From positions 868,001 to 932,000 of the forward strand of contig NZ_JACCIU010000001.1 in NCBI RefSeq assembly GCF_019303535.1: a DNA stretch of 64,000 nucleotides, in the 5' to 3' direction. A program made the position numbers and the translations under genes. Each line of letters opens with the position of its first letter. Position 1 is the first letter of the stretch. The notes beneath the pieces are model-generated. The model ran no database searches, was not told where the DNA came from, and was given only the letters and a program-made list of their open reading frames with translations. The stretch is from Lactobacillus sp. Sy-1 (lineage in GTDB: Bacteria > Bacillota > Bacilli > Lactobacillales > Lactobacillaceae). This document shows, one piece after another, positions 1 to 64,000 of this stretch.

Positions 1-2
1 AG

Positions 3-734
3 CCATACCGGGATGAATTAATTATTACTACCAAGGCTGGTTATCACATGTGGCCAGGGGTGTATGGATCATTTTCATCCAAAAAGACGTTGGTAGCAGC
101 TCTAGACCGTAGTTTGAAGCGGATGGGCTTGGACTACGTTGATATTTACTACAGCCACCGTTTTGACCCTAATACTAGTCTTGAAGAAACCGCCGAAGCG
201 TTGGACGGAATCGTTAAATCAGGAAAGGCTTTGTACATCGGAATTTCTAATTATTACAATCAAGAAGAACAGGAAATCATGAAGTACTTTAAGGAATTAC
301 ACACCCCATTTGTGGTTAATCAAATGTCATATAACCTCCTCAACCGTAAAATTGAAGATGATGGGACTATTGATTCATTAGCGAACGCCAATAAGGGACT
401 AGTAGCTTATGGTCCTCTTGCAGAAGGACTATTAACCGATAAGTATTTAGGTGGTATTCCAGAATCCATTCATCTTCACAGTACGAATGACTTTCTGGTC
501 AAGAACGGGACTGATAACGCTGTAAAGCGGATTAACGCTCTAAATGAAATTGCTAAGAATCGGAATCAATCATTAGCACAAATGAGTTTAGCCTGGTTAT
601 TAAATAACCCAAGTGTTACCAGTGTAATTACTGGAGCATCAAAGGTTAATCACTTGGAATCTAATCTTAAAGCACTTGATAACACTGATTTTACTGCTGA
701 TGAATTATCAGCAATTGACAATGTTACTAAGTAG
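3..734 (+). CDS. Aldo/keto reductase, 3' part (YghZ/Gpr-like)
   Basis: This is the C-terminal part of an NADPH-dependent aldo/keto reductase; the reading frame is open to the left edge of the window, so the start and the catalytic Asp/Tyr region lie outside. The visible part begins with the ITTKAGY barrel strand (the family's catalytic Lys strand), followed by LDRSLKRMGLDYVDIYYSHR, which carries the conserved DxYxxH motif. The C-terminal VTSVITGASKVNHLESNL stretch is the cofactor-binding region. The wording is closest to the YghZ / L-glyceraldehyde-3-phosphate reductase subgroup, but the substrate cannot be told from sequence. A Rho-independent terminator follows directly. Confidence 0.85.
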   Translation, partial: PYRDELIITTKAGYHMWPGVYGSFSSKKTLVAALDRSLKRMGLDYVDIYYSHRFDPNTSLEETAEALDGIVKSGKALYIGISNYYNQEEQEIMKYFKELHTPFVVNQMSYNLLNRKIEDDGTIDSLANANKGLVAYGPLAEGLLTDKYLGGIPESIHLHSTNDFLVKNGTDNAVKRINALNEIAKNRNQSLAQMSLAWLLNNPSVTSVITGASKVNHLESNLKALDNTDFTADELSAIDNVTK

Positions 735-756
735 CAATTTAACACTTTAATCACCA

Positions 757-790
757 AAAGGGGTTGGCAATCTGCCAGCTCTTTTTTTTA
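757..790 (+). terminator. Rho-independent terminator after aldo/keto reductase
   Basis: A GC-containing stem (757-769 pairing with 773-785, core TTGGCA/TGCCAG with a G-T pair and an ATC loop) runs into an eight-T tract. It sits 22 bases after the reductase stop. Confidence 0.8.
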
Positions 791-896
791 TAAAAAATTC
801 AGCATTTTACTAATAATTGCGTTATAATTGATAAATGTGTCTATTATATTCATAAAATCGTATAAATATAAGATAGAATTAAGGAGAGATGGTATA

Positions 897-2330
897 ATGC
901 CTAATGGAAGGCGTAAGTTAAGCCTACTGGAGTTAGTGGGACTAGTAATCGGTGCAATCATTGGTGGTGGTGTTTTTAACATTATGCATGATATTGCAAG
1001 CGGAGCCGGAGCTGGAGCTGTTATTATCGGTTGGATTATCACTGCAGTCGGAATGTTATCATTAGCATTTACCTTTCAAAATTTAACCCGTCGCCGTTCA
1101 GACCTAGATGCAGGGGTGTTTAGCTATGCTGAAGCTGGGTTTGGTAAGTACATGGGATTTAATTCAGCCTGGGGATATTGGCTATCAACGCTGTTAGGGA
1201 CCGTTGGGTATGCCACCTTACTGATGAGTGCAGTTGCGTATTTCTTACCAATATTTGGCAATGGACAAAATATTTGGTCGATTATCGTTGCTTCTGGAGT
1301 ATTGTGGGGATGCCATTTCATGATCCTACACGGGGTTGAATCAGCATCGTTTATTAATGTGATGATTACGATTGCGAAGTTAATCCCGATTTTATTATTC
1401 ATCATTGTAATGATAATTGCATTCCGTTTAAACATTTTCACGACTGATTTTTGGTTTACTAGCAATGGACATTTTGCATTTAGCGATGTTTTAGCCCAGG
1501 TAAAAAGTACGATGCTAGTAACCGTTTGGGTTTTTATTGGAATTGAAGGCGCAGTCGTTTTTTCCGGCCGGGCTAATCACCGTAATGATGTTGGAAAAGC
1601 GACCATATTGGGGCTAAGTATCGTGATTTTAATCTATATGCTCATTACATTGCTGTCTTTCGGAGTTATGAGACAATCGGGACTAGCCAATTTGGGACAA
1701 CCGGCAATGGCGGCATTGTTAGAAAGGGTTGTTGGTAAGTGGGGTGCAGTAATCGTTAACTTAGGATTAATCGTATCCGTTGCTGGAGCATGGTTATCAT
1801 TTACCATGTTTGCTGGACAGCTACCGTATGAAGCCTCAAAAGTGGGGACGTTTCCCAAGTTCTTTAGGCGTGAAAATAAAAATGGGGCGCCTGTCCATTC
1901 ATTAATTGTAACGAATATTGTTGTTCAGTTATTTATGTTTACATTTTTATTTACTAACAGTGCATATAACCTCTTTTACTCAATTGCTAGTTCTGCAATT
2001 TTGATTCCATATGCTTTTTCAGCGTTTTATCAGCTAAAATACTCGCTCCAATCTGATCATAGTAATGCACGGGTTAAAAATATCGTGATTGGTAGCGTAG
2101 CAAGTATCTATACTTGTTGGTTGTTATATGCAGCTGGGGTTCATTTTATTCTATTAACCACAATCTTATTTATGTGCGGAATTCCGGTCTTTTACTACCT
2201 CCAGAAGTACGACAATCATCAGCAGTTTATTTTTAATCGGTATGAGAAATTGATTGCATTGTTAATTTTAATTTTTGGTATCTATGCATTACTAGGAATG
2301 TTTTTAGGATACGATAGTTTTTCATATTAA
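897..2330 (+). CDS. APC-family basic amino acid antiporter (arginine/ornithine type)
   Basis: A 477-residue membrane transporter with about 12 hydrophobic segments. The N-terminal LSLLELVGLVIGAIIGGGVF segment is the first helix of the APC superfamily with its unwound GxIIGGGVF substrate motif. Overall it reads like the basic amino acid/polyamine antiporter group that includes ArcD, so arginine uptake in exchange for ornithine is the likely role; a lysine or histidine exchanger is possible. I start at ATG 897 because AAGGAGAG at 881-888 fits it, although the frame is open back to 828. An ArgR-type regulator begins 13 bases downstream, supporting an arginine link. No arcABC genes lie in the window. 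Confidence 0.8.
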   Translation: MPNGRRKLSLLELVGLVIGAIIGGGVFNIMHDIASGAGAGAVIIGWIITAVGMLSLAFTFQNLTRRRSDLDAGVFSYAEAGFGKYMGFNSAWGYWLSTLLGTVGYATLLMSAVAYFLPIFGNGQNIWSIIVASGVLWGCHFMILHGVESASFINVMITIAKLIPILLFIIVMIIAFRLNIFTTDFWFTSNGHFAFSDVLAQVKSTMLVTVWVFIGIEGAVVFSGRANHRNDVGKATILGLSIVILIYMLITLLSFGVMRQSGLANLGQPAMAALLERVVGKWGAVIVNLGLIVSVAGAWLSFTMFAGQLPYEASKVGTFPKFFRRENKNGAPVHSLIVTNIVVQLFMFTFLFTNSAYNLFYSIASSAILIPYAFSAFYQLKYSLQSDHSNARVKNIVIGSVASIYTCWLLYAAGVHFILLTTILFMCGIPVFYYLQKYDNHQQFIFNRYEKLIALLILIFGIYALLGMFLGYDSFSY

Positions 2331-2343
2331 GGAGTGATTTTGA

Positions 2344-2802
2344 ATGAAAAAAGAAGTTCGTCAAGCGGCGATTGAAAGAATTATTAACCAATTCCCCATT
2401 TCAAAGCAAGAACAGCTAATGCATAAGCTTAAGGAAGCTGGAATTGACGCTACCCAGGCCACAATTTCTAGGGATATTCGTGAAATGAACATTATCAAGC
2501 AACAAGATGGTGATAATTGGCGTTATACAGTCTATAAAAACGATAATCCAAATGAATTAAGTCATCTGTATGAGATGATTAATGATTCTGTGACGTCTGC
2601 TGAACAAATTCAATTTATTAATGTAATCCACACGCTGCCGAATTATGCTAATAACTTAGCAGCCATCATTGATGACCTAAGTTTAACTAGTATTTCTGGG
2701 ACACTTGCGGGCCACGATACCATCGTAATTTTTTCATCTAGTAATGACTATGCTAAAACGGTTAACCAGATGTTTATCGAACATTTAAATCCTGACCTTT
2801 AA
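2344..2802 (+). CDS. argR: ArgR-family arginine repressor
   Basis: A 152-residue regulator of the ArgR/AhrC family, which binds ARG boxes as an arginine-controlled hexamer. The N-terminal winged helix contains ATQATISRDIREM (about residues 36-48), including the Ser-Arg DNA-contacting pair. The C-terminal oligomerisation and arginine-binding domain contains the GTLAGHDTIVIF segment; most members have GTxAGDDT, so His replaces the first Asp of the pair. That Asp region contacts arginine in known members, so ligand response may differ. It is co-directional with the antiporter and probably co-transcribed (AAGGAGTG upstream of ATG). Confidence 0.88.
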   Translation: MKKEVRQAAIERIINQFPISKQEQLMHKLKEAGIDATQATISRDIREMNIIKQQDGDNWRYTVYKNDNPNELSHLYEMINDSVTSAEQIQFINVIHTLPNYANNLAAIIDDLSLTSISGTLAGHDTIVIFSSSNDYAKTVNQMFIEHLNPDL

Positions 2803-2821
2803 GAAAAATTAATCAAAACTA

Positions 2822-2850
2822 TTAACAAACTTATTAATTAGTGTTATATT
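2822..2850 (+). promoter_or_regulatory. Sigma-A promoter for small gene at 2920
   Basis: TTAACA at 2822-2827, a 17-base spacer, and TATATT at 2845-2850 preceded by TG one base upstream (extended -10). It sits about 70 bases before the small gene's ATG. Confidence 0.65.
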
Positions 2851-2919
2851 ACTCTTACGCTTTACATTAAATAACGAACAAAATAATGATAAATTAAATA
2901 ATTGTTAGGAGTGTTTACA

Positions 2920-3135
2920 ATGAGTAATAGATTTGAACTTTTAGTAGAATATAGACAGGCGGCTAAGGAATTAGAGCACCTTAAAAATAGTGAGGCTGCT
3001 AATTCTAGTATCCTAGCAAAGAGTAATAATACTATTACCATTGAGCCAGAATACGGCAGTAAGATGAAAACACTAACTAAGAAATGTAATACCCTAAAGA
3101 TGATTTTAGAAGCAATGGATGCTTCTGAAGACTAA
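2920..3135 (+). CDS. Small hypothetical protein (71 aa)
   Basis: A 71-residue, charged, probably helical soluble protein that I do not recognise. It begins MSNRFELLVEYRQAAKEL, has a low-complexity Asn/Ser middle and ends in a Lys-rich helix. There is no signal peptide or membrane segment. I chose ATG 2920 over the upstream ATG at 2902 because TTAGGAG at 2905-2911 is correctly spaced only for 2920. It has its own extended -10 promoter and ends in a strong bidirectional terminator, so it is a separate transcription unit rather than part of the argR unit. Confidence 0.7.
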   Translation: MSNRFELLVEYRQAAKELEHLKNSEAANSSILAKSNNTITIEPEYGSKMKTLTKKCNTLKMILEAMDASED

Positions 3136-3177
3136 AAAAGATCTGCTGATAATTTATATTATCGACAGATCTTTTTT
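3134..3177. terminator. Bidirectional terminator
   Basis: AAAAAAGATCTG (3134-3145) pairs perfectly with CAGATCTTTTTT (3166-3177), and an inner GATAA/TTATC extends the stem. It serves the small plus-strand gene and the convergent lipid kinase gene. Confidence 0.9.
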
Positions 3178-4129
3178 AGTTGATAAACTTAAACGTTGTT
3201 ATTCCATAATTAGCATTATAAAAATGACCACCTAGTTCTTCATTATCGATATTCCCATATTCAATGGATGGAATACTGATCTTTAAACTGTTGCATTCAA
3301 ACTGATGCACTGATTTTAGGTGGGGGCGCTTACCAATAAACATTAGTAAAATGGCCCAAGTCACTAATAGAATGTTTTTATTTTCCATGATTAGTACTGC
3401 TAACGACGGACTTTTAACGTTCGCATTAGGCATTAACTTCTTATTATTATCGAAATAGGGGGTATTGTAAATACAAACCCACACAACCCTTGCAAATTGG
3501 TCTCTCTTGCCGTTTACAGACATGTATAAGGGAAACTCCTTAATTGCATATAGATTGACTAAGATTCGCCAAAAACGCCTGATTCTTTTAAAATGGTTTT
3601 GAATCCATTTCCAGCGATGTTTAGACTTACTACTAAGTAGATTAGATTCAAATCCAATTCCCATATTGTTTAAAAAGAAATGGTAACGTTTATTAAAATT
3701 ATTTAGATAAAAGCCAATGTTAACATCTAAAACGTTAGATGAACTTAGGGCGTGGTTTAAAGATCGTTGCCAATCTCGATCAATTCCCATTTCAAGGGCA
3801 AAATTATTATTTCTGCCAGTTGGAACTAGGGCAATTGGAAACTCCTCTAGTTGATGATTTTGAAGAATGGCATTTTTTTGACCACTAATAACTTGATTGA
3901 GCGTCCCATCGCCACCAATTACCAACAAAACATTATTGAACTGATGATTATTTGAATAATCCTTAGTATACTGTTCTGTGATTAACCGAGCATGGTTATG
4001 ATATTCAGTTATTCTATATTGATAATTAATTTTTCCAGCATCTAAAGTTTCTTTTATTGATTGCCACTTTTGTTTACTTTTACCGCGGTCGGCAGTTGGA
4101 TTAATAATTATCAGGTATCTGGCTTGCAA
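3176..4129 (-). CDS. Diacylglycerol/lipid kinase family protein
   Basis: A protein of about 317 residues of the DAGK catalytic-domain family (DagK/YegS-like), which phosphorylates diacylglycerol or related lipids at the membrane face. Visible signatures are YLIIINPTADRGKS near the N-terminus, the nucleotide-binding VIGGDGTLNQV motif near residue 75 and VPTGRNNNFALEMGI. The frame reaches a GTG at 4141, but that codon overlaps the GGAG ribosome site (4141-4144). I therefore prefer TTG at 4129, 11 bases from that site. Members of this family recycle diacylglycerol released by lipoteichoic acid synthesis in Firmicutes; that role is inferred here. Confidence 0.82.
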   Translation of the reverse strand: MQARYLIIINPTADRGKSKQKWQSIKETLDAGKINYQYRITEYHNHARLITEQYTKDYSNNHQFNNVLLVIGGDGTLNQVISGQKNAILQNHQLEEFPIALVPTGRNNNFALEMGIDRDWQRSLNHALSSSNVLDVNIGFYLNNFNKRYHFFLNNMGIGFESNLLSSKSKHRWKWIQNHFKRIRRFWRILVNLYAIKEFPLYMSVNGKRDQFARVVWVCIYNTPYFDNNKKLMPNANVKSPSLAVLIMENKNILLVTWAILLMFIGKRPHLKSVHQFECNSLKISIPSIEYGNIDNEELGGHFYNANYGITTFKFIN

Positions 4130-4158
4130 GCGGGGGGACACTCCTTTACTAAGTGATT

Positions 4159-4194
4159 TAAAAAAGCGAATTCAATCTTTGAATTCGCTTTTTC
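4159..4194 (-). terminator. Terminator after rnjA
   Basis: A 15-bp perfect stem (4161-4175 with 4179-4193, three-base loop) built on GCGAATTCAA, flanked by A and T runs so it can work in both directions. It lies just past the rnjA stop on the minus strand and before the lipid kinase ribosome site. Confidence 0.9.
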
Positions 4195-4202
4195 ATTATG
4201 GA

Positions 4203-5885
4203 TTAGTGTTTGTTCATAATTAGCATTGGTAAAATTAATGGGTGACGTTCGGTCTTATTAAATAAGAATCTTTGCAGATCATTAATAATGGCACTCCGAA
4301 TGGTTGCTTCGGTCGCATGCTTATTATGCATCGCTCTACGAATGGTTCTAAATACTAATTTCCGACCTTCATCCAATAGCTTACCAGATTCGCGCATATA
4401 AACAAAACCACGAGATAGCAAGTCTGGACCAGATTGAATTTCTTGTTTATTTAAATTAATGGTAGCAACAACAACAACTAGTCCTTCTTCTGAAAGGATT
4501 TGACGATCATGAAGGACGACATTTCCAATATCGCCAATTCCATTACCGTCAATGTATACATCACCAGCAGTGAAATGTCCAGCAATTCTAGCTGTATCCT
4601 TAGTTAGTGCTAAAACATCCCCATTTGCCATGATGAAACTATTTTTAAGTGGAACTCCACATTGTTCAGCTAATTCAGTATGAATTTTAAGCATTCGATA
4701 CTCACCATGAATCGGCATAAAGAACTTAGGTTTCATCAAACGAAGCATCAACTTTTGTTCTTCTTGGCCCCCATGGCCAGAAGTATGAATGTTATTTACC
4801 TTACCATGAATTACCTTTGCACCAGCTTCTTCAAGTTCATTGATTACCTTATTAACACTAACTGTATTTCCAGGAATTGGATTACTTGAAAATACAACCG
4901 TATCGTTTGGCTGGATGGAGATTTGACGGTGGGTTCCATTGGCGATTCTAGAAAGAGCCGCCATCGGTTCACCCTGTGAACCAGTACATAGAATTAACGT
5001 TTTGTTAGCGGGCAGGGAAGATAAATCAGATGCATCAACAAAAGCGTCGTCTGGAATATCCAAGTAACCTAGTTCCCGACCATTGACAATTGCAGCTTCC
5101 ATACTTCTTCCAAAAACAGCAATCTTACGATTATGAGCTAATGCAGTATCACAAGCAGTCTTGATTCGTGAAATATTAGAAGCGAAGGTAGCAAAAATAA
5201 TGCGTCCTTCAACCGCATCAAAAATGTGGCGAACTGATTTTCCAACCCATCGTTCAGATTTAGTCCATACCGGGCGCTCGGCATTCGTACTATCTGACAT
5301 TAAGCATAGTACGCCTTCTTCACCAAGCCGGGCCATTTCATGAAGACCAGGCGGCTGGTTAGTAACTGGGGTAAGGTCGAACTTATAATCACCAGTTTGG
5401 ACAATTACTCCGGATGGGGTATGAACAGCAATTCCCAGTGTATCTGGAATTGAATGGGTAGTTCTAAAGAACGAGACACTGGTTTTTCTGAACTTCAGTA
5501 CTGAAGTTTCATCAATTCGGTGCATCTCAGCACTTCTTAATAACCCATGTTCTTCTAGTTTATTTTTAATTAAAGCAAGCGCTAGTGGTCCGGCATAAAT
5601 AGGCACATTTAAATCTCTTAACAGGTATGGAACCCCACCAATGTGGTCTTCGTGTCCGTGGGTAATGACTAGGGCTTTGATCTTATCCCGGTTTTCGATT
5701 AAGTAACTATAATCTGGAATAACGTAATCAACCCCCAAAAGGTCATCTTCAGGGAACTTAATTCCGGCATCTATTAAAATAATTTCATCTTGAAATTGGA
5801 TTCCGTAGGTGTTCTTACCAATTTCTCCTAAACCACCAACGCCATAAATAGCTGTTTCGTTATTTTTGACGTTTAGTTTTTTCAT
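4203..5885 (-). CDS. rnjA: Ribonuclease J1
   Basis: A 560-residue beta-CASP metallo-beta-lactamase RNase with 5'-3' exonuclease and endonuclease activity in mRNA decay and rRNA maturation. The metal-binding motif HGHEDHIGG (His76, His78, Asp80, His81) is intact. The later GDYKFD, the DSTNAERP segment and the C-terminal TSGHGGQEE and PIHGEYRM motifs are also present. Length matches the family. The gene starts two bases after rpoY on the same strand, the usual rpoY-rnjA pairing in Firmicutes. A second paralogue with a degenerate motif (rnjB) is at 18959. No SD-to-start ambiguity is seen at ATG 5885. Confidence 0.95.
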
Positions 5886-5887
5886 GA

Positions 5888-6103
5888 TTATTTAAACTCC
5901 GTAATTTCAAAATCTGGGCTCTTCTTTTCGTATTCAAGATGATTACCCTCTAGTGGCTCTACATATTCAATGTTGTAATCTGGAACAGATTCAACCATGG
6001 ATCTAGCTTCAACTTCCGTATTAGCCTCAACGTACATACTCTTAGTAGTTTCTCTTCGTGGAGTACGCTTCATAGAATCTTGATATAACACTTTAAAAAT
6101 CAT
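5888..6103 (-). CDS. rpoY: RNA polymerase epsilon subunit (RpoY, DUF1447)
   Basis: A roughly 71-residue accessory subunit of Firmicutes RNA polymerase. The conserved opening MIFKVLYQ, the PRRE motif and the [17 protein letters not shown] core are all visible. I start at ATG 6103 because family members begin M(I/F)xKVxYQ. A TTG at 6109 is two codons upstream and has the better spacing to AAGGAG (5 versus 11 bases), so the true start is uncertain by two codons. It is translationally adjacent to rnjA (two-base gap), and the two are almost certainly one operon. Confidence 0.9.
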
Positions 6104-6278
6104 ACTCAATTATGCTCCTTTTATAGTTTTATGTAATTCTTTTGTATCGATCGCGTGTAAAATACACTAATTTAATCTAATTCTAGCATATTCAAAATAA
6201 TAAGTATAGTATAGCTACATATAATTGAATGCATGTTAAAATAAATTAATTAATTGATTTGAAAGGGATGAGAGTTGA

Positions 6279-6737
6279 TTGTTTTGGGAAGCTTTTTTAG
6301 GAATCATTATTGCAATTATTATTTATAATTTAATTCACCGCATTTTTGTTGTTAACCCTACTAAGAAAACCCAGCTGGCTTCAGAGCAACATTGTCAGGC
6401 CATTTTAAATTCATTTTTAAAGAAACTCCCAGCTGATGGTTATAATTTAAAAATTGTTAATTCCAAAGTGCTTTCTGATGTTTGGGGACGGGGGATTCAA
6501 GTATTTGAATATCGATTAGCGATTGATGATCAGAATCCAGCTAATAAATTGAACTATTTAAAGGAACATTTGAACCAGCTATTTAATGAAAGAAATCAAA
6601 ATCCAGCCGTTGATGATAACCAAATCAAAATCACAGACTTATGGCGCTATCGGCGTTCAGTACACATTGAGATGGCGTACCTTGCCAATCAGTCCACTGA
6701 AGAATACATTAATGACATTGAACGATTGACTGAGTAA
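6279..6737 (+). CDS. Hypothetical membrane-anchored protein (152 aa)
   Basis: A 152-residue protein I do not recognise. It starts with one hydrophobic helix (about residues 5-22, FLGIIIAIIIYNLIHRIFVV), then a basic stretch and a soluble alpha/beta domain. This suggests a single-pass membrane protein with a cytoplasmic C-terminal domain. The start is TTG 6279 with a weak upstream AAAGGG/GAGAG region. It stands alone between the divergent rpoY-rnjA unit and the convergent def gene, and shares the hairpin at 6754-6780 as its 3' boundary. Confidence 0.6.
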   Translation: MFWEAFLGIIIAIIIYNLIHRIFVVNPTKKTQLASEQHCQAILNSFLKKLPADGYNLKIVNSKVLSDVWGRGIQVFEYRLAIDDQNPANKLNYLKEHLNQLFNERNQNPAVDDNQIKITDLWRYRRSVHIEMAYLANQSTEEYINDIERLTE

Positions 6738-6753
6738 TACCGCTGCTGCCAAA

Positions 6754-6780
6754 TAAAAAAGACGCAGCAACGCAGCGTCT
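6754..6780 (-). terminator. Terminator after def
   Basis: AGACGC (6760-6765) pairs with GCGTCT (6775-6780), with further pairing inside the loop. On the minus strand it runs into a T tract (complement of 6755-6760), as expected for termination of def. Confidence 0.75.
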
Positions 6781-6786
6781 AAAATA

Positions 6787-7347
6787 TTAGCCAATGAAGA
6801 TTTCATCTTCTGACCGGGAAAATGGATCCTTACTATCGATATGATCGTAAAATAAGGTCCCGTGGAGGTGGTCAATCTCGTGTTGACAAACAATTGCAGG
6901 ATAGTTCTTAAGTCTTACTTGGTGTTCCTCACCATTTACATCTTGGTATTTGAGTGTAATTCTAGCTGAACGAGGAACGTACCCGGGAACGTCTTTATCA
7001 ACTGATAAGCAGCCTTCTCCTTCAGTTAATGCACATCTTTGGACGGCGTTAGAAACAATCACTGGATTAATGATAACGTCCTTAAAAATGGGGTTATCAG
7101 GATCCTCTTCGTTAGGAACCAACACAGATGCCATCATTTCACTGACTCCAACCTGTGGTGCGGCTAAGCCGACTCCGGCCCGCAGATGGTATTTTTTACA
7201 GAGTTCTTCGTTTTGGCTCACTTCTAGGTATTCCATTAAGTCTTTGGCTAACTGCTTATCCTTATCGCTTAAGGGAAAACTAACCTTTTGAGCCTGCTTT
7301 CTTAGGACGGGATCACCGTCTCTTACAATGTCCTTCATTAAAAACAA
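6787..7347 (-). CDS. def: Peptide deformylase
   Basis: A deformylase of about 186 residues that removes the formyl group from nascent chains at the ribosome. All three metal-site motifs are present: GVGLAAPQ, EGCLSV (metal Cys) and QHEIDH (two metal His and the catalytic Glu). The insertion between motifs 1 and 2 (NEEDPDNPIFKDVIINP) marks the Gram-positive type 2 class. The frame opens at ATG 7353, but GGAGGG lies one base from it; TTG 7347, six bases downstream of GGAGGG, is the better start, with ATG 7338 a third option. It is monocistronic and convergent with the 6279 gene. Confidence 0.93.
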   Translation of the reverse strand: MFLMKDIVRDGDPVLRKQAQKVSFPLSDKDKQLAKDLMEYLEVSQNEELCKKYHLRAGVGLAAPQVGVSEMMASVLVPNEEDPDNPIFKDVIINPVIVSNAVQRCALTEGEGCLSVDKDVPGYVPRSARITLKYQDVNGEEHQVRLKNYPAIVCQHEIDHLHGTLFYDHIDSKDPFSRSEDEIFIG

Positions 7348-7428
7348 TATCATCCCTCCAAATTCTTTACATCTAATTTTAGCACAATTTTGTTTTTAGT
7401 AATATAAAAATAAGGAGTTAGTAAACTA

Positions 7429-7713
7429 ATGAAACCTAACTATCAATATCCACTATTTGAAGACTGGAACCGAGATGAATTAACTCGGGTGTTTAAACTA
7501 TATCAATTGGTAGAAGATGCCTATGAATTAAATCAGGGGGCCAATCGACAAGCCGTGATTGATGCATACGTTGATTTTCAAAAAATTGTTCCTGCTAAGG
7601 GCGAACAACGAACAATTGAACGAGAATTTGAGCATAATTCTGGGTATAATATTTTTAAATGTTTAAAGGCCGCCCGCGCATCAAACAAAAAAATGTTTAA
7701 AATGAGTGACTAG
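7429..7713 (+). CDS. UPF0223 family protein (YktA-like)
   Basis: A 94-residue soluble helical protein of the UPF0223 family, recognised from YPLFEDWNRDEL at the N-terminus, the central VDFQKIVPAKGEQRTIEREFE and the SGYNIFKCLKAAR end. The function of the family is unknown. It has AAGGAGT upstream and faces away from def, which begins 75 bases away on the other strand. A short weak hairpin (CTAGTC/GACTAG) overlaps the stop codon and may end the transcript. Confidence 0.8.
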   Translation: MKPNYQYPLFEDWNRDELTRVFKLYQLVEDAYELNQGANRQAVIDAYVDFQKIVPAKGEQRTIEREFEHNSGYNIFKCLKAARASNKKMFKMSD

Positions 7714-7915
7714 TCTTTGACTAGTTTATGATTTTAAGTTACTATAAATAATGATAATTTAAGATAATGCTATTACGCTGTGACGAAGTTTGTTGCAGCT
7801 TTTGTTATGGACCTCCAATCGCTTATTAAAAAGTGACCGGTTAATTCTTACAAAAATAGGATTACGTATATCTTGTATAATACTAATTTTGATTAGTGTG
7901 AAGGGAAGGAATAAC

Positions 7916-9751
7916 TTGAAAACAAGAGACAACATCCGCAATATTGCCATTATTGCCCACGTTGACCACGGTAAAACAACTTTAGTTAACGAACTACTAA
8001 AACAGTCTGATACATTGGACCAACACACAGAAATTGGTGACCGTGCCATGGATACCAATGATATTGAAAAGGAACGTGGAATCACGATTCTTTCAAAGAA
8101 TACCGCTGTTAAATATGGCGATAAGCAAATCAATATCTTGGATACCCCAGGACATGCCGATTTCGGTGGGGAAGTTGAACGTATCATGCGAATGGTTGAT
8201 GGTGTTCTTTTAGTTGTTGATGCATTTGAAGGAACAATGCCACAAACTCGGTTCGTATTGAAAAAGGCCCTCGAACAACACTTGACGCCAATCGTTGTTA
8301 TTAACAAGGTTGACCGTGAAGGAGCTCGTCCTGCTGAAGTGGTTGACGAAGTTCTTGATTTGTTTATCGAATTAGGTGCTGATGAAGACCAACTTGAATT
8401 CCCAGTTCTATATGCTTCAGCTATGAACGGAACTTCAAGCTACAGTGATGATCTTGACTCTCAAGAACACACTATGAAGCCAGTTTTTGATACTATCATT
8501 AAGACAATCCCAGCTCCAATCGATAACTCAGACGAACCATTACAATTCCAAGTTGCAATGCTTGATTATGATGATTTCTTGGGTCGGATCGGAATTGGTC
8601 GGGTCTTCCGTGGTAAGATTAAGGTTGGAGATAACGTTACCGTTATGAAGCTTGACGGAACTACTCAAAACTTCCGGGTTACTAAGTTAATGGGATTCCT
8701 TGGGCTAGCTAAGGTTGACATTGATGAAGCAGAAGCTGGTGACTTGATTGCCGTTTCTGGGATGGAAGATATTAACGTTGGTGAGACCGTTGTTGACCCA
8801 GCTAAGCAAGAACCACTTCCAGTATTGAGAATTGATGAACCAACCCTTCAAATGACATTTGGTTCAAACACTTCACCATTTGTTGGTAAGGATGGGGACT
8901 TTGTTACCGCTCGTCAATTATTTGAACGACTACAACGTGAATTACACACCGACGTTTCACTTCGGGTTGAAGACACTGGCGAACCAGGTTCATGGACTGT
9001 ATCTGGTCGTGGGGAACTTCATTTATCAATCCTAGTGGAAACTCTTAGACGTGAAGGATATGAATTACAAGTATCTCGTCCAAAGGTTATCCTTCGTGAA
9101 GTTGATGGCGAAATGTGTGAACCATTTGAATCTGTTCAAATCGATACTCCAGAAGAATACGCTGGTTCAATTATCGATACCTTATCGCAACGTAAGGGAA
9201 CGATGGAAAACATGGAAAACACTGGAAATGGTCAACAACGTTTGACATTCCTAGTGCCATCTCGTGGTTTGATTGGTTACCCAACTGAATTCCTTTCAAT
9301 TACTCGTGGATACGGAATTATGAACCACAGTTTCTCCAAGTACCTTCCAGTAATTAAGAAGTGGAATCCAGGTCGTAAGAACGGTGCCTTAGTTTCAATT
9401 AACCAAGGAAAGACTACCACTTACGCAATCATGGGAATCGAAAGTCGTGGAACAATCTTTATCGATCCCGGAACTGAAGTATATGAAGGAATGATTGTTG
9501 GTAAGAACAGCCGTGATAACGATATTTCCGTTAACATTACTAAGGGAAAGAAGTTAACCAACGTTCGTGCTTCCGGTTCTGATGATATGGCTAAGATTAA
9601 GGAACCAGAACATTTAACCCTTGAAGAATCATTGGAATTCTTAAACGACGATGAACTTTGTGAAGTAACTCCTCACTTTGTTCGCCTTCGTAAGAAGACC
9701 TTAAACACTAAGCAACGTGAAAAGGAAGCTAAGATGTCCCGTCACGGATAA
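7916..9751 (+). CDS. typA: Translational GTPase TypA/BipA
   Basis: A 611-residue ribosome-associated GTPase of the EF-G/LepA type, linked to 50S assembly and growth at low temperature or under stress. G1 is [10 protein letters not shown]3 is DTPGHADFGGEVERIM and G4 is NKVD. An EF-G-like domain II follows and the C-terminal part ends with KKTLNTKQREKEAK, typical of TypA. The start is TTG 7916, five bases after AAGGGAAGGA; the frame is open back to 7790 but that extension is not family-like. A TATAAT at 7876-7881 is a possible -10. The gene ends in a strong terminator. Confidence 0.96.
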   Translation: MKTRDNIRNIAIIAHVDHGKTTLVNELLKQSDTLDQHTEIGDRAMDTNDIEKERGITILSKNTAVKYGDKQINILDTPGHADFGGEVERIMRMVDGVLLVVDAFEGTMPQTRFVLKKALEQHLTPIVVINKVDREGARPAEVVDEVLDLFIELGADEDQLEFPVLYASAMNGTSSYSDDLDSQEHTMKPVFDTIIKTIPAPIDNSDEPLQFQVAMLDYDDFLGRIGIGRVFRGKIKVGDNVTVMKLDGTTQNFRVTKLMGFLGLAKVDIDEAEAGDLIAVSGMEDINVGETVVDPAKQEPLPVLRIDEPTLQMTFGSNTSPFVGKDGDFVTARQLFERLQRELHTDVSLRVEDTGEPGSWTVSGRGELHLSILVETLRREGYELQVSRPKVILREVDGEMCEPFESVQIDTPEEYAGSIIDTLSQRKGTMENMENTGNGQQRLTFLVPSRGLIGYPTEFLSITRGYGIMNHSFSKYLPVIKKWNPGRKNGALVSINQGKTTTYAIMGIESRGTIFIDPGTEVYEGMIVGKNSRDNDISVNITKGKKLTNVRASGSDDMAKIKEPEHLTLEESLEFLNDDELCEVTPHFVRLRKKTLNTKQREKEAKMSRHG

Positions 9752-9761
9752 AAGCTGCTTT

Positions 9762-9797
9762 TAAAAGAACGAAGAAGTTACTTCTTCGTTCTTTTTT
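9762..9797 (+). terminator. Terminator after typA
   Basis: A 12-bp perfect stem, AAGAACGAAGAA (9764-9775) with TTCTTCGTTCTT (9781-9792), and a five-base loop, followed by a T tract. Confidence 0.93.
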
Positions 9798-9827
9798 TAT
9801 TCAAAATTTAGGGCTAATTACGATATA

Positions 9828-9836
9828 TGATATAAT
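9828..9836 (+). promoter_or_regulatory. Extended -10 promoter for ftsW cluster
   Basis: TGATATAAT is a perfect TGnTATAAT extended -10 placed 38 bases before the ftsW ATG. No good -35 is seen at 17 bases (TTAGGG), which is tolerable for an extended -10. Confidence 0.65.
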
Positions 9837-9873
9837 TAATGTAATTATCGATACTGTTGGAGTCTGATTAAAA

Positions 9874-11073
9874 ATGAAGTTAAAGAGAATAACTAAGGAC
9901 TTGGATTACTTTTTGTTAGTTCCATATGCAATCCTTTGTGTAATTGGAATTATTATGGTGTTTTCCGCGAGTTCGAATATTGAAATGCAAAATGGTGGGA
10001 CGGCAATTAGTTACCTCATCAAGCAGTTAATGTACGTTGTTGTAGGGCTTTTGATGCTAGCTGGGATATTCAGAATTAATCAAAAACAGCTACGTAATGC
10101 GATGTTTATTAGTGCTACCGGTGTTTTTTTTATAATCCTTTTTGTTTATTTAATGGTCTTTGGAAAATCCATTAATGGGTCTGCTGGATGGCTAAACTTC
10201 GGTGGGTTTGGGGTTCAGCCAGCTGAATTTGTGAAGCTATACTTTATTTTGTTATACGCCCGGGTACTTAGTCGTGATGAAAAGAAAATGGAAGTGTTCA
10301 CTAGTTGGAAATCTTTTCTTAAAGCGCATATTAAGACGATGATCACTACCATCATCATTTTAGTTTTAATTCTATTTCTTCCCGATTTAGGGGGGACATT
10401 GATTAACTTTACGATCGTAATCGTCATGATTCTCGCTTCTGGGGTTAGTTATAAACGATCATTTAGAATCTTAGCCGGTTCACTTGCGCTGGCGTATTTA
10501 CTACTCTACCTACTAGCTTTTGGACCCCTTAAGTCGCTAGGCTTTTTGAAGCATAGCTATATGTTCCAGCGGGTGGTAGCTTTTGCTAATCCGTTCGTTC
10601 ACGCCAATGGGATTGGGCAACAACTAGTTAATTCTTACTATGCGATTAGTAACGGTGGAATCTTTGGGAAGGGAATTGGTAATAGTATCCAAAAAACAGG
10701 GTACCTTCCAGAACCGAACACTGATTTTATCATGGCGATTATCTCCGAAGAATTGGGACTTATTGGGGTGTTAATAATTATGGGTCTACTTTGCTTCATG
10801 ATTCTTAGAATTATCACGATTGGTGTGCGTTCTAACGATGGCTATAGTTCATTAATTTGCTACGGAACCGCTACCTACTTAGTAGTTCAAACTTATTTTA
10901 ATGTTGGTGGAGTAACTGGAATCCTCCCGATTACCGGAGTGACCTTTCCGTTTATTAGTTACGGAGGTTCTAGCATGATTACCCTGTGCCTGTGTTTGGG
11001 GTTAGTTTTAAAAATTAGTTACAAACAAAAAATTGCAAGGCGAGAACAGCAAGCTGTGAAAGGTGACTATTAA
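9874..11073 (+). CDS. ftsW: SEDS peptidoglycan glycosyltransferase FtsW
   Basis: A 399-residue integral membrane protein of the SEDS family (FtsW/RodA/SpoVE), which polymerises lipid II during septal or lateral wall growth. About ten hydrophobic segments are present. The family segments GSAGWLNFGGFGVQPAEFVKL, the QLVNSYYAISNGGIFGKGIGNSIQK loop, EPNTDFIMAIISEELG and the final FPFISYGGSS are all intact. The downstream ylbG-rsmD-coaD neighbourhood favours ftsW over rodA. The next gene, ylbG, starts two bases past its stop, so the cluster is one operon. Confidence 0.9.
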   Translation: MKLKRITKDLDYFLLVPYAILCVIGIIMVFSASSNIEMQNGGTAISYLIKQLMYVVVGLLMLAGIFRINQKQLRNAMFISATGVFFIILFVYLMVFGKSINGSAGWLNFGGFGVQPAEFVKLYFILLYARVLSRDEKKMEVFTSWKSFLKAHIKTMITTIIILVLILFLPDLGGTLINFTIVIVMILASGVSYKRSFRILAGSLALAYLLLYLLAFGPLKSLGFLKHSYMFQRVVAFANPFVHANGIGQQLVNSYYAISNGGIFGKGIGNSIQKTGYLPEPNTDFIMAIISEELGLIGVLIIMGLLCFMILRIITIGVRSNDGYSSLICYGTATYLVVQTYFNVGGVTGILPITGVTFPFISYGGSSMITLCLCLGLVLKISYKQKIARREQQAVKGDY

Positions 11074-11075
11074 AT

Positions 11076-11336
11076 TTGAATATTAAAAATCGAATTGGAT
11101 TGATTGTTTATGTCCATTCTGTTAAGCAGACCCGCTTTTTAAAGAAGTATGGCATCTTAGACTACGTATCTAAGCGGATGCACTATGCGGTCCTATACGT
11201 TGATGCTGATGATGCCGAAAAAATAGTAACATTATTAAAAAAGCAAAAAATTGTAAGGACGGTTGAAAAATCGCCGCTAGTGGAACTTTCTGCTAGTTTT
11301 GCTAATAACCAGAGTTTAGATGATGATGATGAATAG
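11076..11336 (+). CDS. YlbG family protein (DUF2129)
   Basis: An 86-residue soluble protein of the YlbG/UPF0298 family, with the RIGLIVYVHSVKQTRFLKKYG opening, YVSKRMHYAVLYVD and EKSPLVEL core. The family is of unknown function and is regularly found beside rsmD and coaD in Firmicutes, as here. The C-terminal DDDDE tail is acidic. The start is TTG 11076, immediately after ftsW, and translation is probably coupled. Confidence 0.85.
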   Translation: MNIKNRIGLIVYVHSVKQTRFLKKYGILDYVSKRMHYAVLYVDADDAEKIVTLLKKQKIVRTVEKSPLVELSASFANNQSLDDDDE

Positions 11337-11348
11337 GGTGAATGAACA

Positions 11349-11912
11349 GTGCGAGTAATTTCAGGTAAATTTGGGAAGCGACCATTAAGGGCGGTTCCAG
11401 GGCGACTAACGCGACCAACAACTGATAAAGTAAAGGAATCCTTATTTAATATCATTGGCCCCTATTTTAACGGGGGCTCCTTTTTAGATTTATTTGCTGG
11501 TTCTGGCGGTGTCGCAATTGAGGCGGTTTCAAGGGGTTTTAATGATGCGACATTGGTTGATAAGCAGTATGCAGCAATTAAGACTATCCAGCAAAACGTA
11601 CAAATGACGAATGAAGCCGACCGGTTTACTGTTATCAAAACAAATGCCGATTTAGCTTTGCAACGGCTTGCTTCTGCTGGAAAAAAATTTGAAATGGTGT
11701 TTTTAGATCCACCCTATAAGCAAGAACAGATGCTTGCCGATTTGGCTACCTTACGGGAGTTAAAGCTATTGACTAGTGGCGCCATGGTAATTTGTGAAAC
11801 TGATAACCAGGCTAAATTATCTGATAATGTTGATGGGTATCAATTAGTTCGGCAAAAGGAATACGGATTAACCGTAATTTCAATTTATAAGTATGAAATG
11901 GAGGCGTCATAG
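11349..11912 (+). CDS. rsmD: 16S rRNA (guanine(966)-N2)-methyltransferase RsmD
   Basis: A 187-residue SAM-dependent methyltransferase that modifies 16S rRNA in the 30S subunit. Family marks include MRVISGKFGKRPLRAVPG, RPTTDKVKESLFNII, the SAM-binding LDLFAGSGGVAIEA and the catalytic DPPY in FLDPPYKQE. The start is GTG 11349. Its stop is two bases before the coaD start, and GGAGG for coaD lies within its last codons. Confidence 0.94.
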   Translation: MRVISGKFGKRPLRAVPGRLTRPTTDKVKESLFNIIGPYFNGGSFLDLFAGSGGVAIEAVSRGFNDATLVDKQYAAIKTIQQNVQMTNEADRFTVIKTNADLALQRLASAGKKFEMVFLDPPYKQEQMLADLATLRELKLLTSGAMVICETDNQAKLSDNVDGYQLVRQKEYGLTVISIYKYEMEAS

Positions 11913-11914
11913 CA

Positions 11915-12403
11915 ATGACTAAGGCTGTTTTTCCCGGCAGTTTTGATCCGGTGACTAATGGACACCTTGATATTATCAAACGGGCTAGTCGCCTTTTTGA
12001 TGAATTAGTAGTGGTTGTTGGTAATAATAGCAAGAAAAGTGGCTGGATTAATCCTACAGAGCGGGTGGCATTGATTGAACAATCCACTACGGATTTAAAA
12101 AACGTGTCGGTTCAATTAACCGATGGATTAATTATTGATTTAATGACCGCAATCGGTGCCAATGTTATTGTTCGCGGGGTTAGAAACACTGGTGATTTTG
12201 ATGCTGAGAAGTCATTAGCAACTTTTAACCACCAGTTAAACCCATCTATTGACACGTTTTTGATGCCCACTAGCCCTCGTTTTGAATCATTATCGTCTTC
12301 ACGAGTGCGTGAACTATGCCATTTTGGCAAACCAGTTGACGACTATGTTTCAAAACCGGTTGCTGATTTTATCAAGGAAAAGTGGGAATTAAATGAAAAA
12401 TAA
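11915..12403 (+). CDS. coaD: Phosphopantetheine adenylyltransferase
   Basis: A 162-residue nucleotidyltransferase for the penultimate step of coenzyme A synthesis, joining AMP to 4'-phosphopantetheine. The FPGSFDPVTNGHLDII opening carries the TxGH nucleotide-binding site. Downstream VVVVGNNSKKS, VIVRGVRNTGDFD and the SSSRVREL stretch, corresponding to the ISSTxVR motif, are present. Its last 11 bases overlap the next gene. Confidence 0.96.
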   Translation: MTKAVFPGSFDPVTNGHLDIIKRASRLFDELVVVVGNNSKKSGWINPTERVALIEQSTTDLKNVSVQLTDGLIIDLMTAIGANVIVRGVRNTGDFDAEKSLATFNHQLNPSIDTFLMPTSPRFESLSSSRVRELCHFGKPVDDYVSKPVADFIKEKWELNEK

Positions 12404-13436
12404 AGGGAAGCATCGTTTTTTTAAAATTGGCTTACCAGTTTTGGTAGTCATCTTAGTTGCGGTTAGTTTTTTGTTACCGTTACCTAAGTATATTGAAGGC
12501 CCTGGTGGGGCTGATAAATTGAGCAACATCGTTAATATTAAGAATCATCCTGATAATCAAAAGGGAAAGTTCATGTTAACCTCGGTCGGAATCATGCAGG
12601 CGACTCCGGCTTCCTATCTTTATGCCAAGTTAAATCCATACTACTCGATTGAAAGTGTTGAGAGCGTGACCGGGGGCCAGAATAGTGCCACTTACGATCG
12701 CCTGCAAACCTTTTATATGCAAAGTGCGATTAATGAAGCAATTTATACTGCCTATCGGGCAGCTGGACAGTCTGTAACTAAGGATTACAAGGGGATTTAC
12801 ATTATTGATGTTTTGAAAACATCTAAGTTTAAGGGATTAATTCACGTTGGAGATACGATTGTCAAAGTGAATGGACATCACTTTAATTCAGCGTTGGGGT
12901 ACCAAAACTACATTCGAAAGCAAAAGGTAGGGGCCCCCCTTAAAATTGGTTATTACCATAATGCTAAGTACCATGAGGTTACTAAGCCTCTAACCAAGTT
13001 GCCAAACACTAACCAAGCTGGGATTGGAATCACTTTAACTGATGATTTAAAGGTTACAACTAAGATTCCGATTAAAGTGGATCCCGGTCAGATTGGTGGG
13101 CCTTCGGGTGGGTTAATGTTTTCACTACAAATTTACAGTCAATTAACTGGCGATAACATCCGGAAGGGTAGAAACATTGCTGGGACCGGGACCATTAATT
13201 CAGATGGATCGGTGGGTGAAATTGGTGGAATTGATAAAAAAATTATTGCTGCGAAACGGAATGGAGCAACGATCTTTTTAGCACCGTATATTAAACCGAC
13301 AAAGGCAGTTAAGGCTGTTGAACCCGGTCACTTAACGAATTATGAATTAGCAGTTAAAACGGCTAAACGGTATGCCCCAAATATGAAGGTTATTCCGGTA
13401 ACGTCATTTAAGGATGCACTGAATAAATTAAAATAA
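12393..13436 (+). CDS. PDZ and Lon-type S16 protease (YlbL/SepM-like)
   Basis: A 347-residue membrane-anchored serine protease. It has a short N-terminal cytoplasmic segment, one hydrophobic helix (about residues 12-28), an extracellular PDZ-like domain (about 130-190; FKGLIHVGDTIVKVNGH) and a C-terminal Lon-type proteolytic domain. The catalytic Ser lies in GGPSGGLMF and the catalytic Lys in GGIDKKIIAA, so the Ser-Lys dyad is intact. Homologues (SepM in streptococci, YlbL in Bacillus) process a competence pheromone or a checkpoint division inhibitor. Here it lies directly upstream of the competence operon, but substrate assignment is inference. It overlaps coaD by 11 bases and ends in its own terminator. 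Confidence 0.9.
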   Translation: MKNKGKHRFFKIGLPVLVVILVAVSFLLPLPKYIEGPGGADKLSNIVNIKNHPDNQKGKFMLTSVGIMQATPASYLYAKLNPYYSIESVESVTGGQNSATYDRLQTFYMQSAINEAIYTAYRAAGQSVTKDYKGIYIIDVLKTSKFKGLIHVGDTIVKVNGHHFNSALGYQNYIRKQKVGAPLKIGYYHNAKYHEVTKPLTKLPNTNQAGIGITLTDDLKVTTKIPIKVDPGQIGGPSGGLMFSLQIYSQLTGDNIRKGRNIAGTGTINSDGSVGEIGGIDKKIIAAKRNGATIFLAPYIKPTKAVKAVEPGHLTNYELAVKTAKRYAPNMKVIPVTSFKDALNKLK

Positions 13437-13442
13437 TTACAC

Positions 13443-13480
13443 AAAAGAGTTAATCCAATCGTTGGGATTAACTCTTTTTA
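13443..13480 (+). terminator. Terminator before comEA
   Basis: AAAAGAGTTAATCC (13443-13456) pairs with GGATTAACTCTTTT (13465-13478). It separates the coaD cluster from the competence operon. Confidence 0.9.
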
Positions 13481-13510
13481 CGTATGTATTTAAAGATAGG
13501 AGGGTAGCAG

Positions 13511-14203
13511 ATGAATAGGATTAAGGAATTAATTGATACTTATCGATATTACATCATTGGCGGGGCGTTAGCCGTTATGCTCATTTTAGCAGGAGTTCTT
13601 TTATTTGGTGGGAATCATTCGGCCCCCAATGACAATGTTAATCAGTTGGCGGAAAGCGGGGTCGCAAATTCTGGTAGCATGAGCGAATCTTCGAGTGTTA
13701 CAACGCTTACCAGTAGTGGATCGTCCTCCAGTCCTGATGGTAAAATGGTGGTCGATATTAAAGGAGCAGTAAAGGATCCAGGAATTTATAAGGTCGGTAC
13801 TGATACCCGGGTTTCAGATTTAGTGGAATTGGCAGGCGGATTTACGAAAGCTGCTGACCATAAAAACGTTAACCTAGCCCAACGATTGAATGACCAACAA
13901 GTAGTTTATATTCCACTGAAGGGGGAGGTGAAGGGCAATGTCCATCTAAGCAATTCTCAGCCATCGCAAACGACCAGCAGCGATTCAATTAGTAATTCTG
14001 GTGATGATAATGGTAAAATTAACATAAATACTGCTGATAAAGAAAAATTACAAACAATAACTGGCATCGGTGAGAAAAAAGCAGAAAATATCATTAGTTA
14101 TCGTGAACAAAAGGGTGCTTTTAAATCGATTGAAGATATTAAAAACGCAGACGGAATTGGTGATAAGATGTTTGAAAATATGAAGGACAGTATTACCGTC
14201 TGA
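13511..14203 (+). CDS. comEA: Competence DNA receptor ComEA
   Basis: A 230-residue membrane-anchored protein that binds double-stranded DNA at the cell surface during natural transformation. It has one N-terminal transmembrane helix (about 14-34), a Ser-rich linker, a SLBB domain (about 77-136; VDIKGAVKDPGIYKV) and a C-terminal helix-hairpin-helix pair (about 166-230; ININTADKEKLQTITGIGEKKA). It appears complete. AGGAGGG precedes the ATG. A TACGTATG sequence 25 bases upstream of the ATG matches the streptococcal com-box at six of eight positions. Confidence 0.93.
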   Translation: MNRIKELIDTYRYYIIGGALAVMLILAGVLLFGGNHSAPNDNVNQLAESGVANSGSMSESSSVTTLTSSGSSSSPDGKMVVDIKGAVKDPGIYKVGTDTRVSDLVELAGGFTKAADHKNVNLAQRLNDQQVVYIPLKGEVKGNVHLSNSQPSQTTSSDSISNSGDDNGKININTADKEKLQTITGIGEKKAENIISYREQKGAFKSIEDIKNADGIGDKMFENMKDSITV

Positions 14204-14233
14204 TTTTCTTTAGAGGCAAGGGGAGTTTTTAAA

Positions 14234-14716
14234 ATGAATAAGAAACGAATTCCATGGGATCAATATTTTATGTTACAAGCCGTATTGCTTTCGACTAGGA
14301 GTACTTGCAATCGCCTTTCAGTGGGGGCTAGTTTAGTACGCGATAAGCGTATTATTGCGGGAGGCTATAATGGTTCCGTTGCTGGGGATGCCCATTGTAC
14401 TGATGAAGGTTGCTACATGGTTGATGGTCACTGTTTAAGAACAATTCATGCAGAAATGAACGCCATTTTACAGTGTGCTAAGTTCGGGGAATCTACGGAC
14501 GGGGCCGAAATTTACGTTACTGATTTTCCATGCCTTCAATGTACCAAAATGTTATTACAGGCAGGAATTGTTAAAATTAATTACCTGCGTAATTATAATA
14601 ACGATGATTATGCCCTCCACCTTTTAAAACTGAAGCAGATTGGATTACACCAGGTTAAGTTGGATAAGGATACGCTAGAACAACTACCATTTAATACCTA
14701 TTTATCTGATAAATAA
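14234..14716 (+). CDS. comEB: ComEB, dCMP deaminase family
   Basis: A 160-residue zinc-dependent deoxycytidylate deaminase family protein. The zinc ligands and catalytic Glu are visible as HAEMNAIL and PCLQCTKML. It converts dCMP to dUMP in known members; in the comE operon it is not clearly required for transformation. It lies between comEA and comEC, as in Bacillus. The following comEC reading frame is in the same frame as comEB, separated only by its TAA. Confidence 0.92.
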   Translation: MNKKRIPWDQYFMLQAVLLSTRSTCNRLSVGASLVRDKRIIAGGYNGSVAGDAHCTDEGCYMVDGHCLRTIHAEMNAILQCAKFGESTDGAEIYVTDFPCLQCTKMLLQAGIVKINYLRNYNNDDYALHLLKLKQIGLHQVKLDKDTLEQLPFNTYLSDK

Positions 14717-14746
14717 ATTTTAAAGAATAATCTAATATTTATTGCG

Positions 14747-16948
14747 TTGCTAATGGTTGCAATCAACACGATGTTTTTTGGTAATTTAATGCTTGGGAGT
14801 TGCCTACTGGTTTATACAGGACTGCGGATTCTATTTTTAAAACAACGTGGACTTTTAATGGTTTTAATTCTTTGTGGAATTGGATTTTCAATTGTTTGTT
14901 TTGTAAACTGCAGGGCGGTTCAAAATAATGAACTCAATCTGGATTCTAATCAATTGATTACCATTAAGGTCCAACCAGATCAAATTAAAATGCGACCAGA
15001 CTACTACTACGGGAAGGCAACGTTGCTAAATGAAAAGCAGCAGGTGCTATTTTCTGGATCGATTCGGCCAGATTCTCCGCTCCAAGCCGGGAATGATTTT
15101 ACCAAACCGCTTTTGCTGGTTGTCCGTGCAGAAGTAAAGCCTATTGAAGCTTCAACCAATCAAAACCAGTTCAATGCTAAGCAATACTACGCTACTCAGT
15201 CGATCACCAACTCAGTTAAAATTAAATCAATTGTTAATCTGTCTGAATCACACCACTTGAATTTAGTTGATATGATCCATAGCTTTCGAATGGGCCTAAT
15301 TAACTATGCTAATCAGTTGCCAAAACCTTTGAATATATATGTACTTAGTCTGATTATTGGTGAAATGACGGATGAGGCTTATGATGAGATAACGGGAATT
15401 AAGCAACTGGGTTTGATTCACTTATTTAGTATTTCAGGTCTCCATGTTTACTATTTTATTAGTATTATTGAACGAATTTTTATTTATCTCCGGATGCGTC
15501 GCGAGCATTACCAGATTTTAATTATTCTGATTCTGCCGTTATATTTTATTTTTTCGGGCTCTTCAGTAGGTTTATTAAGGGCGATTTTAATGGTTGAAGC
15601 AGGCATGCTGGCCAGAACTTTTAAGCTTAGGGTGCGGGGGATTGATATCTGGAGCATTGCATTGATTATTAATTTAATTTTAGCTCCCCGTACATTAATC
15701 CAATTCGGGAGTCAATTAAGTTATGCCCTTTCTTTCGGGCTGATCTTCACGAATAAATTAGGCTTTATTAAGCAAACAATGTTGATGAATGTGATCGGGA
15801 TTCCGTTTATTATTTTTCACGTATATGAGTGGCATTTTTTAACGTTTTTAGCTAATTTATTGATTTTACCGTTATTTTCAATCCTTATTTTTCCGATGGT
15901 TATCGTTGGGATGATTAGCTTTACAGTAATTCCTTTGATTTCAGTTTTGATTGCCAATTTTTTAACCATTTTTGATGGAACGATTAATTGGTTCGGTGCA
16001 TTACCTGGAAATATTTTATTCGGACGGCCACCAGTTTTGGTTGCAACTGGGCTATTTATTATGACCCTGCTTTTAGTTGATAAGCCCAAAATAAGGCGGT
16101 GGCTAATACTTTTTGGCATGTACCTAATTACATTTATGTTGATTCATTTTCCAGTGAACGGTGAGGTAACTTACTTTGACGTTGGGCAGGGGGATAGCTT
16201 TTTAATTCGGACCCCGTTTAATCGATCGGTGAATTTAATTGATACTGGGGGGCGAGTTCTGTTTGGTAAAAACCAGGTGCAAACCAAATTTAATGCTGAA
16301 AAAACCTCCATTAATTATTTAAAGAGTATTGGAATTAATCGGATTGATAATTTATTTATAACCCATCAGGATGCTGACCATAGTGGTGATTTACCAGCCT
16401 TTTTAACCCAAATGAGAGTGGTAAACTTAATCATTCCTGAGGGAATGCAGAATAATCAGAATTTTATGGCTAAAATTAGTGGTAAAATGAACCATACGAA
16501 TTTATTATTGGCAAAGAGTGGAATGCGCTTTTCGAATCGCCAAATTAATATTTACCATCCAGTCGAACCGGGGATTGGGGCTAATGAGGATTCGCTAGTG
16601 ATTGGGACGACGATTAACAAATTAAACTGGTTATTTACTGGTGATTTGGATCAAGCCGGTGAACGAGCCGTTATTAAACAGTATCCGCACTTAAAAGCCA
16701 GCGTATTAAAGGTTGGTCATCACGGGAGCAAGACTTCGACTGCCCCTGAACTACTAGACCAGCTTCATCCTCAGATTGCAATTATTTCTGCTGGACGCAA
16801 TAATCGTTATGGTCATCCGAATTCAGATGTGATGAATGAATTAAATCGGAGACAAATCAAGGTTTATAATACCCAAACGAATGGCATGATTGCATATCGT
16901 TATGGGATGTTTAATAGCGCACATTTTAAAACTTATATGAGTAGGTGA
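14747..16948 (+). CDS. comEC: DNA internalisation channel ComEC
   Basis: A 733-residue competence protein forming the channel that takes single-stranded DNA across the membrane. It has N-terminal hydrophobic segments and an OB-like soluble part, then the competence core (GEMTDEAYDEITGIKQLGLIHLFSISGLHV) with many helices, and a C-terminal metallo-beta-lactamase domain (VTYFDVGQGDSFLI, THQDADHSGD, FTGDLDQ, KVGHHGSKTS). All parts are intact, so it looks functional. The start is unclear: TTG 14747 and ATG 14753 both lack a ribosome site, and the frame is open, and hydrophobic, right back to the comEB stop. Confidence 0.9.
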   Translation: MLMVAINTMFFGNLMLGSCLLVYTGLRILFLKQRGLLMVLILCGIGFSIVCFVNCRAVQNNELNLDSNQLITIKVQPDQIKMRPDYYYGKATLLNEKQQVLFSGSIRPDSPLQAGNDFTKPLLLVVRAEVKPIEASTNQNQFNAKQYYATQSITNSVKIKSIVNLSESHHLNLVDMIHSFRMGLINYANQLPKPLNIYVLSLIIGEMTDEAYDEITGIKQLGLIHLFSISGLHVYYFISIIERIFIYLRMRREHYQILIILILPLYFIFSGSSVGLLRAILMVEAGMLARTFKLRVRGIDIWSIALIINLILAPRTLIQFGSQLSYALSFGLIFTNKLGFIKQTMLMNVIGIPFIIFHVYEWHFLTFLANLLILPLFSILIFPMVIVGMISFTVIPLISVLIANFLTIFDGTINWFGALPGNILFGRPPVLVATGLFIMTLLLVDKPKIRRWLILFGMYLITFMLIHFPVNGEVTYFDVGQGDSFLIRTPFNRSVNLIDTGGRVLFGKNQVQTKFNAEKTSINYLKSIGINRIDNLFITHQDADHSGDLPAFLTQMRVVNLIIPEGMQNNQNFMAKISGKMNHTNLLLAKSGMRFSNRQINIYHPVEPGIGANEDSLVIGTTINKLNWLFTGDLDQAGERAVIKQYPHLKASVLKVGHHGSKTSTAPELLDQLHPQIAIISAGRNNRYGHPNSDVMNELNRRQIKVYNTQTNGMIAYRYGMFNSAHFKTYMSR

Positions 16949-16952
16949 AACA

Positions 16953-17966
16953 TTGAATTTTTACGAGGTAACAACTCAGCTAAAAAAGGGTGAACTGGCA
17001 CCCATTTACCTAGTTACAGGGAAACAAACTTATTTAATGGAACAGCTGAAAAAGCAGTTCGTTAAAATGATTCCAGAGGCAGATCAAACTATGAATCTTG
17101 CTAGTTATGACATGGATAGCACGCCATTATCCGAGGCAATGAATGATGCAATGTCCGCACCGTTTTTTGGTGAGCACCGACTAGTTATAATCAATAATCC
17201 GCTTTTTTTAACCGGTGAAAAGGGCAAGGGGAAAATTGACCATGCAACTGATGAGTTAATTAACTATGTACAAAATCCGCTTCCATCAACCATCTTGGTT
17301 GTGATGGCACCTTATGAAAAATTGGATGCTCGGAAGAAAATCGTGAAAATGCTAAAAAAACAGGCAGTGTGGGTTGATTTACAAGAAGTGAATGAAAATG
17401 AAACTAAAAAATATGTAGGACAATATTTAAACCATCGTGGGTATCAAATTGATCAGTCTGTAATGGAGAGCCTGATTCAAAGGACCGATGGTCAACTCTC
17501 GGCAATTATGAATGATTTACCAAAGCTAATGATTTATTGTCAAAAAGAGAAACAAATTACCAGGGATTCCGTGGCCAACTTGGTTACTAAGACCTTAAAT
17601 CAAAATATTTTTACACTCGTGGATTTAGTCTTGAAAAAGCAAACCACTAGCGCAGTAAGCCTATACCAAGAACTGTTAATGGATGGTCAGTCATCAATTC
17701 AAATTAATGCGGTTTTATTAGGTCAGTTTAGATTGTTATTACAGGTAATGGTGCTTAAAAACTATGGATATAGTCAGGGAAAACTGGCAAGCTCATTAAA
17801 AGTACATCCATACCGGGTTAAACTGGCGCTTCAAACTAGTCGGCACTACCAGTTTAAGGATTTAAAACGGGCTTTTTTAGGGTTAACCGATATTGAAAGG
17901 CAATTAAAGAGCACCAATGAATCTCCGGAATTGCTCTTTGAAATGTTTATGCTCAAGTTTGCATAA
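16953..17966 (+). CDS. holA: DNA polymerase III delta subunit
   Basis: A 337-residue clamp-loader subunit that opens the beta sliding clamp and hands it to the replicative polymerase. The AAA-like N-terminal fold (LAPIYLVTGKQTYLMEQL, SAPFFGEHRLVII) and the C-terminal collar region (ALLGQFRLLLQVMVLKNYG, LAGL-like FLGLTDIERQLKST) match HolA. The start is TTG 16953, four bases after comEC, with GTAGGTGA upstream, so it is co-transcribed with the competence genes. It ends in a strong bidirectional terminator. Confidence 0.93.
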   Translation: MNFYEVTTQLKKGELAPIYLVTGKQTYLMEQLKKQFVKMIPEADQTMNLASYDMDSTPLSEAMNDAMSAPFFGEHRLVIINNPLFLTGEKGKGKIDHATDELINYVQNPLPSTILVVMAPYEKLDARKKIVKMLKKQAVWVDLQEVNENETKKYVGQYLNHRGYQIDQSVMESLIQRTDGQLSAIMNDLPKLMIYCQKEKQITRDSVANLVTKTLNQNIFTLVDLVLKKQTTSAVSLYQELLMDGQSSIQINAVLLGQFRLLLQVMVLKNYGYSQGKLASSLKVHPYRVKLALQTSRHYQFKDLKRAFLGLTDIERQLKSTNESPELLFEMFMLKFA

Positions 17967-18006
17967 AAAAATCCCACTAACCAATTTTGATTAGTGGGAT
18001 TTTTTG
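17966..18006. terminator. Bidirectional terminator after holA
   Basis: A 15-bp perfect stem (17966-17980 with 17991-18005, core ATCCCACTAA) with a ten-base loop, flanked by A and T tracts. Confidence 0.93.
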
Positions 18007-18011
18007 AAAGT

Positions 18012-18040
18012 AAAAAACCTCAGTCATGAGCTGAGGTTTT
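18012..18040 (-). terminator. Terminator after rpsT
   Basis: AAAACCTCAG (18014-18023) pairs with CTGAGGTTTT (18031-18040). It runs into a T tract on the minus strand just past the rpsT stop. Confidence 0.9.
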
Positions 18041-18042
18041 GA

Positions 18043-18297
18043 TTACTTGTTAAAAAGTCTAGTAAGACGTGACTTGTCACGACTAGCCTTGTTAGCTTTG
18101 ATTAAACCTTTTGACTTAACATGGTCAATCTTGCTAATTGCATCCTTGAATGTTTCTTCAAGATTATCAGAACCAGCTGCTTGAGCTTTTTCAAATTTCT
18201 TGATAGCATTTCTCATTGCACTCTTTTGTACAATGTTTTGTTTTTCTGCTTTTTCATTCGTCTTTACACGCTTGATAGCGGACTTAATTACTGGCAT
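18043..18297 (-). CDS. rpsT: 30S ribosomal protein S20
   Basis: An 84-residue, Lys-rich, helical primary-binding protein of the 30S subunit that contacts 16S rRNA. The opening [17 protein letters not shown] and the [20 protein letters not shown] end are characteristic. The start is ATG 18297 with GGAGGTGA upstream. The longer frame to 18339 is not used, since family members begin M(P/A)xIKSA. It is monocistronic with a consensus-like promoter, and is divergent from rpsO. Confidence 0.97.
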
Positions 18298-18345
18298 GAT
18301 TTCACCTCCAAATACGAAGTAATGTCCATAATTCAACACTTTTTA

Positions 18346-18374
18346 ATTATACAGACTCGCTATCTTAATTGCAA
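18346..18374 (-). promoter_or_regulatory. Sigma-A promoter for rpsT
   Basis: On the minus strand: TTGCAA (18374-18369), a 17-base spacer, TATAAT (18351-18346). The -10 is a perfect match, and the start of transcription would be about 40-45 bases before the rpsT ATG. Confidence 0.75.
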
Positions 18375-18424
18375 TAGAATTCATCAAATCAATATTAACA
18401 ATCATACTAATTATTAATTAGGGG

Positions 18425-18453
18425 TTGTTAAAGATGCAATTATCTAGTATGAT
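18425..18453 (+). promoter_or_regulatory. Sigma-A promoter for rpsO
   Basis: TTGTTA at 18425-18430, 17 bases, TATGAT at 18448-18453. It predicts a leader of about 90 bases, containing the hairpin described separately. Confidence 0.7.
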
Positions 18454-18472
18454 TGATTAGTAAAACATTTTA

Positions 18473-18522
18473 ACCCTGACTTAGTTCTCCACTGTCTCAC
18501 TGGTGATTACTCAGTTACGGGT
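18473..18522 (+). promoter_or_regulatory. Structured rpsO leader hairpin
   Basis: Bases 18473-18485 pair with 18509-18522: twelve pairs, one mismatch (18482/18512), one G-T pair and one bulged C (18518), with a 23-base apical loop. The stem closes 11 bases before the rpsO ribosome site. There is no T tract, so this is not a terminator. S15 autoregulates through structured leaders in several bacteria; a similar role here is inference. Confidence 0.65.
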
Positions 18523-18549
18523 GCTTATACAAGAAAGGTGGGATTTTTT

Positions 18550-18819
18550 ATGGCTCTTACACAAGAACATAAGAATGAAATTATCAAAAAATACGCTCGT
18601 CACGAAGGTGACACTGGATCAGCAGAAGTTCAAATCGCTGTTTTAACTGCTGATATTAATGAAATTAATAACCACATGAAGGAACACAAGAAAGATTTCC
18701 ATTCACAACGTGGATTAATGAAGAAGATTGGTCACCGTCGTAACCTTCTTGCTTACTTACGTAACAAGGACGTTCAACGTTACCGTGAACTAATTAACAG
18801 TCTTGGCCTACGTCGTTAA
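18550..18819 (+). CDS. rpsO: 30S ribosomal protein S15
   Basis: An 89-residue primary 16S rRNA-binding protein of the 30S platform. The sequence [32 protein letters not shown], the [11 protein letters not shown] motif and the end [12 protein letters not shown] are diagnostic. The start is ATG 18550 with AAAGGTGG at 18535-18541; an in-frame GTG at 18538 falls inside the ribosome site and is rejected. It has its own promoter, structured leader and terminator. Confidence 0.97.
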
Positions 18820-18826
18820 TACTGTT

Positions 18827-18867
18827 AAAAGGGGTGGGCTGCAATTAGCAGCTACACCCTTTTTTTG
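18827..18867 (+). terminator. Terminator after rpsO
   Basis: A stem with AAAGGGG and GGCTGC on the left and GCAGC and ACCCTTT on the right, around an AATTA loop, runs into seven T. Confidence 0.88.
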
Positions 18868-18958
18868 TACATAATAATACGTTCGGTTTTAAAATATGAT
18901 AAAATAACTCATAGATATTATGAACGTAATTAAAAAGAAAAAATTTCTGAGGTGAATT

Positions 18959-20689
18959 ATGAAGGAAAAAGTGAAGATTATTCCACTTGGTGGGGTAAGA
19001 GAAGATGGCGAAAACCTATACGCCGTAGATATTAATGATGGAATTTATGTTTTAGATTGTGGATTAAAATATCCTGAAAATGAAATGTTAGGAATTGATT
19101 TTGTGATTCCTGATATGACATATTTACGGGAAAATCGTGATCGAATCGTGGGAGTCTTTTTAACCCATGGACATGCAGATGCAATTGGCGCATTACCATA
19201 TTTTCTATCTGAATTTAATGTTCCTGTTTTTGGATCTGAATTAACAATTGCGCTGGCTAAGTTATTAGTTAAAGACAATAAAGGTAGCCGTAAGTTCGAT
19301 AATTTTAACGTTATTAATGAGGATAGTGAAATTATTTTTGATGATGTCACAGTTACCTTCTTTAAGACTACCCACTCAATTCCAGAATCGATGGGAATTG
19401 TTTTAGATACTAAATTTGGCAAGATTGTTTATACTGGTGACTTTAAATTTGACCAGACTGCATCCGAAGGCTATCAAACTGACTATGCAGCATTAGGTGA
19501 TATTGGTCGTAGTGGGGTCTTAGCATTGCTTAGTGATTCTTCAAATGCTGAAAACCCAAACCAGGGAACTAATGAACGTAAAATTGCTAACTACATTGAT
19601 GATACGTTTGAATATCATGAAAATCGCATTATTGTTGCTTGTGCTGCATACAATATTCTTAGAATTCAGCAGGTATTTAACGCCGCAGCCAAGAGCGAAC
19701 GAAAAGTATTCCTTACGAACCAAAACTTAGAAAAAATTGTAAATACTGCAATTAAATTGCATAAGTTGAACCTACCAAAGAAGGATCTATTAATTTCTAA
19801 GATTGCAGAATTAGATAAGTTAGATCCATCTGAAACGGTTATTCTCCAAACTGGAAAGATGGGCGAACCAATTAAGGCCCTTCAAAGAATGACTAGTAAG
19901 CAATCCGTTGATAATCCAATTAGCGTTAAGGAAGGGGACATGGTTTTAATTGCCACCACTCCTGCACCAGCGATGGAAACAAACGTTGCTAGAACTCGTG
20001 ATATGATTTACCGGGCAAATGCAGAGGTTAAAATGATTTCAGATGATATTAAATCATCTGGTGATGCTAGCCAAGAAGACCTTCAATTCATGTTAAACAT
20101 CCTAAAGCCTAAGTACTTAGTCCCAGTTCAAGGGGAATATCGGATGTTAGAAGCCCATGCCAATGTTGCTGAAGAAATTGGCTTTCCAGCTGATAATATC
20201 TTTATTCCAGCTAAGGGTGACGTTTTAGAATACGATGGAAATAAAATGTTGCGGGCAAGTAGCGTGGACGCTGGTGATATAATGATTGATGGAATCGGTG
20301 TTGGTGATATTGGGAATATCGTCTTACGTGATAGAAAGGTCCTTTCTGAAGACGGCATTTTCGTCGTGGTTGTTACCATTAACCGGAAGAAAAAGACGGT
20401 TATTGCTCAGCCTAAGATTACATCCCGTGGTTTCATCTATGTTAAAGCTAATAAGTCGCTGATGAACGAAGCCTCTAAAATTGTTTATGATGCTGTTCAA
20501 TACAATCTTGATAATAAAGAATTTGACTGGGGCCATTTAAAGCAAGACGTTCGGGATAAGTTAAGCTCATTCCTGTTTGACCAAACTAAACGGCGTCCTG
20601 TGATTCTACCAGTAATTATGGAAGTTCACCAACATCATAAAGGGCACAAGAACAATAAAAAAGCAGCTAATTCAAAGGGTGAAAACTAG
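18959..20689 (+). CDS. rnjB: Ribonuclease J2
   Basis: A 576-residue paralogue of RNase J1 with the same MBL/beta-CASP architecture and the PVQGEYRMLEAH and ITSRGFIYVK C-terminal segments. The metal motif reads HGHADAIG (His70, His72, Asp74) where J1 has HGHEDHIG, so Glu and the fourth His are replaced by Ala. This is the known state of J2 proteins, which are weak nucleases that assemble with J1. The C-terminus ends in a His/Lys/Asn-rich tail. GAGGTGAATT precedes the ATG. A TPR gene follows within 16 bases and is likely in the same transcript. Confidence 0.95.
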   Translation: MKEKVKIIPLGGVREDGENLYAVDINDGIYVLDCGLKYPENEMLGIDFVIPDMTYLRENRDRIVGVFLTHGHADAIGALPYFLSEFNVPVFGSELTIALAKLLVKDNKGSRKFDNFNVINEDSEIIFDDVTVTFFKTTHSIPESMGIVLDTKFGKIVYTGDFKFDQTASEGYQTDYAALGDIGRSGVLALLSDSSNAENPNQGTNERKIANYIDDTFEYHENRIIVACAAYNILRIQQVFNAAAKSERKVFLTNQNLEKIVNTAIKLHKLNLPKKDLLISKIAELDKLDPSETVILQTGKMGEPIKALQRMTSKQSVDNPISVKEGDMVLIATTPAPAMETNVARTRDMIYRANAEVKMISDDIKSSGDASQEDLQFMLNILKPKYLVPVQGEYRMLEAHANVAEEIGFPADNIFIPAKGDVLEYDGNKMLRASSVDAGDIMIDGIGVGDIGNIVLRDRKVLSEDGIFVVVVTINRKKKTVIAQPKITSRGFIYVKANKSLMNEASKIVYDAVQYNLDNKEFDWGHLKQDVRDKLSSFLFDQTKRRPVILPVIMEVHQHHKGHKNNKKAANSKGEN

Positions 20690-20704
20690 GAAGTGGAGTC
20701 GAAT

Positions 20705-21619
20705 TTGAACTATGATGAATTATGGAATTCCATTTATCAAAATTTAGCTATTCACCATTATTCCATGGCAATTGCAGATTTAAAGAAAATTTATGAAAAT
20801 GACCCGTCTAAAAAAGCTAACTTATTACTTGTGAAAGCGTTGGTTGATAATCAGGATTATTTAGCTGCTAAGGAATATATGTTAGAAAAAATTAATGATT
20901 ATCAAGATTCTGAGGCTAATTTTAAATTGATGGTTAAAATTTTTGGACTTAACCATAACTTTATTCAAGCTCAGATTATGATTCGTTCAGTAAAAAATGG
21001 TGTCTTTCAATCAGAATTACAGAACGATTTTAATCGGCTGCAGCGTGAATTTATTAATAGTCATCCTGATGAAATTAATAAAATGGAAATGAATCTATAT
21101 CACATTGGTGGAGCTCAACTTCCCATTCAACAACAAATTATTACTGAATCAATGAACCTGCCAGTCCCTAATTACGTAGACGGTGCCAAGGGTGCTTTAT
21201 CTGATCCGTTCTTGTATCCTGCGATTAGATTTAGTCTTTTAGATGTCTTAAGAGAGCTTCAATTTACCCAATTCATTGACATTAATTGGCTTGATAAAAA
21301 GGTTCACCGGGTGAATTTATTCAAGCTAGTTCCGCTTTCAGAAACGATGAGTGCCGTTGGGATTTTTAATGTTTTAGAACGGCGGTTCGGGCAAACTTCA
21401 CCAACCATTTTTCAAAATATGGTTAAAACCTTTAACTTATTTTTAGCCTATTTGTACCCATTTGGCGATGAAATTGTTACTGATTATTCACTATGGGTAT
21501 CGGTTGCCTATCAAATGCAAAAGGGGAACCATTTGGACTTAAACCAGTTAGATGACGATGCTAAAGCTGTCTATGATTGGCAATTCAGGTTATTAAAGAT
21601 AATTGAATCGATAAAATAA
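20705..21619 (+). CDS. TPR-like protein downstream of rnjB
   Basis: A 304-residue soluble protein. The N-terminal third looks like two or three helical TPR-type repeats (SMAIADLKKIYENDPSKKANLL; DYLAAKEYMLEKINDYQDSEANF). The remainder, including PNYVDGAKGALSDPFLYPAIR and WVSVAYQM, I do not recognise. Homologous genes follow rnjB in related lactobacilli as I recall, but no function is established. I chose TTG 20705 because GGAG (20695-20698) is six bases before it; the frame extends to GTG 20693, which lies too close to that site. Confidence 0.75.
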   Translation: MNYDELWNSIYQNLAIHHYSMAIADLKKIYENDPSKKANLLLVKALVDNQDYLAAKEYMLEKINDYQDSEANFKLMVKIFGLNHNFIQAQIMIRSVKNGVFQSELQNDFNRLQREFINSHPDEINKMEMNLYHIGGAQLPIQQQIITESMNLPVPNYVDGAKGALSDPFLYPAIRFSLLDVLRELQFTQFIDINWLDKKVHRVNLFKLVPLSETMSAVGIFNVLERRFGQTSPTIFQNMVKTFNLFLAYLYPFGDEIVTDYSLWVSVAYQMQKGNHLDLNQLDDDAKAVYDWQFRLLKIIESIK

Positions 21620-21620
21620 C

Positions 21621-21649
21621 TTGACAATCAATTGAAAAATTGATTTAAT
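21621..21649 (+). promoter_or_regulatory. Distal tuf promoter P1
   Basis: A perfect TTGACA (21621-21626), 17 bases and TTTAAT (21644-21649) with TG one base upstream. The spacer carries the inverted repeat ATCAATT/AATTGAT (21627-21633 and 21638-21644). It begins one base after the TPR gene's stop. Confidence 0.75.
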
Positions 21650-21689
21650 CTAAACTATCGAAAATATTTATTTTTGTGTTTTTTTTGTG

Positions 21690-21718
21690 TTTACAAATAG
21701 GAATACACTAGATATAAT
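21690..21718 (+). promoter_or_regulatory. tuf promoter P2
   Basis: TTTACA (21690-21695), a 17-base spacer and a perfect TATAAT (21713-21718). It predicts a leader of about 120 bases. Confidence 0.78.
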
Positions 21719-21741
21719 ATTAGAGGATATTCTTCTTGAGA

Positions 21742-21813
21742 GCGATACAACTTTGTATTTTTGAGAAGATGTAGTATAATAATACTAAAAGATGTATCGC
21801 AATCTCGCGATAC
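21742..21813 (+). promoter_or_regulatory. tuf leader with competing hairpins
   Basis: GCGATACA (21742-21749) and GCGATAC (21807-21813) can each pair with TGTATCGC/GTATCGC (21793-21800), giving two mutually exclusive structures. ATACA/TGTAT (21745-21749 and 21754-21758) adds a further local hairpin that competes with the first. Confidence 0.55.
21753..21780 (+). promoter_or_regulatory. Possible proximal tuf promoter P3
   Basis: A perfect TATAAT (21775-21780) with a weak TTGTAT (21753-21758) at 16 bases. It overlaps the leader hairpins, so it may be fortuitous. Confidence 0.4.
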
Positions 21814-21845
21814 TAGTCTTTCGAAAATCACAGGAGGTTTCATTA

Positions 21846-23033
21846 ATGGCAAAAGAACATTATGAAAGAACAAAACCCCATGTAAATATTGGTACTATTG
21901 GCCATATTGATCATGGTAAGACTACTTTAACTGCAGCAATTACTAAGGTATTAGCTGATAGAGGTTTGGCTAAGGCCGAAGACTACGCTGATATCGATGC
22001 TGCTCCAGAAGAACGTGAACGTGGTATCACGATCAACACTGCGCACGTTGAATACGAAACTGAAAAGCGTCACTATGCTCACGTTGATGCTCCAGGACAT
22101 GCTGATTACATTAAGAACATGATCACTGGTGCTGCTCAAATGGATGGTGCTATCTTAGTTGTTGCCGCAACTGATGGTCCTATGCCACAAACTCGTGAAC
22201 ACATCCTTCTTGCTCGCCAAGTTGGTGTTGAATACATCGTTGTATTCTTAAACAAGACTGATTTAGTTGATGATGACGAATTAGTTGACTTGGTTGAAAT
22301 GGAAGTTCGTGAATTACTTTCAGAATACGATTACCCTGGTGATGATATTCCTGTTGTTCGTGGTTCAGCTCTTAAGGCTTTACAAGGTGACGAAGAACAA
22401 GAAAAAGTTATCTTGAAGTTAATGGACATCGTTGATGAATACATCCCAACTCCAGAACGTGATGACAGCAAGCCATTCTTAATGCCTGTTGAAGACGTAT
22501 TCTCAATCACTGGTCGTGGTACTGTTGCTTCTGGTCGTATCGACCGTGGTAAGATCGGTGTTGGTGACCCAGTTGAAATCGTTGGTCTTACTGACGAAGC
22601 ATTGAAGTCTACTGTTACTGGACTTGAAATGTTCCGTAAGACTCTTGACGAAGGGGAAGCCGGAGATAACGTTGGGGTATTACTTCGTGGTGTTGACCGT
22701 GACCAAGTTGTTCGTGGACAAGTTCTTGCTGCTCCAGGTTCAATCAAGACTCACAAGAAGTTTACTGGTCAAGTTTATATCTTGAGTAAAGAAGAAGGTG
22801 GACGTCATACTCCATTCTTCTCAAACTACCGTCCACAATTCTACTTCCATACTACCGATGTTACTGGTGTTATCGAACTAGAAGACGGTGTTGAAATGGT
22901 TATGCCTGGTGATAACGTTACTTTCCACGTGGACTTAACTAAGCCAGTTGCCATCGAACAAGGTACTAAGTTTACCATCCGTGAAGGTGGTCATACTGTC
23001 GGTGCCGGTGTTGTTTCTGAAATTGATGACTAA
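21846..23033 (+). CDS. tuf: Elongation factor Tu
   Basis: The 395-residue GTPase that brings aminoacyl-tRNA to the ribosome. G1 is GHIDHGKT (residues 19-26; most orthologues have GHVDHGKT), G3 is [11 protein letters not shown] and G4 is NKTD, followed by the standard domains II and III ending [11 protein letters not shown]. The start is ATG 21846, 12 bases after the start of AGGAGG; the frame is open to 21792 but not family-like. Codon use is strongly biased to GGT/GTT/CGT, as expected for high expression. It is monocistronic with several promoters and a terminator. Confidence 0.98.
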
Positions 23034-23052
23034 TTTTTAGATAATAACATTT

Positions 23053-23090
23053 AAAAGGGTTTGAAGCTTTTGCTTCAAATCCTTTTTATT
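23053..23090 (+). terminator. Terminator after tuf
   Basis: A long stem (AAAAGGGTTTGAAGC with GCTTCAAATCCTTTT, one G-T pair) closing on a TTTT loop, with a T tract. Confidence 0.92.
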
Positions 23091-23101
23091 TTGCAAAAAA
23101 T

Positions 23102-23117
23102 TGATTAATATTAATCA
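23102..23117. repeat. Perfect 16-bp palindrome upstream of tig promoter
   Basis: TGATTAAT followed directly by ATTAATCA. It ends 16 bases before the predicted -35 box of tig and has no loop, so it looks like an operator rather than a hairpin. Confidence 0.6.
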
Positions 23118-23133
23118 CATTTAGTTGCTTTGA

Positions 23134-23162
23134 TTGCTTGATTTTAGCTAAGATGGTATACT
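23134..23162 (+). promoter_or_regulatory. Sigma-A promoter for tig
   Basis: TTGCTT (23134-23139), 17 bases and TATACT (23157-23162) with TG one base upstream. It gives a leader of about 120 bases. Confidence 0.7.
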
Positions 23163-23182
23163 TTTATATGTAGTTATTAAGG

Positions 23183-23246
23183 ACTAATTAATCTAATTTG
23201 ATTAGTAGTTTAACGAAGTTATTTAATCACTTTCCTGATTAAATAA
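23183..23246 (+). promoter_or_regulatory. Tandem hairpins in the tig 5' leader
   Basis: Hairpin 1: 23183-23191 with 23198-23206 (nine pairs, one G-T, six-base loop). Hairpin 2: 23219-23229 with 23236-23246, a perfect 11-bp stem with loop CTTTCC. No T tract follows either, so they are not ordinary terminators. Confidence 0.6.
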
Positions 23247-23288
23247 ATTAAAATTAATAATAATATTTTTCATCTCGGAGGGAATAAA

Positions 23289-24605
23289 ATGTCTGCAAAA
23301 TGGGAAAAGAAAGGTACCAATGATGGAGAATTAACTTTTGAAATCGGTACAGATAAAATTAAGGAAGGTTTAGATAAGGCTTTCCAAAAGAACAAAAAGA
23401 ATGTGAATATCCCTGGATTCCGTAAGGGAAAGGTTTCACGTCAAATCTTTAACGAAATGTATGGTGAAGAATCACTATACCAAGATGCTTTAAACATCTT
23501 ACTTCCAGAAGCTTACAGCGATGCTGTTAAGGAAACTGGAATCGATCCAGTTGCCCAACCAGAAGTTGATGTGGAATCACTTGAAAAAGGGAAGCCTTGG
23601 GTCTTAAAGGCAGTTGTTACTGTTAAGCCAGAAGTTAAGCTTGGCGAATACAAGGGAATTTCTGTTGAAAAGCAAAATACTCGGGTATACAAGAAGGATA
23701 TTGATGAAGCAATTGAAAAGAAACGTCAATCACAAGCTGAATTAGTATTGAAGGAAGACAAGCCAGCTGAAGAAGGCGATACTGTAATTATTGACTTCGA
23801 CGGTTACGTTGATGGCAAGCAATTCGATGGTGGTCAAGCTAATAACTACTCATTAGAATTAGGTTCACACTCATTTATTGATAACTTTGAAGATCAATTA
23901 GTAGGCCACAAGGCTGGGGACGAAGTTGATGTTGATGTTACCTTCCCTGACGATTACCAAGCAAAGGAATTGGAAGGTAAGAAGGCTACTTTCAAGGTTA
24001 AGATTCACGAAGTAAAGGAAAAGCAATTACCAAAACTTGACGATGAATTTGCTAAGGATGTTGACGAAGATGTTGACAGCCTAGACGAATTAAAAGACAA
24101 GGTTAAGGAACAACTTAAGAGCGAAAAGGAAACTGAAGCTAAGAATAACATTGAAGACGAAGCAATTAGCGGAGCCGTTGATAACGCTGAAGTTAAAGAA
24201 ATTCCTCAAGCAATGATTGATGAAGACACTGAACGTCAAATGGATCAATACCTTGCTAACATGCAACAACAAGGAATTAATGCTCAAATGTACTTCCAAC
24301 TTACTGGAACTAGTAAGGAAGACCTTAAGAAGCAATTTGCTGATGGTGCAAGTCGTCGTGTAAAGACTAACCTTGTTCTTGAAGCAATCGTTGAAGCTGA
24401 AAACATTAAGCCAACAGAAGAAGAAGTAAAAGAAGAAATTGCGACCCTTGCTAAACAATATGGAATGAAGGAAGAAGCAATTAAGAGTGCTTTATCCGAA
24501 GACATGCTTAAGCATGATATTGCAATTCAAAGTGCTGTTAAGTTAATTACTGATAGTGCAAAGCAAGATAAGCCTGCTAGCAAGAATGAAGATAGCGAAG
24601 AATAA
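23289..24605 (+). CDS. tig: Trigger factor
   Basis: A 438-residue ribosome-bound chaperone and peptidyl-prolyl isomerase that meets nascent chains at the exit tunnel. The N-terminal ribosome-binding signature is [14 protein letters not shown] (about residues 37-50). The FKBP-like domain follows ([20 protein letters not shown]), then the long helical arms. CTCGGAGGG precedes the ATG. The C-terminus is Lys/Asp/Glu-rich. It is followed by clpX, the usual tig-clpX order, but each has its own promoter and a terminator lies between. Confidence 0.97.
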
Positions 24606-24617
24606 TATTTCTTGATT

Positions 24618-24653
24618 AAAACCAGTTGGCGGTTTTCGCTAACTGGTTTTTTT
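24618..24653 (+). terminator. Terminator after tig
   Basis: AAAACCAGTT (24618-24627) pairs with AACTGGTTTT (24641-24650), with GC pairs inside, followed by T. Confidence 0.92.
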
Positions 24654-24669
24654 ATTGCAAGCTAATTAT

Positions 24670-24698
24670 TTTAACTCCGTTCTAAATTATGCTATAGT
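24670..24698 (+). promoter_or_regulatory. Sigma-A promoter for clpX
   Basis: TTTAAC (24670-24675), 17 bases and TATAGT (24693-24698) with TG one base upstream (extended -10). Confidence 0.65.
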
Positions 24699-24742
24699 GT
24701 TGAAACTGATATTTATAAAACCAAACTGTGAGGTGCATACAT

Positions 24743-25987
24743 TTGTTTGATGATGATGATAAGGGGCCAGTAATTTGCTCATTTTGTGGCAAATCTCAAG
24801 ATCAAGTTCAAAAGATTGTTGCTGGACCTGGTGTTTATATTTGTAATGAATGTATCGATTTATGTAAACAGATTGTTGACGAGGAATTAGCGCAAGATAA
24901 TAAGAGTGTTGACATTAAGTCACTAACACCTGCTGAAATCGTTGATAAATTAAATCAATATGTAATTGGCCAAAGTGAAGCTAAGAAGACGCTTGCGGTT
25001 GCTGTTTATAACCATTACAAGCGGATCAAGAGTATGGAAACGGTAAAGCCAGGGGATACTGAATTACAAAAGAGTAATATTGCCATGATTGGACCAACTG
25101 GTTCTGGGAAAACTTACTTGGCACAGACGCTTGCGCGAATTTTAAACGTTCCATTTGCAATTGCTGATGCAACCACCCTTACTCAGGCTGGGTACGTAGG
25201 GGAAGATGTTGAAAACATCATCTTGAAGTTGTTACAAAATGCAGATTTTGATGTAGAAAGAGCCCAAAAGGGAATCATCTACATTGATGAAATCGATAAG
25301 ATTGCTAAGAAGTCTGAAAACGTTTCAATTACCCGTGATGTTTCTGGTGAAGGGGTTCAACAATCACTGTTGAAGATCCTTGAAGGAACCATTGCTAATG
25401 TTCCACCTGAAGGTGGTCGCAAGAATCCGCAACAAAAGTTTATTCAAGTAGATACTACTAACATCTTATTTATCGTTGGTGGAGCCTTTGATGGAATCGA
25501 AACCATTGTTAAGGATCGGCTCGGTAAGAAGACGATTGGATTCGGGACTGATAACGATGAATTAGCAGACATGGATGATAATGACATCATGCAACATGTT
25601 ATTACTGAAGACCTGCTTAAATTCGGTTTAATTCCAGAATTTATTGGGCGGTTACCAATCCTAACTGCTTTGAACAAGTTAACTGAATCTGACTTAGTTC
25701 GGGTGTTAACTGAACCAAAGAATGCGCTAGTTAAGCAGTATCAAAAGCTACTAGAACTAGATGGCGTGGACTTGGAATTCAGTGAAGATGCGTTGAAAGC
25801 AATGGCGAAGTTAGCGATTGACCGTGATACCGGTGCTCGGGGACTACGTTCAATTATTGAAAACGTAATGGAAAACATTATGTATGAAGTTCCTAGTCGA
25901 ACTGACGTTGATAAGGTTGTCGTTACTAAGGATTCTGTTACGGAACATACAGAACCCAAGCTGGTTTTAAAAACTGAATCTAAATAA
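24743..25987 (+). CDS. clpX: ATP-dependent Clp protease ATPase subunit ClpX
   Basis: A 414-residue AAA+ unfoldase that feeds tagged substrates into ClpP. The N-terminal zinc-binding C4 domain is visible (CSFCGKS and CNECIDLC), as are Walker A GPTGSGKT, the pore loop GYVGEDVE, Walker [11 protein letters not shown], the IGF loop for ClpP docking (KTIGFGTDN) and the [11 protein letters not shown] sensor region. I start at TTG 24743, seven bases after GAGGTG; the frame extends to GTG 24728 but that codon precedes the ribosome site. It is separated from ysxC by a terminator. Confidence 0.96.
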
Positions 25988-25991
25988 AACT

Positions 25992-26019
25992 AAAAAGCAG
26001 GTGGCTACCTGCTTTTTTT
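25992..26019 (+). terminator. Terminator between clpX and ysxC
   Basis: AAAAAGCAGGT (25992-26002) with ACCTGCTTTTT (26007-26017), tetraloop GGCT. The next gene's ribosome site follows within ten bases, so ysxC probably depends on read-through. Confidence 0.88.
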
Positions 26020-26031
26020 AAGGAGAAAAAT

Positions 26032-26613
26032 ATGGATGTTCATAATGTTAACTTATTAATTAGTGCCGTGAGTCCGAGTCAATACCCTAAAACTGGGTAT
26101 CCTGAAATTGCATTGGTGGGGCGTTCTAACGTTGGAAAGTCTTCACTAACGAATACGCTAATCAATCGGAAAAACTACGCTCATACTTCTAATCAACCTG
26201 GGAAGACCCAGACCCTTAACTTTTATGAAGTTGAGGACGCGCTTTACTTTGTCGATGTTCCTGGTTATGGATATGCCAGAGTATCAAAGGCGGAACGTGA
26301 AAAATGGGGGACCATGATTGAAACCTACCTCACCCAACGGCCCCAATTAAAGGGGGTTATTTTGCTAGTTGATGGACGGCATGATCTGACACAAGATGAT
26401 CGTCAAATGGCTGAATGGTTAGATTACTTCGATGTTCCACGGTTAGTGGTTGCTACTAAAATGGATAAAATTGCCGGTGGAAAGTGGAATAAACAGGCTA
26501 GTATGATTCATAAGGCGATTCAAGTCGATGATGATGACCTAGTGATGTTTTCAGCTAAGACTAAGCGTGGCAAAGATCAGGTTTGGGAATGGATTGAAAA
26601 CCAAATCAACTAA
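26032..26613 (+). CDS. engB: Ribosome biogenesis GTPase YsxC/EngB
   Basis: A 193-residue GTPase of the TrmE-Era-EngA-EngB-Septin group needed for 50S assembly. G1 is GRSNVGKS (residues 30-37), G3 is DVPGYG, G4 is TKMD and G5 is FSAK. Its ribosome site AAGGAGAAA sits in the tail of the clpX terminator, so expression is probably tied to read-through from clpX. Confidence 0.96.
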
Positions 26614-26640
26614 AAAATAGCTCTCATTCCGAGAGCTATT
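26612..26640. terminator. Terminator between engB and a convergent small gene
   Basis: AATAGCTCTC (26616-26625) pairs perfectly with GAGAGCTATT (26631-26640). The A run at 26612-26617 becomes a T tract on the minus strand, so it mainly serves the small gene at 26648; its plus-strand T run is poor. Confidence 0.8.
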
Positions 26641-26647
26641 AGTGTTC

Positions 26648-26821
26648 TTATTTATCTGTTCGATCTTGGGAAAGAATCTTATTTTTATTATTTCCCTTAT
26701 CCTTGCTCTTCTTTTCAGCTTTTTTCATGAACTTATCACGATCGTTATCCTTTGGATCGATTTGAGCAAACTTGCCAAGCATTTTGTCTAAGTCATTTTG
26801 CATATTAATTTTTAATCCCAT
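26648..26821 (-). CDS. Small basic protein (57 aa), unannotated-size gene
   Basis: A 57-codon gene on the minus strand starting MGLKINMQNDLDKMLGKFAQ, continuing with IDPKDNDRDKFMKKAEKKSK and ending SQDRTDK. The N-terminal half is amphipathic and the rest strongly charged with a Lys/Asn-rich tail, so it is soluble and possibly nucleic-acid or ribosome associated (inference). Support: AGGAGA eight bases before the ATG, a good promoter (26851-26879) and a strong terminator just after the stop. It reminds me of small lactic-acid-bacteria proteins of the SPJ_0845 type, but I am not sure. The gene lies between engB and uvrC. Confidence 0.75.
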   Translation of the reverse strand: MGLKINMQNDLDKMLGKFAQIDPKDNDRDKFMKKAEKKSKDKGNNKNKILSQDRTDK

Positions 26822-26850
26822 AATTACATCTCCTGACTTTATTTTATTTT

Positions 26851-26879
26851 ATAATAGCAGAAACTGCTTTGTTTGTCAT
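26851..26879 (-). promoter_or_regulatory. Promoter for the 57-aa gene
   Basis: On the minus strand: ATGACA (26879-26874), 17 bases, TATTAT (26856-26851). The spacer contains the inverted repeat AGCAG-AAA-CTGCT (26856-26868), which also lies just upstream of uvrC and could be an operator. Confidence 0.55.
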
Positions 26880-26895
26880 ATAAGGAAGTGATAAT

Positions 26896-28698
26896 TTGGC
26901 AACTGAACACATTGAAAATAAATTAAAATTATTGCCCGATTTACCTGGTTGTTACTTAATGAAGGATCAGAACGGGCATATTATCTACGTCGGTAAAGCC
27001 AAAAATTTAAAAAACCGGGTTCGCTCGTATTTTAAGAGTAGTCATACTGGGAAAACGGCTAAACTAGTTTCAACAATCCGTGATTTCGAAACGATCATTA
27101 CCTCAACCGATAAGGAGGCCTTTCTTCTCGAAATTACGTTAATTCAAAAGCATCGCCCATATTTTAATATCCAATTAAAACAGGGAAATAATGGGTATCC
27201 ATATATTAAAATCACTAATGAACGTGATCCACGGTTGTTGATCGTGAATGCAGTTAAAAATGATGGGGGTTATTACTTTGGCCCATATCCCAATGTCTAT
27301 GCTGCTGATGAGACGCTAAATTTTTTACAAAAGATGTATCCACTAAGACGCTGTAATGGGTTCCAACATCGGCCGTGTTTGTACTACCACATGGGGCAGT
27401 GTTTAGGGGCGTGCTTTAAGACCGTTCCGAAGGCTGAATACGAAAAACAAATTAAAAAAATTAAGTCCTTTTTAAACGGAAACGTTACGGTTGCCAAGAA
27501 AACGTTATCCCAAAAAATGCATGAAGCGGCTAATAACTTGGAATTCGAGCGGGCAGCGGACCTTCGGGACCAGTTGAAATACATTGAAGTCACCGTTGAG
27601 AAGCAAAAGATCATTTCACAAGACACCACCCCCCGTGATATTTTTAATTTTTACTTTAACAAGGGGTGGATTTCCATTCAGGTCTTTTTCATTCGGCAAG
27701 CACGTTTAATGAAACGAATCAAGCGGGTGTTCCCAGTTGTTAATTCCGCTAATGAAGAAATGACCAGTTTTATTGTTCAATTTTATCAACAACGTGATCA
27801 GCCCATTCCCAAGGAAATCTTAGTTCCATCAGAACTTCCTAAGGATGTTTTGAGCAAGGTGTTAGATGTTGCAGTCAGAACCCCACAACGGGGTCAAAAA
27901 CGCGACCTGTTAGAAATGGCTGGTAAAAATGCTAAGCTGGTACTGGATGAAAAATTCCGTCTGATTGAATTGGATCAGCTGAAAACAACGGGAGCAATGA
28001 ATGAATTGACCGATGTCTTAGGACTACCCCATGGTCATCGAATCGAGGCGTTCGATCATTCCCATATTCAAGGAACCGACTTAGTTTCCGCCATGGTCGT
28101 GTTTGAAGACGGCCAACCCAATCGCAAACTGTATCGGAAGTATAAACTAACGACCGTTGACCATGCTGATGAAACAGCCAGTACAAAGGAAGTAATTAGG
28201 CGTCGGTATTCCAGGCTGTTAAAAGAGCATGCTGAGCTTCCAGATCTAATTTTAATGGATGGTGGAGAAATCCAAATGAATGCGGTCAAGGACGTTCTCA
28301 TCAACGAATTAGGTCTCTCGATCCCAGTTGCTGGAATGGTTAAAAACGATAAGCATAAGACAGCTGATTTACTATTTGGGAACTCTGATCAACCATTAAA
28401 TTTGAATCCCAAGAGCCAGGCTTTTTACCTGGTTCAACGAGTCCAAGATGAGGTCCATCGATTTGCGATTAGTTTTCACCGGCAGGTGCATACTAAACAC
28501 TCGTTAAGTTCCCGCCTGGACGGAATTAAGGGGGTTGGTCCAAAGACCCGGAATAAATTACTCCGCCACTTTGGATCAATGAAACACATTGAAGATGCTA
28601 GCATTAGTGAAATCGAGTCAATTGGAATATCCAGTACGGTTGCCCAAACGATTAAGTTTAGCTTGAATAAGACCCCTTCAGAATCCAAGAAAAGTTAG
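26896..28698 (+). CDS. uvrC: UvrABC excinuclease subunit C
   Basis: A 600-residue nuclease making both incisions during nucleotide excision repair with UvrA and UvrB. It has an N-terminal GIY-YIG domain (LPGCYLMKDQNGHIIYVGKAKNLKNR), the Cys-rich PLRRCNG/RPCLYYHMGQCLGAC segment, a UVR domain for UvrB contact (about 198-233), a C-terminal RNase H-like endonuclease domain (EAFDHSHIQGTDLVSAMVVF) and a helix-hairpin-helix pair at the end (IKGVGPKTRNKLLRHFG). The start is TTG 26896 after AAGGAAGTG. I see no LexA box in its upstream region. Confidence 0.97.
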   Translation: MATEHIENKLKLLPDLPGCYLMKDQNGHIIYVGKAKNLKNRVRSYFKSSHTGKTAKLVSTIRDFETIITSTDKEAFLLEITLIQKHRPYFNIQLKQGNNGYPYIKITNERDPRLLIVNAVKNDGGYYFGPYPNVYAADETLNFLQKMYPLRRCNGFQHRPCLYYHMGQCLGACFKTVPKAEYEKQIKKIKSFLNGNVTVAKKTLSQKMHEAANNLEFERAADLRDQLKYIEVTVEKQKIISQDTTPRDIFNFYFNKGWISIQVFFIRQARLMKRIKRVFPVVNSANEEMTSFIVQFYQQRDQPIPKEILVPSELPKDVLSKVLDVAVRTPQRGQKRDLLEMAGKNAKLVLDEKFRLIELDQLKTTGAMNELTDVLGLPHGHRIEAFDHSHIQGTDLVSAMVVFEDGQPNRKLYRKYKLTTVDHADETASTKEVIRRRYSRLLKEHAELPDLILMDGGEIQMNAVKDVLINELGLSIPVAGMVKNDKHKTADLLFGNSDQPLNLNPKSQAFYLVQRVQDEVHRFAISFHRQVHTKHSLSSRLDGIKGVGPKTRNKLLRHFGSMKHIEDASISEIESIGISSTVAQTIKFSLNKTPSESKKS

Positions 28699-28759
28699 CT
28701 ATCGACATAAAGTTATAATATAATTAATAATATAATTAATTAGGGTTAGGAGAATAAAA

Positions 28760-30043
28760 TTGTTTGTAGATCAAGTTAAAATTAAAGTTCAAGCCGGTAA
28801 GGGCGGGGACGGCGTTGTTGGTTGGCGGCGTGAAAAATACGTTCCCAATGGAGGACCTGCTGGTGGTGATGGTGGCCATGGTGGAAACGTTGTCTTCCAA
28901 GTGGATAGTGGAATGAGTACTTTGATGGATTTTCACTATAGCCAAAAGTTTAAAGCAGCCAATGGAAATAACGGTGGAAATAAGAAAATGACTGGTAAAA
29001 GTGGGGATGACTTGGTGATTAACGTTCCTGAAGGAACCAGTATTTATAATGACGACACTAACCGGTTGGTTTGTGACCTAGTCAATCCTGGTGATCAGTT
29101 CGTGGTTGCAAATGGTGGTCGTGGTGGTCGTGGAAACGTTCATTTTGCGTCTGCTAAAAATTCGGCTCCTGAAATTGCTGAAAACGGTGAACCAGGTGAA
29201 GGATTCGGGGTGCGCTTAGAATTAAAGTTGTTAGCCGATGTTGGATTAGTTGGCTTCCCATCAGTTGGGAAGTCGACCCTCCTATCTGCTGTGACCAGTT
29301 CTAAGCCTAAGGTTGCCGATTATCACTTTACAACCTTAGTCCCCAACTTAGGGATGGTGCGGTTGAACGATGGCCGGGACTTCGTAATTGCCGATTTACC
29401 AGGACTGATTGAAGGGGCTTCCACTGGGACTGGATTAGGGTTCCAATTTTTACGCCACGTTGAACGGACACGGGTCATTTTACACTTGGTTGACATGAGC
29501 GGGCTAGAAGGCCGCGATCCATTCGTTGATTATCAAAAAATTAATCAAGAATTGGCGAAATACGATGAAAACCTACTCTTAAGACCCCAAATTATCGTTG
29601 CAACTAAGATGGACATGCCTGATTCTGAAGAAAATCTAAAAACCTTTACTGCTAAGGTAAATGCAGAGGGAACGAAGCATGAAATCATTGCCATTTCATC
29701 GGTTACCCACAGTGGACTAACCAAGTTAATTGGCGCTACCGCTGATTTACTTGATGAAACGCCTAAGTTCCCAATTACCGATGTAGAAGAAGAGGTAACG
29801 ATTGAAGATGGAGTTGAAGAGGCACCATTTACAATTACCCATGAAGAAGATGGCAGTTGGACCCTATCCGGAAATCGCCTTGAAAAGTTATTCCAAATGA
29901 CGAACACGGACCATGAACAATCAATGCTTAGGTTCGCACGTCAATTACGTGGCATGGGAGTCGATGAGGCCCTCCGTGATCATGGTGCACAGGACGGCGA
30001 CACGGTTAATATTTTGGACTTTTCATTTACCTATGAAGATTAA
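28760..30043 (+). CDS. obgE: GTPase ObgE/CgtA
   Basis: A 427-residue ribosome-associated GTPase for 50S assembly and stress control. It has the glycine-rich Obg domain (about 1-158; [20 protein letters not shown]), a G domain with G1 [10 protein letters not shown]3 [10 protein letters not shown] and G4 TKMD, and a C-terminal OCT domain (about 350-427; [18 protein letters not shown]). The start is TTG 28760 with TTAGGAG upstream. AT-rich TATAAT sequences lie just before it, but a clear promoter cannot be singled out. It is followed closely by an acyltransferase gene. Confidence 0.96.
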
Positions 30044-30054
30044 TGGGGGGCTAG

Positions 30055-31953
30055 ATGCAAAGCAAAAGCACTAAAAATGACAACCGGAGATATATCACCG
30101 GGCTGGATGGAATTAGAGCAATTGCGGTAATTGCGGTAATTATCTATCACTTATTGCCATTCAGTATTAAGGGTGGATACCTCGGGGTATCAATCTTTTT
30201 TACTGTTTCAGGGTATTTGATTACTGATTTACTAATGCAGGAATGGGAACGAACTGGAACCATTAATCTCAAATCATTCTATTATCGGCGGGTAAGACGA
30301 CTCTATCCGGCACTATTTACGATGGTGATTGGAACGGGGGCCTATATTACCCTTTTTCAACGGGGGCTCCTAAAAAACTTAGGGGTGTCAATTTGGACTA
30401 ATTTACTTTACGTTTATAACTGGTGGGAAATCGACAATGGACAAAGCTACTTTGACCGTTTTCAAGGAGAATCACCGTTTACCCATCTGTGGTCACTTTC
30501 AATCGAAGCGCAGTACTACCTAGTTTGGCCCATTTTATTGATTCTCTTACTGCTGATTTTGAAATTGAGGATTAGAATTTTTTTCTTTTTAACGTTAGCT
30601 TCTTTCTCAGGCGCAGCCTGGATGACGTATGTGTACGCGCATACCGATAATATTAACCGGGTGTACTACGGAACTGACACAAGGATGTTTTCAATTCTTT
30701 TTGGGGTGGCATTAGCGGCACTTTGGCCATCGAATCAATTAAAGCATAACCTAACCCCAATGCTAAAGACACTTGTTAATTGCTTAGGGTTAAGTGCTTT
30801 GACTGGTATTATTTGGTTACTGTTCACGCTATCAGGGCAAAGTGCGGCTACTTATACCTGGGGGATGCTCCTTATTACCATCTTCACCACCCTCTTAATT
30901 GCCACCTGTGTTCATCCAGGTGGCAGTATCAATCAAATGCTAACTAATCCTGTATTTAGATGGATTGGAACCCGAAGCTATGGAATTTACCTATATCAAT
31001 TTCCGGTAATGATTTTTTATGAGATAAGGGGAATTTCGATTGGTGAGCATCCGTTTATGAATGCACTGGTCGAAATTGCAATTATCTTAACGATTAGTGA
31101 ATTATCGTATCGATTTATCGAGGAACCAATTCGCCACTTTAATTTTAAAAGTCTCAGGGTTCACATTACAGAGTTCTTTAAGCTTCATTCTCAATTTGGC
31201 TTAAAGCGCTTAATTGTGGTTCCCGTGGTGGTTTTAATTGTAATTTGCGGATATGGAGCCTCCCACCCCAGTAGTGAGCAGGCCGATGCAGGGGATTTGA
31301 AACGAGATATTCAAAATAATCAAAAGGCAGTCCAAAAGAAGAACCGTCTTTTAGCTAAGCAACGGGCAGCTAAAAATAATGCTGCAAATTCTTCAGTGCC
31401 CAAAAATACTGTAAAGTTAACGGGTGCTGATGCTAAAATTGCGAAGGACTATGATCTTAATTCCAACCAGGTCACAAGGGCAAAGCAATTTCAACTTACA
31501 GCGGTTGGAGACTCGATTATGGCTGATGCTTCAGCTGACTTACAGAAGGTCTTTCCAAATGCCTATGTCTCAGCTCAGGTCGGACGTCAGATATGGCAAA
31601 CACCAGGGGTAGTTAATCAGCTCAAGGGGTCAAATGCACTAGCTCCAAATGTAATTCTTAACTTGGGAACCAACAGTCCAATGAATCCTGATCAAATGGA
31701 ACGGGTAATTAAAGAAATTGGTCCTGGTCACCAGATTTATTGGATCAATGTCCATGTCCCAACCAGGTATTGGGAGGGACAGGTCAATAATGTAATTCAG
31801 GGGGCTGCGAAAAACCACCCTAATTTCCATGTTATTGATTGGTACCAAGCAAGTAGGAACCAAACATCGTGGTTCTGGGATGATCACGTTCACCCAAATC
31901 CGACTGGCAACTTGAAATACGTTAGTTTAATTGCCAAAACCATTTTTAAATAA
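30055..31953 (+). CDS. Peptidoglycan O-acetyltransferase-type protein (OatA-like)
   Basis: A 632-residue membrane protein with an N-terminal acyltransferase-3 domain of about ten helices (GLDGIRAIAVIAVIIYHL; FFTVSGYLITDLL; RRVRRLYPAL), then a Lys/Ala-rich linker (about 420-455) and a C-terminal extracellular SGNH hydrolase domain. The catalytic Ser is in VGDSIM, the oxyanion Asn in LGTNS and the Asp/His pair in WDDHVHP. This layout matches OatA, which O-acetylates MurNAc and gives lysozyme resistance; transfer to another wall polymer cannot be excluded. It begins 12 bases after obgE. Confidence 0.88.
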   Translation: MQSKSTKNDNRRYITGLDGIRAIAVIAVIIYHLLPFSIKGGYLGVSIFFTVSGYLITDLLMQEWERTGTINLKSFYYRRVRRLYPALFTMVIGTGAYITLFQRGLLKNLGVSIWTNLLYVYNWWEIDNGQSYFDRFQGESPFTHLWSLSIEAQYYLVWPILLILLLLILKLRIRIFFFLTLASFSGAAWMTYVYAHTDNINRVYYGTDTRMFSILFGVALAALWPSNQLKHNLTPMLKTLVNCLGLSALTGIIWLLFTLSGQSAATYTWGMLLITIFTTLLIATCVHPGGSINQMLTNPVFRWIGTRSYGIYLYQFPVMIFYEIRGISIGEHPFMNALVEIAIILTISELSYRFIEEPIRHFNFKSLRVHITEFFKLHSQFGLKRLIVVPVVVLIVICGYGASHPSSEQADAGDLKRDIQNNQKAVQKKNRLLAKQRAAKNNAANSSVPKNTVKLTGADAKIAKDYDLNSNQVTRAKQFQLTAVGDSIMADASADLQKVFPNAYVSAQVGRQIWQTPGVVNQLKGSNALAPNVILNLGTNSPMNPDQMERVIKEIGPGHQIYWINVHVPTRYWEGQVNNVIQGAAKNHPNFHVIDWYQASRNQTSWFWDDHVHPNPTGNLKYVSLIAKTIFK

Positions 31954-31984
31954 AAGTGCTTAGGTTATTCCTAAGCTCTTTTTG
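31952..31984 (+). terminator. Terminator after the acyltransferase gene
   Basis: GCTTAGG pairs with CCTAAGC around a TTATT loop, with flanking A and T runs. Confidence 0.9.
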
Positions 31985-32018
31985 CCTTGATTGTGATTTC
32001 AATCTCATAATCATATGC

Positions 32019-32036
32019 TACAATAATATTATTGTA
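32019..32036. promoter_or_regulatory. Perfect 18-bp palindrome over the rnz promoter
   Basis: TACAATAAT followed directly by ATTATTGTA. Its first six bases are the -10 (TACAAT, with TG at 32016-32017, an extended -10), so a bound dimer would block the promoter. TTTCAA at 31997-32002 is a possible -35. Confidence 0.55.
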
Positions 32037-32062
32037 ATTTTTAATAGATAAGAGGAAATATT

Positions 32063-33004
32063 ATGCAGATTGAATTTTTAGGAACTGGTTCAGGGGTTCC
32101 AGGGAAGTTTAGAAACGTTTCTTGTACAGCGTTACGTTTACTTGATGAGTGTAATTCGGTATGGTTATTTGACGTTGGTGAAGGAACTCAACAACAAATA
32201 TTACGCTCAAACTTAAAGCCGCGTAAAATTAATAAGATTTTTATTACCCATTTACATGGTGATCATATTTTTGGATTACCTGGATTACTTAGTAGTCGCT
32301 CATTTCAGGGTGGCGATACCCCATTAACCATTTATGGACCAAAGGGGATTAGGGACTTTGTTCAAGTTAGCCTTGGGGTTTCCAAAACGAAGTTATCTTA
32401 TAAAATTATTTATGAAGAATTAACCACGCCGGGTAAAATATTTGAAGATGATAAGTTTACTGTTTATATGAATACCCTTGACCATCAAATTGAATCGTTC
32501 GGGTATCGGGTTGAAGAACACGATCACCCAGGTGAATTATTGGTGGATAAATTAAAGGCGGCAGAGATTCCTTCAGGACCAATTTATGGTAGGATTAAGG
32601 CGGGTCAAGATGTTGAACTTCCTGATGGCCGGATGATTAGTGGTAAGGACTTCATAGGACGGGCACAAAAGGGGCGGATTGTTACAATTCTAGGGGATAC
32701 AAGAAAGAACCCCAATTCACTCGGCCTGGCTAAAAATGCTGATGTGTTAGTCCATGAAAGTACTTTTTCCAAGGATGAGGCTAGTTTAGCCCGAAACTAC
32801 TATCACTCTACGAACGTGCAGGCAGCCATTTTGGCTAAGAATGCTAATGTAAACAAACTTTTATTAACTCATATTTCATCACGATATACTGGTAAATTGG
32901 CAAACATGCTTCAAAAGCAAGCCCGCTCAATTTTTAAAAATACGTTTGTAGTTCGTGATTTTGATGTGGTTGACGTTCCATTTGATAAAAACCAAACTGT
33001 TTAA
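32063..33004 (+). CDS. rnz: Ribonuclease Z
   Basis: A 313-residue zinc-dependent tRNA 3' processing endonuclease of the MBL family. The zinc motif is THLHGDH (His63, His65, Asp67, His68), with LGDTR and the HESTF motif downstream, and an exosite region in the usual place. The gene starts ATG with GAGGAAAT upstream. It begins a transcript with the lapA-like gene, recJ and apt, all with short gaps. Confidence 0.96.
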
Positions 33005-33018
33005 GGATGATGATAAAG

Positions 33019-33372
33019 ATGAAAAAACAAGCTAAGCTGATTTTTATAGGAATTTTAGTTTTACTAGTGGTTGTATTTGCCCTAATTAATACCCAATCAG
33101 TATCAATTAACTTTGGGTTTGGGAATACCCTTAAGTTACCAATGATTGTGATGTTAATTCTATTGATTTTGATTGGAGCATTGATCAGTTTCTTAATGTC
33201 GACGACCTCATCGGTTACGAAGAGCCTTGATATTAAAAAACTTAATCAAGAAAAGGATGCTAAGGTTAGCCAACTGCAATCTGAGATTAATAATTTAAAA
33301 GCTGAATTAAAGAATGCCAACGCAAGTGCTAAAAAAGCAGCCCAATTAAGAAATGAAAAGCCTGAAAAATAA
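33019..33372 (+). CDS. LapA-domain membrane protein (DUF1049)
   Basis: A protein of about 117 residues with two transmembrane helices (about 5-26 and 37-60) separated by NTQSVSINFGFGNTLKLPM, the LapA/DUF1049 signature. It ends in a C-terminal coiled coil (about 72-112) of the form KLNQEKDAKVSQLQSEINNL. In E. coli the related LapA belongs to lipopolysaccharide control, which has no counterpart here, so its role in Gram-positives is unknown. Two more ATG codons occur at 33007 and 33010, but they overlap the AAGGA ribosome site; 33019 has better spacing. Confidence 0.78.
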   Translation: MKKQAKLIFIGILVLLVVVFALINTQSVSINFGFGNTLKLPMIVMLILLILIGALISFLMSTTSSVTKSLDIKKLNQEKDAKVSQLQSEINNLKAELKNANASAKKAAQLRNEKPEK

Positions 33373-33383
33373 AGAGGGATTAA

Positions 33384-35702
33384 ATGATTGATTCAAAATA
33401 TGAATGGCAATTGAATAGTGAAAATGTAAATGCTGAAAAAGTGCAAGCAACCGCTAGTGAGTTGGGACTTAATCCAGTGGCGGTCGAAATTCTTTTTCAA
33501 CGAGGCTATCAAGATCAGGCTGCAATTCACCGCTTTTTAAACCCGGATCCTAATGATTTGGGGGACCCATTCTTATTGCATGACATGGAAAAGGGAATTT
33601 CACGGATTACGGCTGCAATTGAGGCTGAAGAGCAAATTACAATCTACGGTGATTATGATGCTGACGGCTTGACTAGTACTGCAATCATGTATGAAACCCT
33701 TACTGAAATTGGTGCCAATGTCAATTATTACATTCCCAATCGGTTTAGTGATGGGTATGGTCCGAACGTTGATGCGTTTAATAAAATGATTGAATCAGGA
33801 ACGACCCTAATTATCACGGTTGATAATGGAGTAACTGGATTTGAACCGGTTGACTTTGCTAATCAACATCATTGTGATGTAATCATTACTGATCACCATG
33901 AGATTCCTGAACAGGGAGTTCCGGATGCCTATGCCGTAATTCACGCACGTTACCCTGGTGCCGAGTACCCATTTCACTTCTTTTCGGGAGCGGGCATTGC
34001 ATTTAAGGTGGCTACCGCACTTCTGGATGAAATTCCACAGGAATGCTTAGATTTAGTTACAATCGGGACGATTGCTGACCTAGTTTCATTAACCGGTGAA
34101 AATCGAATTTTAACTAAGTTTGGCTTTCAAGCAATCCAGAATACCCAACGTCCAGGGCTATTAAAAATTTTAGAATTAGCCAACCTCACTGCCAAACCAA
34201 TTACCGAACGTAGCATTGGATTTGGCATTGCTCCGCGCTTGAATGCGTTGGGAAGAATGGGGGATGCAAACGCCGGGGTTGAACTATTAACCACTGTAGA
34301 TGATGCTAGGGCGAATGAATTAGCCGAACAAATTGAAACGCTTAATACCAAACGGCGAAAATTAGTTACTGATATCTTTAAAGAGGCCTGCGAGCAAGTT
34401 GAGCAACCCCAAAATAAGGATAAGAAAACCATCCTGGTCGCAGGCGATAACTGGCACGAAGGGGTCGTTGGAATTGTCGCAAGTCGATTAGTAGATAAAT
34501 ATAATCGGCCAGCGGTGGTTTTAAATCTAGATTCGAAAACGGGGATTGCAAAGGGGTCTGGCCGAAGCATTGAGGGCTTCAACCTTTTTGCAGCCCTAGA
34601 ACCAGCACGGCAGTTGATGCTTAAATTTGGTGGCCATGCGATGGCGGTCGGATTATCTGTTGAGCAAGATGCGATTAATAAGGTTGCTGATGTTTTTGAG
34701 TCTAATTTTAAGCAACCCACTCGCCATGAACAATCAAAACCACGGCTAGTGATTGACGACAACATTAGTGTTGATCAAATTGATGAATCCTTAGTTGAGT
34801 CGTTAGCTAAAATGGCCCCTTACGGTACCGATAATCAGGAGCCAGTGTTTGAAGTGAAGCCCACAATGGTTGCAAATGTTCAGACGATGGGGAGCCGGAA
34901 TAGCCACCTGCGCTTTTCAATTAGCGGAAATCAAAATCGGATTAATGCGGTTGCATTTGGGAAAGCGAATTTAGTTGATGCCATCCAAGCATTGCCTAAT
35001 TCAATTGAACTAGCCGGAACGGTTGAAATGAATACTTGGAATAATCGTAGTTCTATTCAATTCATGGTTAAAGATATTCAGGCTGCTGGAATCGAGGTAA
35101 TTGATCGACGGACGGACCAATTAAATAAGCGGATGTTTACCGTTAACGCTACGTACGTATTTTTTAATCATAAGTTGATGGATAAACTAGCCCCCTACAT
35201 TAGTGAAAATAATAGTGTAATTTGGTATAATGACTTGTCGAAAGAAATGGTTTCCGACGTAGTTACAATCGTTGATTGTCCAGATACAATTGATGATTTA
35301 AAGAAAGTTGCTAATTTAATTGGTGATAGTAAGGTGATTTTATACCTCTTTAAGCCTAGTTTCATATATGCAAGTGGTTTACCGAGCCGTCAGCAATTTG
35401 GAATGCTTTTTAAGCTATTGAGTAGCCGTTCGGCTTTCAATATCAACCAAGCATTGAATCAAATTGCGACGCAGCTTAAACTAGACCGCAGTTTAGTTAT
35501 CTTTATGATTAAGGTGTTTCAAGAGCTTAGATTTGTTTCAATTACAAATGGCATATTGGAAATGACTCCGCACCCTTCTAAGCAAGATTTATTGGCCTCT
35601 GACTCCTATCATAAACGAAAGGTTCAACTAGAGTCTGAAAAACAATTATTGTTGCCAAATTCTGCTAGTCTAGTTACGCTGTTCAACAACTTGATCGTTT
35701 AA
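33384..35702 (+). CDS. recJ: Single-stranded-DNA exonuclease RecJ
   Basis: A 772-residue 5'-3' exonuclease for recombination and repair. The DHH-family motifs are intact ([23 protein letters not shown]), as are the DHHA1 part ([11 protein letters not shown]) and the OB-fold. The C-terminal 200 residues form an extra domain common in lactobacilli and other Firmicutes. AAAGAGGGA precedes ATG 33384. It is in the rnz-lapA-recJ-apt transcript; recJ-apt adjacency is conserved in Firmicutes. Confidence 0.95.
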
Positions 35703-35724
35703 AATGACCGAAAGGGAGATAATA

Positions 35725-36243
35725 ATGGCATTAGATTTAAATGATTACATTGCTTCTTATAAGGACTTCCCGGAAAAGGGAATTATGTTCCGTGATATTT
35801 CACCACTGCTTGAAGATGGCCAAGCTTATAAGCAAGCAACTGATGAAATCGTTAGTTACGCACGTGATAAAAAGGTTGATATGGTGGTTGGACCTGAAGC
35901 TCGCGGTTTTATTGTGGGCTGTCCAGTTGCATACGACTTAGGAATTGGATTTGCGCCAGCTAGAAAAAAGGGCAAACTCCCTGGTAAGACCGTTAAAGCA
36001 TCTTATGGCCTTGAGTATGGTGAATCATCATTATACCTTCATGAAGGGGCGGTTAAGCCTGGCCAACGGGTCTTGGTTACCGATGATTTATTAGCCACTG
36101 GGGGAACAATTAGTGCTACAATTGAGTTAGTGGAAGACCTCGGCGGAATTGTAGTTGGGACCGCATTTTTAATTGAACTTGCGGACTTACACGGTCGCGA
36201 TAAAATCAAGGGTTATGACATGTTAAGCCTAATGAAATATTAA
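35725..36243 (+). CDS. apt: Adenine phosphoribosyltransferase
   Basis: A 172-residue purine-salvage enzyme converting adenine and PRPP to AMP. The PRPP-binding motif is [16 protein letters not shown], and [23 protein letters not shown] and the RKKGKLPG loop are typical. The start is ATG 35725, preceded by AAAGGGAG; the longer frame to ATG 35704 begins inside the recJ end region. No terminator is seen after it; the tRNA promoter follows within 20 bases. Confidence 0.96.
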
Positions 36244-36261
36244 TTAATGGCGTCAATGGTG

Positions 36262-36290
36262 TTTACAATTTTTTTACAAATTGCTATAAT
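36262..36290 (+). promoter_or_regulatory. Promoter for tRNA-Ser
   Basis: TTTACA (36262-36267), 17 bases and a perfect TATAAT (36285-36290), about 17 bases before the tRNA 5' end. Confidence 0.8.
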
Positions 36291-36306
36291 ATCATTATGC
36301 GCTTTT

Positions 36307-36394
36307 GGAGAGTTGGCAGAGCGGTAATGCATCGGACTCGAAATCCGACGAACCGATTAATCTCGGCGGGCAGGTTCGACTCCTGTACTCTCCT
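36307..36394 (+). tRNA. tRNA-Ser (anticodon CGA)
   Basis: Acceptor GGAGAGT (36307-36313) pairs with ACTCTCC (36387-36393). The anticodon stem is TCGGA/TCCGA with loop CTCGAAA, giving anticodon CGA at 36339-36341 for UCG codons. A long variable arm (ACCGA/TCGG region), diagnostic for serine, precedes the T arm (CAGG-TTCGACT-CCTG). CCA is not encoded. The discriminator base is T (36394), where bacterial tRNA-Ser normally has G. Confidence 0.93.
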
Positions 36395-36399
36395 TATCA

Positions 36400-36435
36400 A
36401 AAACATGTCCATCGAAGTGATGGGCATGTTTTTTA
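36400..36435 (+). terminator. Terminator after tRNA-Ser
   Basis: ACATG-CCATC pairs with GATGG-CATGT (one internal T/G mismatch position), loop GAAGT, then six T. Confidence 0.9.
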
Positions 36436-36551
36436 TTTGTAATTAATTATTTTAACCTTCGTTAATTAATCTGCTTTCAGTTGTACTTTAATTTGAAATT
36501 GCTTTAAGATAACGAATATGGATATTTAAAATTATGGAATGAGGTTTTAAC

Positions 36552-37721
36552 TTGAAAGTCGGAATTGATGCAATTAGTTTTTACACCCCTGCCATGTACT
36601 TGTCGATGGAGCAGCTGGCGAAGGCGCGAAATGAAGATCCTAATAAGTATTTAATTGGAATTGGGCAGCAGGAACAATCCGTGGTTCCAAACACCCAAGA
36701 CGTTGTTACGATGGCAGCGAATGCGGCTGAACAAATTATTAATGATGATAATCGCGCTAAAATTGATTTAGTAATTTTTGGAACCGAATCTGGAATTGAT
36801 AATTCCAAATCAGCGGCAATTTATTTACAAACCCTTCTCGAATTAAGTCCACGGACCCGAGCATTTGAAACTAAACAGGCCTGTTATGGTGCTACTGCTG
36901 GGTTACAAATGGCTCGTGATTATGTTCAATTACATCCAGATAAGCAGGCGTTGGTAATTGGTGCCGATGTGGCAAGGTATGGTTTAAACACCCCTGGAGA
37001 AGTTACTCAGGGTGGTGGAGCCGTTGCAATGATCGTTAGTGCGAATCCACGAATTATTTCATTTGATGGTAACAGTGCCTTTTATTCAAAGGACATCATG
37101 GATTTCTGGCGACCATTGCATACAACTGAAGCGATTGTTGATGGTCATTATTCCAATGACGTTTACGTTAACTTTTTTAAGGAGACTTGGAATCAGTATC
37201 AACAGATTACAGACCTTTCAATTGCAGACTTGAGCGCAATGATTTTTCACTTACCATATCCGAAAATGGGGATTAAGGGGCTACGGGCGGTACTACCGGA
37301 AGCAACTCCTGATAAACAAGCGGAACTAAAAACGGCATTTAGTTTTGGAAGTATGTATAATAAAAGGGTGGGGAATCTTTACACTGGCTCTTTATACCTT
37401 AGTTTATTATCGTTAATTGATAATGATGATCACTTGAAGGTTGGCGATACCGTCGGACTTTTTAGTTACGGATCGGGAGCTCAGGGAGAATTTTTTACTG
37501 GACAAGTTGAAGCTGGCTTTTTTGATGCGAACCGGAAACAACGGATGCAGACAATGTTGAATTCCAGAAGGCAGCTTTCAGTTCCAGAATATGAATCCAT
37601 TTTTAACTCATGGCCTAAAATTAAAGCGGGTGACTTAATACTCTCCGTTTCTGATGATGATGCTAAGTTTGTTTTTGCTGGTGTTAAGGATGACCAACGT
37701 CAATATTTAAACCGAAAGTAG
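36552..37721 (+). CDS. mvaS: Hydroxymethylglutaryl-CoA synthase
   Basis: A 389-residue mevalonate-pathway enzyme that condenses acetyl-CoA with acetoacetyl-CoA, feeding isoprenoid (undecaprenyl) synthesis. The catalytic residues sit at the same positions as in characterised Gram-positive enzymes: Glu79 (FGTESGID), Cys111 (KQACYGAT) and His233 (IFHLPYPKMG). The start is TTG 36552, preceded by ATGAGG. A TTGTAC/TAAGAT pair (36481-36510, 18-base spacer) is a possible promoter. The rest of the pathway is not in the window; the product links to uppS at 46 kb. Confidence 0.96.
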   Translation: MKVGIDAISFYTPAMYLSMEQLAKARNEDPNKYLIGIGQQEQSVVPNTQDVVTMAANAAEQIINDDNRAKIDLVIFGTESGIDNSKSAAIYLQTLLELSPRTRAFETKQACYGATAGLQMARDYVQLHPDKQALVIGADVARYGLNTPGEVTQGGGAVAMIVSANPRIISFDGNSAFYSKDIMDFWRPLHTTEAIVDGHYSNDVYVNFFKETWNQYQQITDLSIADLSAMIFHLPYPKMGIKGLRAVLPEATPDKQAELKTAFSFGSMYNKRVGNLYTGSLYLSLLSLIDNDDHLKVGDTVGLFSYGSGAQGEFFTGQVEAGFFDANRKQRMQTMLNSRRQLSVPEYESIFNSWPKIKAGDLILSVSDDDAKFVFAGVKDDQRQYLNRK

Positions 37722-37730
37722 GAATCGAAA

Positions 37731-38171
37731 ATGAAGCAAATTTATTTAGCAGGACCCTTCTTCGACGATAACCAAGTTGCTAGAATTGAACGGGTAGAAG
37801 AAGCCCTCACTAACAATCCAACTGTTGGCAGTTTCTTTAGTCCCAGAACTGCTAATTTTCCCGATGAAAAAGAGGGGACTGTTGATTGGGCCAAGAAGGT
37901 TTACAGAAAAGACGTCGATGAGCTAGAAGCTAGTGACTTAGTAGTTGCTGTCTTAGACTTTAAGGACGGTTATGTAGATAGTGGGACCGCCTTTGAAATT
38001 GGGTACGCCACTAACCTTGGGAAGGACATTATTGTTCTTCATGAAAATGAAGGGATTGTCAACCTAATGATTTCAAACAGTATTGTTGCGTATGTAAAGA
38101 GTGCTGATGATATTCTTCAATATGATTTTGATAAATTAAAAACGATCCCATACGAGGGACCGTTAATTTAG
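37731..38171 (+). CDS. Nucleoside 2-deoxyribosyltransferase family protein
   Basis: A 146-residue protein of the nucleoside 2-deoxyribosyltransferase superfamily, which transfers or hydrolyses deoxyribose from nucleosides. Recognisable parts are the IYLAGPFF nucleotide-binding opening, the DVDELEASDLVVAVLDFKDGYVDSGTAFEIGYA stretch with the conserved active-site Glu in AFEIGYA, and NLMISNS. Members act in purine and pyrimidine salvage. It starts ten bases after mvaS and is probably co-transcribed. Only nine bases separate its end from the convergent lexA, with no terminator hairpin visible. Confidence 0.85.
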   Translation: MKQIYLAGPFFDDNQVARIERVEEALTNNPTVGSFFSPRTANFPDEKEGTVDWAKKVYRKDVDELEASDLVVAVLDFKDGYVDSGTAFEIGYATNLGKDIIVLHENEGIVNLMISNSIVAYVKSADDILQYDFDKLKTIPYEGPLI

Positions 38172-38180
38172 GACTGTGAA

Positions 38181-38798
38181 CTATTTAATTGTGGGCCGGT
38201 AAAGACTAATTACCTTTCCCAAAATAGTGACTTGGTCTAAAATAATTGGTCGCATGCTATCGTTTTCTGGTTGAAGGCGGTAATGCCCATCTTCCTTATA
38301 AAAACGCTTACAAGTAGCCTCATTATCTTCATTCATTGCAATTACAATTTCACCATTTTCAGCGGTGGATTGTTTTTTAACGATTACTTGATCGTGGTTC
38401 AAAATCCCAACGTTAATCATACTGGTTCCCTTAATAGTTAGCATGAATAGTGAATCTGAGATTGATTCAAATTCTGGTGGAATTGGAAAATAGCTAGTTG
38501 CATTTTCTACTGCTAGAATGGGTTCACCGGCTGCCACTTGACCAAGTAATGGCATTTCATTACCACGGGGATTAACGTCCAGTTCTTGGAGCCCCAAGGG
38601 AGTAATTTCTAGTGCCCTCGTCTTAGAAGGATTCTTTTTAAGGAGTCCTTTTTTTTGAAGCCTGGTAATGTGACCATAGACGGTTGAGGTAGATGATAAC
38701 TTCACCCCCTCACAAATTTCGCGAACGGTGGGGGGATAACCTTGCTCCTTGATATTATTCCAAATAAATCGAAGAATGGCAGTTTGTCTTGACTCCAC
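38181..38798 (-). CDS. lexA: SOS repressor LexA
   Basis: A 205-residue (or slightly longer) SOS repressor. The N-terminal winged helix is [25 protein letters not shown]; the cleavage site is Ala-Gly in GQVAAGEPI; the catalytic Ser is in [10 protein letters not shown] and the Lys in ATCKRF. The common GDSM is GTSM here. The annotated GTG 38798 lies 18 bases from the strong AGGAGG (38822-38817), too far. In-frame ATT codons at 38810 or 38807 are correctly spaced and would restore the usual N-terminal length, so a non-canonical start is likely. A LexA-box-like site overlaps its -35. Confidence 0.93.
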
Positions 38799-38842
38799 TT
38801 TTGTAATAATTATTCACCTCCTCAGAACTTAGTTATATCGAT

Positions 38843-38871
38843 ATACTAGCATAAAACAGATGGAGTGTAAA
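38843..38871 (-). promoter_or_regulatory. Promoter for lexA
   Basis: On the minus strand: TTTACA (38871-38866), 17 bases, TAGTAT (38848-38843). The -35 overlaps the LexA box. Confidence 0.65.
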
Positions 38872-38881
38872 ACAAATGTTC
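38870..38881. promoter_or_regulatory. LexA-box-like operator
   Basis: AAACAAATGTTC matches the Gram-positive LexA box GAACATATGTTC at 10 of 12 positions, and a further G follows (GTTCG). It lies between the divergent lexA and DUF896 genes, over the lexA -35, consistent with autoregulation. Confidence 0.65.
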
Positions 38882-38959
38882 GGTTGCTTTTAGTTGAGTA
38901 TCGTGTTAAAAACGAGTAATCTATACTTAAAGCAATCTAATTATTAGGAGGCATTTTTA

Positions 38960-39211
38960 ATGGCTGAAGATAAAGAATTAATGAAAATCATCCCCCGGAT
39001 TAATGAATTAGCCCATAAGGCTAAGGAAGAGGGATTATCTGAATTAGAAAAAGTTGAACAAGGTAAATTAAGAAAGCAATATTTAAAACGCTTCAAAGAA
39101 AACTTTAGATCCCAAGTTGAAATGATGAAGGTCTATAATAAAGACGGAAAAGAAGTAACTCCGAAAAAAGTTCGTGATATCCAAAGAGGAAAGGGACTCC
39201 GCGACGATTAG
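38960..39211 (+). CDS. DUF896 family protein (YnzC-like)
   Basis: An 83-residue helical protein of the DUF896/UPF0291 family: IPRINELAHKAKEEGLSELEKVEQGKLRKQYLKRFKENFR is the conserved core. The function is unknown. In Bacillus subtilis ynzC sits in the SOS-controlled operon divergent from lexA, and the divergent arrangement around a LexA box is kept here. AGGAGG precedes the ATG. Confidence 0.88.
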   Translation: MAEDKELMKIIPRINELAHKAKEEGLSELEKVEQGKLRKQYLKRFKENFRSQVEMMKVYNKDGKEVTPKKVRDIQRGKGLRDD

Positions 39212-39289
39212 TGATTTAGCCCCTTTTAAAATGATCCTGAATTGTGTAAAATTAATATGATTAGGTTCAAAATCAGGGGGTGTAATTAA

Positions 39290-39505
39290 ATGGGAACTGG
39301 ACTTTGGATTTTGATCGTAATTGTTGCATTAGTAGCAGGAGTTGCAATTGGTTTCTTTGGTGCTCGGAAGTATATGGAATCTTACTTAAAGAGCAATCCA
39401 CCAATTAGCGAAGATCAATTGAGCGCAATGATGCAACAGATGGGTCAAAAGCCTTCACAAAAGAAGTTAAGACAAATGATGAACACGATGAAGAATCGTG
39501 GTTAA
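39290..39505 (+). CDS. YneF family membrane protein (UPF0154)
   Basis: A 71-residue protein with one N-terminal transmembrane helix (about 4-25) followed by [21 protein letters not shown] and [18 protein letters not shown], the UPF0154 signature. The function is unknown. It follows the DUF896 gene by 78 bases and shares its 3' terminator with convergent plsC. Confidence 0.88.
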
Positions 39506-39546
39506 AAAATAGGCAGCGACAACTTAGTTGTTACTGCCTGTTTTTT
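39504..39546. terminator. Bidirectional terminator between yneF and plsC
   Basis: AGGCAG pairs with CTGCCT, with ACAAC/GTTGT inside, flanked by six A on one side and six T on the other. Confidence 0.92.
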
Positions 39547-40165
39547 ATTTTTTAGAGATGTCAACATATTTGAAATTAGGGTCAATTTCTTGATCTAAAT
39601 GGTCAAAACTAGCTTGCATTTTAGCTTCAAGTTTAGCTTGTTGCTCGTCATTCATTTTTAGCCTCCGATCAATAGTGATGGGATCCCCAAATGCAATTGA
39701 GACAGACTTGCGACTAAACAACCCTTTAAACGACAATGGACCTTGGTAAACAACCGGAACAATTGGGACTCCCGCTAATTTAGCAATTAGTGCTGCCCCA
39801 GCTTTTAAGTCTTCTGAGTGCCGACTCCCCGATGGGAAAATTACAATTGATAAGTCGGTATTCCGGAGAATTTTTACTGGCTCCTTGATTACAGAAGGTC
39901 CCGGATTCTCACGATCCACTGGGACTGCGTTTACTTGATTTAAAATATACCTTAGAATAAAATTATTAAAAAGTTCTTTTTTTGCTAAAAAGGTAAATTT
40001 TTTGGGACTAGCAGCCAGTGCAAAGTAAAGCATATCGAACCATGCTCGATGGGGGCCGACTAAAATATAGTTCCCTTCCGGAAGTTTATCTTTATTTATG
40101 ACGTTGAAGTTTCCGTTAACTAGTTTGATGACGATTCTCGCTATTACCCTTAAAAATGAATACAT
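39545..40165 (-). CDS. plsC: 1-acyl-sn-glycerol-3-phosphate acyltransferase
   Basis: A 206-residue membrane-associated acyltransferase making phosphatidic acid. The catalytic HX4D motif is HRAWFD (His39, Asp44). The glycerophosphate-binding motif reads FPSGSR (about 109-114) where most members have FPEGTR. An N-terminal hydrophobic segment and LAGVPIVPVVYQG near the end complete the fold. AGGAGG lies ten bases before the ATG. It is divergent from trmN6. Confidence 0.9.
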   Translation of the reverse strand: MYSFLRVIARIVIKLVNGNFNVINKDKLPEGNYILVGPHRAWFDMLYFALAASPKKFTFLAKKELFNNFILRYILNQVNAVPVDRENPGPSVIKEPVKILRNTDLSIVIFPSGSRHSEDLKAGAALIAKLAGVPIVPVVYQGPLSFKGLFSRKSVSIAFGDPITIDRRLKMNDEQQAKLEAKMQASFDHLDQEIDPNFKYVDISKK

Positions 40166-40255
40166 GAAACGTTAGCCTCCTAAACATTTATCATTTCAAT
40201 ATTATTCTATTATTATATTTAATTGCAAGAAATTTTTAAACCGGAGTTGAAAAAA

Positions 40256-41008
40256 TTGGATGTTGAATTAAAACCAGATGAACGAATTGATCACCTTGAA
40301 AGTCATGAAATTAGGGTGATTCAAAACCCGCACGTTTTTTCATTTTCACTCGATGCAATTTTGCTGGCTGATTTTGCACTTATTTCTAAGTCAGCTAAGA
40401 CACGGGTGGTAGATTTGTGTGCTGGCAATGGGGCCGTGGGGTTGTTCGCTGCCCATAAAACTAATGGCCAATTTGCCGAAGTTGAAATTCAGCCCAAATT
40501 AGCTGATATGGCTGAAAGGAGTGTCAAATTGAATGATTTAGACGATCAGTTCACAGTTTATAATGCTGATATTAAAGATATTGATCAACAAATTAAACGT
40601 GATTCCGTGGATGTAGTGACTTGTAATCCACCTTACTTTGAGAATACTAAGACCAGCCATAAGAATCCTAATCAGTATTTAGCAATCGCTAGACACGAAA
40701 TCAAAACCAACTTAAACATGGTATTAGCAGTTACCAGTTCGCTTTTAAAAACGAATGGCCGCTGTTACTTCGTTTATCGTCCTGATCGGATGGTTGAATT
40801 TTTGGATAAAATGCGGGAACACCGGCTCGTTCCAAAGGAAATTCAATTTATTTATCCTCGTGAGGGCCGCGATTCCAATATGATGTTAGTTTCTGGGATT
40901 AAGGATGGTAGACCTGGGGGATTGAAAATTAAGGCCCCAATTACGGTTTACAAGCGCAATTCTGATGAATACACTGAAACGATTAGTAGGGTACTTTATG
41001 GCAAGTAA
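40256..41008 (+). CDS. tRNA1(Val) (adenine(37)-N6)-methyltransferase family (TrmN6/YabB)
   Basis: A 250-residue class I methyltransferase with SAM motif VVDLCAGNGAVGLF and catalytic TCNPPYFE (N6-adenine type), followed by the typical FVYRPDRMVEFLDKMREHRLVPKEIQFIYPR. I start at TTG 40256, nine bases after CGGAG; upstream TTG codons at 40223 and 40247 precede or touch that site. The last codons overlap the next gene by 11 bases. This pairing with a GIY-YIG gene and often rsmI is conserved in Firmicutes. Confidence 0.88.
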   Translation: MDVELKPDERIDHLESHEIRVIQNPHVFSFSLDAILLADFALISKSAKTRVVDLCAGNGAVGLFAAHKTNGQFAEVEIQPKLADMAERSVKLNDLDDQFTVYNADIKDIDQQIKRDSVDVVTCNPPYFENTKTSHKNPNQYLAIARHEIKTNLNMVLAVTSSLLKTNGRCYFVYRPDRMVEFLDKMREHRLVPKEIQFIYPREGRDSNMMLVSGIKDGRPGGLKIKAPITVYKRNSDEYTETISRVLYGK

Positions 41009-41273
41009 CGTTAAGCACTTTTATATGTACGTTTTAAGGTGTGGAGATGGCTCTTTTTACGGTGGCTATACAACTAATTTAAAGCACCGGATTGAACAAC
41101 ACCAAAGTGGTCGCGGGGCCAAATACACTAAGAGTCATCAGCCAGTTGAATTGATTTATAATGAGGAATTTAATACCAAAAGTGAGGCATTAAAAGCCGA
41201 GTATGCATTTAAGCATCAAAGTCGGTCTGCAAAGGAACAATACTTAAAAAAACACAACGTTAGTCTGAATTAA
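40998..41273 (+). CDS. GIY-YIG domain protein (YazA/UPF0213)
   Basis: A 91-residue single-domain GIY-YIG protein: YMYVLRCGDGSFYGGYTTNLKHRIEQH carries the motif and catalytic Arg, and GRGAKYTKSHQPVELIY with EALKAEYAFK carries the catalytic Glu. The role of the family is unknown; a structure-specific nuclease is suspected. The start is ATG 40998, overlapping the methyltransferase, so the two are translationally coupled. Confidence 0.9.
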   Translation: MASNVKHFYMYVLRCGDGSFYGGYTTNLKHRIEQHQSGRGAKYTKSHQPVELIYNEEFNTKSEALKAEYAFKHQSRSAKEQYLKKHNVSLN

Positions 41274-41293
41274 TGGGTGCAGATTGGTTTAAA

Positions 41294-41302
41294 TGGTATA
41301 AT
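41294..41302 (+). promoter_or_regulatory. Extended -10 promoter for D-ldh
   Basis: TGGTATAAT is a full extended -10, 38 bases upstream of the ATG. No good -35 is apparent. Confidence 0.6.
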
Positions 41303-41339
41303 ATTTAATGGTATTAAATATTAGGAGGTTGCTTTAACT

Positions 41340-42338
41340 ATGAAGATTATTGTTTATGGAGTTCGTGATGATGAAAAACCATTCTTGGAGGAATGGGAAT
41401 CAAATAATCAGGATGTCGACGTTCAAATTGAAAGCGTCCTTTTAGATGTAGTTTCAGTTAGTAAGGCAGAGGGCTTTGACGGAGTGGTTGCATTCCAACA
41501 AGCTCCATATACGGCTGAAGTATTGGATCGATTAGGCGCTTTTGGTGTTAAGGTATTGTCACTGCGAAACGTTGGGGTTGATAATGTTGACTTTCCAGCT
41601 GCTAACCGTAATAACATCAAGGTAACGAACGTTCCAGCATACTCACCACAGGCAATTGCCGAATTCACAGTTACTCAATTAATGCAACTATTAAGAAACA
41701 CTAAGGTCTTTAACCATAAAATCGCAAATGGAGACTTAAGATGGGCTCCAGATATCGCAACTGAATTAAACCAATTAACGGTTGGGGTATTTGCAACCGG
41801 TCGAATTGGTCGGGCTGCAATTCAAATTTACAAGGGATTTGGGGCCAAGGTGATTGCATATGACATCTTTAAAAACCCTGAACTTGATAAAGAAGGAATT
41901 TACGTTGATACTCCTGAAGAATTATACCGTCAGTCAGACGTAATTTCTTTGCACGCACCTGCTGTTGAGGAAAATGAACACATGTTGAACGACCAAACCT
42001 TCGCTCAAATGAAAGATGGGGTAATTATTTTAAACCCTGCTCGGGGAACTTTAATCGATACTGATGCCCTAATTAAAGCCCTTGATAGTGGTAAGGTCGG
42101 TGGAGCTGCTCTTGATGTTTATGAAGATGAAGTCGGGGTTTTCAATGAAGATTTCGGTAGCTTTGATGCCATTCCTGATGAACGGGTTAAGAACCTACTA
42201 AAACGTGATAACGTATTAGTTACGCCACACATTGCATTTTATACTAAAACGGCTGTTAAGAGCATGGTAAATACATCCCTTGATGCTAATCGGGATGTGA
42301 TTGCAACTGGAGACTCAGATAAAATTGTAAAAAAGTAA
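41340..42338 (+). CDS. ldhD: D-lactate dehydrogenase
   Basis: A 332-residue NAD-dependent enzyme reducing pyruvate to D-lactate. The catalytic set is complete: Arg235 (NPARGTLID), Glu264 (YEDEVGVF) and His297 (TPHIAFYT), with Tyr101 in YSPQAIAE. Asp175 after the second strand indicates NAD rather than NADP use. The dinucleotide-binding motif reads ATGRIG (152-157), with Ala in place of the first Gly of GxGxxG. A close hydroxyisocaproate dehydrogenase cannot be fully excluded, but the DEVGVFNEDF segment favours lactate. AGGAGG precedes ATG 41340, and a promoter is present. Confidence 0.92.
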   Translation: MKIIVYGVRDDEKPFLEEWESNNQDVDVQIESVLLDVVSVSKAEGFDGVVAFQQAPYTAEVLDRLGAFGVKVLSLRNVGVDNVDFPAANRNNIKVTNVPAYSPQAIAEFTVTQLMQLLRNTKVFNHKIANGDLRWAPDIATELNQLTVGVFATGRIGRAAIQIYKGFGAKVIAYDIFKNPELDKEGIYVDTPEELYRQSDVISLHAPAVEENEHMLNDQTFAQMKDGVIILNPARGTLIDTDALIKALDSGKVGGAALDVYEDEVGVFNEDFGSFDAIPDERVKNLLKRDNVLVTPHIAFYTKTAVKSMVNTSLDANRDVIATGDSDKIVKK

Positions 42339-42346
42339 AATCATGA

Positions 42347-42375
42347 TTGCATTATATAATTATATTTTGTATAAT
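42347..42375 (+). promoter_or_regulatory. Sigma-A promoter for rpsB
   Basis: TTGCAT (42347-42352), 17 bases and a perfect TATAAT (42370-42375), giving a leader of about 110 bases. Confidence 0.75.
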
Positions 42376-42396
42376 TATATAGTTAATTATTTCACA

Positions 42397-42457
42397 CTCG
42401 CTGTGATGGCTTTGCCAGTGCCTATTTTATGGGTTGTAAAGTCAGTCGAGCAGCGGG
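42397..42457 (+). promoter_or_regulatory. Structured rpsB leader
   Basis: CTCGCTG (42397-42403) pairs with CAGCGGG (42451-42457); TGAT (42404-42407) continues with 42444-42448 around a bulged G; GGCTTT (42408-42413) pairs with AAAGTC (42438-42443). The result is an elongated stem of about 17 pairs, interrupted only by small bulges. It ends just before an extra GGGGAGG and 22 bases before the real ribosome site. Confidence 0.65.
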
Positions 42458-42491
42458 GAGGAAAAAACTTATTTATTATGGAGGAAATATC

Positions 42492-43250
42492 ATGGCTGTT
42501 ATTTCAATGAAACAATTATTAGAAGCCGGTGTTCATTTTGGACACCAAACTCGTCGCTGGAACCCAAAGATGAAAGAATACATCTTTACTGAAAGAAACG
42601 GTATTTACATCATTGACTTACAAAAGACTGTTAAGTTAGTAGATGCTGCTTACAATTTCATGAAGGATGAAGCATCAAAGGGTGCTACTGTTCTTTTTGT
42701 TGGGACTAAGAAGCAAGCTCAAAACTCAATTGAAGAAGAAGCTACCCGTGCGGGTCAATTCTTTGTTAACCACCGTTGGTTAGGTGGAACCTTAACTAAC
42801 TGGGACACAATCCAAAAGCGGATTGCTTACCTTAAGAAGTTAAAGAAGATGTCTACAGATGGTACTTTTGATCTTCTTCCAAAGAAGGAAGTTTCCCTTC
42901 TCAACAAGAAGATGGCTAAGTTAGAATACTTCTTAGGCGGAATTGAAGACATGCCTAAGATTCCTGATGTTTTATTTGTTGTTGATCCTCGTAAGGAAGC
43001 AATTGCTGTCCACGAAGCTCACATTTTAAACATCCCAATCGTTGCAATGGTTGATACTAACTCAGATCCAGATGTTGTTGACGTTGTTATCCCTTCAAAT
43101 GACGATGCTATTCGTGCCGTTCGTTTGATTACTGCTAAGATGGCTGATGCTATCATTGAAGGTAACCAAGGTGAAGAAGGCGTTAGCGAAAACGACTTTG
43201 CAAAGACTTCTGAAGACAATGCTGATGAAGCAAAAGATGATAACGAATAA
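42492..43250 (+). CDS. rpsB: 30S ribosomal protein S2
   Basis: A 252-residue 30S protein. [46 protein letters not shown] and the [17 protein letters not shown] and VVDPRKE segments are diagnostic. The C-terminal tail is acidic. The start is ATG 42492 with TATGGAGGAAA upstream; the frame open to 42429 runs through the leader and is not coding. The rpsB-tsf pair is the standard arrangement, with a hairpin between them. Confidence 0.97.
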
Positions 43251-43263
43251 TTAATAAGCACTT

Positions 43264-43315
43264 GGGCTGACTCAATTTTGGACCGCTAAGGCCTAGGTTT
43301 GGGTCAGCTTTTATT
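43264..43315 (+). terminator. Terminator/attenuator between rpsB and tsf
   Basis: GCTGACTCAA (43266-43275) pairs with TTGGGTCAGC (43299-43308), one T-G pair, with a smaller hairpin (CCGCTA/TAGG) in the loop, then TTTTATT. Since tsf starts 24 bases later with no clear promoter, it probably sets the S2:EF-Ts ratio by partial termination. Confidence 0.7.
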
Positions 43316-43338
43316 ATGAACTAAAAGGAGAAATAAAT

Positions 43339-44217
43339 ATGGCTGCTAAAATTACTGCTGCTCAAGTTAAACAATTACGTGAAAAGACTAGTGTAGGGAT
43401 GATGGATGCCAAAAAGGCACTAGTTGCTTCAGATGGTGACGAAAAGAAGGCCCTTGACTACCTACGTGAAAAGGGAATCGCAAAGGCTGAAAAGAAGAGT
43501 GGTAACGTTGCCGCTAATGGTCTAGCACAAATCGCGATTGATGGCAATACTGCTGCAATCGTTGAAGTTAATGCTGAAACTGACTTTGTAGCTACTAACG
43601 ATGACTTTAAGAAGCTAGTTGACCTAATTGCTAATACAATTGCTGCTAACAAGCCAGCTAACATGGATGATGCTTTAGCATTATCTACTCCAGAAGGTAG
43701 TATTAATGAAAGCATTATTCATACTACTCAAATTACTGGTGAAAAGGTTTCACTTCGTCGTTTCCAAGTATTCGAAAAGGATGCCAATGGACACTTCGGT
43801 GCTTATCTTCACAATGGTGGTTTAATTGCTGCTTTAGTTCTTCTTGAAGGTAGTGATGATGCTACTGCCAAGCAAGTTGCAATGCACGTTGCCGCTGCTA
43901 ACCCAGAATTTATGAGTAGAAACGATGTTCCTAAGGATCGTTTGGATCATGAACGTGAAGTTCTTAAGAAGGAAGCTTTAAACGAAGGTAAGCCTGAAAA
44001 TATCGTTGAAAAAATGGTTGAAGGTCGTTTGAACAAGTTCCTTGCTGGAATTAGTTTAGCAGACCAAGAATTCATTATGGATAGTGACCAAACTGTCGGT
44101 AAGTTCGTTCAAAGCAAGGGTGCCGAATTAAAGGGCTTTGCTAGATACGAAGTTGGTGAAGGAATCGAAGTTGAAGAAACTAATTTTGCCGATGAAGTAA
44201 ATGGACAAATCAAATAA
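43339..44217 (+). CDS. tsf: Elongation factor Ts
   Basis: A 292-residue nucleotide-exchange factor for EF-Tu. [24 protein letters not shown] and [18 protein letters not shown] open the protein; the [10 protein letters not shown] contact motif and the [10 protein letters not shown] segment follow. AAAGGAGAAAT precedes ATG 43339. Strong codon bias marks high expression. A terminator follows. Confidence 0.97.
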
Positions 44218-44230
44218 TTAAATCATTTTT

Positions 44231-44263
44231 AAAAGAGCGCGCCATTTTGGGAGCGCTTTTTTT
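44231..44263 (+). terminator. Terminator after tsf
   Basis: AGAGCGC pairs with GCGCTTT, followed by a T tract of seven or more. Confidence 0.88.
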
Positions 44264-44341
44264 GTGAAAAAGTTTATATTCAGTTTAAGAACAACTATTG
44301 ATAGACGATATAAGCTATCACTATGTTAAATATTATGATAG

Positions 44342-45100
<759 letters not shown>

Positions 45101-45103
45101 TTA

Positions 45104-45667
45104 ATGGCTAATTCAAATGACATTTTGGATAATGCAAAGAGCAAGATGAAAAAAGCTCAAGAAGTGCTTGAACGTGAATTATCAAGCATTCGAGCTGGTC
45201 GTGCGAATGCTAGTATTTTAAACCGAGTGAAGGTTAGTTATTACGGGAGTGAAGTTCCAGTGAACCAAGTGGCTTCCATTTCAGTTCCAGAGCCACGGGT
45301 AATTATGGTTACTCCTTATGATAAAAGCTCACTTGATGATGTCGAAAAAGGCATTTTAGAGGCTGACCTTGGACTTAACCCAGCTAATGATGGAAACGTG
45401 ATTAGATTGGTAATTCCTCAACTAACCGAAGAAAGAAGACAGGAGCTTGCTAAGCAAGTGAAAGCTGTTGGTGAAGAAAGTAAGGTTGCTGTTCGAAACG
45501 TGCGTCGTGAAGCAATGGATGCCGTTAAGAAAGGCAATAAGAATGAAGACTTTACTGATGACGAAGCCCATGGGCTAGAAAATAAGGTTCAAAAAGTTAC
45601 TGATGATGCAATCAGTGGCGTTGAAAAAATCGTTAGTGATAAGGAAAGAGAAATCACTAATAACTAA
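45104..45667 (+). CDS. frr: Ribosome recycling factor
   Basis: A 187-residue factor that splits post-termination ribosomes with EF-G. The helical tRNA-mimic sequence is standard: MKKAQEVLERELSSIRAGRANASIL, VPEPRVIMVTPYDKSSL, and RLVIPQLTEERRQELAKQVK. It is translationally close-coupled to pyrH (three-base gap) with AAAGGAG at the pyrH end. Confidence 0.97.
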   Translation: MANSNDILDNAKSKMKKAQEVLERELSSIRAGRANASILNRVKVSYYGSEVPVNQVASISVPEPRVIMVTPYDKSSLDDVEKGILEADLGLNPANDGNVIRLVIPQLTEERRQELAKQVKAVGEESKVAVRNVRREAMDAVKKGNKNEDFTDDEAHGLENKVQKVTDDAISGVEKIVSDKEREITNN

Positions 45668-45702
45668 TTCTAAATAATATTAATTAAAAGGGGAAATGCT
45701 TT

Positions 45703-46122
45703 ATGGCAGAAGATAGCGTAGAAATTACACCAGGATCAAAAGAATTTAATAACATGGTTTTTAGACTTAACGACCCAGTCGTTAATGGTAACACTGAATT
45801 TTTAAATTATGCTGGAAACGCACTAGAACCACTTCAAGATGATATTTATGTAATGCCTGCATTTGTTAACGATGATTTTAACTTATTCATCGTTGTTTCT
45901 AAGTTAATTGCAAATGACTGGATCATTGCTTTCTCAAAGGCTAAGATTGAAAACGGAAACGAAATTACTGATTTATCAGAACCAATTCCAACTGGTGAGG
46001 GGCTTAACATGCTTGGCGAACGTCAACCTGAAGAAGCTAACAGTTTATTACAATACTTTAACAACTTAATCGAAAACAACCGTGGTGAATGGAGATTAAT
46101 TCAACGTCCAGACGCTGAATAA
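45703..46122 (+). CDS. Hypothetical acidic protein (139 aa)
   Basis: A 139-residue soluble, acidic protein I do not recognise. It has no signal peptide or membrane segment; the middle (DDIYVMPAFVNDDFNLFIVVSKLIANDWIIAFSKAKIENG) looks like beta strands and the end is acidic and helical. It has AAAAGGGGAAATG upstream, lies 35 bases after frr, and codon use resembles the neighbours, so it is a real, probably co-transcribed gene. It interrupts the widely conserved frr-uppS adjacency. Confidence 0.7.
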   Translation: MAEDSVEITPGSKEFNNMVFRLNDPVVNGNTEFLNYAGNALEPLQDDIYVMPAFVNDDFNLFIVVSKLIANDWIIAFSKAKIENGNEITDLSEPIPTGEGLNMLGERQPEEANSLLQYFNNLIENNRGEWRLIQRPDAE

Positions 46123-46146
46123 TTAAATTTACTGAATTTAATTCGG

Positions 46147-46175
46147 TGGTCAATTTTAATTAAATAATGTATTAT
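46147..46175 (+). promoter_or_regulatory. Possible uppS promoter
   Basis: TGGTCA (46147-46152), 17 bases, TATTAT (46170-46175). The predicted start falls inside the palindrome at 46178-46203. Confidence 0.4.
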
Positions 46176-46177
46176 AT

Positions 46178-46208
46178 AAAGGATGGGTAATTACTCATCC
46201 TTTATTTT
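46178..46208 (+). terminator. Palindromic hairpin before uppS
   Basis: AAAGGATGGGTAA (46178-46190) is directly followed by TTACTCATCCTTT (46191-46203), complementary except for one G-T pair, then TTTATTTT. It most simply ends the pyrH-frr transcript. Confidence 0.7.
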
Positions 46209-46228
46209 AATTTAAATGGAGTAATTAG

Positions 46229-46993
46229 ATGTTCAGAAAAAAAGAAAGTAATAATCATCAAGAACTTGATATGAACAGAATTCCCAAACACATTGCAATT
46301 ATTATGGATGGGAATGGAAGATGGGCTCAAAAACGACACCTCCCTAGAATTGCTGGGCACAAACGAGGCATGGAGACCGTTAAGACCATCACGAAGGCCG
46401 CTAGTCAGCTAGGTGTAAAGGTGCTTAGTCTATACGCCTTTTCGACTGAAAATTGGAAACGACCGGAAGAAGAGGTTAGTTATCTAATGAGCTTGCCTGG
46501 TAAATTTTTCAATAGCTTCGTTCCAGAGTTAATTGCCAATAACGTTCAGGTAAATGTAATGGGGGAAATCGATCGACTTCCCAAAGCAACTCAAGAAGTT
46601 GTGAACCAGGCAATTCAAGATACTGCTGATTGTGATGGGATGGTTTTAAACTTTGCTTTAAACTACGGATCCCGTCGTGAAATGGTCCTCGCTACCCGTA
46701 AAATTGCAAAAGCAGTCCAAAGTGGTAAAGTAGAAATTGATGAAATTGATGCTGACCTATTTTCTAAATCATTGATGACTGGTAAGTTTGGTGCAAACGC
46801 CGACCCAGAACTTTTGATTCGGACTAGTGGTGAACAACGAATTTCTAATTTCTTATTATGGCAAATTGCCTATAGTGAACTATCTTTTACCGATGAGCTA
46901 TGGCCAGACTTTAGTGCTGATTCCTTAAAGCAGGCAATTTACCAATTCCAAAATCGTGATCGACGATTTGGTGGAATTAAAACCAATAAGTAA
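46229..46993 (+). CDS. uppS: Undecaprenyl diphosphate synthase (isoprenyl transferase)
   Basis: A 254-residue cis-prenyltransferase that makes the C55 lipid carrier for wall synthesis. The motifs IAIIMDGNGRWA, GHKRGMETV, YAFSTENWKRP and the C-terminal LLIRTSGEQRISNFLLWQIAYSEL with FxDxLWPDF are intact. A short Lys/Asn-rich N-terminal extension (about 20 residues) precedes the core. ATGGAGTAATT precedes ATG 46229. The cdsA gene follows in 10 bases. Confidence 0.96.
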   Translation: MFRKKESNNHQELDMNRIPKHIAIIMDGNGRWAQKRHLPRIAGHKRGMETVKTITKAASQLGVKVLSLYAFSTENWKRPEEEVSYLMSLPGKFFNSFVPELIANNVQVNVMGEIDRLPKATQEVVNQAIQDTADCDGMVLNFALNYGSRREMVLATRKIAKAVQSGKVEIDEIDADLFSKSLMTGKFGANADPELLIRTSGEQRISNFLLWQIAYSELSFTDELWPDFSADSLKQAIYQFQNRDRRFGGIKTNK

Positions 46994-47003
46994 GGAGTTC
47001 ATT

Positions 47004-47792
47004 ATGAAACAAAGAGTTATTACCGCAGTTGTTGCACTATGTATTTTTATCCCCCTCCTACTATGGGGTGGGATTCCATTTGATATTTTAACCTTTGCAA
47101 TGGGGTTAGTAGCGATTGGTGAAATCTTACTGATGAAAAAAATGATTATCGTTTCACCAGAATCTACAATTACATTTTTGGGGGGCATATTCTTGATTGC
47201 GCCCAGTAAAATGATTGATATCATGCCCAACTACTTAACACCTACATTTATTATTTACATATTTGTAATGTTGTTATTATTGAGAATGGTGTTTACCAAG
47301 AACCGGTTTAATTTTGATGATGTTGGGATTGCTACCATGGCAATGCTATACGTCGGAATTGGGTTTCATTATCTAATTGTTGCACGGGCGACCGGATTGA
47401 ACGTCGTATTATATGCATTACTAATTGTTTGGACTACTGATAGTGGGGCCTATATTTTTGGAAAGCACTTCGGTAAGCATAAATTAGCCCCCCACATTAG
47501 TCCTAATAAGACTTGGGAGGGTTCAATTGGTGGTTCGCTACTTGCGACCGTCGTTGGAACCTTAATTGTTGTATTTTTCCCCCAAAACTTCTACTCGCTA
47601 TTACCAATGATCGTGATTACCATCATTGCTTCAATTGGTGGTCAGTTTGGGGACTTGGTTGAATCTGCATTGAAGCGTCACTATGGAGTTAAAGATTCTG
47701 GCAAAATTTTGCCCGGCCACGGTGGAATTTTAGACCGGTTCGATAGTTTACTGTTTGTGTTACCAATCCTGCACCTATTTAATATTTTTTAA
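47004..47792 (+). CDS. cdsA: Phosphatidate cytidylyltransferase
   Basis: A 262-residue membrane enzyme making CDP-diacylglycerol for phospholipid synthesis. Multiple helices are followed by the CDS signature SALKRHYGVKDSGKILPGHGGILDRFDS (given in parts: SALKRHYGVKDSGK and PGHGGILDRFDS). The start is ATG 47004 with AAGGAGTTC upstream; the longer frame to 46956 overlaps uppS and is not used. It precedes rseP, as in most Firmicutes. Confidence 0.95.
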   Translation: MKQRVITAVVALCIFIPLLLWGGIPFDILTFAMGLVAIGEILLMKKMIIVSPESTITFLGGIFLIAPSKMIDIMPNYLTPTFIIYIFVMLLLLRMVFTKNRFNFDDVGIATMAMLYVGIGFHYLIVARATGLNVVLYALLIVWTTDSGAYIFGKHFGKHKLAPHISPNKTWEGSIGGSLLATVVGTLIVVFFPQNFYSLLPMIVITIIASIGGQFGDLVESALKRHYGVKDSGKILPGHGGILDRFDSLLFVLPILHLFNIF

Positions 47793-47810
47793 AAGAAAAG
47801 GGGAACAACG

Positions 47811-49085
47811 ATGTTTACAACTATAATTGCATTCATTATTGTTTTTGGGATTTTAGTTTCAGTTCATGAATTCGGTCACTTTATCGTTGCTAAGAAGTGC
47901 GGTATCATGGTTAGAGAATTTTCAATTGGAATGGGTCCTAAAATCTTTGCACATCGCTATAATGGAACTACCTATACGATTCGGATTTTACCGCTTGGTG
48001 GATACGTTCGAATGGCTGGTGGGTATGATGATGATGAAAATTTACGTCCTGGAATGACTGTAGCGCTAAAGTTAAATGATCACGGGGTTGTTGATAAAAT
48101 TAACACAAGCAATAAAAATACCCTTTTCAATGGAATTCCCCTTGTGGTAACTGAGTCTGATTTAGAACGGGATCTTTTTATTCAAGGTTATGAAAATGGT
48201 AATGAATCAGAAATCAAGCGCTATCCGGTTGATCATGATGCTGTGGTAATTGAATCTGACGGTACCGAATTGCAAATTGCCCCAATTGATGTCCAAATTC
48301 AATCCGCTTCCGTATGGAGACGAATGGCAACCAACTTTGCGGGGGTTATTTGTAACATCTTATTGGCAATTGTTGCTTACACTATTTTTTCATTCGCTCA
48401 GGGTGGCGTGTTAAATAACTCTAACCAAGTGGAACTGGCTAATAACGTTAACGTCGCACGGAATGCGGGAATCAAGAACAATGACCGCATTACTAAAGTG
48501 AATGGGGTCAGTACCAATAATTGGCAATCACTTGCAACTGCAATTTCAAGTAAGACCGATGGGAAGGAAATTAACCTAACTGTCGAACGGGGAAACCAAA
48601 CTAAGAACATCTCACTTAAACCACGGGTGGTGACTTCAGATGGTAAAAAGGGTGCTGAAATTGGAATTATGAGAAGTACTAATTCTAACTTTGGAGCGAT
48701 GCTATTATCTGGTTTTACCCAAACTTATGAATCTGCTAAATCGTTACTAACTTCGATTTGGATAATGATTAGTGGACATTTTTCATTAAATGATTTGGGT
48801 GGTCCGGTTGCCATTTTTGCTAATACGTCCCAAGCAACGCAGCTGGGCGTTAGCGGAGTGATTTACTTTATCGCCTGGTTATCAATTAATTTAGCAATTA
48901 TGAATTTATTACCAATTCCAGCCTTAGATGGTGGTAAAATTATTATGAATATTATTGAGGTGATTCGTCGGAAACCGCTCTCTGAAAAAGTAGAGACTAC
49001 GGTTACACTGATTGGGTTTGCGTTTATGATTATTTTAATGATTTTAGTTACATGGAACGATATTGAAAGATTCTTTATCCATTAA
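47811..49085 (+). CDS. rseP: Site-2 intramembrane metalloprotease RseP/Eep
   Basis: A 424-residue M50 protease that cleaves within membrane helices, in lactic acid bacteria processing lipoprotein signal peptides, pheromones or anti-sigma factors. The zinc site is HEFGHF (about residues 22-27) in the first helix, with a PDZ domain around 190-270 and the third zinc ligand in NLLPIPALDGG. Three to four helices are visible. AAAAGGGGAACAA precedes the ATG. The cdsA-rseP-proS-polC order is the standard one. Confidence 0.95.
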   Translation: MFTTIIAFIIVFGILVSVHEFGHFIVAKKCGIMVREFSIGMGPKIFAHRYNGTTYTIRILPLGGYVRMAGGYDDDENLRPGMTVALKLNDHGVVDKINTSNKNTLFNGIPLVVTESDLERDLFIQGYENGNESEIKRYPVDHDAVVIESDGTELQIAPIDVQIQSASVWRRMATNFAGVICNILLAIVAYTIFSFAQGGVLNNSNQVELANNVNVARNAGIKNNDRITKVNGVSTNNWQSLATAISSKTDGKEINLTVERGNQTKNISLKPRVVTSDGKKGAEIGIMRSTNSNFGAMLLSGFTQTYESAKSLLTSIWIMISGHFSLNDLGGPVAIFANTSQATQLGVSGVIYFIAWLSINLAIMNLLPIPALDGGKIIMNIIEVIRRKPLSEKVETTVTLIGFAFMIILMILVTWNDIERFFIH

Positions 49086-49107
49086 ATCTTATTTAGAGGT
49101 GTTTTAA

Positions 49108-50817
<1,710 letters not shown>

Positions 50818-50821
50818 ATTT

Positions 50822-50854
50822 AAAAAGGGGCTGGTTTTGATCAGTCCCTTTTTA
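50822..50854 (+). terminator. Terminator between proS and polC
   Basis: AAAAAGGG-CTG pairs with CAG-CCCTTTTT around a GTTTTGAT loop. Confidence 0.88.
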
Positions 50855-50882
50855 AATCAAATCATGAAGGGAGCTTAGCCAC

Positions 50883-53800
50883 TTGAATAAACACGAGCTT
50901 TTTGAAAAATTATTAAATCAATTGGAGTTAGCTGATTATCAGGATGCGGATTGCTTTAAAAATGCTGAAATTAAACAGTTAGAAGTTCACACCCAAACTA
51001 AGGGCTGGCATTTTAAATTTTACTTTTTAAAACAGCTGCCGTTTAACGTATTTAATGATTTTGTGCACCGCTTGATTACGACTTTTGGGCCATTTGCAAG
51101 GGTTAGCTTTGAAATTGAAGTTGCTCAGCCAAAATTAGATAGTCACTTGGTTAGGGCTTATTGGGACTGGGTGGTAAACAATAGTGGTTTAAATTCAATG
51201 ATGGCTAAGCAAATTTGTGATGCTAGTGTTCCTTCGGTTGAAGACCACCGGGTGAACCTAGTTGCTGAAAATGAAATCATTAAGGACTTTTTGGTAAATA
51301 CCGCTCTTGGTCGAATTGAAGAACGTTTTCAAGCCTGTGGGTTTCCTCGGTTTTCAATTCATACCTTCGTCGACCAAAGTGAAACTCAGGCTAAGATTAA
51401 GGAATTCAAGGATAATAAGGAACAAACCGATGCTGAAATCGCTAAAAAGGCGGTTGCAGCAATTAAACAGGCAAATGAAAAACGGGCTACCAAGAGCAGT
51501 GCGGCCCCTAAAACCAACGGTCCGGTTATTTTTGGGAAGGCAATTAGTGACGATGCAGATGTTACCAAGCTAATTGACGTTACCCAAGAGGAACGTTCAG
51601 TAGTGTTAAACGGATTTGTTTTCGATAAGGAAGTCCGGGCCCTTAGGTCTGGCCGGCAGTTATTAATCTTTAAGGTGACCGATTTTAGTTCCTCTATTGT
51701 GGTTAAAAAATTCTCCAGAAACGAACAGGATGAGGCCCAATTTGAAGCAATTCAAAAGGGGGCTTGGTTAAAGCTACGGGGAAGTGTGCAAGAGGACAAT
51801 TACACCCATGAACTGACCATGAATGCCTTTGATATTAATACGACTACCCATGCTGAACGAAAAGATACCGCAGATGAAAAACGGGTCGAACTACACCTTC
51901 ACACGAATATGAGTCAAATGGATGCAATTGATGGAATCGATGCGTTTGCGAAACGGGCTAAAGACTGGGGCCATCGCGCAATTGCGATTACTGACCATTC
52001 TGCATTGCAGGGATTTCCAGCTGCCTATAGTGCGGGGCAAAAGAACGGGTTAAAGATGATTTACGGTGTAGAAGCAAACGTTGTCGATGATGGGATGGAA
52101 ATTGGGTTCAATAATCAACACGTGGATTTAAAGAATGCAACCTACGTGGTTTTTGATATCGAAACGACCGGACTGTCAGCCATTTACGATAAAATTATTG
52201 AAGTTTCTGCTGTTAAGATGGTGCACGATAACGTTGTTGATCAATTTGAAGAATTTATTGATCCTGGATTTCATTTAAGTGAATTTACTACCAACCTAAC
52301 TTCGATTACCGATGATATGGTACGGGGTTCTAAGTCCGAAGAAACCGTCCTAAAGTTATTCCGTGAATTTTGCGGCGATGCAATTGTAGTTGGCCATAAC
52401 GTTACATTTGACGTTGGCTTTATGAACGTTGGTTATGAACGCTATGGGATGAGTAAGATTGAAAACCCCATTATTGATACGCTACCGCTGGCCCGCTTCT
52501 TATACCCGAACCTAAAGAGTTACCGGTTAAACACCCTTGCTAAGAAATTTGGGGTCAACCTGGAACACCACCACCGGGCAGTTTACGATGCTGAAAGTAC
52601 CGGTCATTTGAACTACCTCTTTTTGAAGGAGGCCGAGGACCGTTACGGGATTCAATACCAAGATCAACTAAATGATCACATGACGGAACACAGCGCATAC
52701 AAACACGCGCGGCCGTTTCACGTGACACTACTAGCACAAACCCAAGCGGGCTTAAAGAACCTCTTTAAGTTAGTTTCGCTTTCTAACGTTGAGTATTTTT
52801 ACCGGGTGCCTAGAATTCCCCGGAGTCAGTTAGTAAAGTATCGTGATGGAATATTAGTCGGGTCTGCGTGTGCATCCGGGGAAGTTTTCACGGCAATGGT
52901 TCAAAAGGGAATTGATGAAGCACGGGAAAAGGCTAAGTTTTACGACTATTTAGAAGTGCAACCGCAAGCCAATTACCAGCCATTGATTGACTCGCAATTC
53001 ATTCACGATCGAAAGCATCTCCATGAAATTATTAATAACATGGTTCAATTGGGCGAAGAGCTAGATAAACCGGTGGTGGCCACTGGGGACGCCCATTATG
53101 TTGACCCCCATGAGTACATCTATCGCAAAATTTTGATTCATTCCCAGGGGGGTGCTAACCCGCTTAGCCGGCAAAAACTACCGGAAGTTCAGTTCCACAC
53201 TACCGATGAAATGCTAGCTGACTTCAGTTACCTGGGTGAGCAACGGGCTAAGCAGATCGTTATAACCAACACCAACGTGGTGGCTGATATGGTTGATGAT
53301 GATATTCGACCGGTTAAGGATAAGCTATATACTCCCCACATTGATGGGGCGGAGGATGAAATAAAGACCCTTACGTATACTAAGGCTTACGACTACTACG
53401 GAGATCCGCTTCCCGACCTAGTTAAAAAACGGGTTGATCGAGAATTAAAAAGTATTATTGGAAATGGATTCTCGGTTATCTATTTAATTGCGCAAAAATT
53501 AGTTTTTAAGAGTAATAAGGATGGGTATCTGGTTGGTTCCCGGGGGTCAGTGGGGTCCAGTCTAGTTGCTACCATGGCTGGGATTACTGAGGTGAATCCA
53601 CTGCCACCACATTACCGATGTCCAAAGTGTAAGTACTCACACTTCTATACCAAGGGAGAGTATTCATCTGGATACGATTTGCCGAGAAAGCAGTGTCCTA
53701 AGTGTGGAACTGAAATGATTGGAGATGGCCAAAACATTCCATTTGAAACTTTCCTAGGATTCAAGGGAAACAAGGTCCCAGATATTGATTTGAACTTCTC

Positions 53801-55208
53801 TGGTGACTATCAGCCAATTGCCCATAACTACATGAAGGTCTTGTTTGGCGAGGACAACGTTTATCGAGCGGGAACGATTGGAACGGTTGCTGATAAAACG
53901 GCCTACGGTTATGTTAAGGCCTACGAACGGGATACCGAACAAAATATTCGTTCGGCAGAAGTCGACCGTCTAGCTCAAGGCGACGTTGGCGTTAAGCGAA
54001 CCACTGGCCAACATCCAGCTGGAATTATCATTGTGCCGAGCGACATGGATATTTATGACTTTACCCCAATTCAATACCCAGCTAATGATCAACAAGCAGA
54101 ATGGGAAACGACTCACTTTGATTTCCATTCGATCCATGATAATATTTTGAAAATGGATATCTTAGGACATGATGATCCAACGATGATTCGGACCCTCCAA
54201 GATCTATCTGGAATTGATCCACAAACCATTCCGATGGATGATCAAGGGGTGATGTCAATTTTCTCAGGGACTGAAATTTTAGGGGTTACTCCCGAACAGA
54301 TTCAGTCCAAGACCGGAACCCTCGGGGTGCCAGAGTTTGGAACTAAGTTCGTCCGGGGAATGTTGGAACAAACCCACCCTAAAAATTATTCTCAGCTACT
54401 ACAAATTTCAGGTTTATCACATGGAACTGACGTTTGGTTAGGAAATGCTGATGAAATCATTAAGAACGGGACCGCTACGATTGCAAACGTAATTGGGTGT
54501 CGTGATAATATTATGACCGATTTGATCAACTGGGGTTTGGATTCAGAAACATCCTTCCAAATTATGGAATCAGTGCGGAAGGGGCGTGGAATCAAGGATG
54601 AGTGGCGAAAGGCCATGAACGAAGCCAATATTCCCGATTGGTACATCCAGTCCTGTCTCAAAATTAAGTACATGTTCCCACGGGCCCATGCGGCGGCTTA
54701 CGTTTTAATGGCCCTGCGGGTTGCTTACTTCAAAGTGTACTTCCCATTGGTCTACTACGCTGCTTACTTCTCCATTCGTGCTGATGACTTTGACGTGGTT
54801 GCGATGGCCAGCGGCAAGGAATCTGTCAAAGAATCGATGAAGGCAATTCAAGACCAGGGTAACGATGCGTCCGCAAAGGATAAAAATCTGCTAACCGTTT
54901 TGGAACTAGCAAATGAAATGCTAGAACGTGGCTTTGAATTTGAAATGATTGATTTAAAACGGTCTGATGCTGATAAGTGGTTAATCGAAGGGAACCAACT
55001 TTTAGCGCCATTCCGTGCCATTCCAGGATTAGGATTGAACGTTGCAAAGCAAATCGTTGCTGCACGTGAAGACAAGGCCTTTATTTCAAAGGAAGATCTT
55101 GCTAAACGGGGAAAGGTTTCGAAGAAGATTGTTGATTTTATGGATGAAAATGGAGTCTTAAAAGGGTTACCAGATGAAAACCAGTTAAGTTTATTCGATA
55201 TGCTATGA
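50883..55208 (+). CDS. polC: DNA polymerase III PolC-type alpha subunit
   Basis: A 1441-residue replicative polymerase of Gram-positives. In order: N-terminal domain, OB-fold (about 240-330), PHP domain (first half [15 protein letters not shown], about 337), inserted DEDDh proofreading exonuclease (about 420-590; [30 protein letters not shown]), second PHP half, then the polymerase domain with a zinc finger ([10 protein letters not shown] and CPKCGTEM), the catalytic [13 protein letters not shown] and the C-terminal HhH region. It ends QLSLFDML, a clamp-binding motif. The start is TTG 50883 after AAGGGAG. A new promoter begins at its stop codon. Confidence 0.97.
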
Positions 55209-55209
55209 T

Positions 55210-55238
55210 TTGAGTTTATCACTTATTTATGGTATATT
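55210..55238 (+). promoter_or_regulatory. Promoter for the rimP-nusA-infB operon
   Basis: TTGAGT (55210-55215), 17 bases, TATATT (55233-55238) with TG one base upstream. It starts two bases after the polC stop. Confidence 0.7.
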
Positions 55239-55262
55239 TAGTTAAGTAATTAATACTCGGTT

Positions 55263-55295
55263 AAGGGAGTGAGCAGGGATGCTCACTCTTTTTAT
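55263..55295 (+). terminator. Terminator-like hairpin in the rimP leader
   Basis: GAGTGAGC (55267-55274) pairs perfectly with GCTCACTC (55281-55288), extended by two G-T and two A-T pairs, loop AGGGAT, then a T tract. It lies between the promoter and rimP, so it can act as an attenuator or as the polC terminator. Confidence 0.8.
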
Positions 55296-55323
55296 TGGAT
55301 TTAATAGGAGGTATGCATACAAA

Positions 55324-55800
55324 TTGAGTAACGTTCCCGAGATTGTGAAAGATGTCTTAACACCAATTTTAAATGAACATCACTTTGAGTTGTTCGACAT
55401 TGAATACGTTAAAGAAAGCCAAAATTGGTATCTGCGGGTTTATATTGATAAACCTGCTGGAATTACCATTGAGGATTGTGCTATCATTAGCGATCAATTA
55501 GGTGAAGAATTAGATGCAATGGATCCTGATCCAATCCCACAAGCTTATTATTTAGAAGTATCATCTCCAGGTGCAGAACGGCCCTTGAGAAACGAAAAAG
55601 AAATTAGAGAAGCAATTGGTAACTACATTAACGTTTCGCTGTACTACCCAGTCAAGCAAAACAAGGTGTACGAAGGAACTTTAAAAGCGGTTACCGAAGA
55701 TAATGATTTAGTAATTGAGTATAATGATATGAGTGTATTCAGAGAACTCACGATTCCCTCAAAGGCAATTGCTAAAGTCCGACTTGCAATTAAGTTTTAG
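55324..55800 (+). CDS. rimP: Ribosome maturation factor RimP
   Basis: A 158-residue 30S maturation factor. The family core is EVSSPGAERPLRNEKE, preceded by LRVYIDKPAGITIEDCAIISDQLGEELD. I start at TTG 55324, the first plausible codon after AGGAGG (55306-55311), though the 12-base spacing is long; an ATG at 55313 is out of frame. It is the first gene of the nusA-infB operon, as in most bacteria. Confidence 0.93.
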   Translation: MSNVPEIVKDVLTPILNEHHFELFDIEYVKESQNWYLRVYIDKPAGITIEDCAIISDQLGEELDAMDPDPIPQAYYLEVSSPGAERPLRNEKEIREAIGNYINVSLYYPVKQNKVYEGTLKAVTEDNDLVIEYNDMSVFRELTIPSKAIAKVRLAIKF

Positions 55801-55817
55801 TTCAAAGGAGAATTATA

Positions 55818-56915
55818 ATGAGTAAAGAATTATTGGGTGCTTTTGATGCCCTAGAAAAAGAAAAGGGTATCAAGAAGGAAACCATCATCGATGCCTTAGA
55901 GGCAGCTTTAACATCTGCTTATAAGCGTAATTATGGCCAATCACAAAATGTAGATGTAGAATTTGATGATAGGAAGGGCGATATTCACGTTTATGCTGTT
56001 AAGAAGATTGTGGATGTGGTTGAAGATCCCCAAACTGAATATAGCATTAAGGATGCTCTTCAAATTAGCCATGGTTATGAAGTTGGAGACGATATTAAAA
56101 TTGAGGTAACTCCTAAAAACTTCGGTCGAATTGCCGCCCAAACTGCTAAGCAAGTAATTATGCAACGGGTTCGAGAAGCCGAACGGGAAATGGTTTATAA
56201 CCAATTTAGCCAGTACCAAGATGAATTAATTACTGGTGAAGTGGAACGGGCTGATAACCGCTTTGTTTATATTAACTTAGGTAAGGTTGAAGCGGTTATG
56301 CCAACTAGTAACCAAATGCCAAATGAAGAATACCGGCCCCAGGAAAAAATCAAGGTTTACGTTACTAAGGTTGAAAATGCTTCCAAGGGACCTCAAGTAT
56401 TCGTTAGCCGGACCGCCCCTGGACTATTGAAACGGTTATTTGAACAAGAAGTTCCTGAAATCTATGATGGAACAGTTGAAATTGTTTCAATTGCCCGGGA
56501 AGCTGGCGATCGGGCTAAGGTGGCCGTTCGTTCTAATAACCCAGATATTGATCCAGTTGGAACCACCGTTGGGCCAAAGGGACAACGGGTCCAAACAATC
56601 GTTAATGAACTCGGTGGCGAAAACATGGACATCGTTGAATGGACCGATGATAAGGCGAAATTTATTGCAAACGCCTTAAACCCATCTGAAGTAGTGGATG
56701 TTATTTTTGATCCTGAAAATGACCAGGCATGTACCGTAATTGTTCCTGATTACCAATTATCACTTGCAATTGGGAAACGCGGTCAAAACGCTAGATTAGC
56801 TGCTAAGTTAACTGGGTTTAAAATCGATATTAAATCGGAATCTGAAGCAGACGAGAATATCTATGATAATAACATTGCTGCTGAAGACCCTGATGACAAC
56901 GAAAACGCTGATTAA
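55818..56915 (+). CDS. nusA: Transcription factor NusA
   Basis: A 365-residue pausing, termination and antitermination factor that binds RNA polymerase and nascent RNA. It has an N-terminal polymerase-binding domain (1-125), S1 domain (about 135-200; GEVERADNRFVYINLGKVEAVMP), and two KH domains (about 230-345; VGPKGQRVQTIVNELGGENMDIVEW and AIGKRGQNARLAAKLTG). As usual for Firmicutes, it lacks the acidic repeats of E. coli NusA. The ending is acidic. AAAGGAGAATT precedes ATG 55818. Confidence 0.96.
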   Translation: MSKELLGAFDALEKEKGIKKETIIDALEAALTSAYKRNYGQSQNVDVEFDDRKGDIHVYAVKKIVDVVEDPQTEYSIKDALQISHGYEVGDDIKIEVTPKNFGRIAAQTAKQVIMQRVREAEREMVYNQFSQYQDELITGEVERADNRFVYINLGKVEAVMPTSNQMPNEEYRPQEKIKVYVTKVENASKGPQVFVSRTAPGLLKRLFEQEVPEIYDGTVEIVSIAREAGDRAKVAVRSNNPDIDPVGTTVGPKGQRVQTIVNELGGENMDIVEWTDDKAKFIANALNPSEVVDVIFDPENDQACTVIVPDYQLSLAIGKRGQNARLAAKLTGFKIDIKSESEADENIYDNNIAAEDPDDNENAD

Positions 56916-56936
56916 TTACTAATGGAGGGTTTTTAA

Positions 56937-57233
56937 ATGCGACGTCGAAAAGTTCCAATGCGTAAGGATATTGTTACTGGCGAAATGGCTCCCAAAAAAG
57001 AGTTAATTAGAATCGTTCGTGACAAGGAAGGCAACGTTAGCATTGATAAGACTGGCAAAAAAGCCGGTCGCGGTGCGTATATTTCAATGGATGTAGAAAT
57101 TGCTAAGCAAGCTAAGGCTAAGAAAACATTTGATAAGGTTTTTGAAATCAAGGTTGATGATCAATTTTATGATGATTTAATCGCATATACTGACCATGAA
57201 CAAGCCAGAAAAAAATTGTTTGAAAATGAATAG
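56937..57233 (+). CDS. rnpM: YlxR family protein (RNase P modulator RnpM)
   Basis: A 98-residue basic protein of the YlxR/DUF448 family: VPMRKDIVTGEMAPKKELIRIVR and GKKAGRGAYISM are the conserved blocks with the GRGAY loop. In Bacillus the homologue binds RNase P RNA and modulates its activity, and was earlier linked to transcription control. The TAG stop overlaps the ylxQ start region (ATGAATAG), so the pair is translationally coupled. Confidence 0.92.
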   Translation: MRRRKVPMRKDIVTGEMAPKKELIRIVRDKEGNVSIDKTGKKAGRGAYISMDVEIAKQAKAKKTFDKVFEIKVDDQFYDDLIAYTDHEQARKKLFENE

Positions 57234-57528
57234 TCAGAAGTATTTAAATTTAATCGGAATTGCTAAACGAGCCGGAAAGGTAGTGACTGGCGAAGCAATT
57301 ATCTTAAGTGCGATTAGAAAACATCAGGTTGCGCTTTTGATTATTGCAAGTGATACCGGACAATCAACTACCAAAAAGTTTATTGACAAAGCTGGTTCAT
57401 ACCAAGTGGCGTACCATCACCTAATTACCAAACAGCAGTTAAGTGATGCGATTGGTGCTCCGCGCACGATGGTGGGGATTACTGATCGGGGCTTTGCTAG
57501 CAAACTAAACGAAATAAAAAATAGTTAA
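57226..57528 (+). CDS. ylxQ: L7Ae-family protein YlxQ
   Basis: A 100-residue protein of the L7Ae/L30e/S12e/Gadd45 family, which binds K-turn [23 protein letters not shown] and [20 protein letters not shown] match the family core. The start is ATG 57226, overlapping rnpM by eight bases and lacking a clear ribosome site, so coupling is likely. It is part of the nusA-infB operon. Confidence 0.9.
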
Positions 57529-57542
57529 AGGATAGTGATTAT

Positions 57543-59930
57543 ATGGGTAAAAAGCGTATTTATGAATTAGCTAAAGAACTCAATGTTACTAGTAAGCAAC
57601 TAATTAGTAGCGCTAATAGTAAGGGTATTTCGGTTCATAACCATATGTCTACGATTGATGATAGCCAAGAAAAACAGATCAGAGCAGCTTTAAAAGGGAG
57701 TTCTAACCAACCAGCCAGTCATGCTAATGCAAAGTCACAGTCAAATGGTGGTCAACACCATACTAATTCCCAAAACCGGAATAGTGAAAAGCGGACTGCT
57801 AAGAATGACCATAAGCAAGGTGAAAGAACTAACTCTAACAAGTCGAATAGTAATGCTGCCAAAAACCACCAGGGACAAGCTGGTAATAATCGGAGCAATG
57901 CTAGTCATAGTAATAGCCATTCTAATAACCACCGCATTAACGCTAGCGGTGCGAACAACAACAATAACAACAGTCATTCCAATAACCGGAATACTAACAC
58001 CAATAATAACGGTGGCAATGGTAATTCGAACGGGTTCCATAAGAATAACCGTAAAAACAAAAAGAAGTTTAACAAGCGAAATAATAACTTCGGCAATAAG
58101 TACACTAAGAACCAACGAATTCGCCAAATTCATAAGCATAACGATGCTCCTAAGCGAAAGGATCATCCGCTTCCAGAAGTGTTAGAATACACTGATGGAA
58201 TGAATGCTCAAGAAATTGGTAAGGTTCTGCACCGTGAACCAGCTGAAATCGTTAAAAAGTTGTTTATGTTGGGTGTAATGGTTAACCAAAACAAATCACT
58301 TGATAAGGAAACCATCGAACTCTTGGCAGCTGATTACGGGATTGGAGCTAAGGAAAAAGAAGAAGTTAACGTTTCTGACCTTGATAAGCTCTTTGACGAA
58401 GAAGAACACAATACCGCCTACCAAGAAAATCGGCCGCCAGTGGTTACCATTATGGGACACGTTGACCACGGGAAGACAACGCTATTGGATTATCTGAGAC
58501 ACTCCCACATTACTTCTGGTGAAGCTGGTGGGATTACCCAGGGAATTGGGGCCTACCAAGTTCAACACGATCACAAGACGATTACATTCTTGGATACACC
58601 AGGACATGCGGCCTTTACTGCAATGCGGGCCCGCGGTGCTGACATTACTGATATTACCATTTTGGTGGTTGCTGCAGATGATGGGGTAATGCCACAAACG
58701 GTTGAAGCGATTAACCATGCCAAGGCCGCAAAGACACCAATTATCGTGGCCATTAATAAAATTGATAAACCGGGTGCCAACCCTGACCACGTTACTGAAC
58801 AGCTTAGTAACTACGGTTTAATCCCAGAAGACTGGGGTGGGGATACCATTTTCGTTAAGATTTCAGCTAAGTTTGGGAATAACGTGGATGAACTATTGGA
58901 CATGATCCTATTACAAGCTGAAGTGATGGAATTAAAGGCTAATCCGAAGCAAAATGCTGCTGGATCAGTAATTGAAGCCCGCTTAGACCGTGGCAAGGGA
59001 ACTGTTGCAACCCTCTTGGTTCAACAAGGGACCATGCACGTTGGGGATCCGATCGTAGTTGGTGATACCTTTGGCCGGGTTCGGACGATGGTTAATGAAC
59101 ACAACCAAGAAATGAAGGAAGCAACGCCTTCTACGCCGGTTGGAATTACTGGATTGAATGACGTTCCTGAAGCTGGGGACCGTTTCATTGTCTTTGACGA
59201 TGAAAAGACCGCTAGAACGGTTGGTGAAAAGCGGGCCGAAGAAGCGAAGGAAAACGACCGTCGGCAAACTAACCACGTTACGCTTGATAACCTGTTTGAT
59301 TCCCTTAAGGAAGGTGAAATGAAGCAAGTTGATATTATCATTAAGGCTGACGTGCAAGGATCCGTAGAAGCACTTTCATCCAGTCTTCAAAAGATTGAAG
59401 TTGAAGGCGTTAAGGTCAACATCATTCATACTGGAGTTGGGGCCATCAACGAAAGTGACGTTGCCCTAGCAGAAGCAAGTAACGCCATTATCATTGGATT
59501 TAACGTTCGCCCTACACCGCAAGCAAAGGCGCAAGCGGAAAGTGACAGCGTTGATATTCGACTCCACCAAGTTATTTACGATGCGATTGATGAAGTTGAA
59601 TCAGCAATGAAGGGGCTTTTGGAACCAACCTACAAGGAAGAAGTTACTGGACAGGTTGAAGTTAGAGAAATCTACAAAGCTTCTAAGGTTGGAACGATTG
59701 CCGGTGGAATGGTAATTTCTGGTTACATTAGCCGTGATAGTAAGGTGCGGTTAATTAGAGATAACGTCGTGGTTTATGATGGTGAACTAGGTAGTTTGAA
59801 GCGGTTCAAAGACGACGCGAAGAGTGTTAAGCAAGGATTTGAATGTGGGTTAACCATTGAAAATTACAATGATATCAAGGTTAACGATGTCATTGAAGCT
59901 TACGTAATGAAGGAAGTTCCAGTCGAATAA
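57543..59930 (+). CDS. infB: Translation initiation factor IF-2
   Basis: A 795-residue GTPase that places fMet-tRNA on the 30S subunit. The N-terminal small helical domain ([19 protein letters not shown], 1-50) is followed by a low-complexity linker (52-187) extremely rich in Asn, His, Ser and Gly; residues 101-187 contain 33 Asn of 87. Then comes the second IF2-N domain (about 210-260) and the G domain (G1 GHVDHGKTT near 304-312, G3 [10 protein letters not shown]4 NKID), and domains II-IV with [14 protein letters not shown] and the C2 fMet-binding end. GGATAGTG precedes ATG 57543. Confidence 0.97.
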
Positions 59931-59952
59931 TCTTGATCAAGGAGTGATACCG

Positions 59953-60309
59953 ATGGCACAATACCGAGTAGGTAGACTACAACAAGAAATTCAAAGGGAA
60001 GTAAACGACCTGTTATTAAAGGAAGTTCGTGATCCCCGGGTTAAGGGGGTTACGATTACGGGTGTGGATGTAACTGGTGATCTTCAACAAGCCACCATTT
60101 TCTACAGTATCCTTTCTGATAAGAAGAGTGACGAAGAGAGCACTCAAAAAGGGTTGGATAAAGCAACTGGGATGATTCGCAGTGGCTTAGGAGCCCGCTT
60201 AAGAAACGTTTATAAAACCCCTGAGATTCATTTTGAATTGGATGATTCAATTCAATATGGAAGTAAGATTGATCAATTGATCAATAAACTACAACGCGAA
60301 GATAAATAA
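59953..60309 (+). CDS. rbfA: Ribosome-binding factor A
   Basis: A 118-residue KH-fold protein for late 30S maturation. RVGRLQQEIQREVNDLLLKEVRDPRVKGVTITGVDVTGDLQQATIFYS is the signature, and the end FELDDSIQYGSKIDQLI is typical. The start is ATG 59953, with CAAGGAGTG upstream; an in-frame ATG lies three codons earlier within that site. It is followed by a terminator. Confidence 0.95.
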   Translation: MAQYRVGRLQQEIQREVNDLLLKEVRDPRVKGVTITGVDVTGDLQQATIFYSILSDKKSDEESTQKGLDKATGMIRSGLGARLRNVYKTPEIHFELDDSIQYGSKIDQLINKLQREDK

Positions 60310-60312
60310 TTT

Positions 60313-60353
60313 AAAAAGAGTAGGTAATGAACGTTTATTATCTACTCTTTTTG
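60313..60353 (+). terminator. Terminator after rbfA
   Basis: AAAAAGAGTAG (60313-60323) pairs with CTACTCTTTTT (60342-60352), with TAAT/ATTA inside. It lies between rbfA and truB, ending the nusA-infB transcript or reducing read-through into truB. Confidence 0.9.
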
Positions 60354-60389
60354 AGTTTCAATGAAGATAGAAATGAGGAGGCGTTCATT

Positions 60390-61301
60390 GTGGACGGAAT
60401 TATTCCATTAAATAAGGAGCGGGGAATGACCAGCTTCGATTGCGTACGAAAGCTGCGAGGAATCCTAAAAACAAAAAAGATTGGCCATAGTGGAACCTTA
60501 GACCCGAACGTGGATGGGGTTTTGCCAATCTGTGTGGGCAGTGCCACTAAGGTGGTGGACTTTCTAATGAATTCTGGGAAGGTTTACCGCGGTGAGATAA
60601 CGCTGGGCTTTGCCACGACGACTGAGGATTTAGACGGGGAGGTAATTGACCAAAAGCCAATTACGACCCCATTCGAGCAATCAACCATCAATCAGGCAAT
60701 GCAAGAATTAGTTCAACCGGAACTTCTACAAATCCCGCCAATGTATTCAGCAGTCAAAGTAAACGGCCGCAAATTATACGAGTACGCTCGGGCTGGAGAA
60801 ACCGTTGAACGTCCAGAACGCCATGTCCGGATTGATTACTTTAAAATCACCGCTCCCGTTACTTTTGATGCGGAAAATCACGTTCAAAAAATTAAATTTG
60901 AGGTTGGTTGTGGGAAGGGGACTTACGTGCGCACCCTATCATTTATGGTTGGCCAAATTTTAGGGGTTCCGGCAGTAATGTCCGACCTAACTAGAATTAA
61001 GAGCGGGGGGTTCACCCTTAACCAAGCGGTAACCCTTAGTCAAGTTGAAACGGCAGTCCAAACCAATCAACTTGAGACCATCTGTTTCCCAATTGACCAT
61101 GCCTTAAGTGGGTTTCCAAATGTTAATTTAACGTTAAAGCAATGGAAAGTAGTGCAAAATGGTGGATTTTTAGCCCCCCAAGATATTAAGATGAATAGTG
61201 ATCAGATTGCTGTAAGGTTTAATCAGCAAATCAAAGCACTGTACTATTTTAATCATGACCAAGGGGTTTATAAACCGCTAAAAATGTTTAGTGTAAAGTA
61301 G
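60390..61301 (+). CDS. truB: tRNA pseudouridine(55) synthase
   Basis: A 303-residue enzyme making pseudouridine 55 in the T loop of tRNAs. The catalytic Asp lies in GHSGTLDPNVDGVLP (most orthologues have GHTGTLDPxAxGVL, so T to S and A to V/D changes surround it). KVYRGEITLGFATTTEDLDG, QIPPMYSAVKVNGRKLYEYAR and GTYVRTL are the other core motifs. The start is GTG 60390, eight bases after GAGGAGG; a longer frame to 60327 crosses the terminator and is rejected. Confidence 0.95.
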   Translation: MDGIIPLNKERGMTSFDCVRKLRGILKTKKIGHSGTLDPNVDGVLPICVGSATKVVDFLMNSGKVYRGEITLGFATTTEDLDGEVIDQKPITTPFEQSTINQAMQELVQPELLQIPPMYSAVKVNGRKLYEYARAGETVERPERHVRIDYFKITAPVTFDAENHVQKIKFEVGCGKGTYVRTLSFMVGQILGVPAVMSDLTRIKSGGFTLNQAVTLSQVETAVQTNQLETICFPIDHALSGFPNVNLTLKQWKVVQNGGFLAPQDIKMNSDQIAVRFNQQIKALYYFNHDQGVYKPLKMFSVK

Positions 61302-61312
61302 GAGTTTTGATA

Positions 61313-62248
61313 ATGGAAATCTTTAAAATTCACCACCCGATGGGGAATTTACAATTTAACGAACCGGTGGTCTTAGCAATGGGCTTCTTTGATGGCCTTC
61401 ACCTAGGGCACCAGCGGGTAATTGAACGTGCAAAGCAAATTGCGGATCAAAAGGGCGTTAAGCTAGCAGTTTTAACCTATGATCATCACCCGTCAATTGT
61501 CTATCAACGGTTAAGTGCACATGATAAGCGTTACTTAACTTTAAATGATTACAAAATGGATTTATTGGAACAAATGGGGGTGCAGGTGGTATTTCAAGTT
61601 AGTTATACCAATGCATTCCAAGCACAATCACCCCAGCAGTTCGTTGATAACTATCTGTGTCGATTGAACGCGTTAGTAGTCGTAGCTGGTTTTGATCACA
61701 CCTATGGTGAAAAGAAAGCAACCATGCACCTACTGCCTGAGTACGTAAAGGATCGCTTTGAAGTGGTTGAAGTAGCATCATTTGATATTGATAATAAAAA
61801 AGTTAGCTCGACTCGAATTCGGCGCAATTTAGATGCTGGCCACATTGATACGGTGAACCGCTTATTAGGCCGTCCTTTCGTTACTAGTGGGACCATCGTG
61901 CATGGTTTTGCCCGTGGCCGCGAGTTAGGGTACCCCACCGCAAACGTTGAACACAGTGAATACCAATGGTTACCAGCAATTGGTATTTACATTGTCCGAA
62001 TGCAAATTGGTGATCAGTGGTATGGCGGAATGGCTTCGATTGGAAGAAATGTTACTTTTGGTGATGCCCACCCAATTACCGTTGAAATTAACTTATTTAA
62101 TTTTAACCAAAATATTTACGGTGAAGATGTCCAAATTGAATGGTTGCATTGGACCCGGGGAGAAGTGAAATTTAACGGCGTAGATGCCTTAATTAAGCAA
62201 CTTCAGGCCGATCAAAAAGAGGCTGAAAAATTTTTAAGTGATTTGTGA
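61313..62248 (+). CDS. ribF: Bifunctional riboflavin kinase/FAD synthetase
   Basis: A 311-residue enzyme converting riboflavin to FMN and FAD. The N-terminal adenylyltransferase domain has MGFFDGLHLGHQRVI and the SSTRIRRNL motif. The C-terminal kinase domain has GRPFVTSGTIVHGFARGRELGYPTANVE, including the PTAN motif. ATG 61313 is eight bases after GGAG; a TTG at 61307 is too close. It is coupled to truB, as is usual in Firmicutes. Confidence 0.96.
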   Translation: MEIFKIHHPMGNLQFNEPVVLAMGFFDGLHLGHQRVIERAKQIADQKGVKLAVLTYDHHPSIVYQRLSAHDKRYLTLNDYKMDLLEQMGVQVVFQVSYTNAFQAQSPQQFVDNYLCRLNALVVVAGFDHTYGEKKATMHLLPEYVKDRFEVVEVASFDIDNKKVSSTRIRRNLDAGHIDTVNRLLGRPFVTSGTIVHGFARGRELGYPTANVEHSEYQWLPAIGIYIVRMQIGDQWYGGMASIGRNVTFGDAHPITVEINLFNFNQNIYGEDVQIEWLHWTRGEVKFNGVDALIKQLQADQKEAEKFLSDL

Positions 62249-62257
62249 GTGTCTTTC

Positions 62258-62286
62258 TTGACTTATAATTCTCACTTTGGTACATT
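62258..62286 (+). promoter_or_regulatory. Promoter for hrcA-grpE
   Basis: TTGACT (62258-62263), 17 bases, TACATT (62281-62286) with TG one base upstream. The CIRCE operator covers the expected start of transcription. Confidence 0.7.
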
Positions 62287-62297
62287 ATATATGTAGC

Positions 62298-62324
62298 TTA
62301 GCACTTGATACATACGAGTGCTAA
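62298..62324. promoter_or_regulatory. CIRCE operator (HrcA binding site)
   Basis: TTAGCACTT-N9-GAGTGCTAA matches the CIRCE consensus (TTAGCACTC-N9-GAGTGCTAA) at 17 of 18 positions, the one change being C to T at the inner edge of the left arm. It sits 16 bases upstream of hrcA. Confidence 0.95.
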
Positions 62325-62340
62325 AAAGGAGTGATTATTA

Positions 62341-63378
62341 ATGCTTACAGAACGACAAGAACGAATTTTATCTGGAATCGTTCAGGACTATACCCAGTTT
62401 GGAGTCCCAGTTGGCTCTAAGGCATTAGCTAATCAGCTTCCGTTCCATGTTAGTTCAGCTACGATTAGAAATGAAATGGTAGTATTGGAAAAAGCGGGGT
62501 TGATTGAAAAGACCCACCTTTCATCCGGACGAATTCCATCGATTAATGGCTATCGGTACTATGTCGACCATTTAACACTTTCAAGGGTTAATACGTCGAG
62601 TGACTTAGCGGTTATTCATAAGGCATTGGATACTAATTACCAAGAAATCGATGAGTTAGTTCAGCAATCTGCTAATATTCTTTCTGATTTGACTAACTAC
62701 ACTGCTTTGACGCTACAGCCTGAACAGGCAACTAGCAGGCACTTACAGGGATTTAGGTTGGTTGCGCTCGGTGATCAGCGAGTAATGGCGATCCTAGTAA
62801 CTGATAACGGTGATGCTGAAACGCAAATGTTTCGAATCCCCGCTGGGGTTACTGGAGAACAACTAGAAGCGGTGGTTAATTTAATTAACGATCGTTTAGT
62901 TGGACAGCCATTATCGGTGGTGCTAGCACAACTTAAATCGGTGATTCCAAGCGAAGTCAATCAGTACTTGCATTCACCGGATGTTTTTATCAGTATCTTG
63001 GATGAGGTTTTGATGAAAGCAGCCAGAGACCGGCTGTACGTTGGCGGAGAAATGAACCTGTTAAGTTTCACGGAACAAAGTGACGTTAGCTATTTAAAGC
63101 CACTGTATTCCATGCTAAATCAATCTGGTGAAATTGCAAAATTTATCGATAGCCCTGGTGACGGGGTGTCGGTCAAGATTGGTTCTGAAATGAGTAATGA
63201 ACTATTGAAAAACTATAGTGTTATTACCGGGACTTACGATGTTGGCCAGTATGGCAAGGGTGTTATCGCTGTATTGGGCCCAACTCGGATGCCGTATTCT
63301 AAGGTGATTACCTTAGTAAGTGCATTTAGAGAAGAGCTTGCCAATCGTTTGTTAGGTTACTATAAAGAAAATAAATAA
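62341..63378 (+). CDS. hrcA: Heat-inducible transcription repressor HrcA
   Basis: A 345-residue repressor of class I heat-shock genes that binds CIRCE with help from GroEL. The N-terminal winged helix is LTERQERILSGIVQDYTQFGVPVGSKAL and SSATIRNEMVVLEKAGLIEKTHLSSGRIPS; the GAF-like central domain and the YGKGVIAVLGPTRMPYSKVI end are typical. AAAAAGGAGTG precedes ATG 62341. A CIRCE site in its own promoter region indicates autoregulation. Confidence 0.97.
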   Translation: MLTERQERILSGIVQDYTQFGVPVGSKALANQLPFHVSSATIRNEMVVLEKAGLIEKTHLSSGRIPSINGYRYYVDHLTLSRVNTSSDLAVIHKALDTNYQEIDELVQQSANILSDLTNYTALTLQPEQATSRHLQGFRLVALGDQRVMAILVTDNGDAETQMFRIPAGVTGEQLEAVVNLINDRLVGQPLSVVLAQLKSVIPSEVNQYLHSPDVFISILDEVLMKAARDRLYVGGEMNLLSFTEQSDVSYLKPLYSMLNQSGEIAKFIDSPGDGVSVKIGSEMSNELLKNYSVITGTYDVGQYGKGVIAVLGPTRMPYSKVITLVSAFREELANRLLGYYKENK

Positions 63379-63397
63379 ATCTAAAGGAGGGTTTTGT

Positions 63398-63961
63398 TTG
63401 GCATCTAATAAGAAGCATGATGAAGAAAAGCAAAATTCTGCGGAAGCAACTGAAACAGAAAAGGTAACGGCTGCTGAAGAACAAGCCGCTACTGAAGAAA
63501 AGCACGATGATAAGGAAATTATCGACTTAAAACGCCAATTGGATGATATGGAAAATAAGTATCTCCGGGCTGCAGCAGAACTACAAAACGTACAAAACAG
63601 GGCTAAAAAGGAACAAGCAACCATCCTCAAGTATGATGGACAGAAGTTAGCTACTAATATCCTGCCAATTGTTGATAACTTGAACCGGGCTTTAGAAGTT
63701 AAGGTCGACGACAAGGGCGGTCAACAACTAAAGCAAGGGGTTGAAATGGTGGCAAAACACCTTGAAAAGGCTCTTAGCGATAGTAAGGTGGAACGCTTGG
63801 ACGTCGAAGGAAGGGAATTCGATCCGAACTTCTGTCAAGCCGTTCAAACGGTGCCGGCTGATGATGATCATCCAACTGACCACGTTGTCAAGGTATTACA
63901 AAACGGCTACAAATTAGCTGATCGAGTAATTAGACCTGCGATGGTTGTTGTTGCAAAATAA
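63398..63961 (+). CDS. grpE: Nucleotide exchange factor GrpE
   Basis: A 187-residue DnaK co-chaperone. A charged, Glu/Ala-rich N-terminal tail (about 1-45) is followed by the long dimerisation helix (LDDMENKYLRAAAELQNVQNRAKKEQATILKYDGQ) and the beta-domain signature (EFDPNFCQAVQTVPADDDHPTDHVVKVLQNGYKL). The start is TTG 63398, seven bases after AAAGGAGG. It is 19 bases after hrcA and in the same HrcA-controlled operon. Confidence 0.97.
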   Translation: MASNKKHDEEKQNSAEATETEKVTAAEEQAATEEKHDDKEIIDLKRQLDDMENKYLRAAAELQNVQNRAKKEQATILKYDGQKLATNILPIVDNLNRALEVKVDDKGGQQLKQGVEMVAKHLEKALSDSKVERLDVEGREFDPNFCQAVQTVPADDDHPTDHVVKVLQNGYKLADRVIRPAMVVVAK

Positions 63962-63989
63962 AATTAAATTAAATGAATCAAAAATAAAA

Positions 63990-64000
63990 AGTGAGGTAAA
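63990..64000 (+). promoter_or_regulatory. dnaK: Ribosome site of the next gene (probably dnaK)
   Basis: GTGAGGTAAA at the right edge is a ribosome-binding sequence with no start codon inside the window. In the hrcA-grpE order the next gene is dnaK; that is inference from context. Confidence 0.5.

Follow-up and report, generated by a model that had tools for sequence, protein, structure and literature searches.

Introduction

A NusA-autoregulated attenuator of Bacillus subtilis nusA was reportedly described by Mondal et al. in 2016. A widespread "rimP-leader", called the most ubiquitous attenuator and having NusA as the best candidate for its regulator, is presented in the accessible part of Naville and Gautheret (2010; PMC2965389). 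For Streptococcus agalactiae, the available sections of a 2015 publication report a short RNA whose 3' end lies upstream of rimP, 31 nt beyond the start site of the operon itself, and propose feedback by NusA (PMC4448216). According to the accessible text of a 2025 review, NusA-stimulated termination in the 5' leader is reported to control nusA in B. subtilis, NusA is essential in both E. coli and B. subtilis, and it acts at most B. subtilis intrinsic terminators, of which it stimulates about 75% (PMC12288461). Control of the NusA level therefore matters for global gene expression. With so many B. subtilis terminators responding to NusA, a sensitivity to it would not set the leader studied below apart. 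Interrupted distal tails have been described for NusA- and NusG-dependent B. subtilis terminators in a further publication, which also gives a distance of 7-9 nt from hairpin to 3' end; the available part of its text contains no passage on autoregulation, ylxS or rimP (PMC8060035). The main text of a Streptococcus pneumoniae 3'-end paper mentions none of rimP, nusA and infB (PMC6296669).

Here we compare with these systems the leader of the rimP-nusA-infB operon of Lactobacillus sp. Sy-1. The stretch of 64,000 nucleotides that was analysed is referred to as the window, and positions are counted from its first letter. Judged from sequence comparison, this leader holds a real and conserved attenuator, one lineage's version of a type already described.

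Materials and Methods

The basic sample of 82 rimP leaders was made up of 80 loci, kept as the best of 573 relatives (NusA identity of 57-82% over the best segment), and two genomes of the window's own genus; the window's own leader (L082) is counted in it, as are L012 and L013, which are strains of a single species. For alignment A1 the window was combined with 73 of the 82 loci. Terminators were scored with an automatic finder at a cut-off score of at least 18, with 246 windows in or just after nusA as controls, and matches to the covariance model R1 were counted at E <= 0.001. The presence of polC upstream was checked by tblastn with the C-terminal 400 aa of PolC as the query.

Bacilli-wide and further order loci brought the master set to 215. 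Hairpins could be anchored in 198 of these loci, which represent 183 unique leaders (129 Lactobacillales-type and 54 Bacillales-type). Anchoring failed for 17 loci, among them ten Leuconostoc- or Weissella-like ones, several with sub-threshold tails and one with no match to rimP or nusA. The choice of anchor patterns biases these counts towards GAGTG. Since pairs other than the standard ones and tails not rich in T are ignored by the finders, stems with mismatches and poor tails are reported too rarely. For the phylum, 61 genomes were searched and the 29 best-scoring loci read; one Bacilli genome among them had already been counted (L269).

Results

The leader and its operon

A leader of 115 bases separates the end of polC (stop codon TGA, 55206-55208) from the rimP start, which is most likely the TTG at 55324 when read against the sequence. 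Within this leader lies a promoter-like sequence followed by a hairpin with an interrupted tail (Table 1), and the arrangement and its position before rimP are conserved. The name polC comes from sequence recognition and the earlier note and the name rimP from that note and the gene order, and both are to be taken as probable.

Table 1. Coordinates of the rimP leader elements and neighbouring genes in the window
Feature	Position	Strand	Basis or remark
polC (DNA polymerase III, PolC-type)	50883-55208	+	ORF of 1441 aa; 5' neighbour of the leader
Extended -10 promoter	55210-55238	+	Sequence; recurs before the stem in relatives
-35 element TTGAGT	55210-55215	+	
TG of the extended -10	55230-55231	+	
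-10 element TATATT	55233-55238	+	
Predicted transcription start	about 55244-55246	+	Inferred from spacing
Short 5' leader GUAAUUAAUACUCGGUUAAGG ahead of the stem	55246-55266	+	Read from sequence
Core terminator hairpin GAGTGAGCA-GGGA-TGCTCACTC	55267-55288	+	Sequence, folding, conservation
Short interrupted U-tract TTTTTATTGG	55289-55298	+	Read from sequence
Predicted 3' end of the short RNA	about 55295-55297	+	From the hairpin-to-end distance in the accessible text of PMC8060035
rimP Shine-Dalgarno AGGAGG	55306-55311	+	Read from sequence
rimP, probable TTG start	55324-55800	+	ORF; start judged by eye against relatives' leaders
nusA (termination factor, proposed repressor), second gene	55818-56915	+	ORF of 365 aa
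infB (IF-2), further operon gene	57543-59930	+	ORF of 795 aa; sequence recognition and gene order

An ATG within the hairpin also reads open and in frame with rimP (window 55279-55323). It was considered as the rimP start and rejected: a hairpin ATG occurs in only 42 of 80 leaders and is open in frame in 12 of the 80 (the window's own included), and its occurrence here is probably due to chance.

Promoter and hairpin

The earlier note had placed an extended -10 promoter at the polC stop and a terminator between it and rimP. The promoter is present as TTGAGT-17-TATATT with TG before the -10 element, immediately 3' of the stop codon. By itself such a site is unremarkable, as a single-sequence scan at 9 of 12 matches returned 41 sites in 19 kb against 46.5 expected and thus no excess; a lenient terminator pattern scan likewise was not significant (13 found, 16.6 expected). 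Since neither scan rose above chance, comparison between genomes was relied on. Of the 183 unique leaders, 170 have an extended -10 element scoring at least 10.5 within the 50 bases that precede the stem, at a median distance of 27 bases from it; shuffled sequences show one in 22% of cases, and 183 windows taken from rimP coding sequence in 7%. This recurrence supports the promoter.

The full hairpin comprises 13 pairs (55263-55292) when G.U pairs and A-U pairs into the tail are counted. Its folding energy, calculated over 55258-55300, is -21.4 kcal/mol (z = -6.75), a value equalled by none of 200 shuffles. The case for the hairpin rests on this energy and on conservation rather than on the pattern scan, and on these grounds the proposed terminator, with its U-tract, was confirmed. 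Judged by its folding, this is a stable-looking terminator and not a weak one, which counts against reading it as a NusA attenuator.

Occurrence of the terminator

Of the 82 rimP leaders, 80, among them that of the window, have a terminator scoring at least 18; none of the 246 control windows has one. One of the 80 (L066) scored on another hairpin; by eye this leader and the two misses (L056, L063) carry a related or imperfect one. The R1 model matched 45 of 61 genomes of the family and 167 of 246 of the order. When RimP was searched for in the 16 R1-negative family genomes and three others, rimP was found in 19 of 19, and in every one of these a related hairpin precedes it, as recognized by eye or by the finder. 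The hairpins of these 19 are often divergent (GAGTGGCC, GAGCGGG, AAGTGAGC). In the phylum sample, a hairpin with a T-rich tail was found within the 600 bases searched in 29 of 29 loci, a count that has neither a control nor a check for rimP; three of these loci (L272, L274, L284) appear unrelated. Two order-level loci of one family (L229, L230), which we guess are probably streptococci, have another leader stem, GGCGAAGAG-like and lacking GAGTG.

The exact stem occurs once in the window's own genome, with no second copy. Some 30 of the order genomes listed carry two or three R1 matches. Six extra matches were read (L240-L245), one of which (L244) lacks such a stem, and re-searching 14 genomes gave 20 extra matches. 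Nine of these are the rimP site matched on its opposite strand; the remaining 11 lie elsewhere (31-38 bits). The ten extra-match loci that were read are mostly ordinary terminators 3' of the end of an open frame; one (L310) has no such hairpin at its centre. Copies acting elsewhere were thus rejected, the extra matches read being mostly ordinary terminators or the opposite strand of the rimP site. Two extra matches (L311, L318) stand shortly ahead of another start-like site, and one of them follows a tRNA-like end.

A strong terminator (46176-46205) also lies directly before uppS (ATG 46229) in the window, and 16 of 30 Lactobacillaceae, the window's own included, have terminators in the uppS leader. 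About seven of these share by eye a stem of the AAGGATGAG..CTCATCCTT kind. The uppS terminator may represent another leader attenuator of this gene neighbourhood. With a recurring stem of its own in part of the family, this leader was not a clean neutral control for stem conservation and was dropped as such.

Conserved stem and tail

Among the Bacilli sampled, the 5' arm of the stem, GAGUG, hardly varies. The stem begins with GAGTG in 172 of the 183 unique leaders, a count from an anchored search biased toward that motif, and in 76 of 80 leaders found without the anchor. In the uncontrolled phylum sample, GAGTG is present in 23 of 29 loci and GGG/CCC in 26 of 29.

Across the 183 leaders, pair 6 is A-U in 125, G-C in 57 and C-G in one, with zero G.U intermediates, and pair 8 takes several pair types; mismatches at these pairs could not show, as the finder counts only standard pairs, and the paired changes support the stem. 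Pair 4 is U-A in 134 leaders, U.G in 48 and C-G in only one. When a quick NusA tree was made for 80 loci, at least 10 changes between A and G were counted at its 3' partner and none at the 5' U. This pattern suggests that the 5' arm is kept for more than pairing, but it would equally be expected from avoidance of the stronger C-G pair. In Lactobacillales the top of the stem, GGGc/gCCC, is replaced by AGC/GCU through paired changes, and GAGUG is retained; leaders of the GAGTGGG type, with the GGG top, account for 51 of the 183.

Of 124 Lactobacillales-type leaders, 114 have a first U-run of exactly five, and of the 51 GAGTGGG-type leaders 34 have one of three; common descent contributes to this constancy. 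Position +6 of the same 124 tails is rarely T (6%), and position +9 is mostly G (80%). The window tail TTTTTATTGG has the interruption of the distal U-tract, a trait common to NusA-dependent terminators and not proof of dependence. The AUACU of the window's short 5' leader appears to recur elsewhere: of the 54 Bacillales-type leaders 21, and of the 129 Lactobacillales-type leaders 31, have ATACT within the 31 bases ahead of the stem (counts without a shuffle control).

Discussion

Because the published cases fit, we take the window leader to be, with good probability, a NusA-responsive transcription attenuator of the rimP-nusA-infB operon. Its start and stop points are predicted from spacing and from the hairpin-to-end distance, and its dependence on NusA we infer from the relatives and from the shape of the tail. 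RNA polymerase would start at about 55245, make some 20 bases and reach the terminator, whose U-tract is short and interrupted. The NusA encoded by the second gene would bind the elongating polymerase and raise the fraction that stops there, leaving a leader RNA of about 50 bases. With NusA scarce, read-through would increase and the operon would be expressed; with NusA plentiful, polymerases would stop. The same terminator would also halt read-through from polC. The feedback circuit that the earlier note had proposed, in which the operon reads through its own terminator, stands as far as its parts are concerned, since promoter, terminator and rimP-nusA are present and conserved; as an idea it had already been proposed (2010, 2015), and for B. 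subtilis it is presented as established.

The earlier note named two outcomes that would speak against such a circuit, namely a transcript that starts downstream of the hairpin and a hairpin at which only polC transcripts end, and both belong to the explanation that the hairpin is a plain 3' terminator of polC with the rimP operon starting elsewhere. The window polC does end about 55 bases before the hairpin, and tblastn found polC directly 5' in 49 of the 82 leaders. Only 12 bases, however, lie between the end of the U-run (55293) and the rimP Shine-Dalgarno sequence (from 55306), so that a rimP transcript carrying this sequence should have crossed the hairpin; no promoter fits into the space. 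In the other 33 leaders polC was not found directly 5', and there we saw another open frame, a divergent one (as in L012 and L013), a more distant polC (about 600 bases off in L032) or nothing upstream. As polC is not found directly upstream in these 33, the element goes with rimP and not with polC, and the notion that only polC transcripts end there is unsupported. The gene metY encodes a tRNA. A tRNA cluster with tRNA-Leu at its end precedes the hairpin in two genomes that belong to one genus (L157, 1352-1438; L163, 329-416), an order that recalls the E. coli metY-nusA-infB operon named in the available part of PMC4448216. The polC-terminator explanation is already largely refuted and we consider it very improbable. 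Even harder to credit is a competing antiterminator hairpin, in which an upstream ACTC would pair with the GAGT of the stem. Within the 24 nt that adjoin the stem on its 5' side, 28 of 129 Lactobacillales-type leaders do contain ACTC, where shuffles would give 5.3, as do 8 of 54 Bacillales-type leaders (2.6 expected), an excess that may, however, reflect shared descent. In 10 of 10 Leuconostoc-like leaders a helix of 6-8 bp with variable loops reaches the base of the terminator, yet the p values of single helices run from 0.02 to 0.18. In the complementarity test only 8 of 129 Lactobacillales-type leaders (median p 0.56) and 3 of 54 Bacillales-type leaders (median p 0.82) reached p <= 0.05. 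A general ACTC/GAGT antiterminator, persuasive by eye in several clades, was thus rejected as unsupported by shuffles; a clade-level helix of the ATTTACA/TGTAAAT type is left in L066, L154-L156, L159-L162, L164 and L165.

Two further explanations accept the terminator and dispute its sensor. A constitutive brake, with a fixed read-through that sets the operon level free of any sensor, would need a tuned fixed strength of the sort that the near-constant U-run could provide, and no general antiterminator was found by the complementarity test on the 183 leaders. We rate it as improbable, given that NusA acts on most B. subtilis intrinsic terminators and reportedly autoregulates there (accessible text of PMC12288461). 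Somewhat less improbable, but still unlikely, is feedback by another factor that reads the fixed arm GAGUG, such as RimP, NusG or another RNA-binding protein, with NusA not the specific sensor. The near-constancy of the arm in all three samples and the retained U at its fourth base fit such a reader, and the available text of Naville and Gautheret names RimP as a possible regulator as well (PMC2965389); against it, the fixed U may only reflect selection against a strong C-G pair at that place, and the E. coli and B. subtilis publications, in the parts accessible, point to NusA (PMC2965389, PMC4448216, PMC12288461).

Responsiveness to NusA thus remains our preferred reading. A bolder form of it is possible, and we offer it tentatively: GAGUG would be a dedicated tag by which NusA or another operon product reads the nascent RNA and stops polymerase at this site to a much greater extent than at ordinary terminators, a tag kept across much of Bacillota and re-tuned in Lactobacillales, where GGG/CCC became AGC/GCU and the first U-run settled at five. 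If this were true, the leader would be a sequence-specific NusA switch. With about 50 bases, one near-invariant arm and a near-constant U-run, it is a compact, conserved test bed in which one can ask whether NusA recognizes the sequence of terminator RNA or the paused polymerase only.

The gene context of the window leader is shared with Rfam RF01770 (rimP). The covariance model of that family is not among the matches of the window, where its gathering cut-off was not reached; among 200 Bacilli-class genomes none gave a match over the cut-off and three gave weaker ones, and among 14 control genomes only E. coli matched. In the literature searched, neither the Lactobacillales form nor a fixed GAGUG arm is described; some of these leaders may appear in the supplementary leader list of PMC2965389, which lay outside that search.

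In summary, the window leader resembles the rimP-leader, as presented in the accessible text of PMC2965389, in having a terminator directly before rimP of rimP-nusA-infB, near the gene start and on the same strand, with a conserved stem sequence and, the clade-only helix aside, no visible larger element or antiterminator. Unlike the rimP-leader it lacks GGGc...gCCC, its upper stem being AGCA/TGCT (stem GAGTGAGCA/TGCTCACTC); the GAGUG base, unnamed in that text as far as available, is the part kept in the window. With the B. subtilis nusA attenuator, as far as it is described in the accessible literature, it shares a terminator in the 5' leader, and interrupted tails are also found in Bacillales-type leaders. 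Like the NusA-autoregulated attenuator, it appears to have its own promoter before the terminator; it differs from the B. subtilis one in the top of the stem and in a tail of UUUUUAUUGG, as opposed to mostly UUUC.. in GAGTGGG-type leaders. As in the leader of S. agalactiae gbs0413-gbs0418, in the part of that report available, a short RNA is predicted from the operon's own start and would end before rimP, at about 50 nt here and at 31 nt there; the two loci without GAGTG (L229, L230) are probably of the same family as S. agalactiae. The idea of NusA feedback appears sound and had been published before; what is new is the comparative description of this variant of the leader, together with a hint of sequence recognition.
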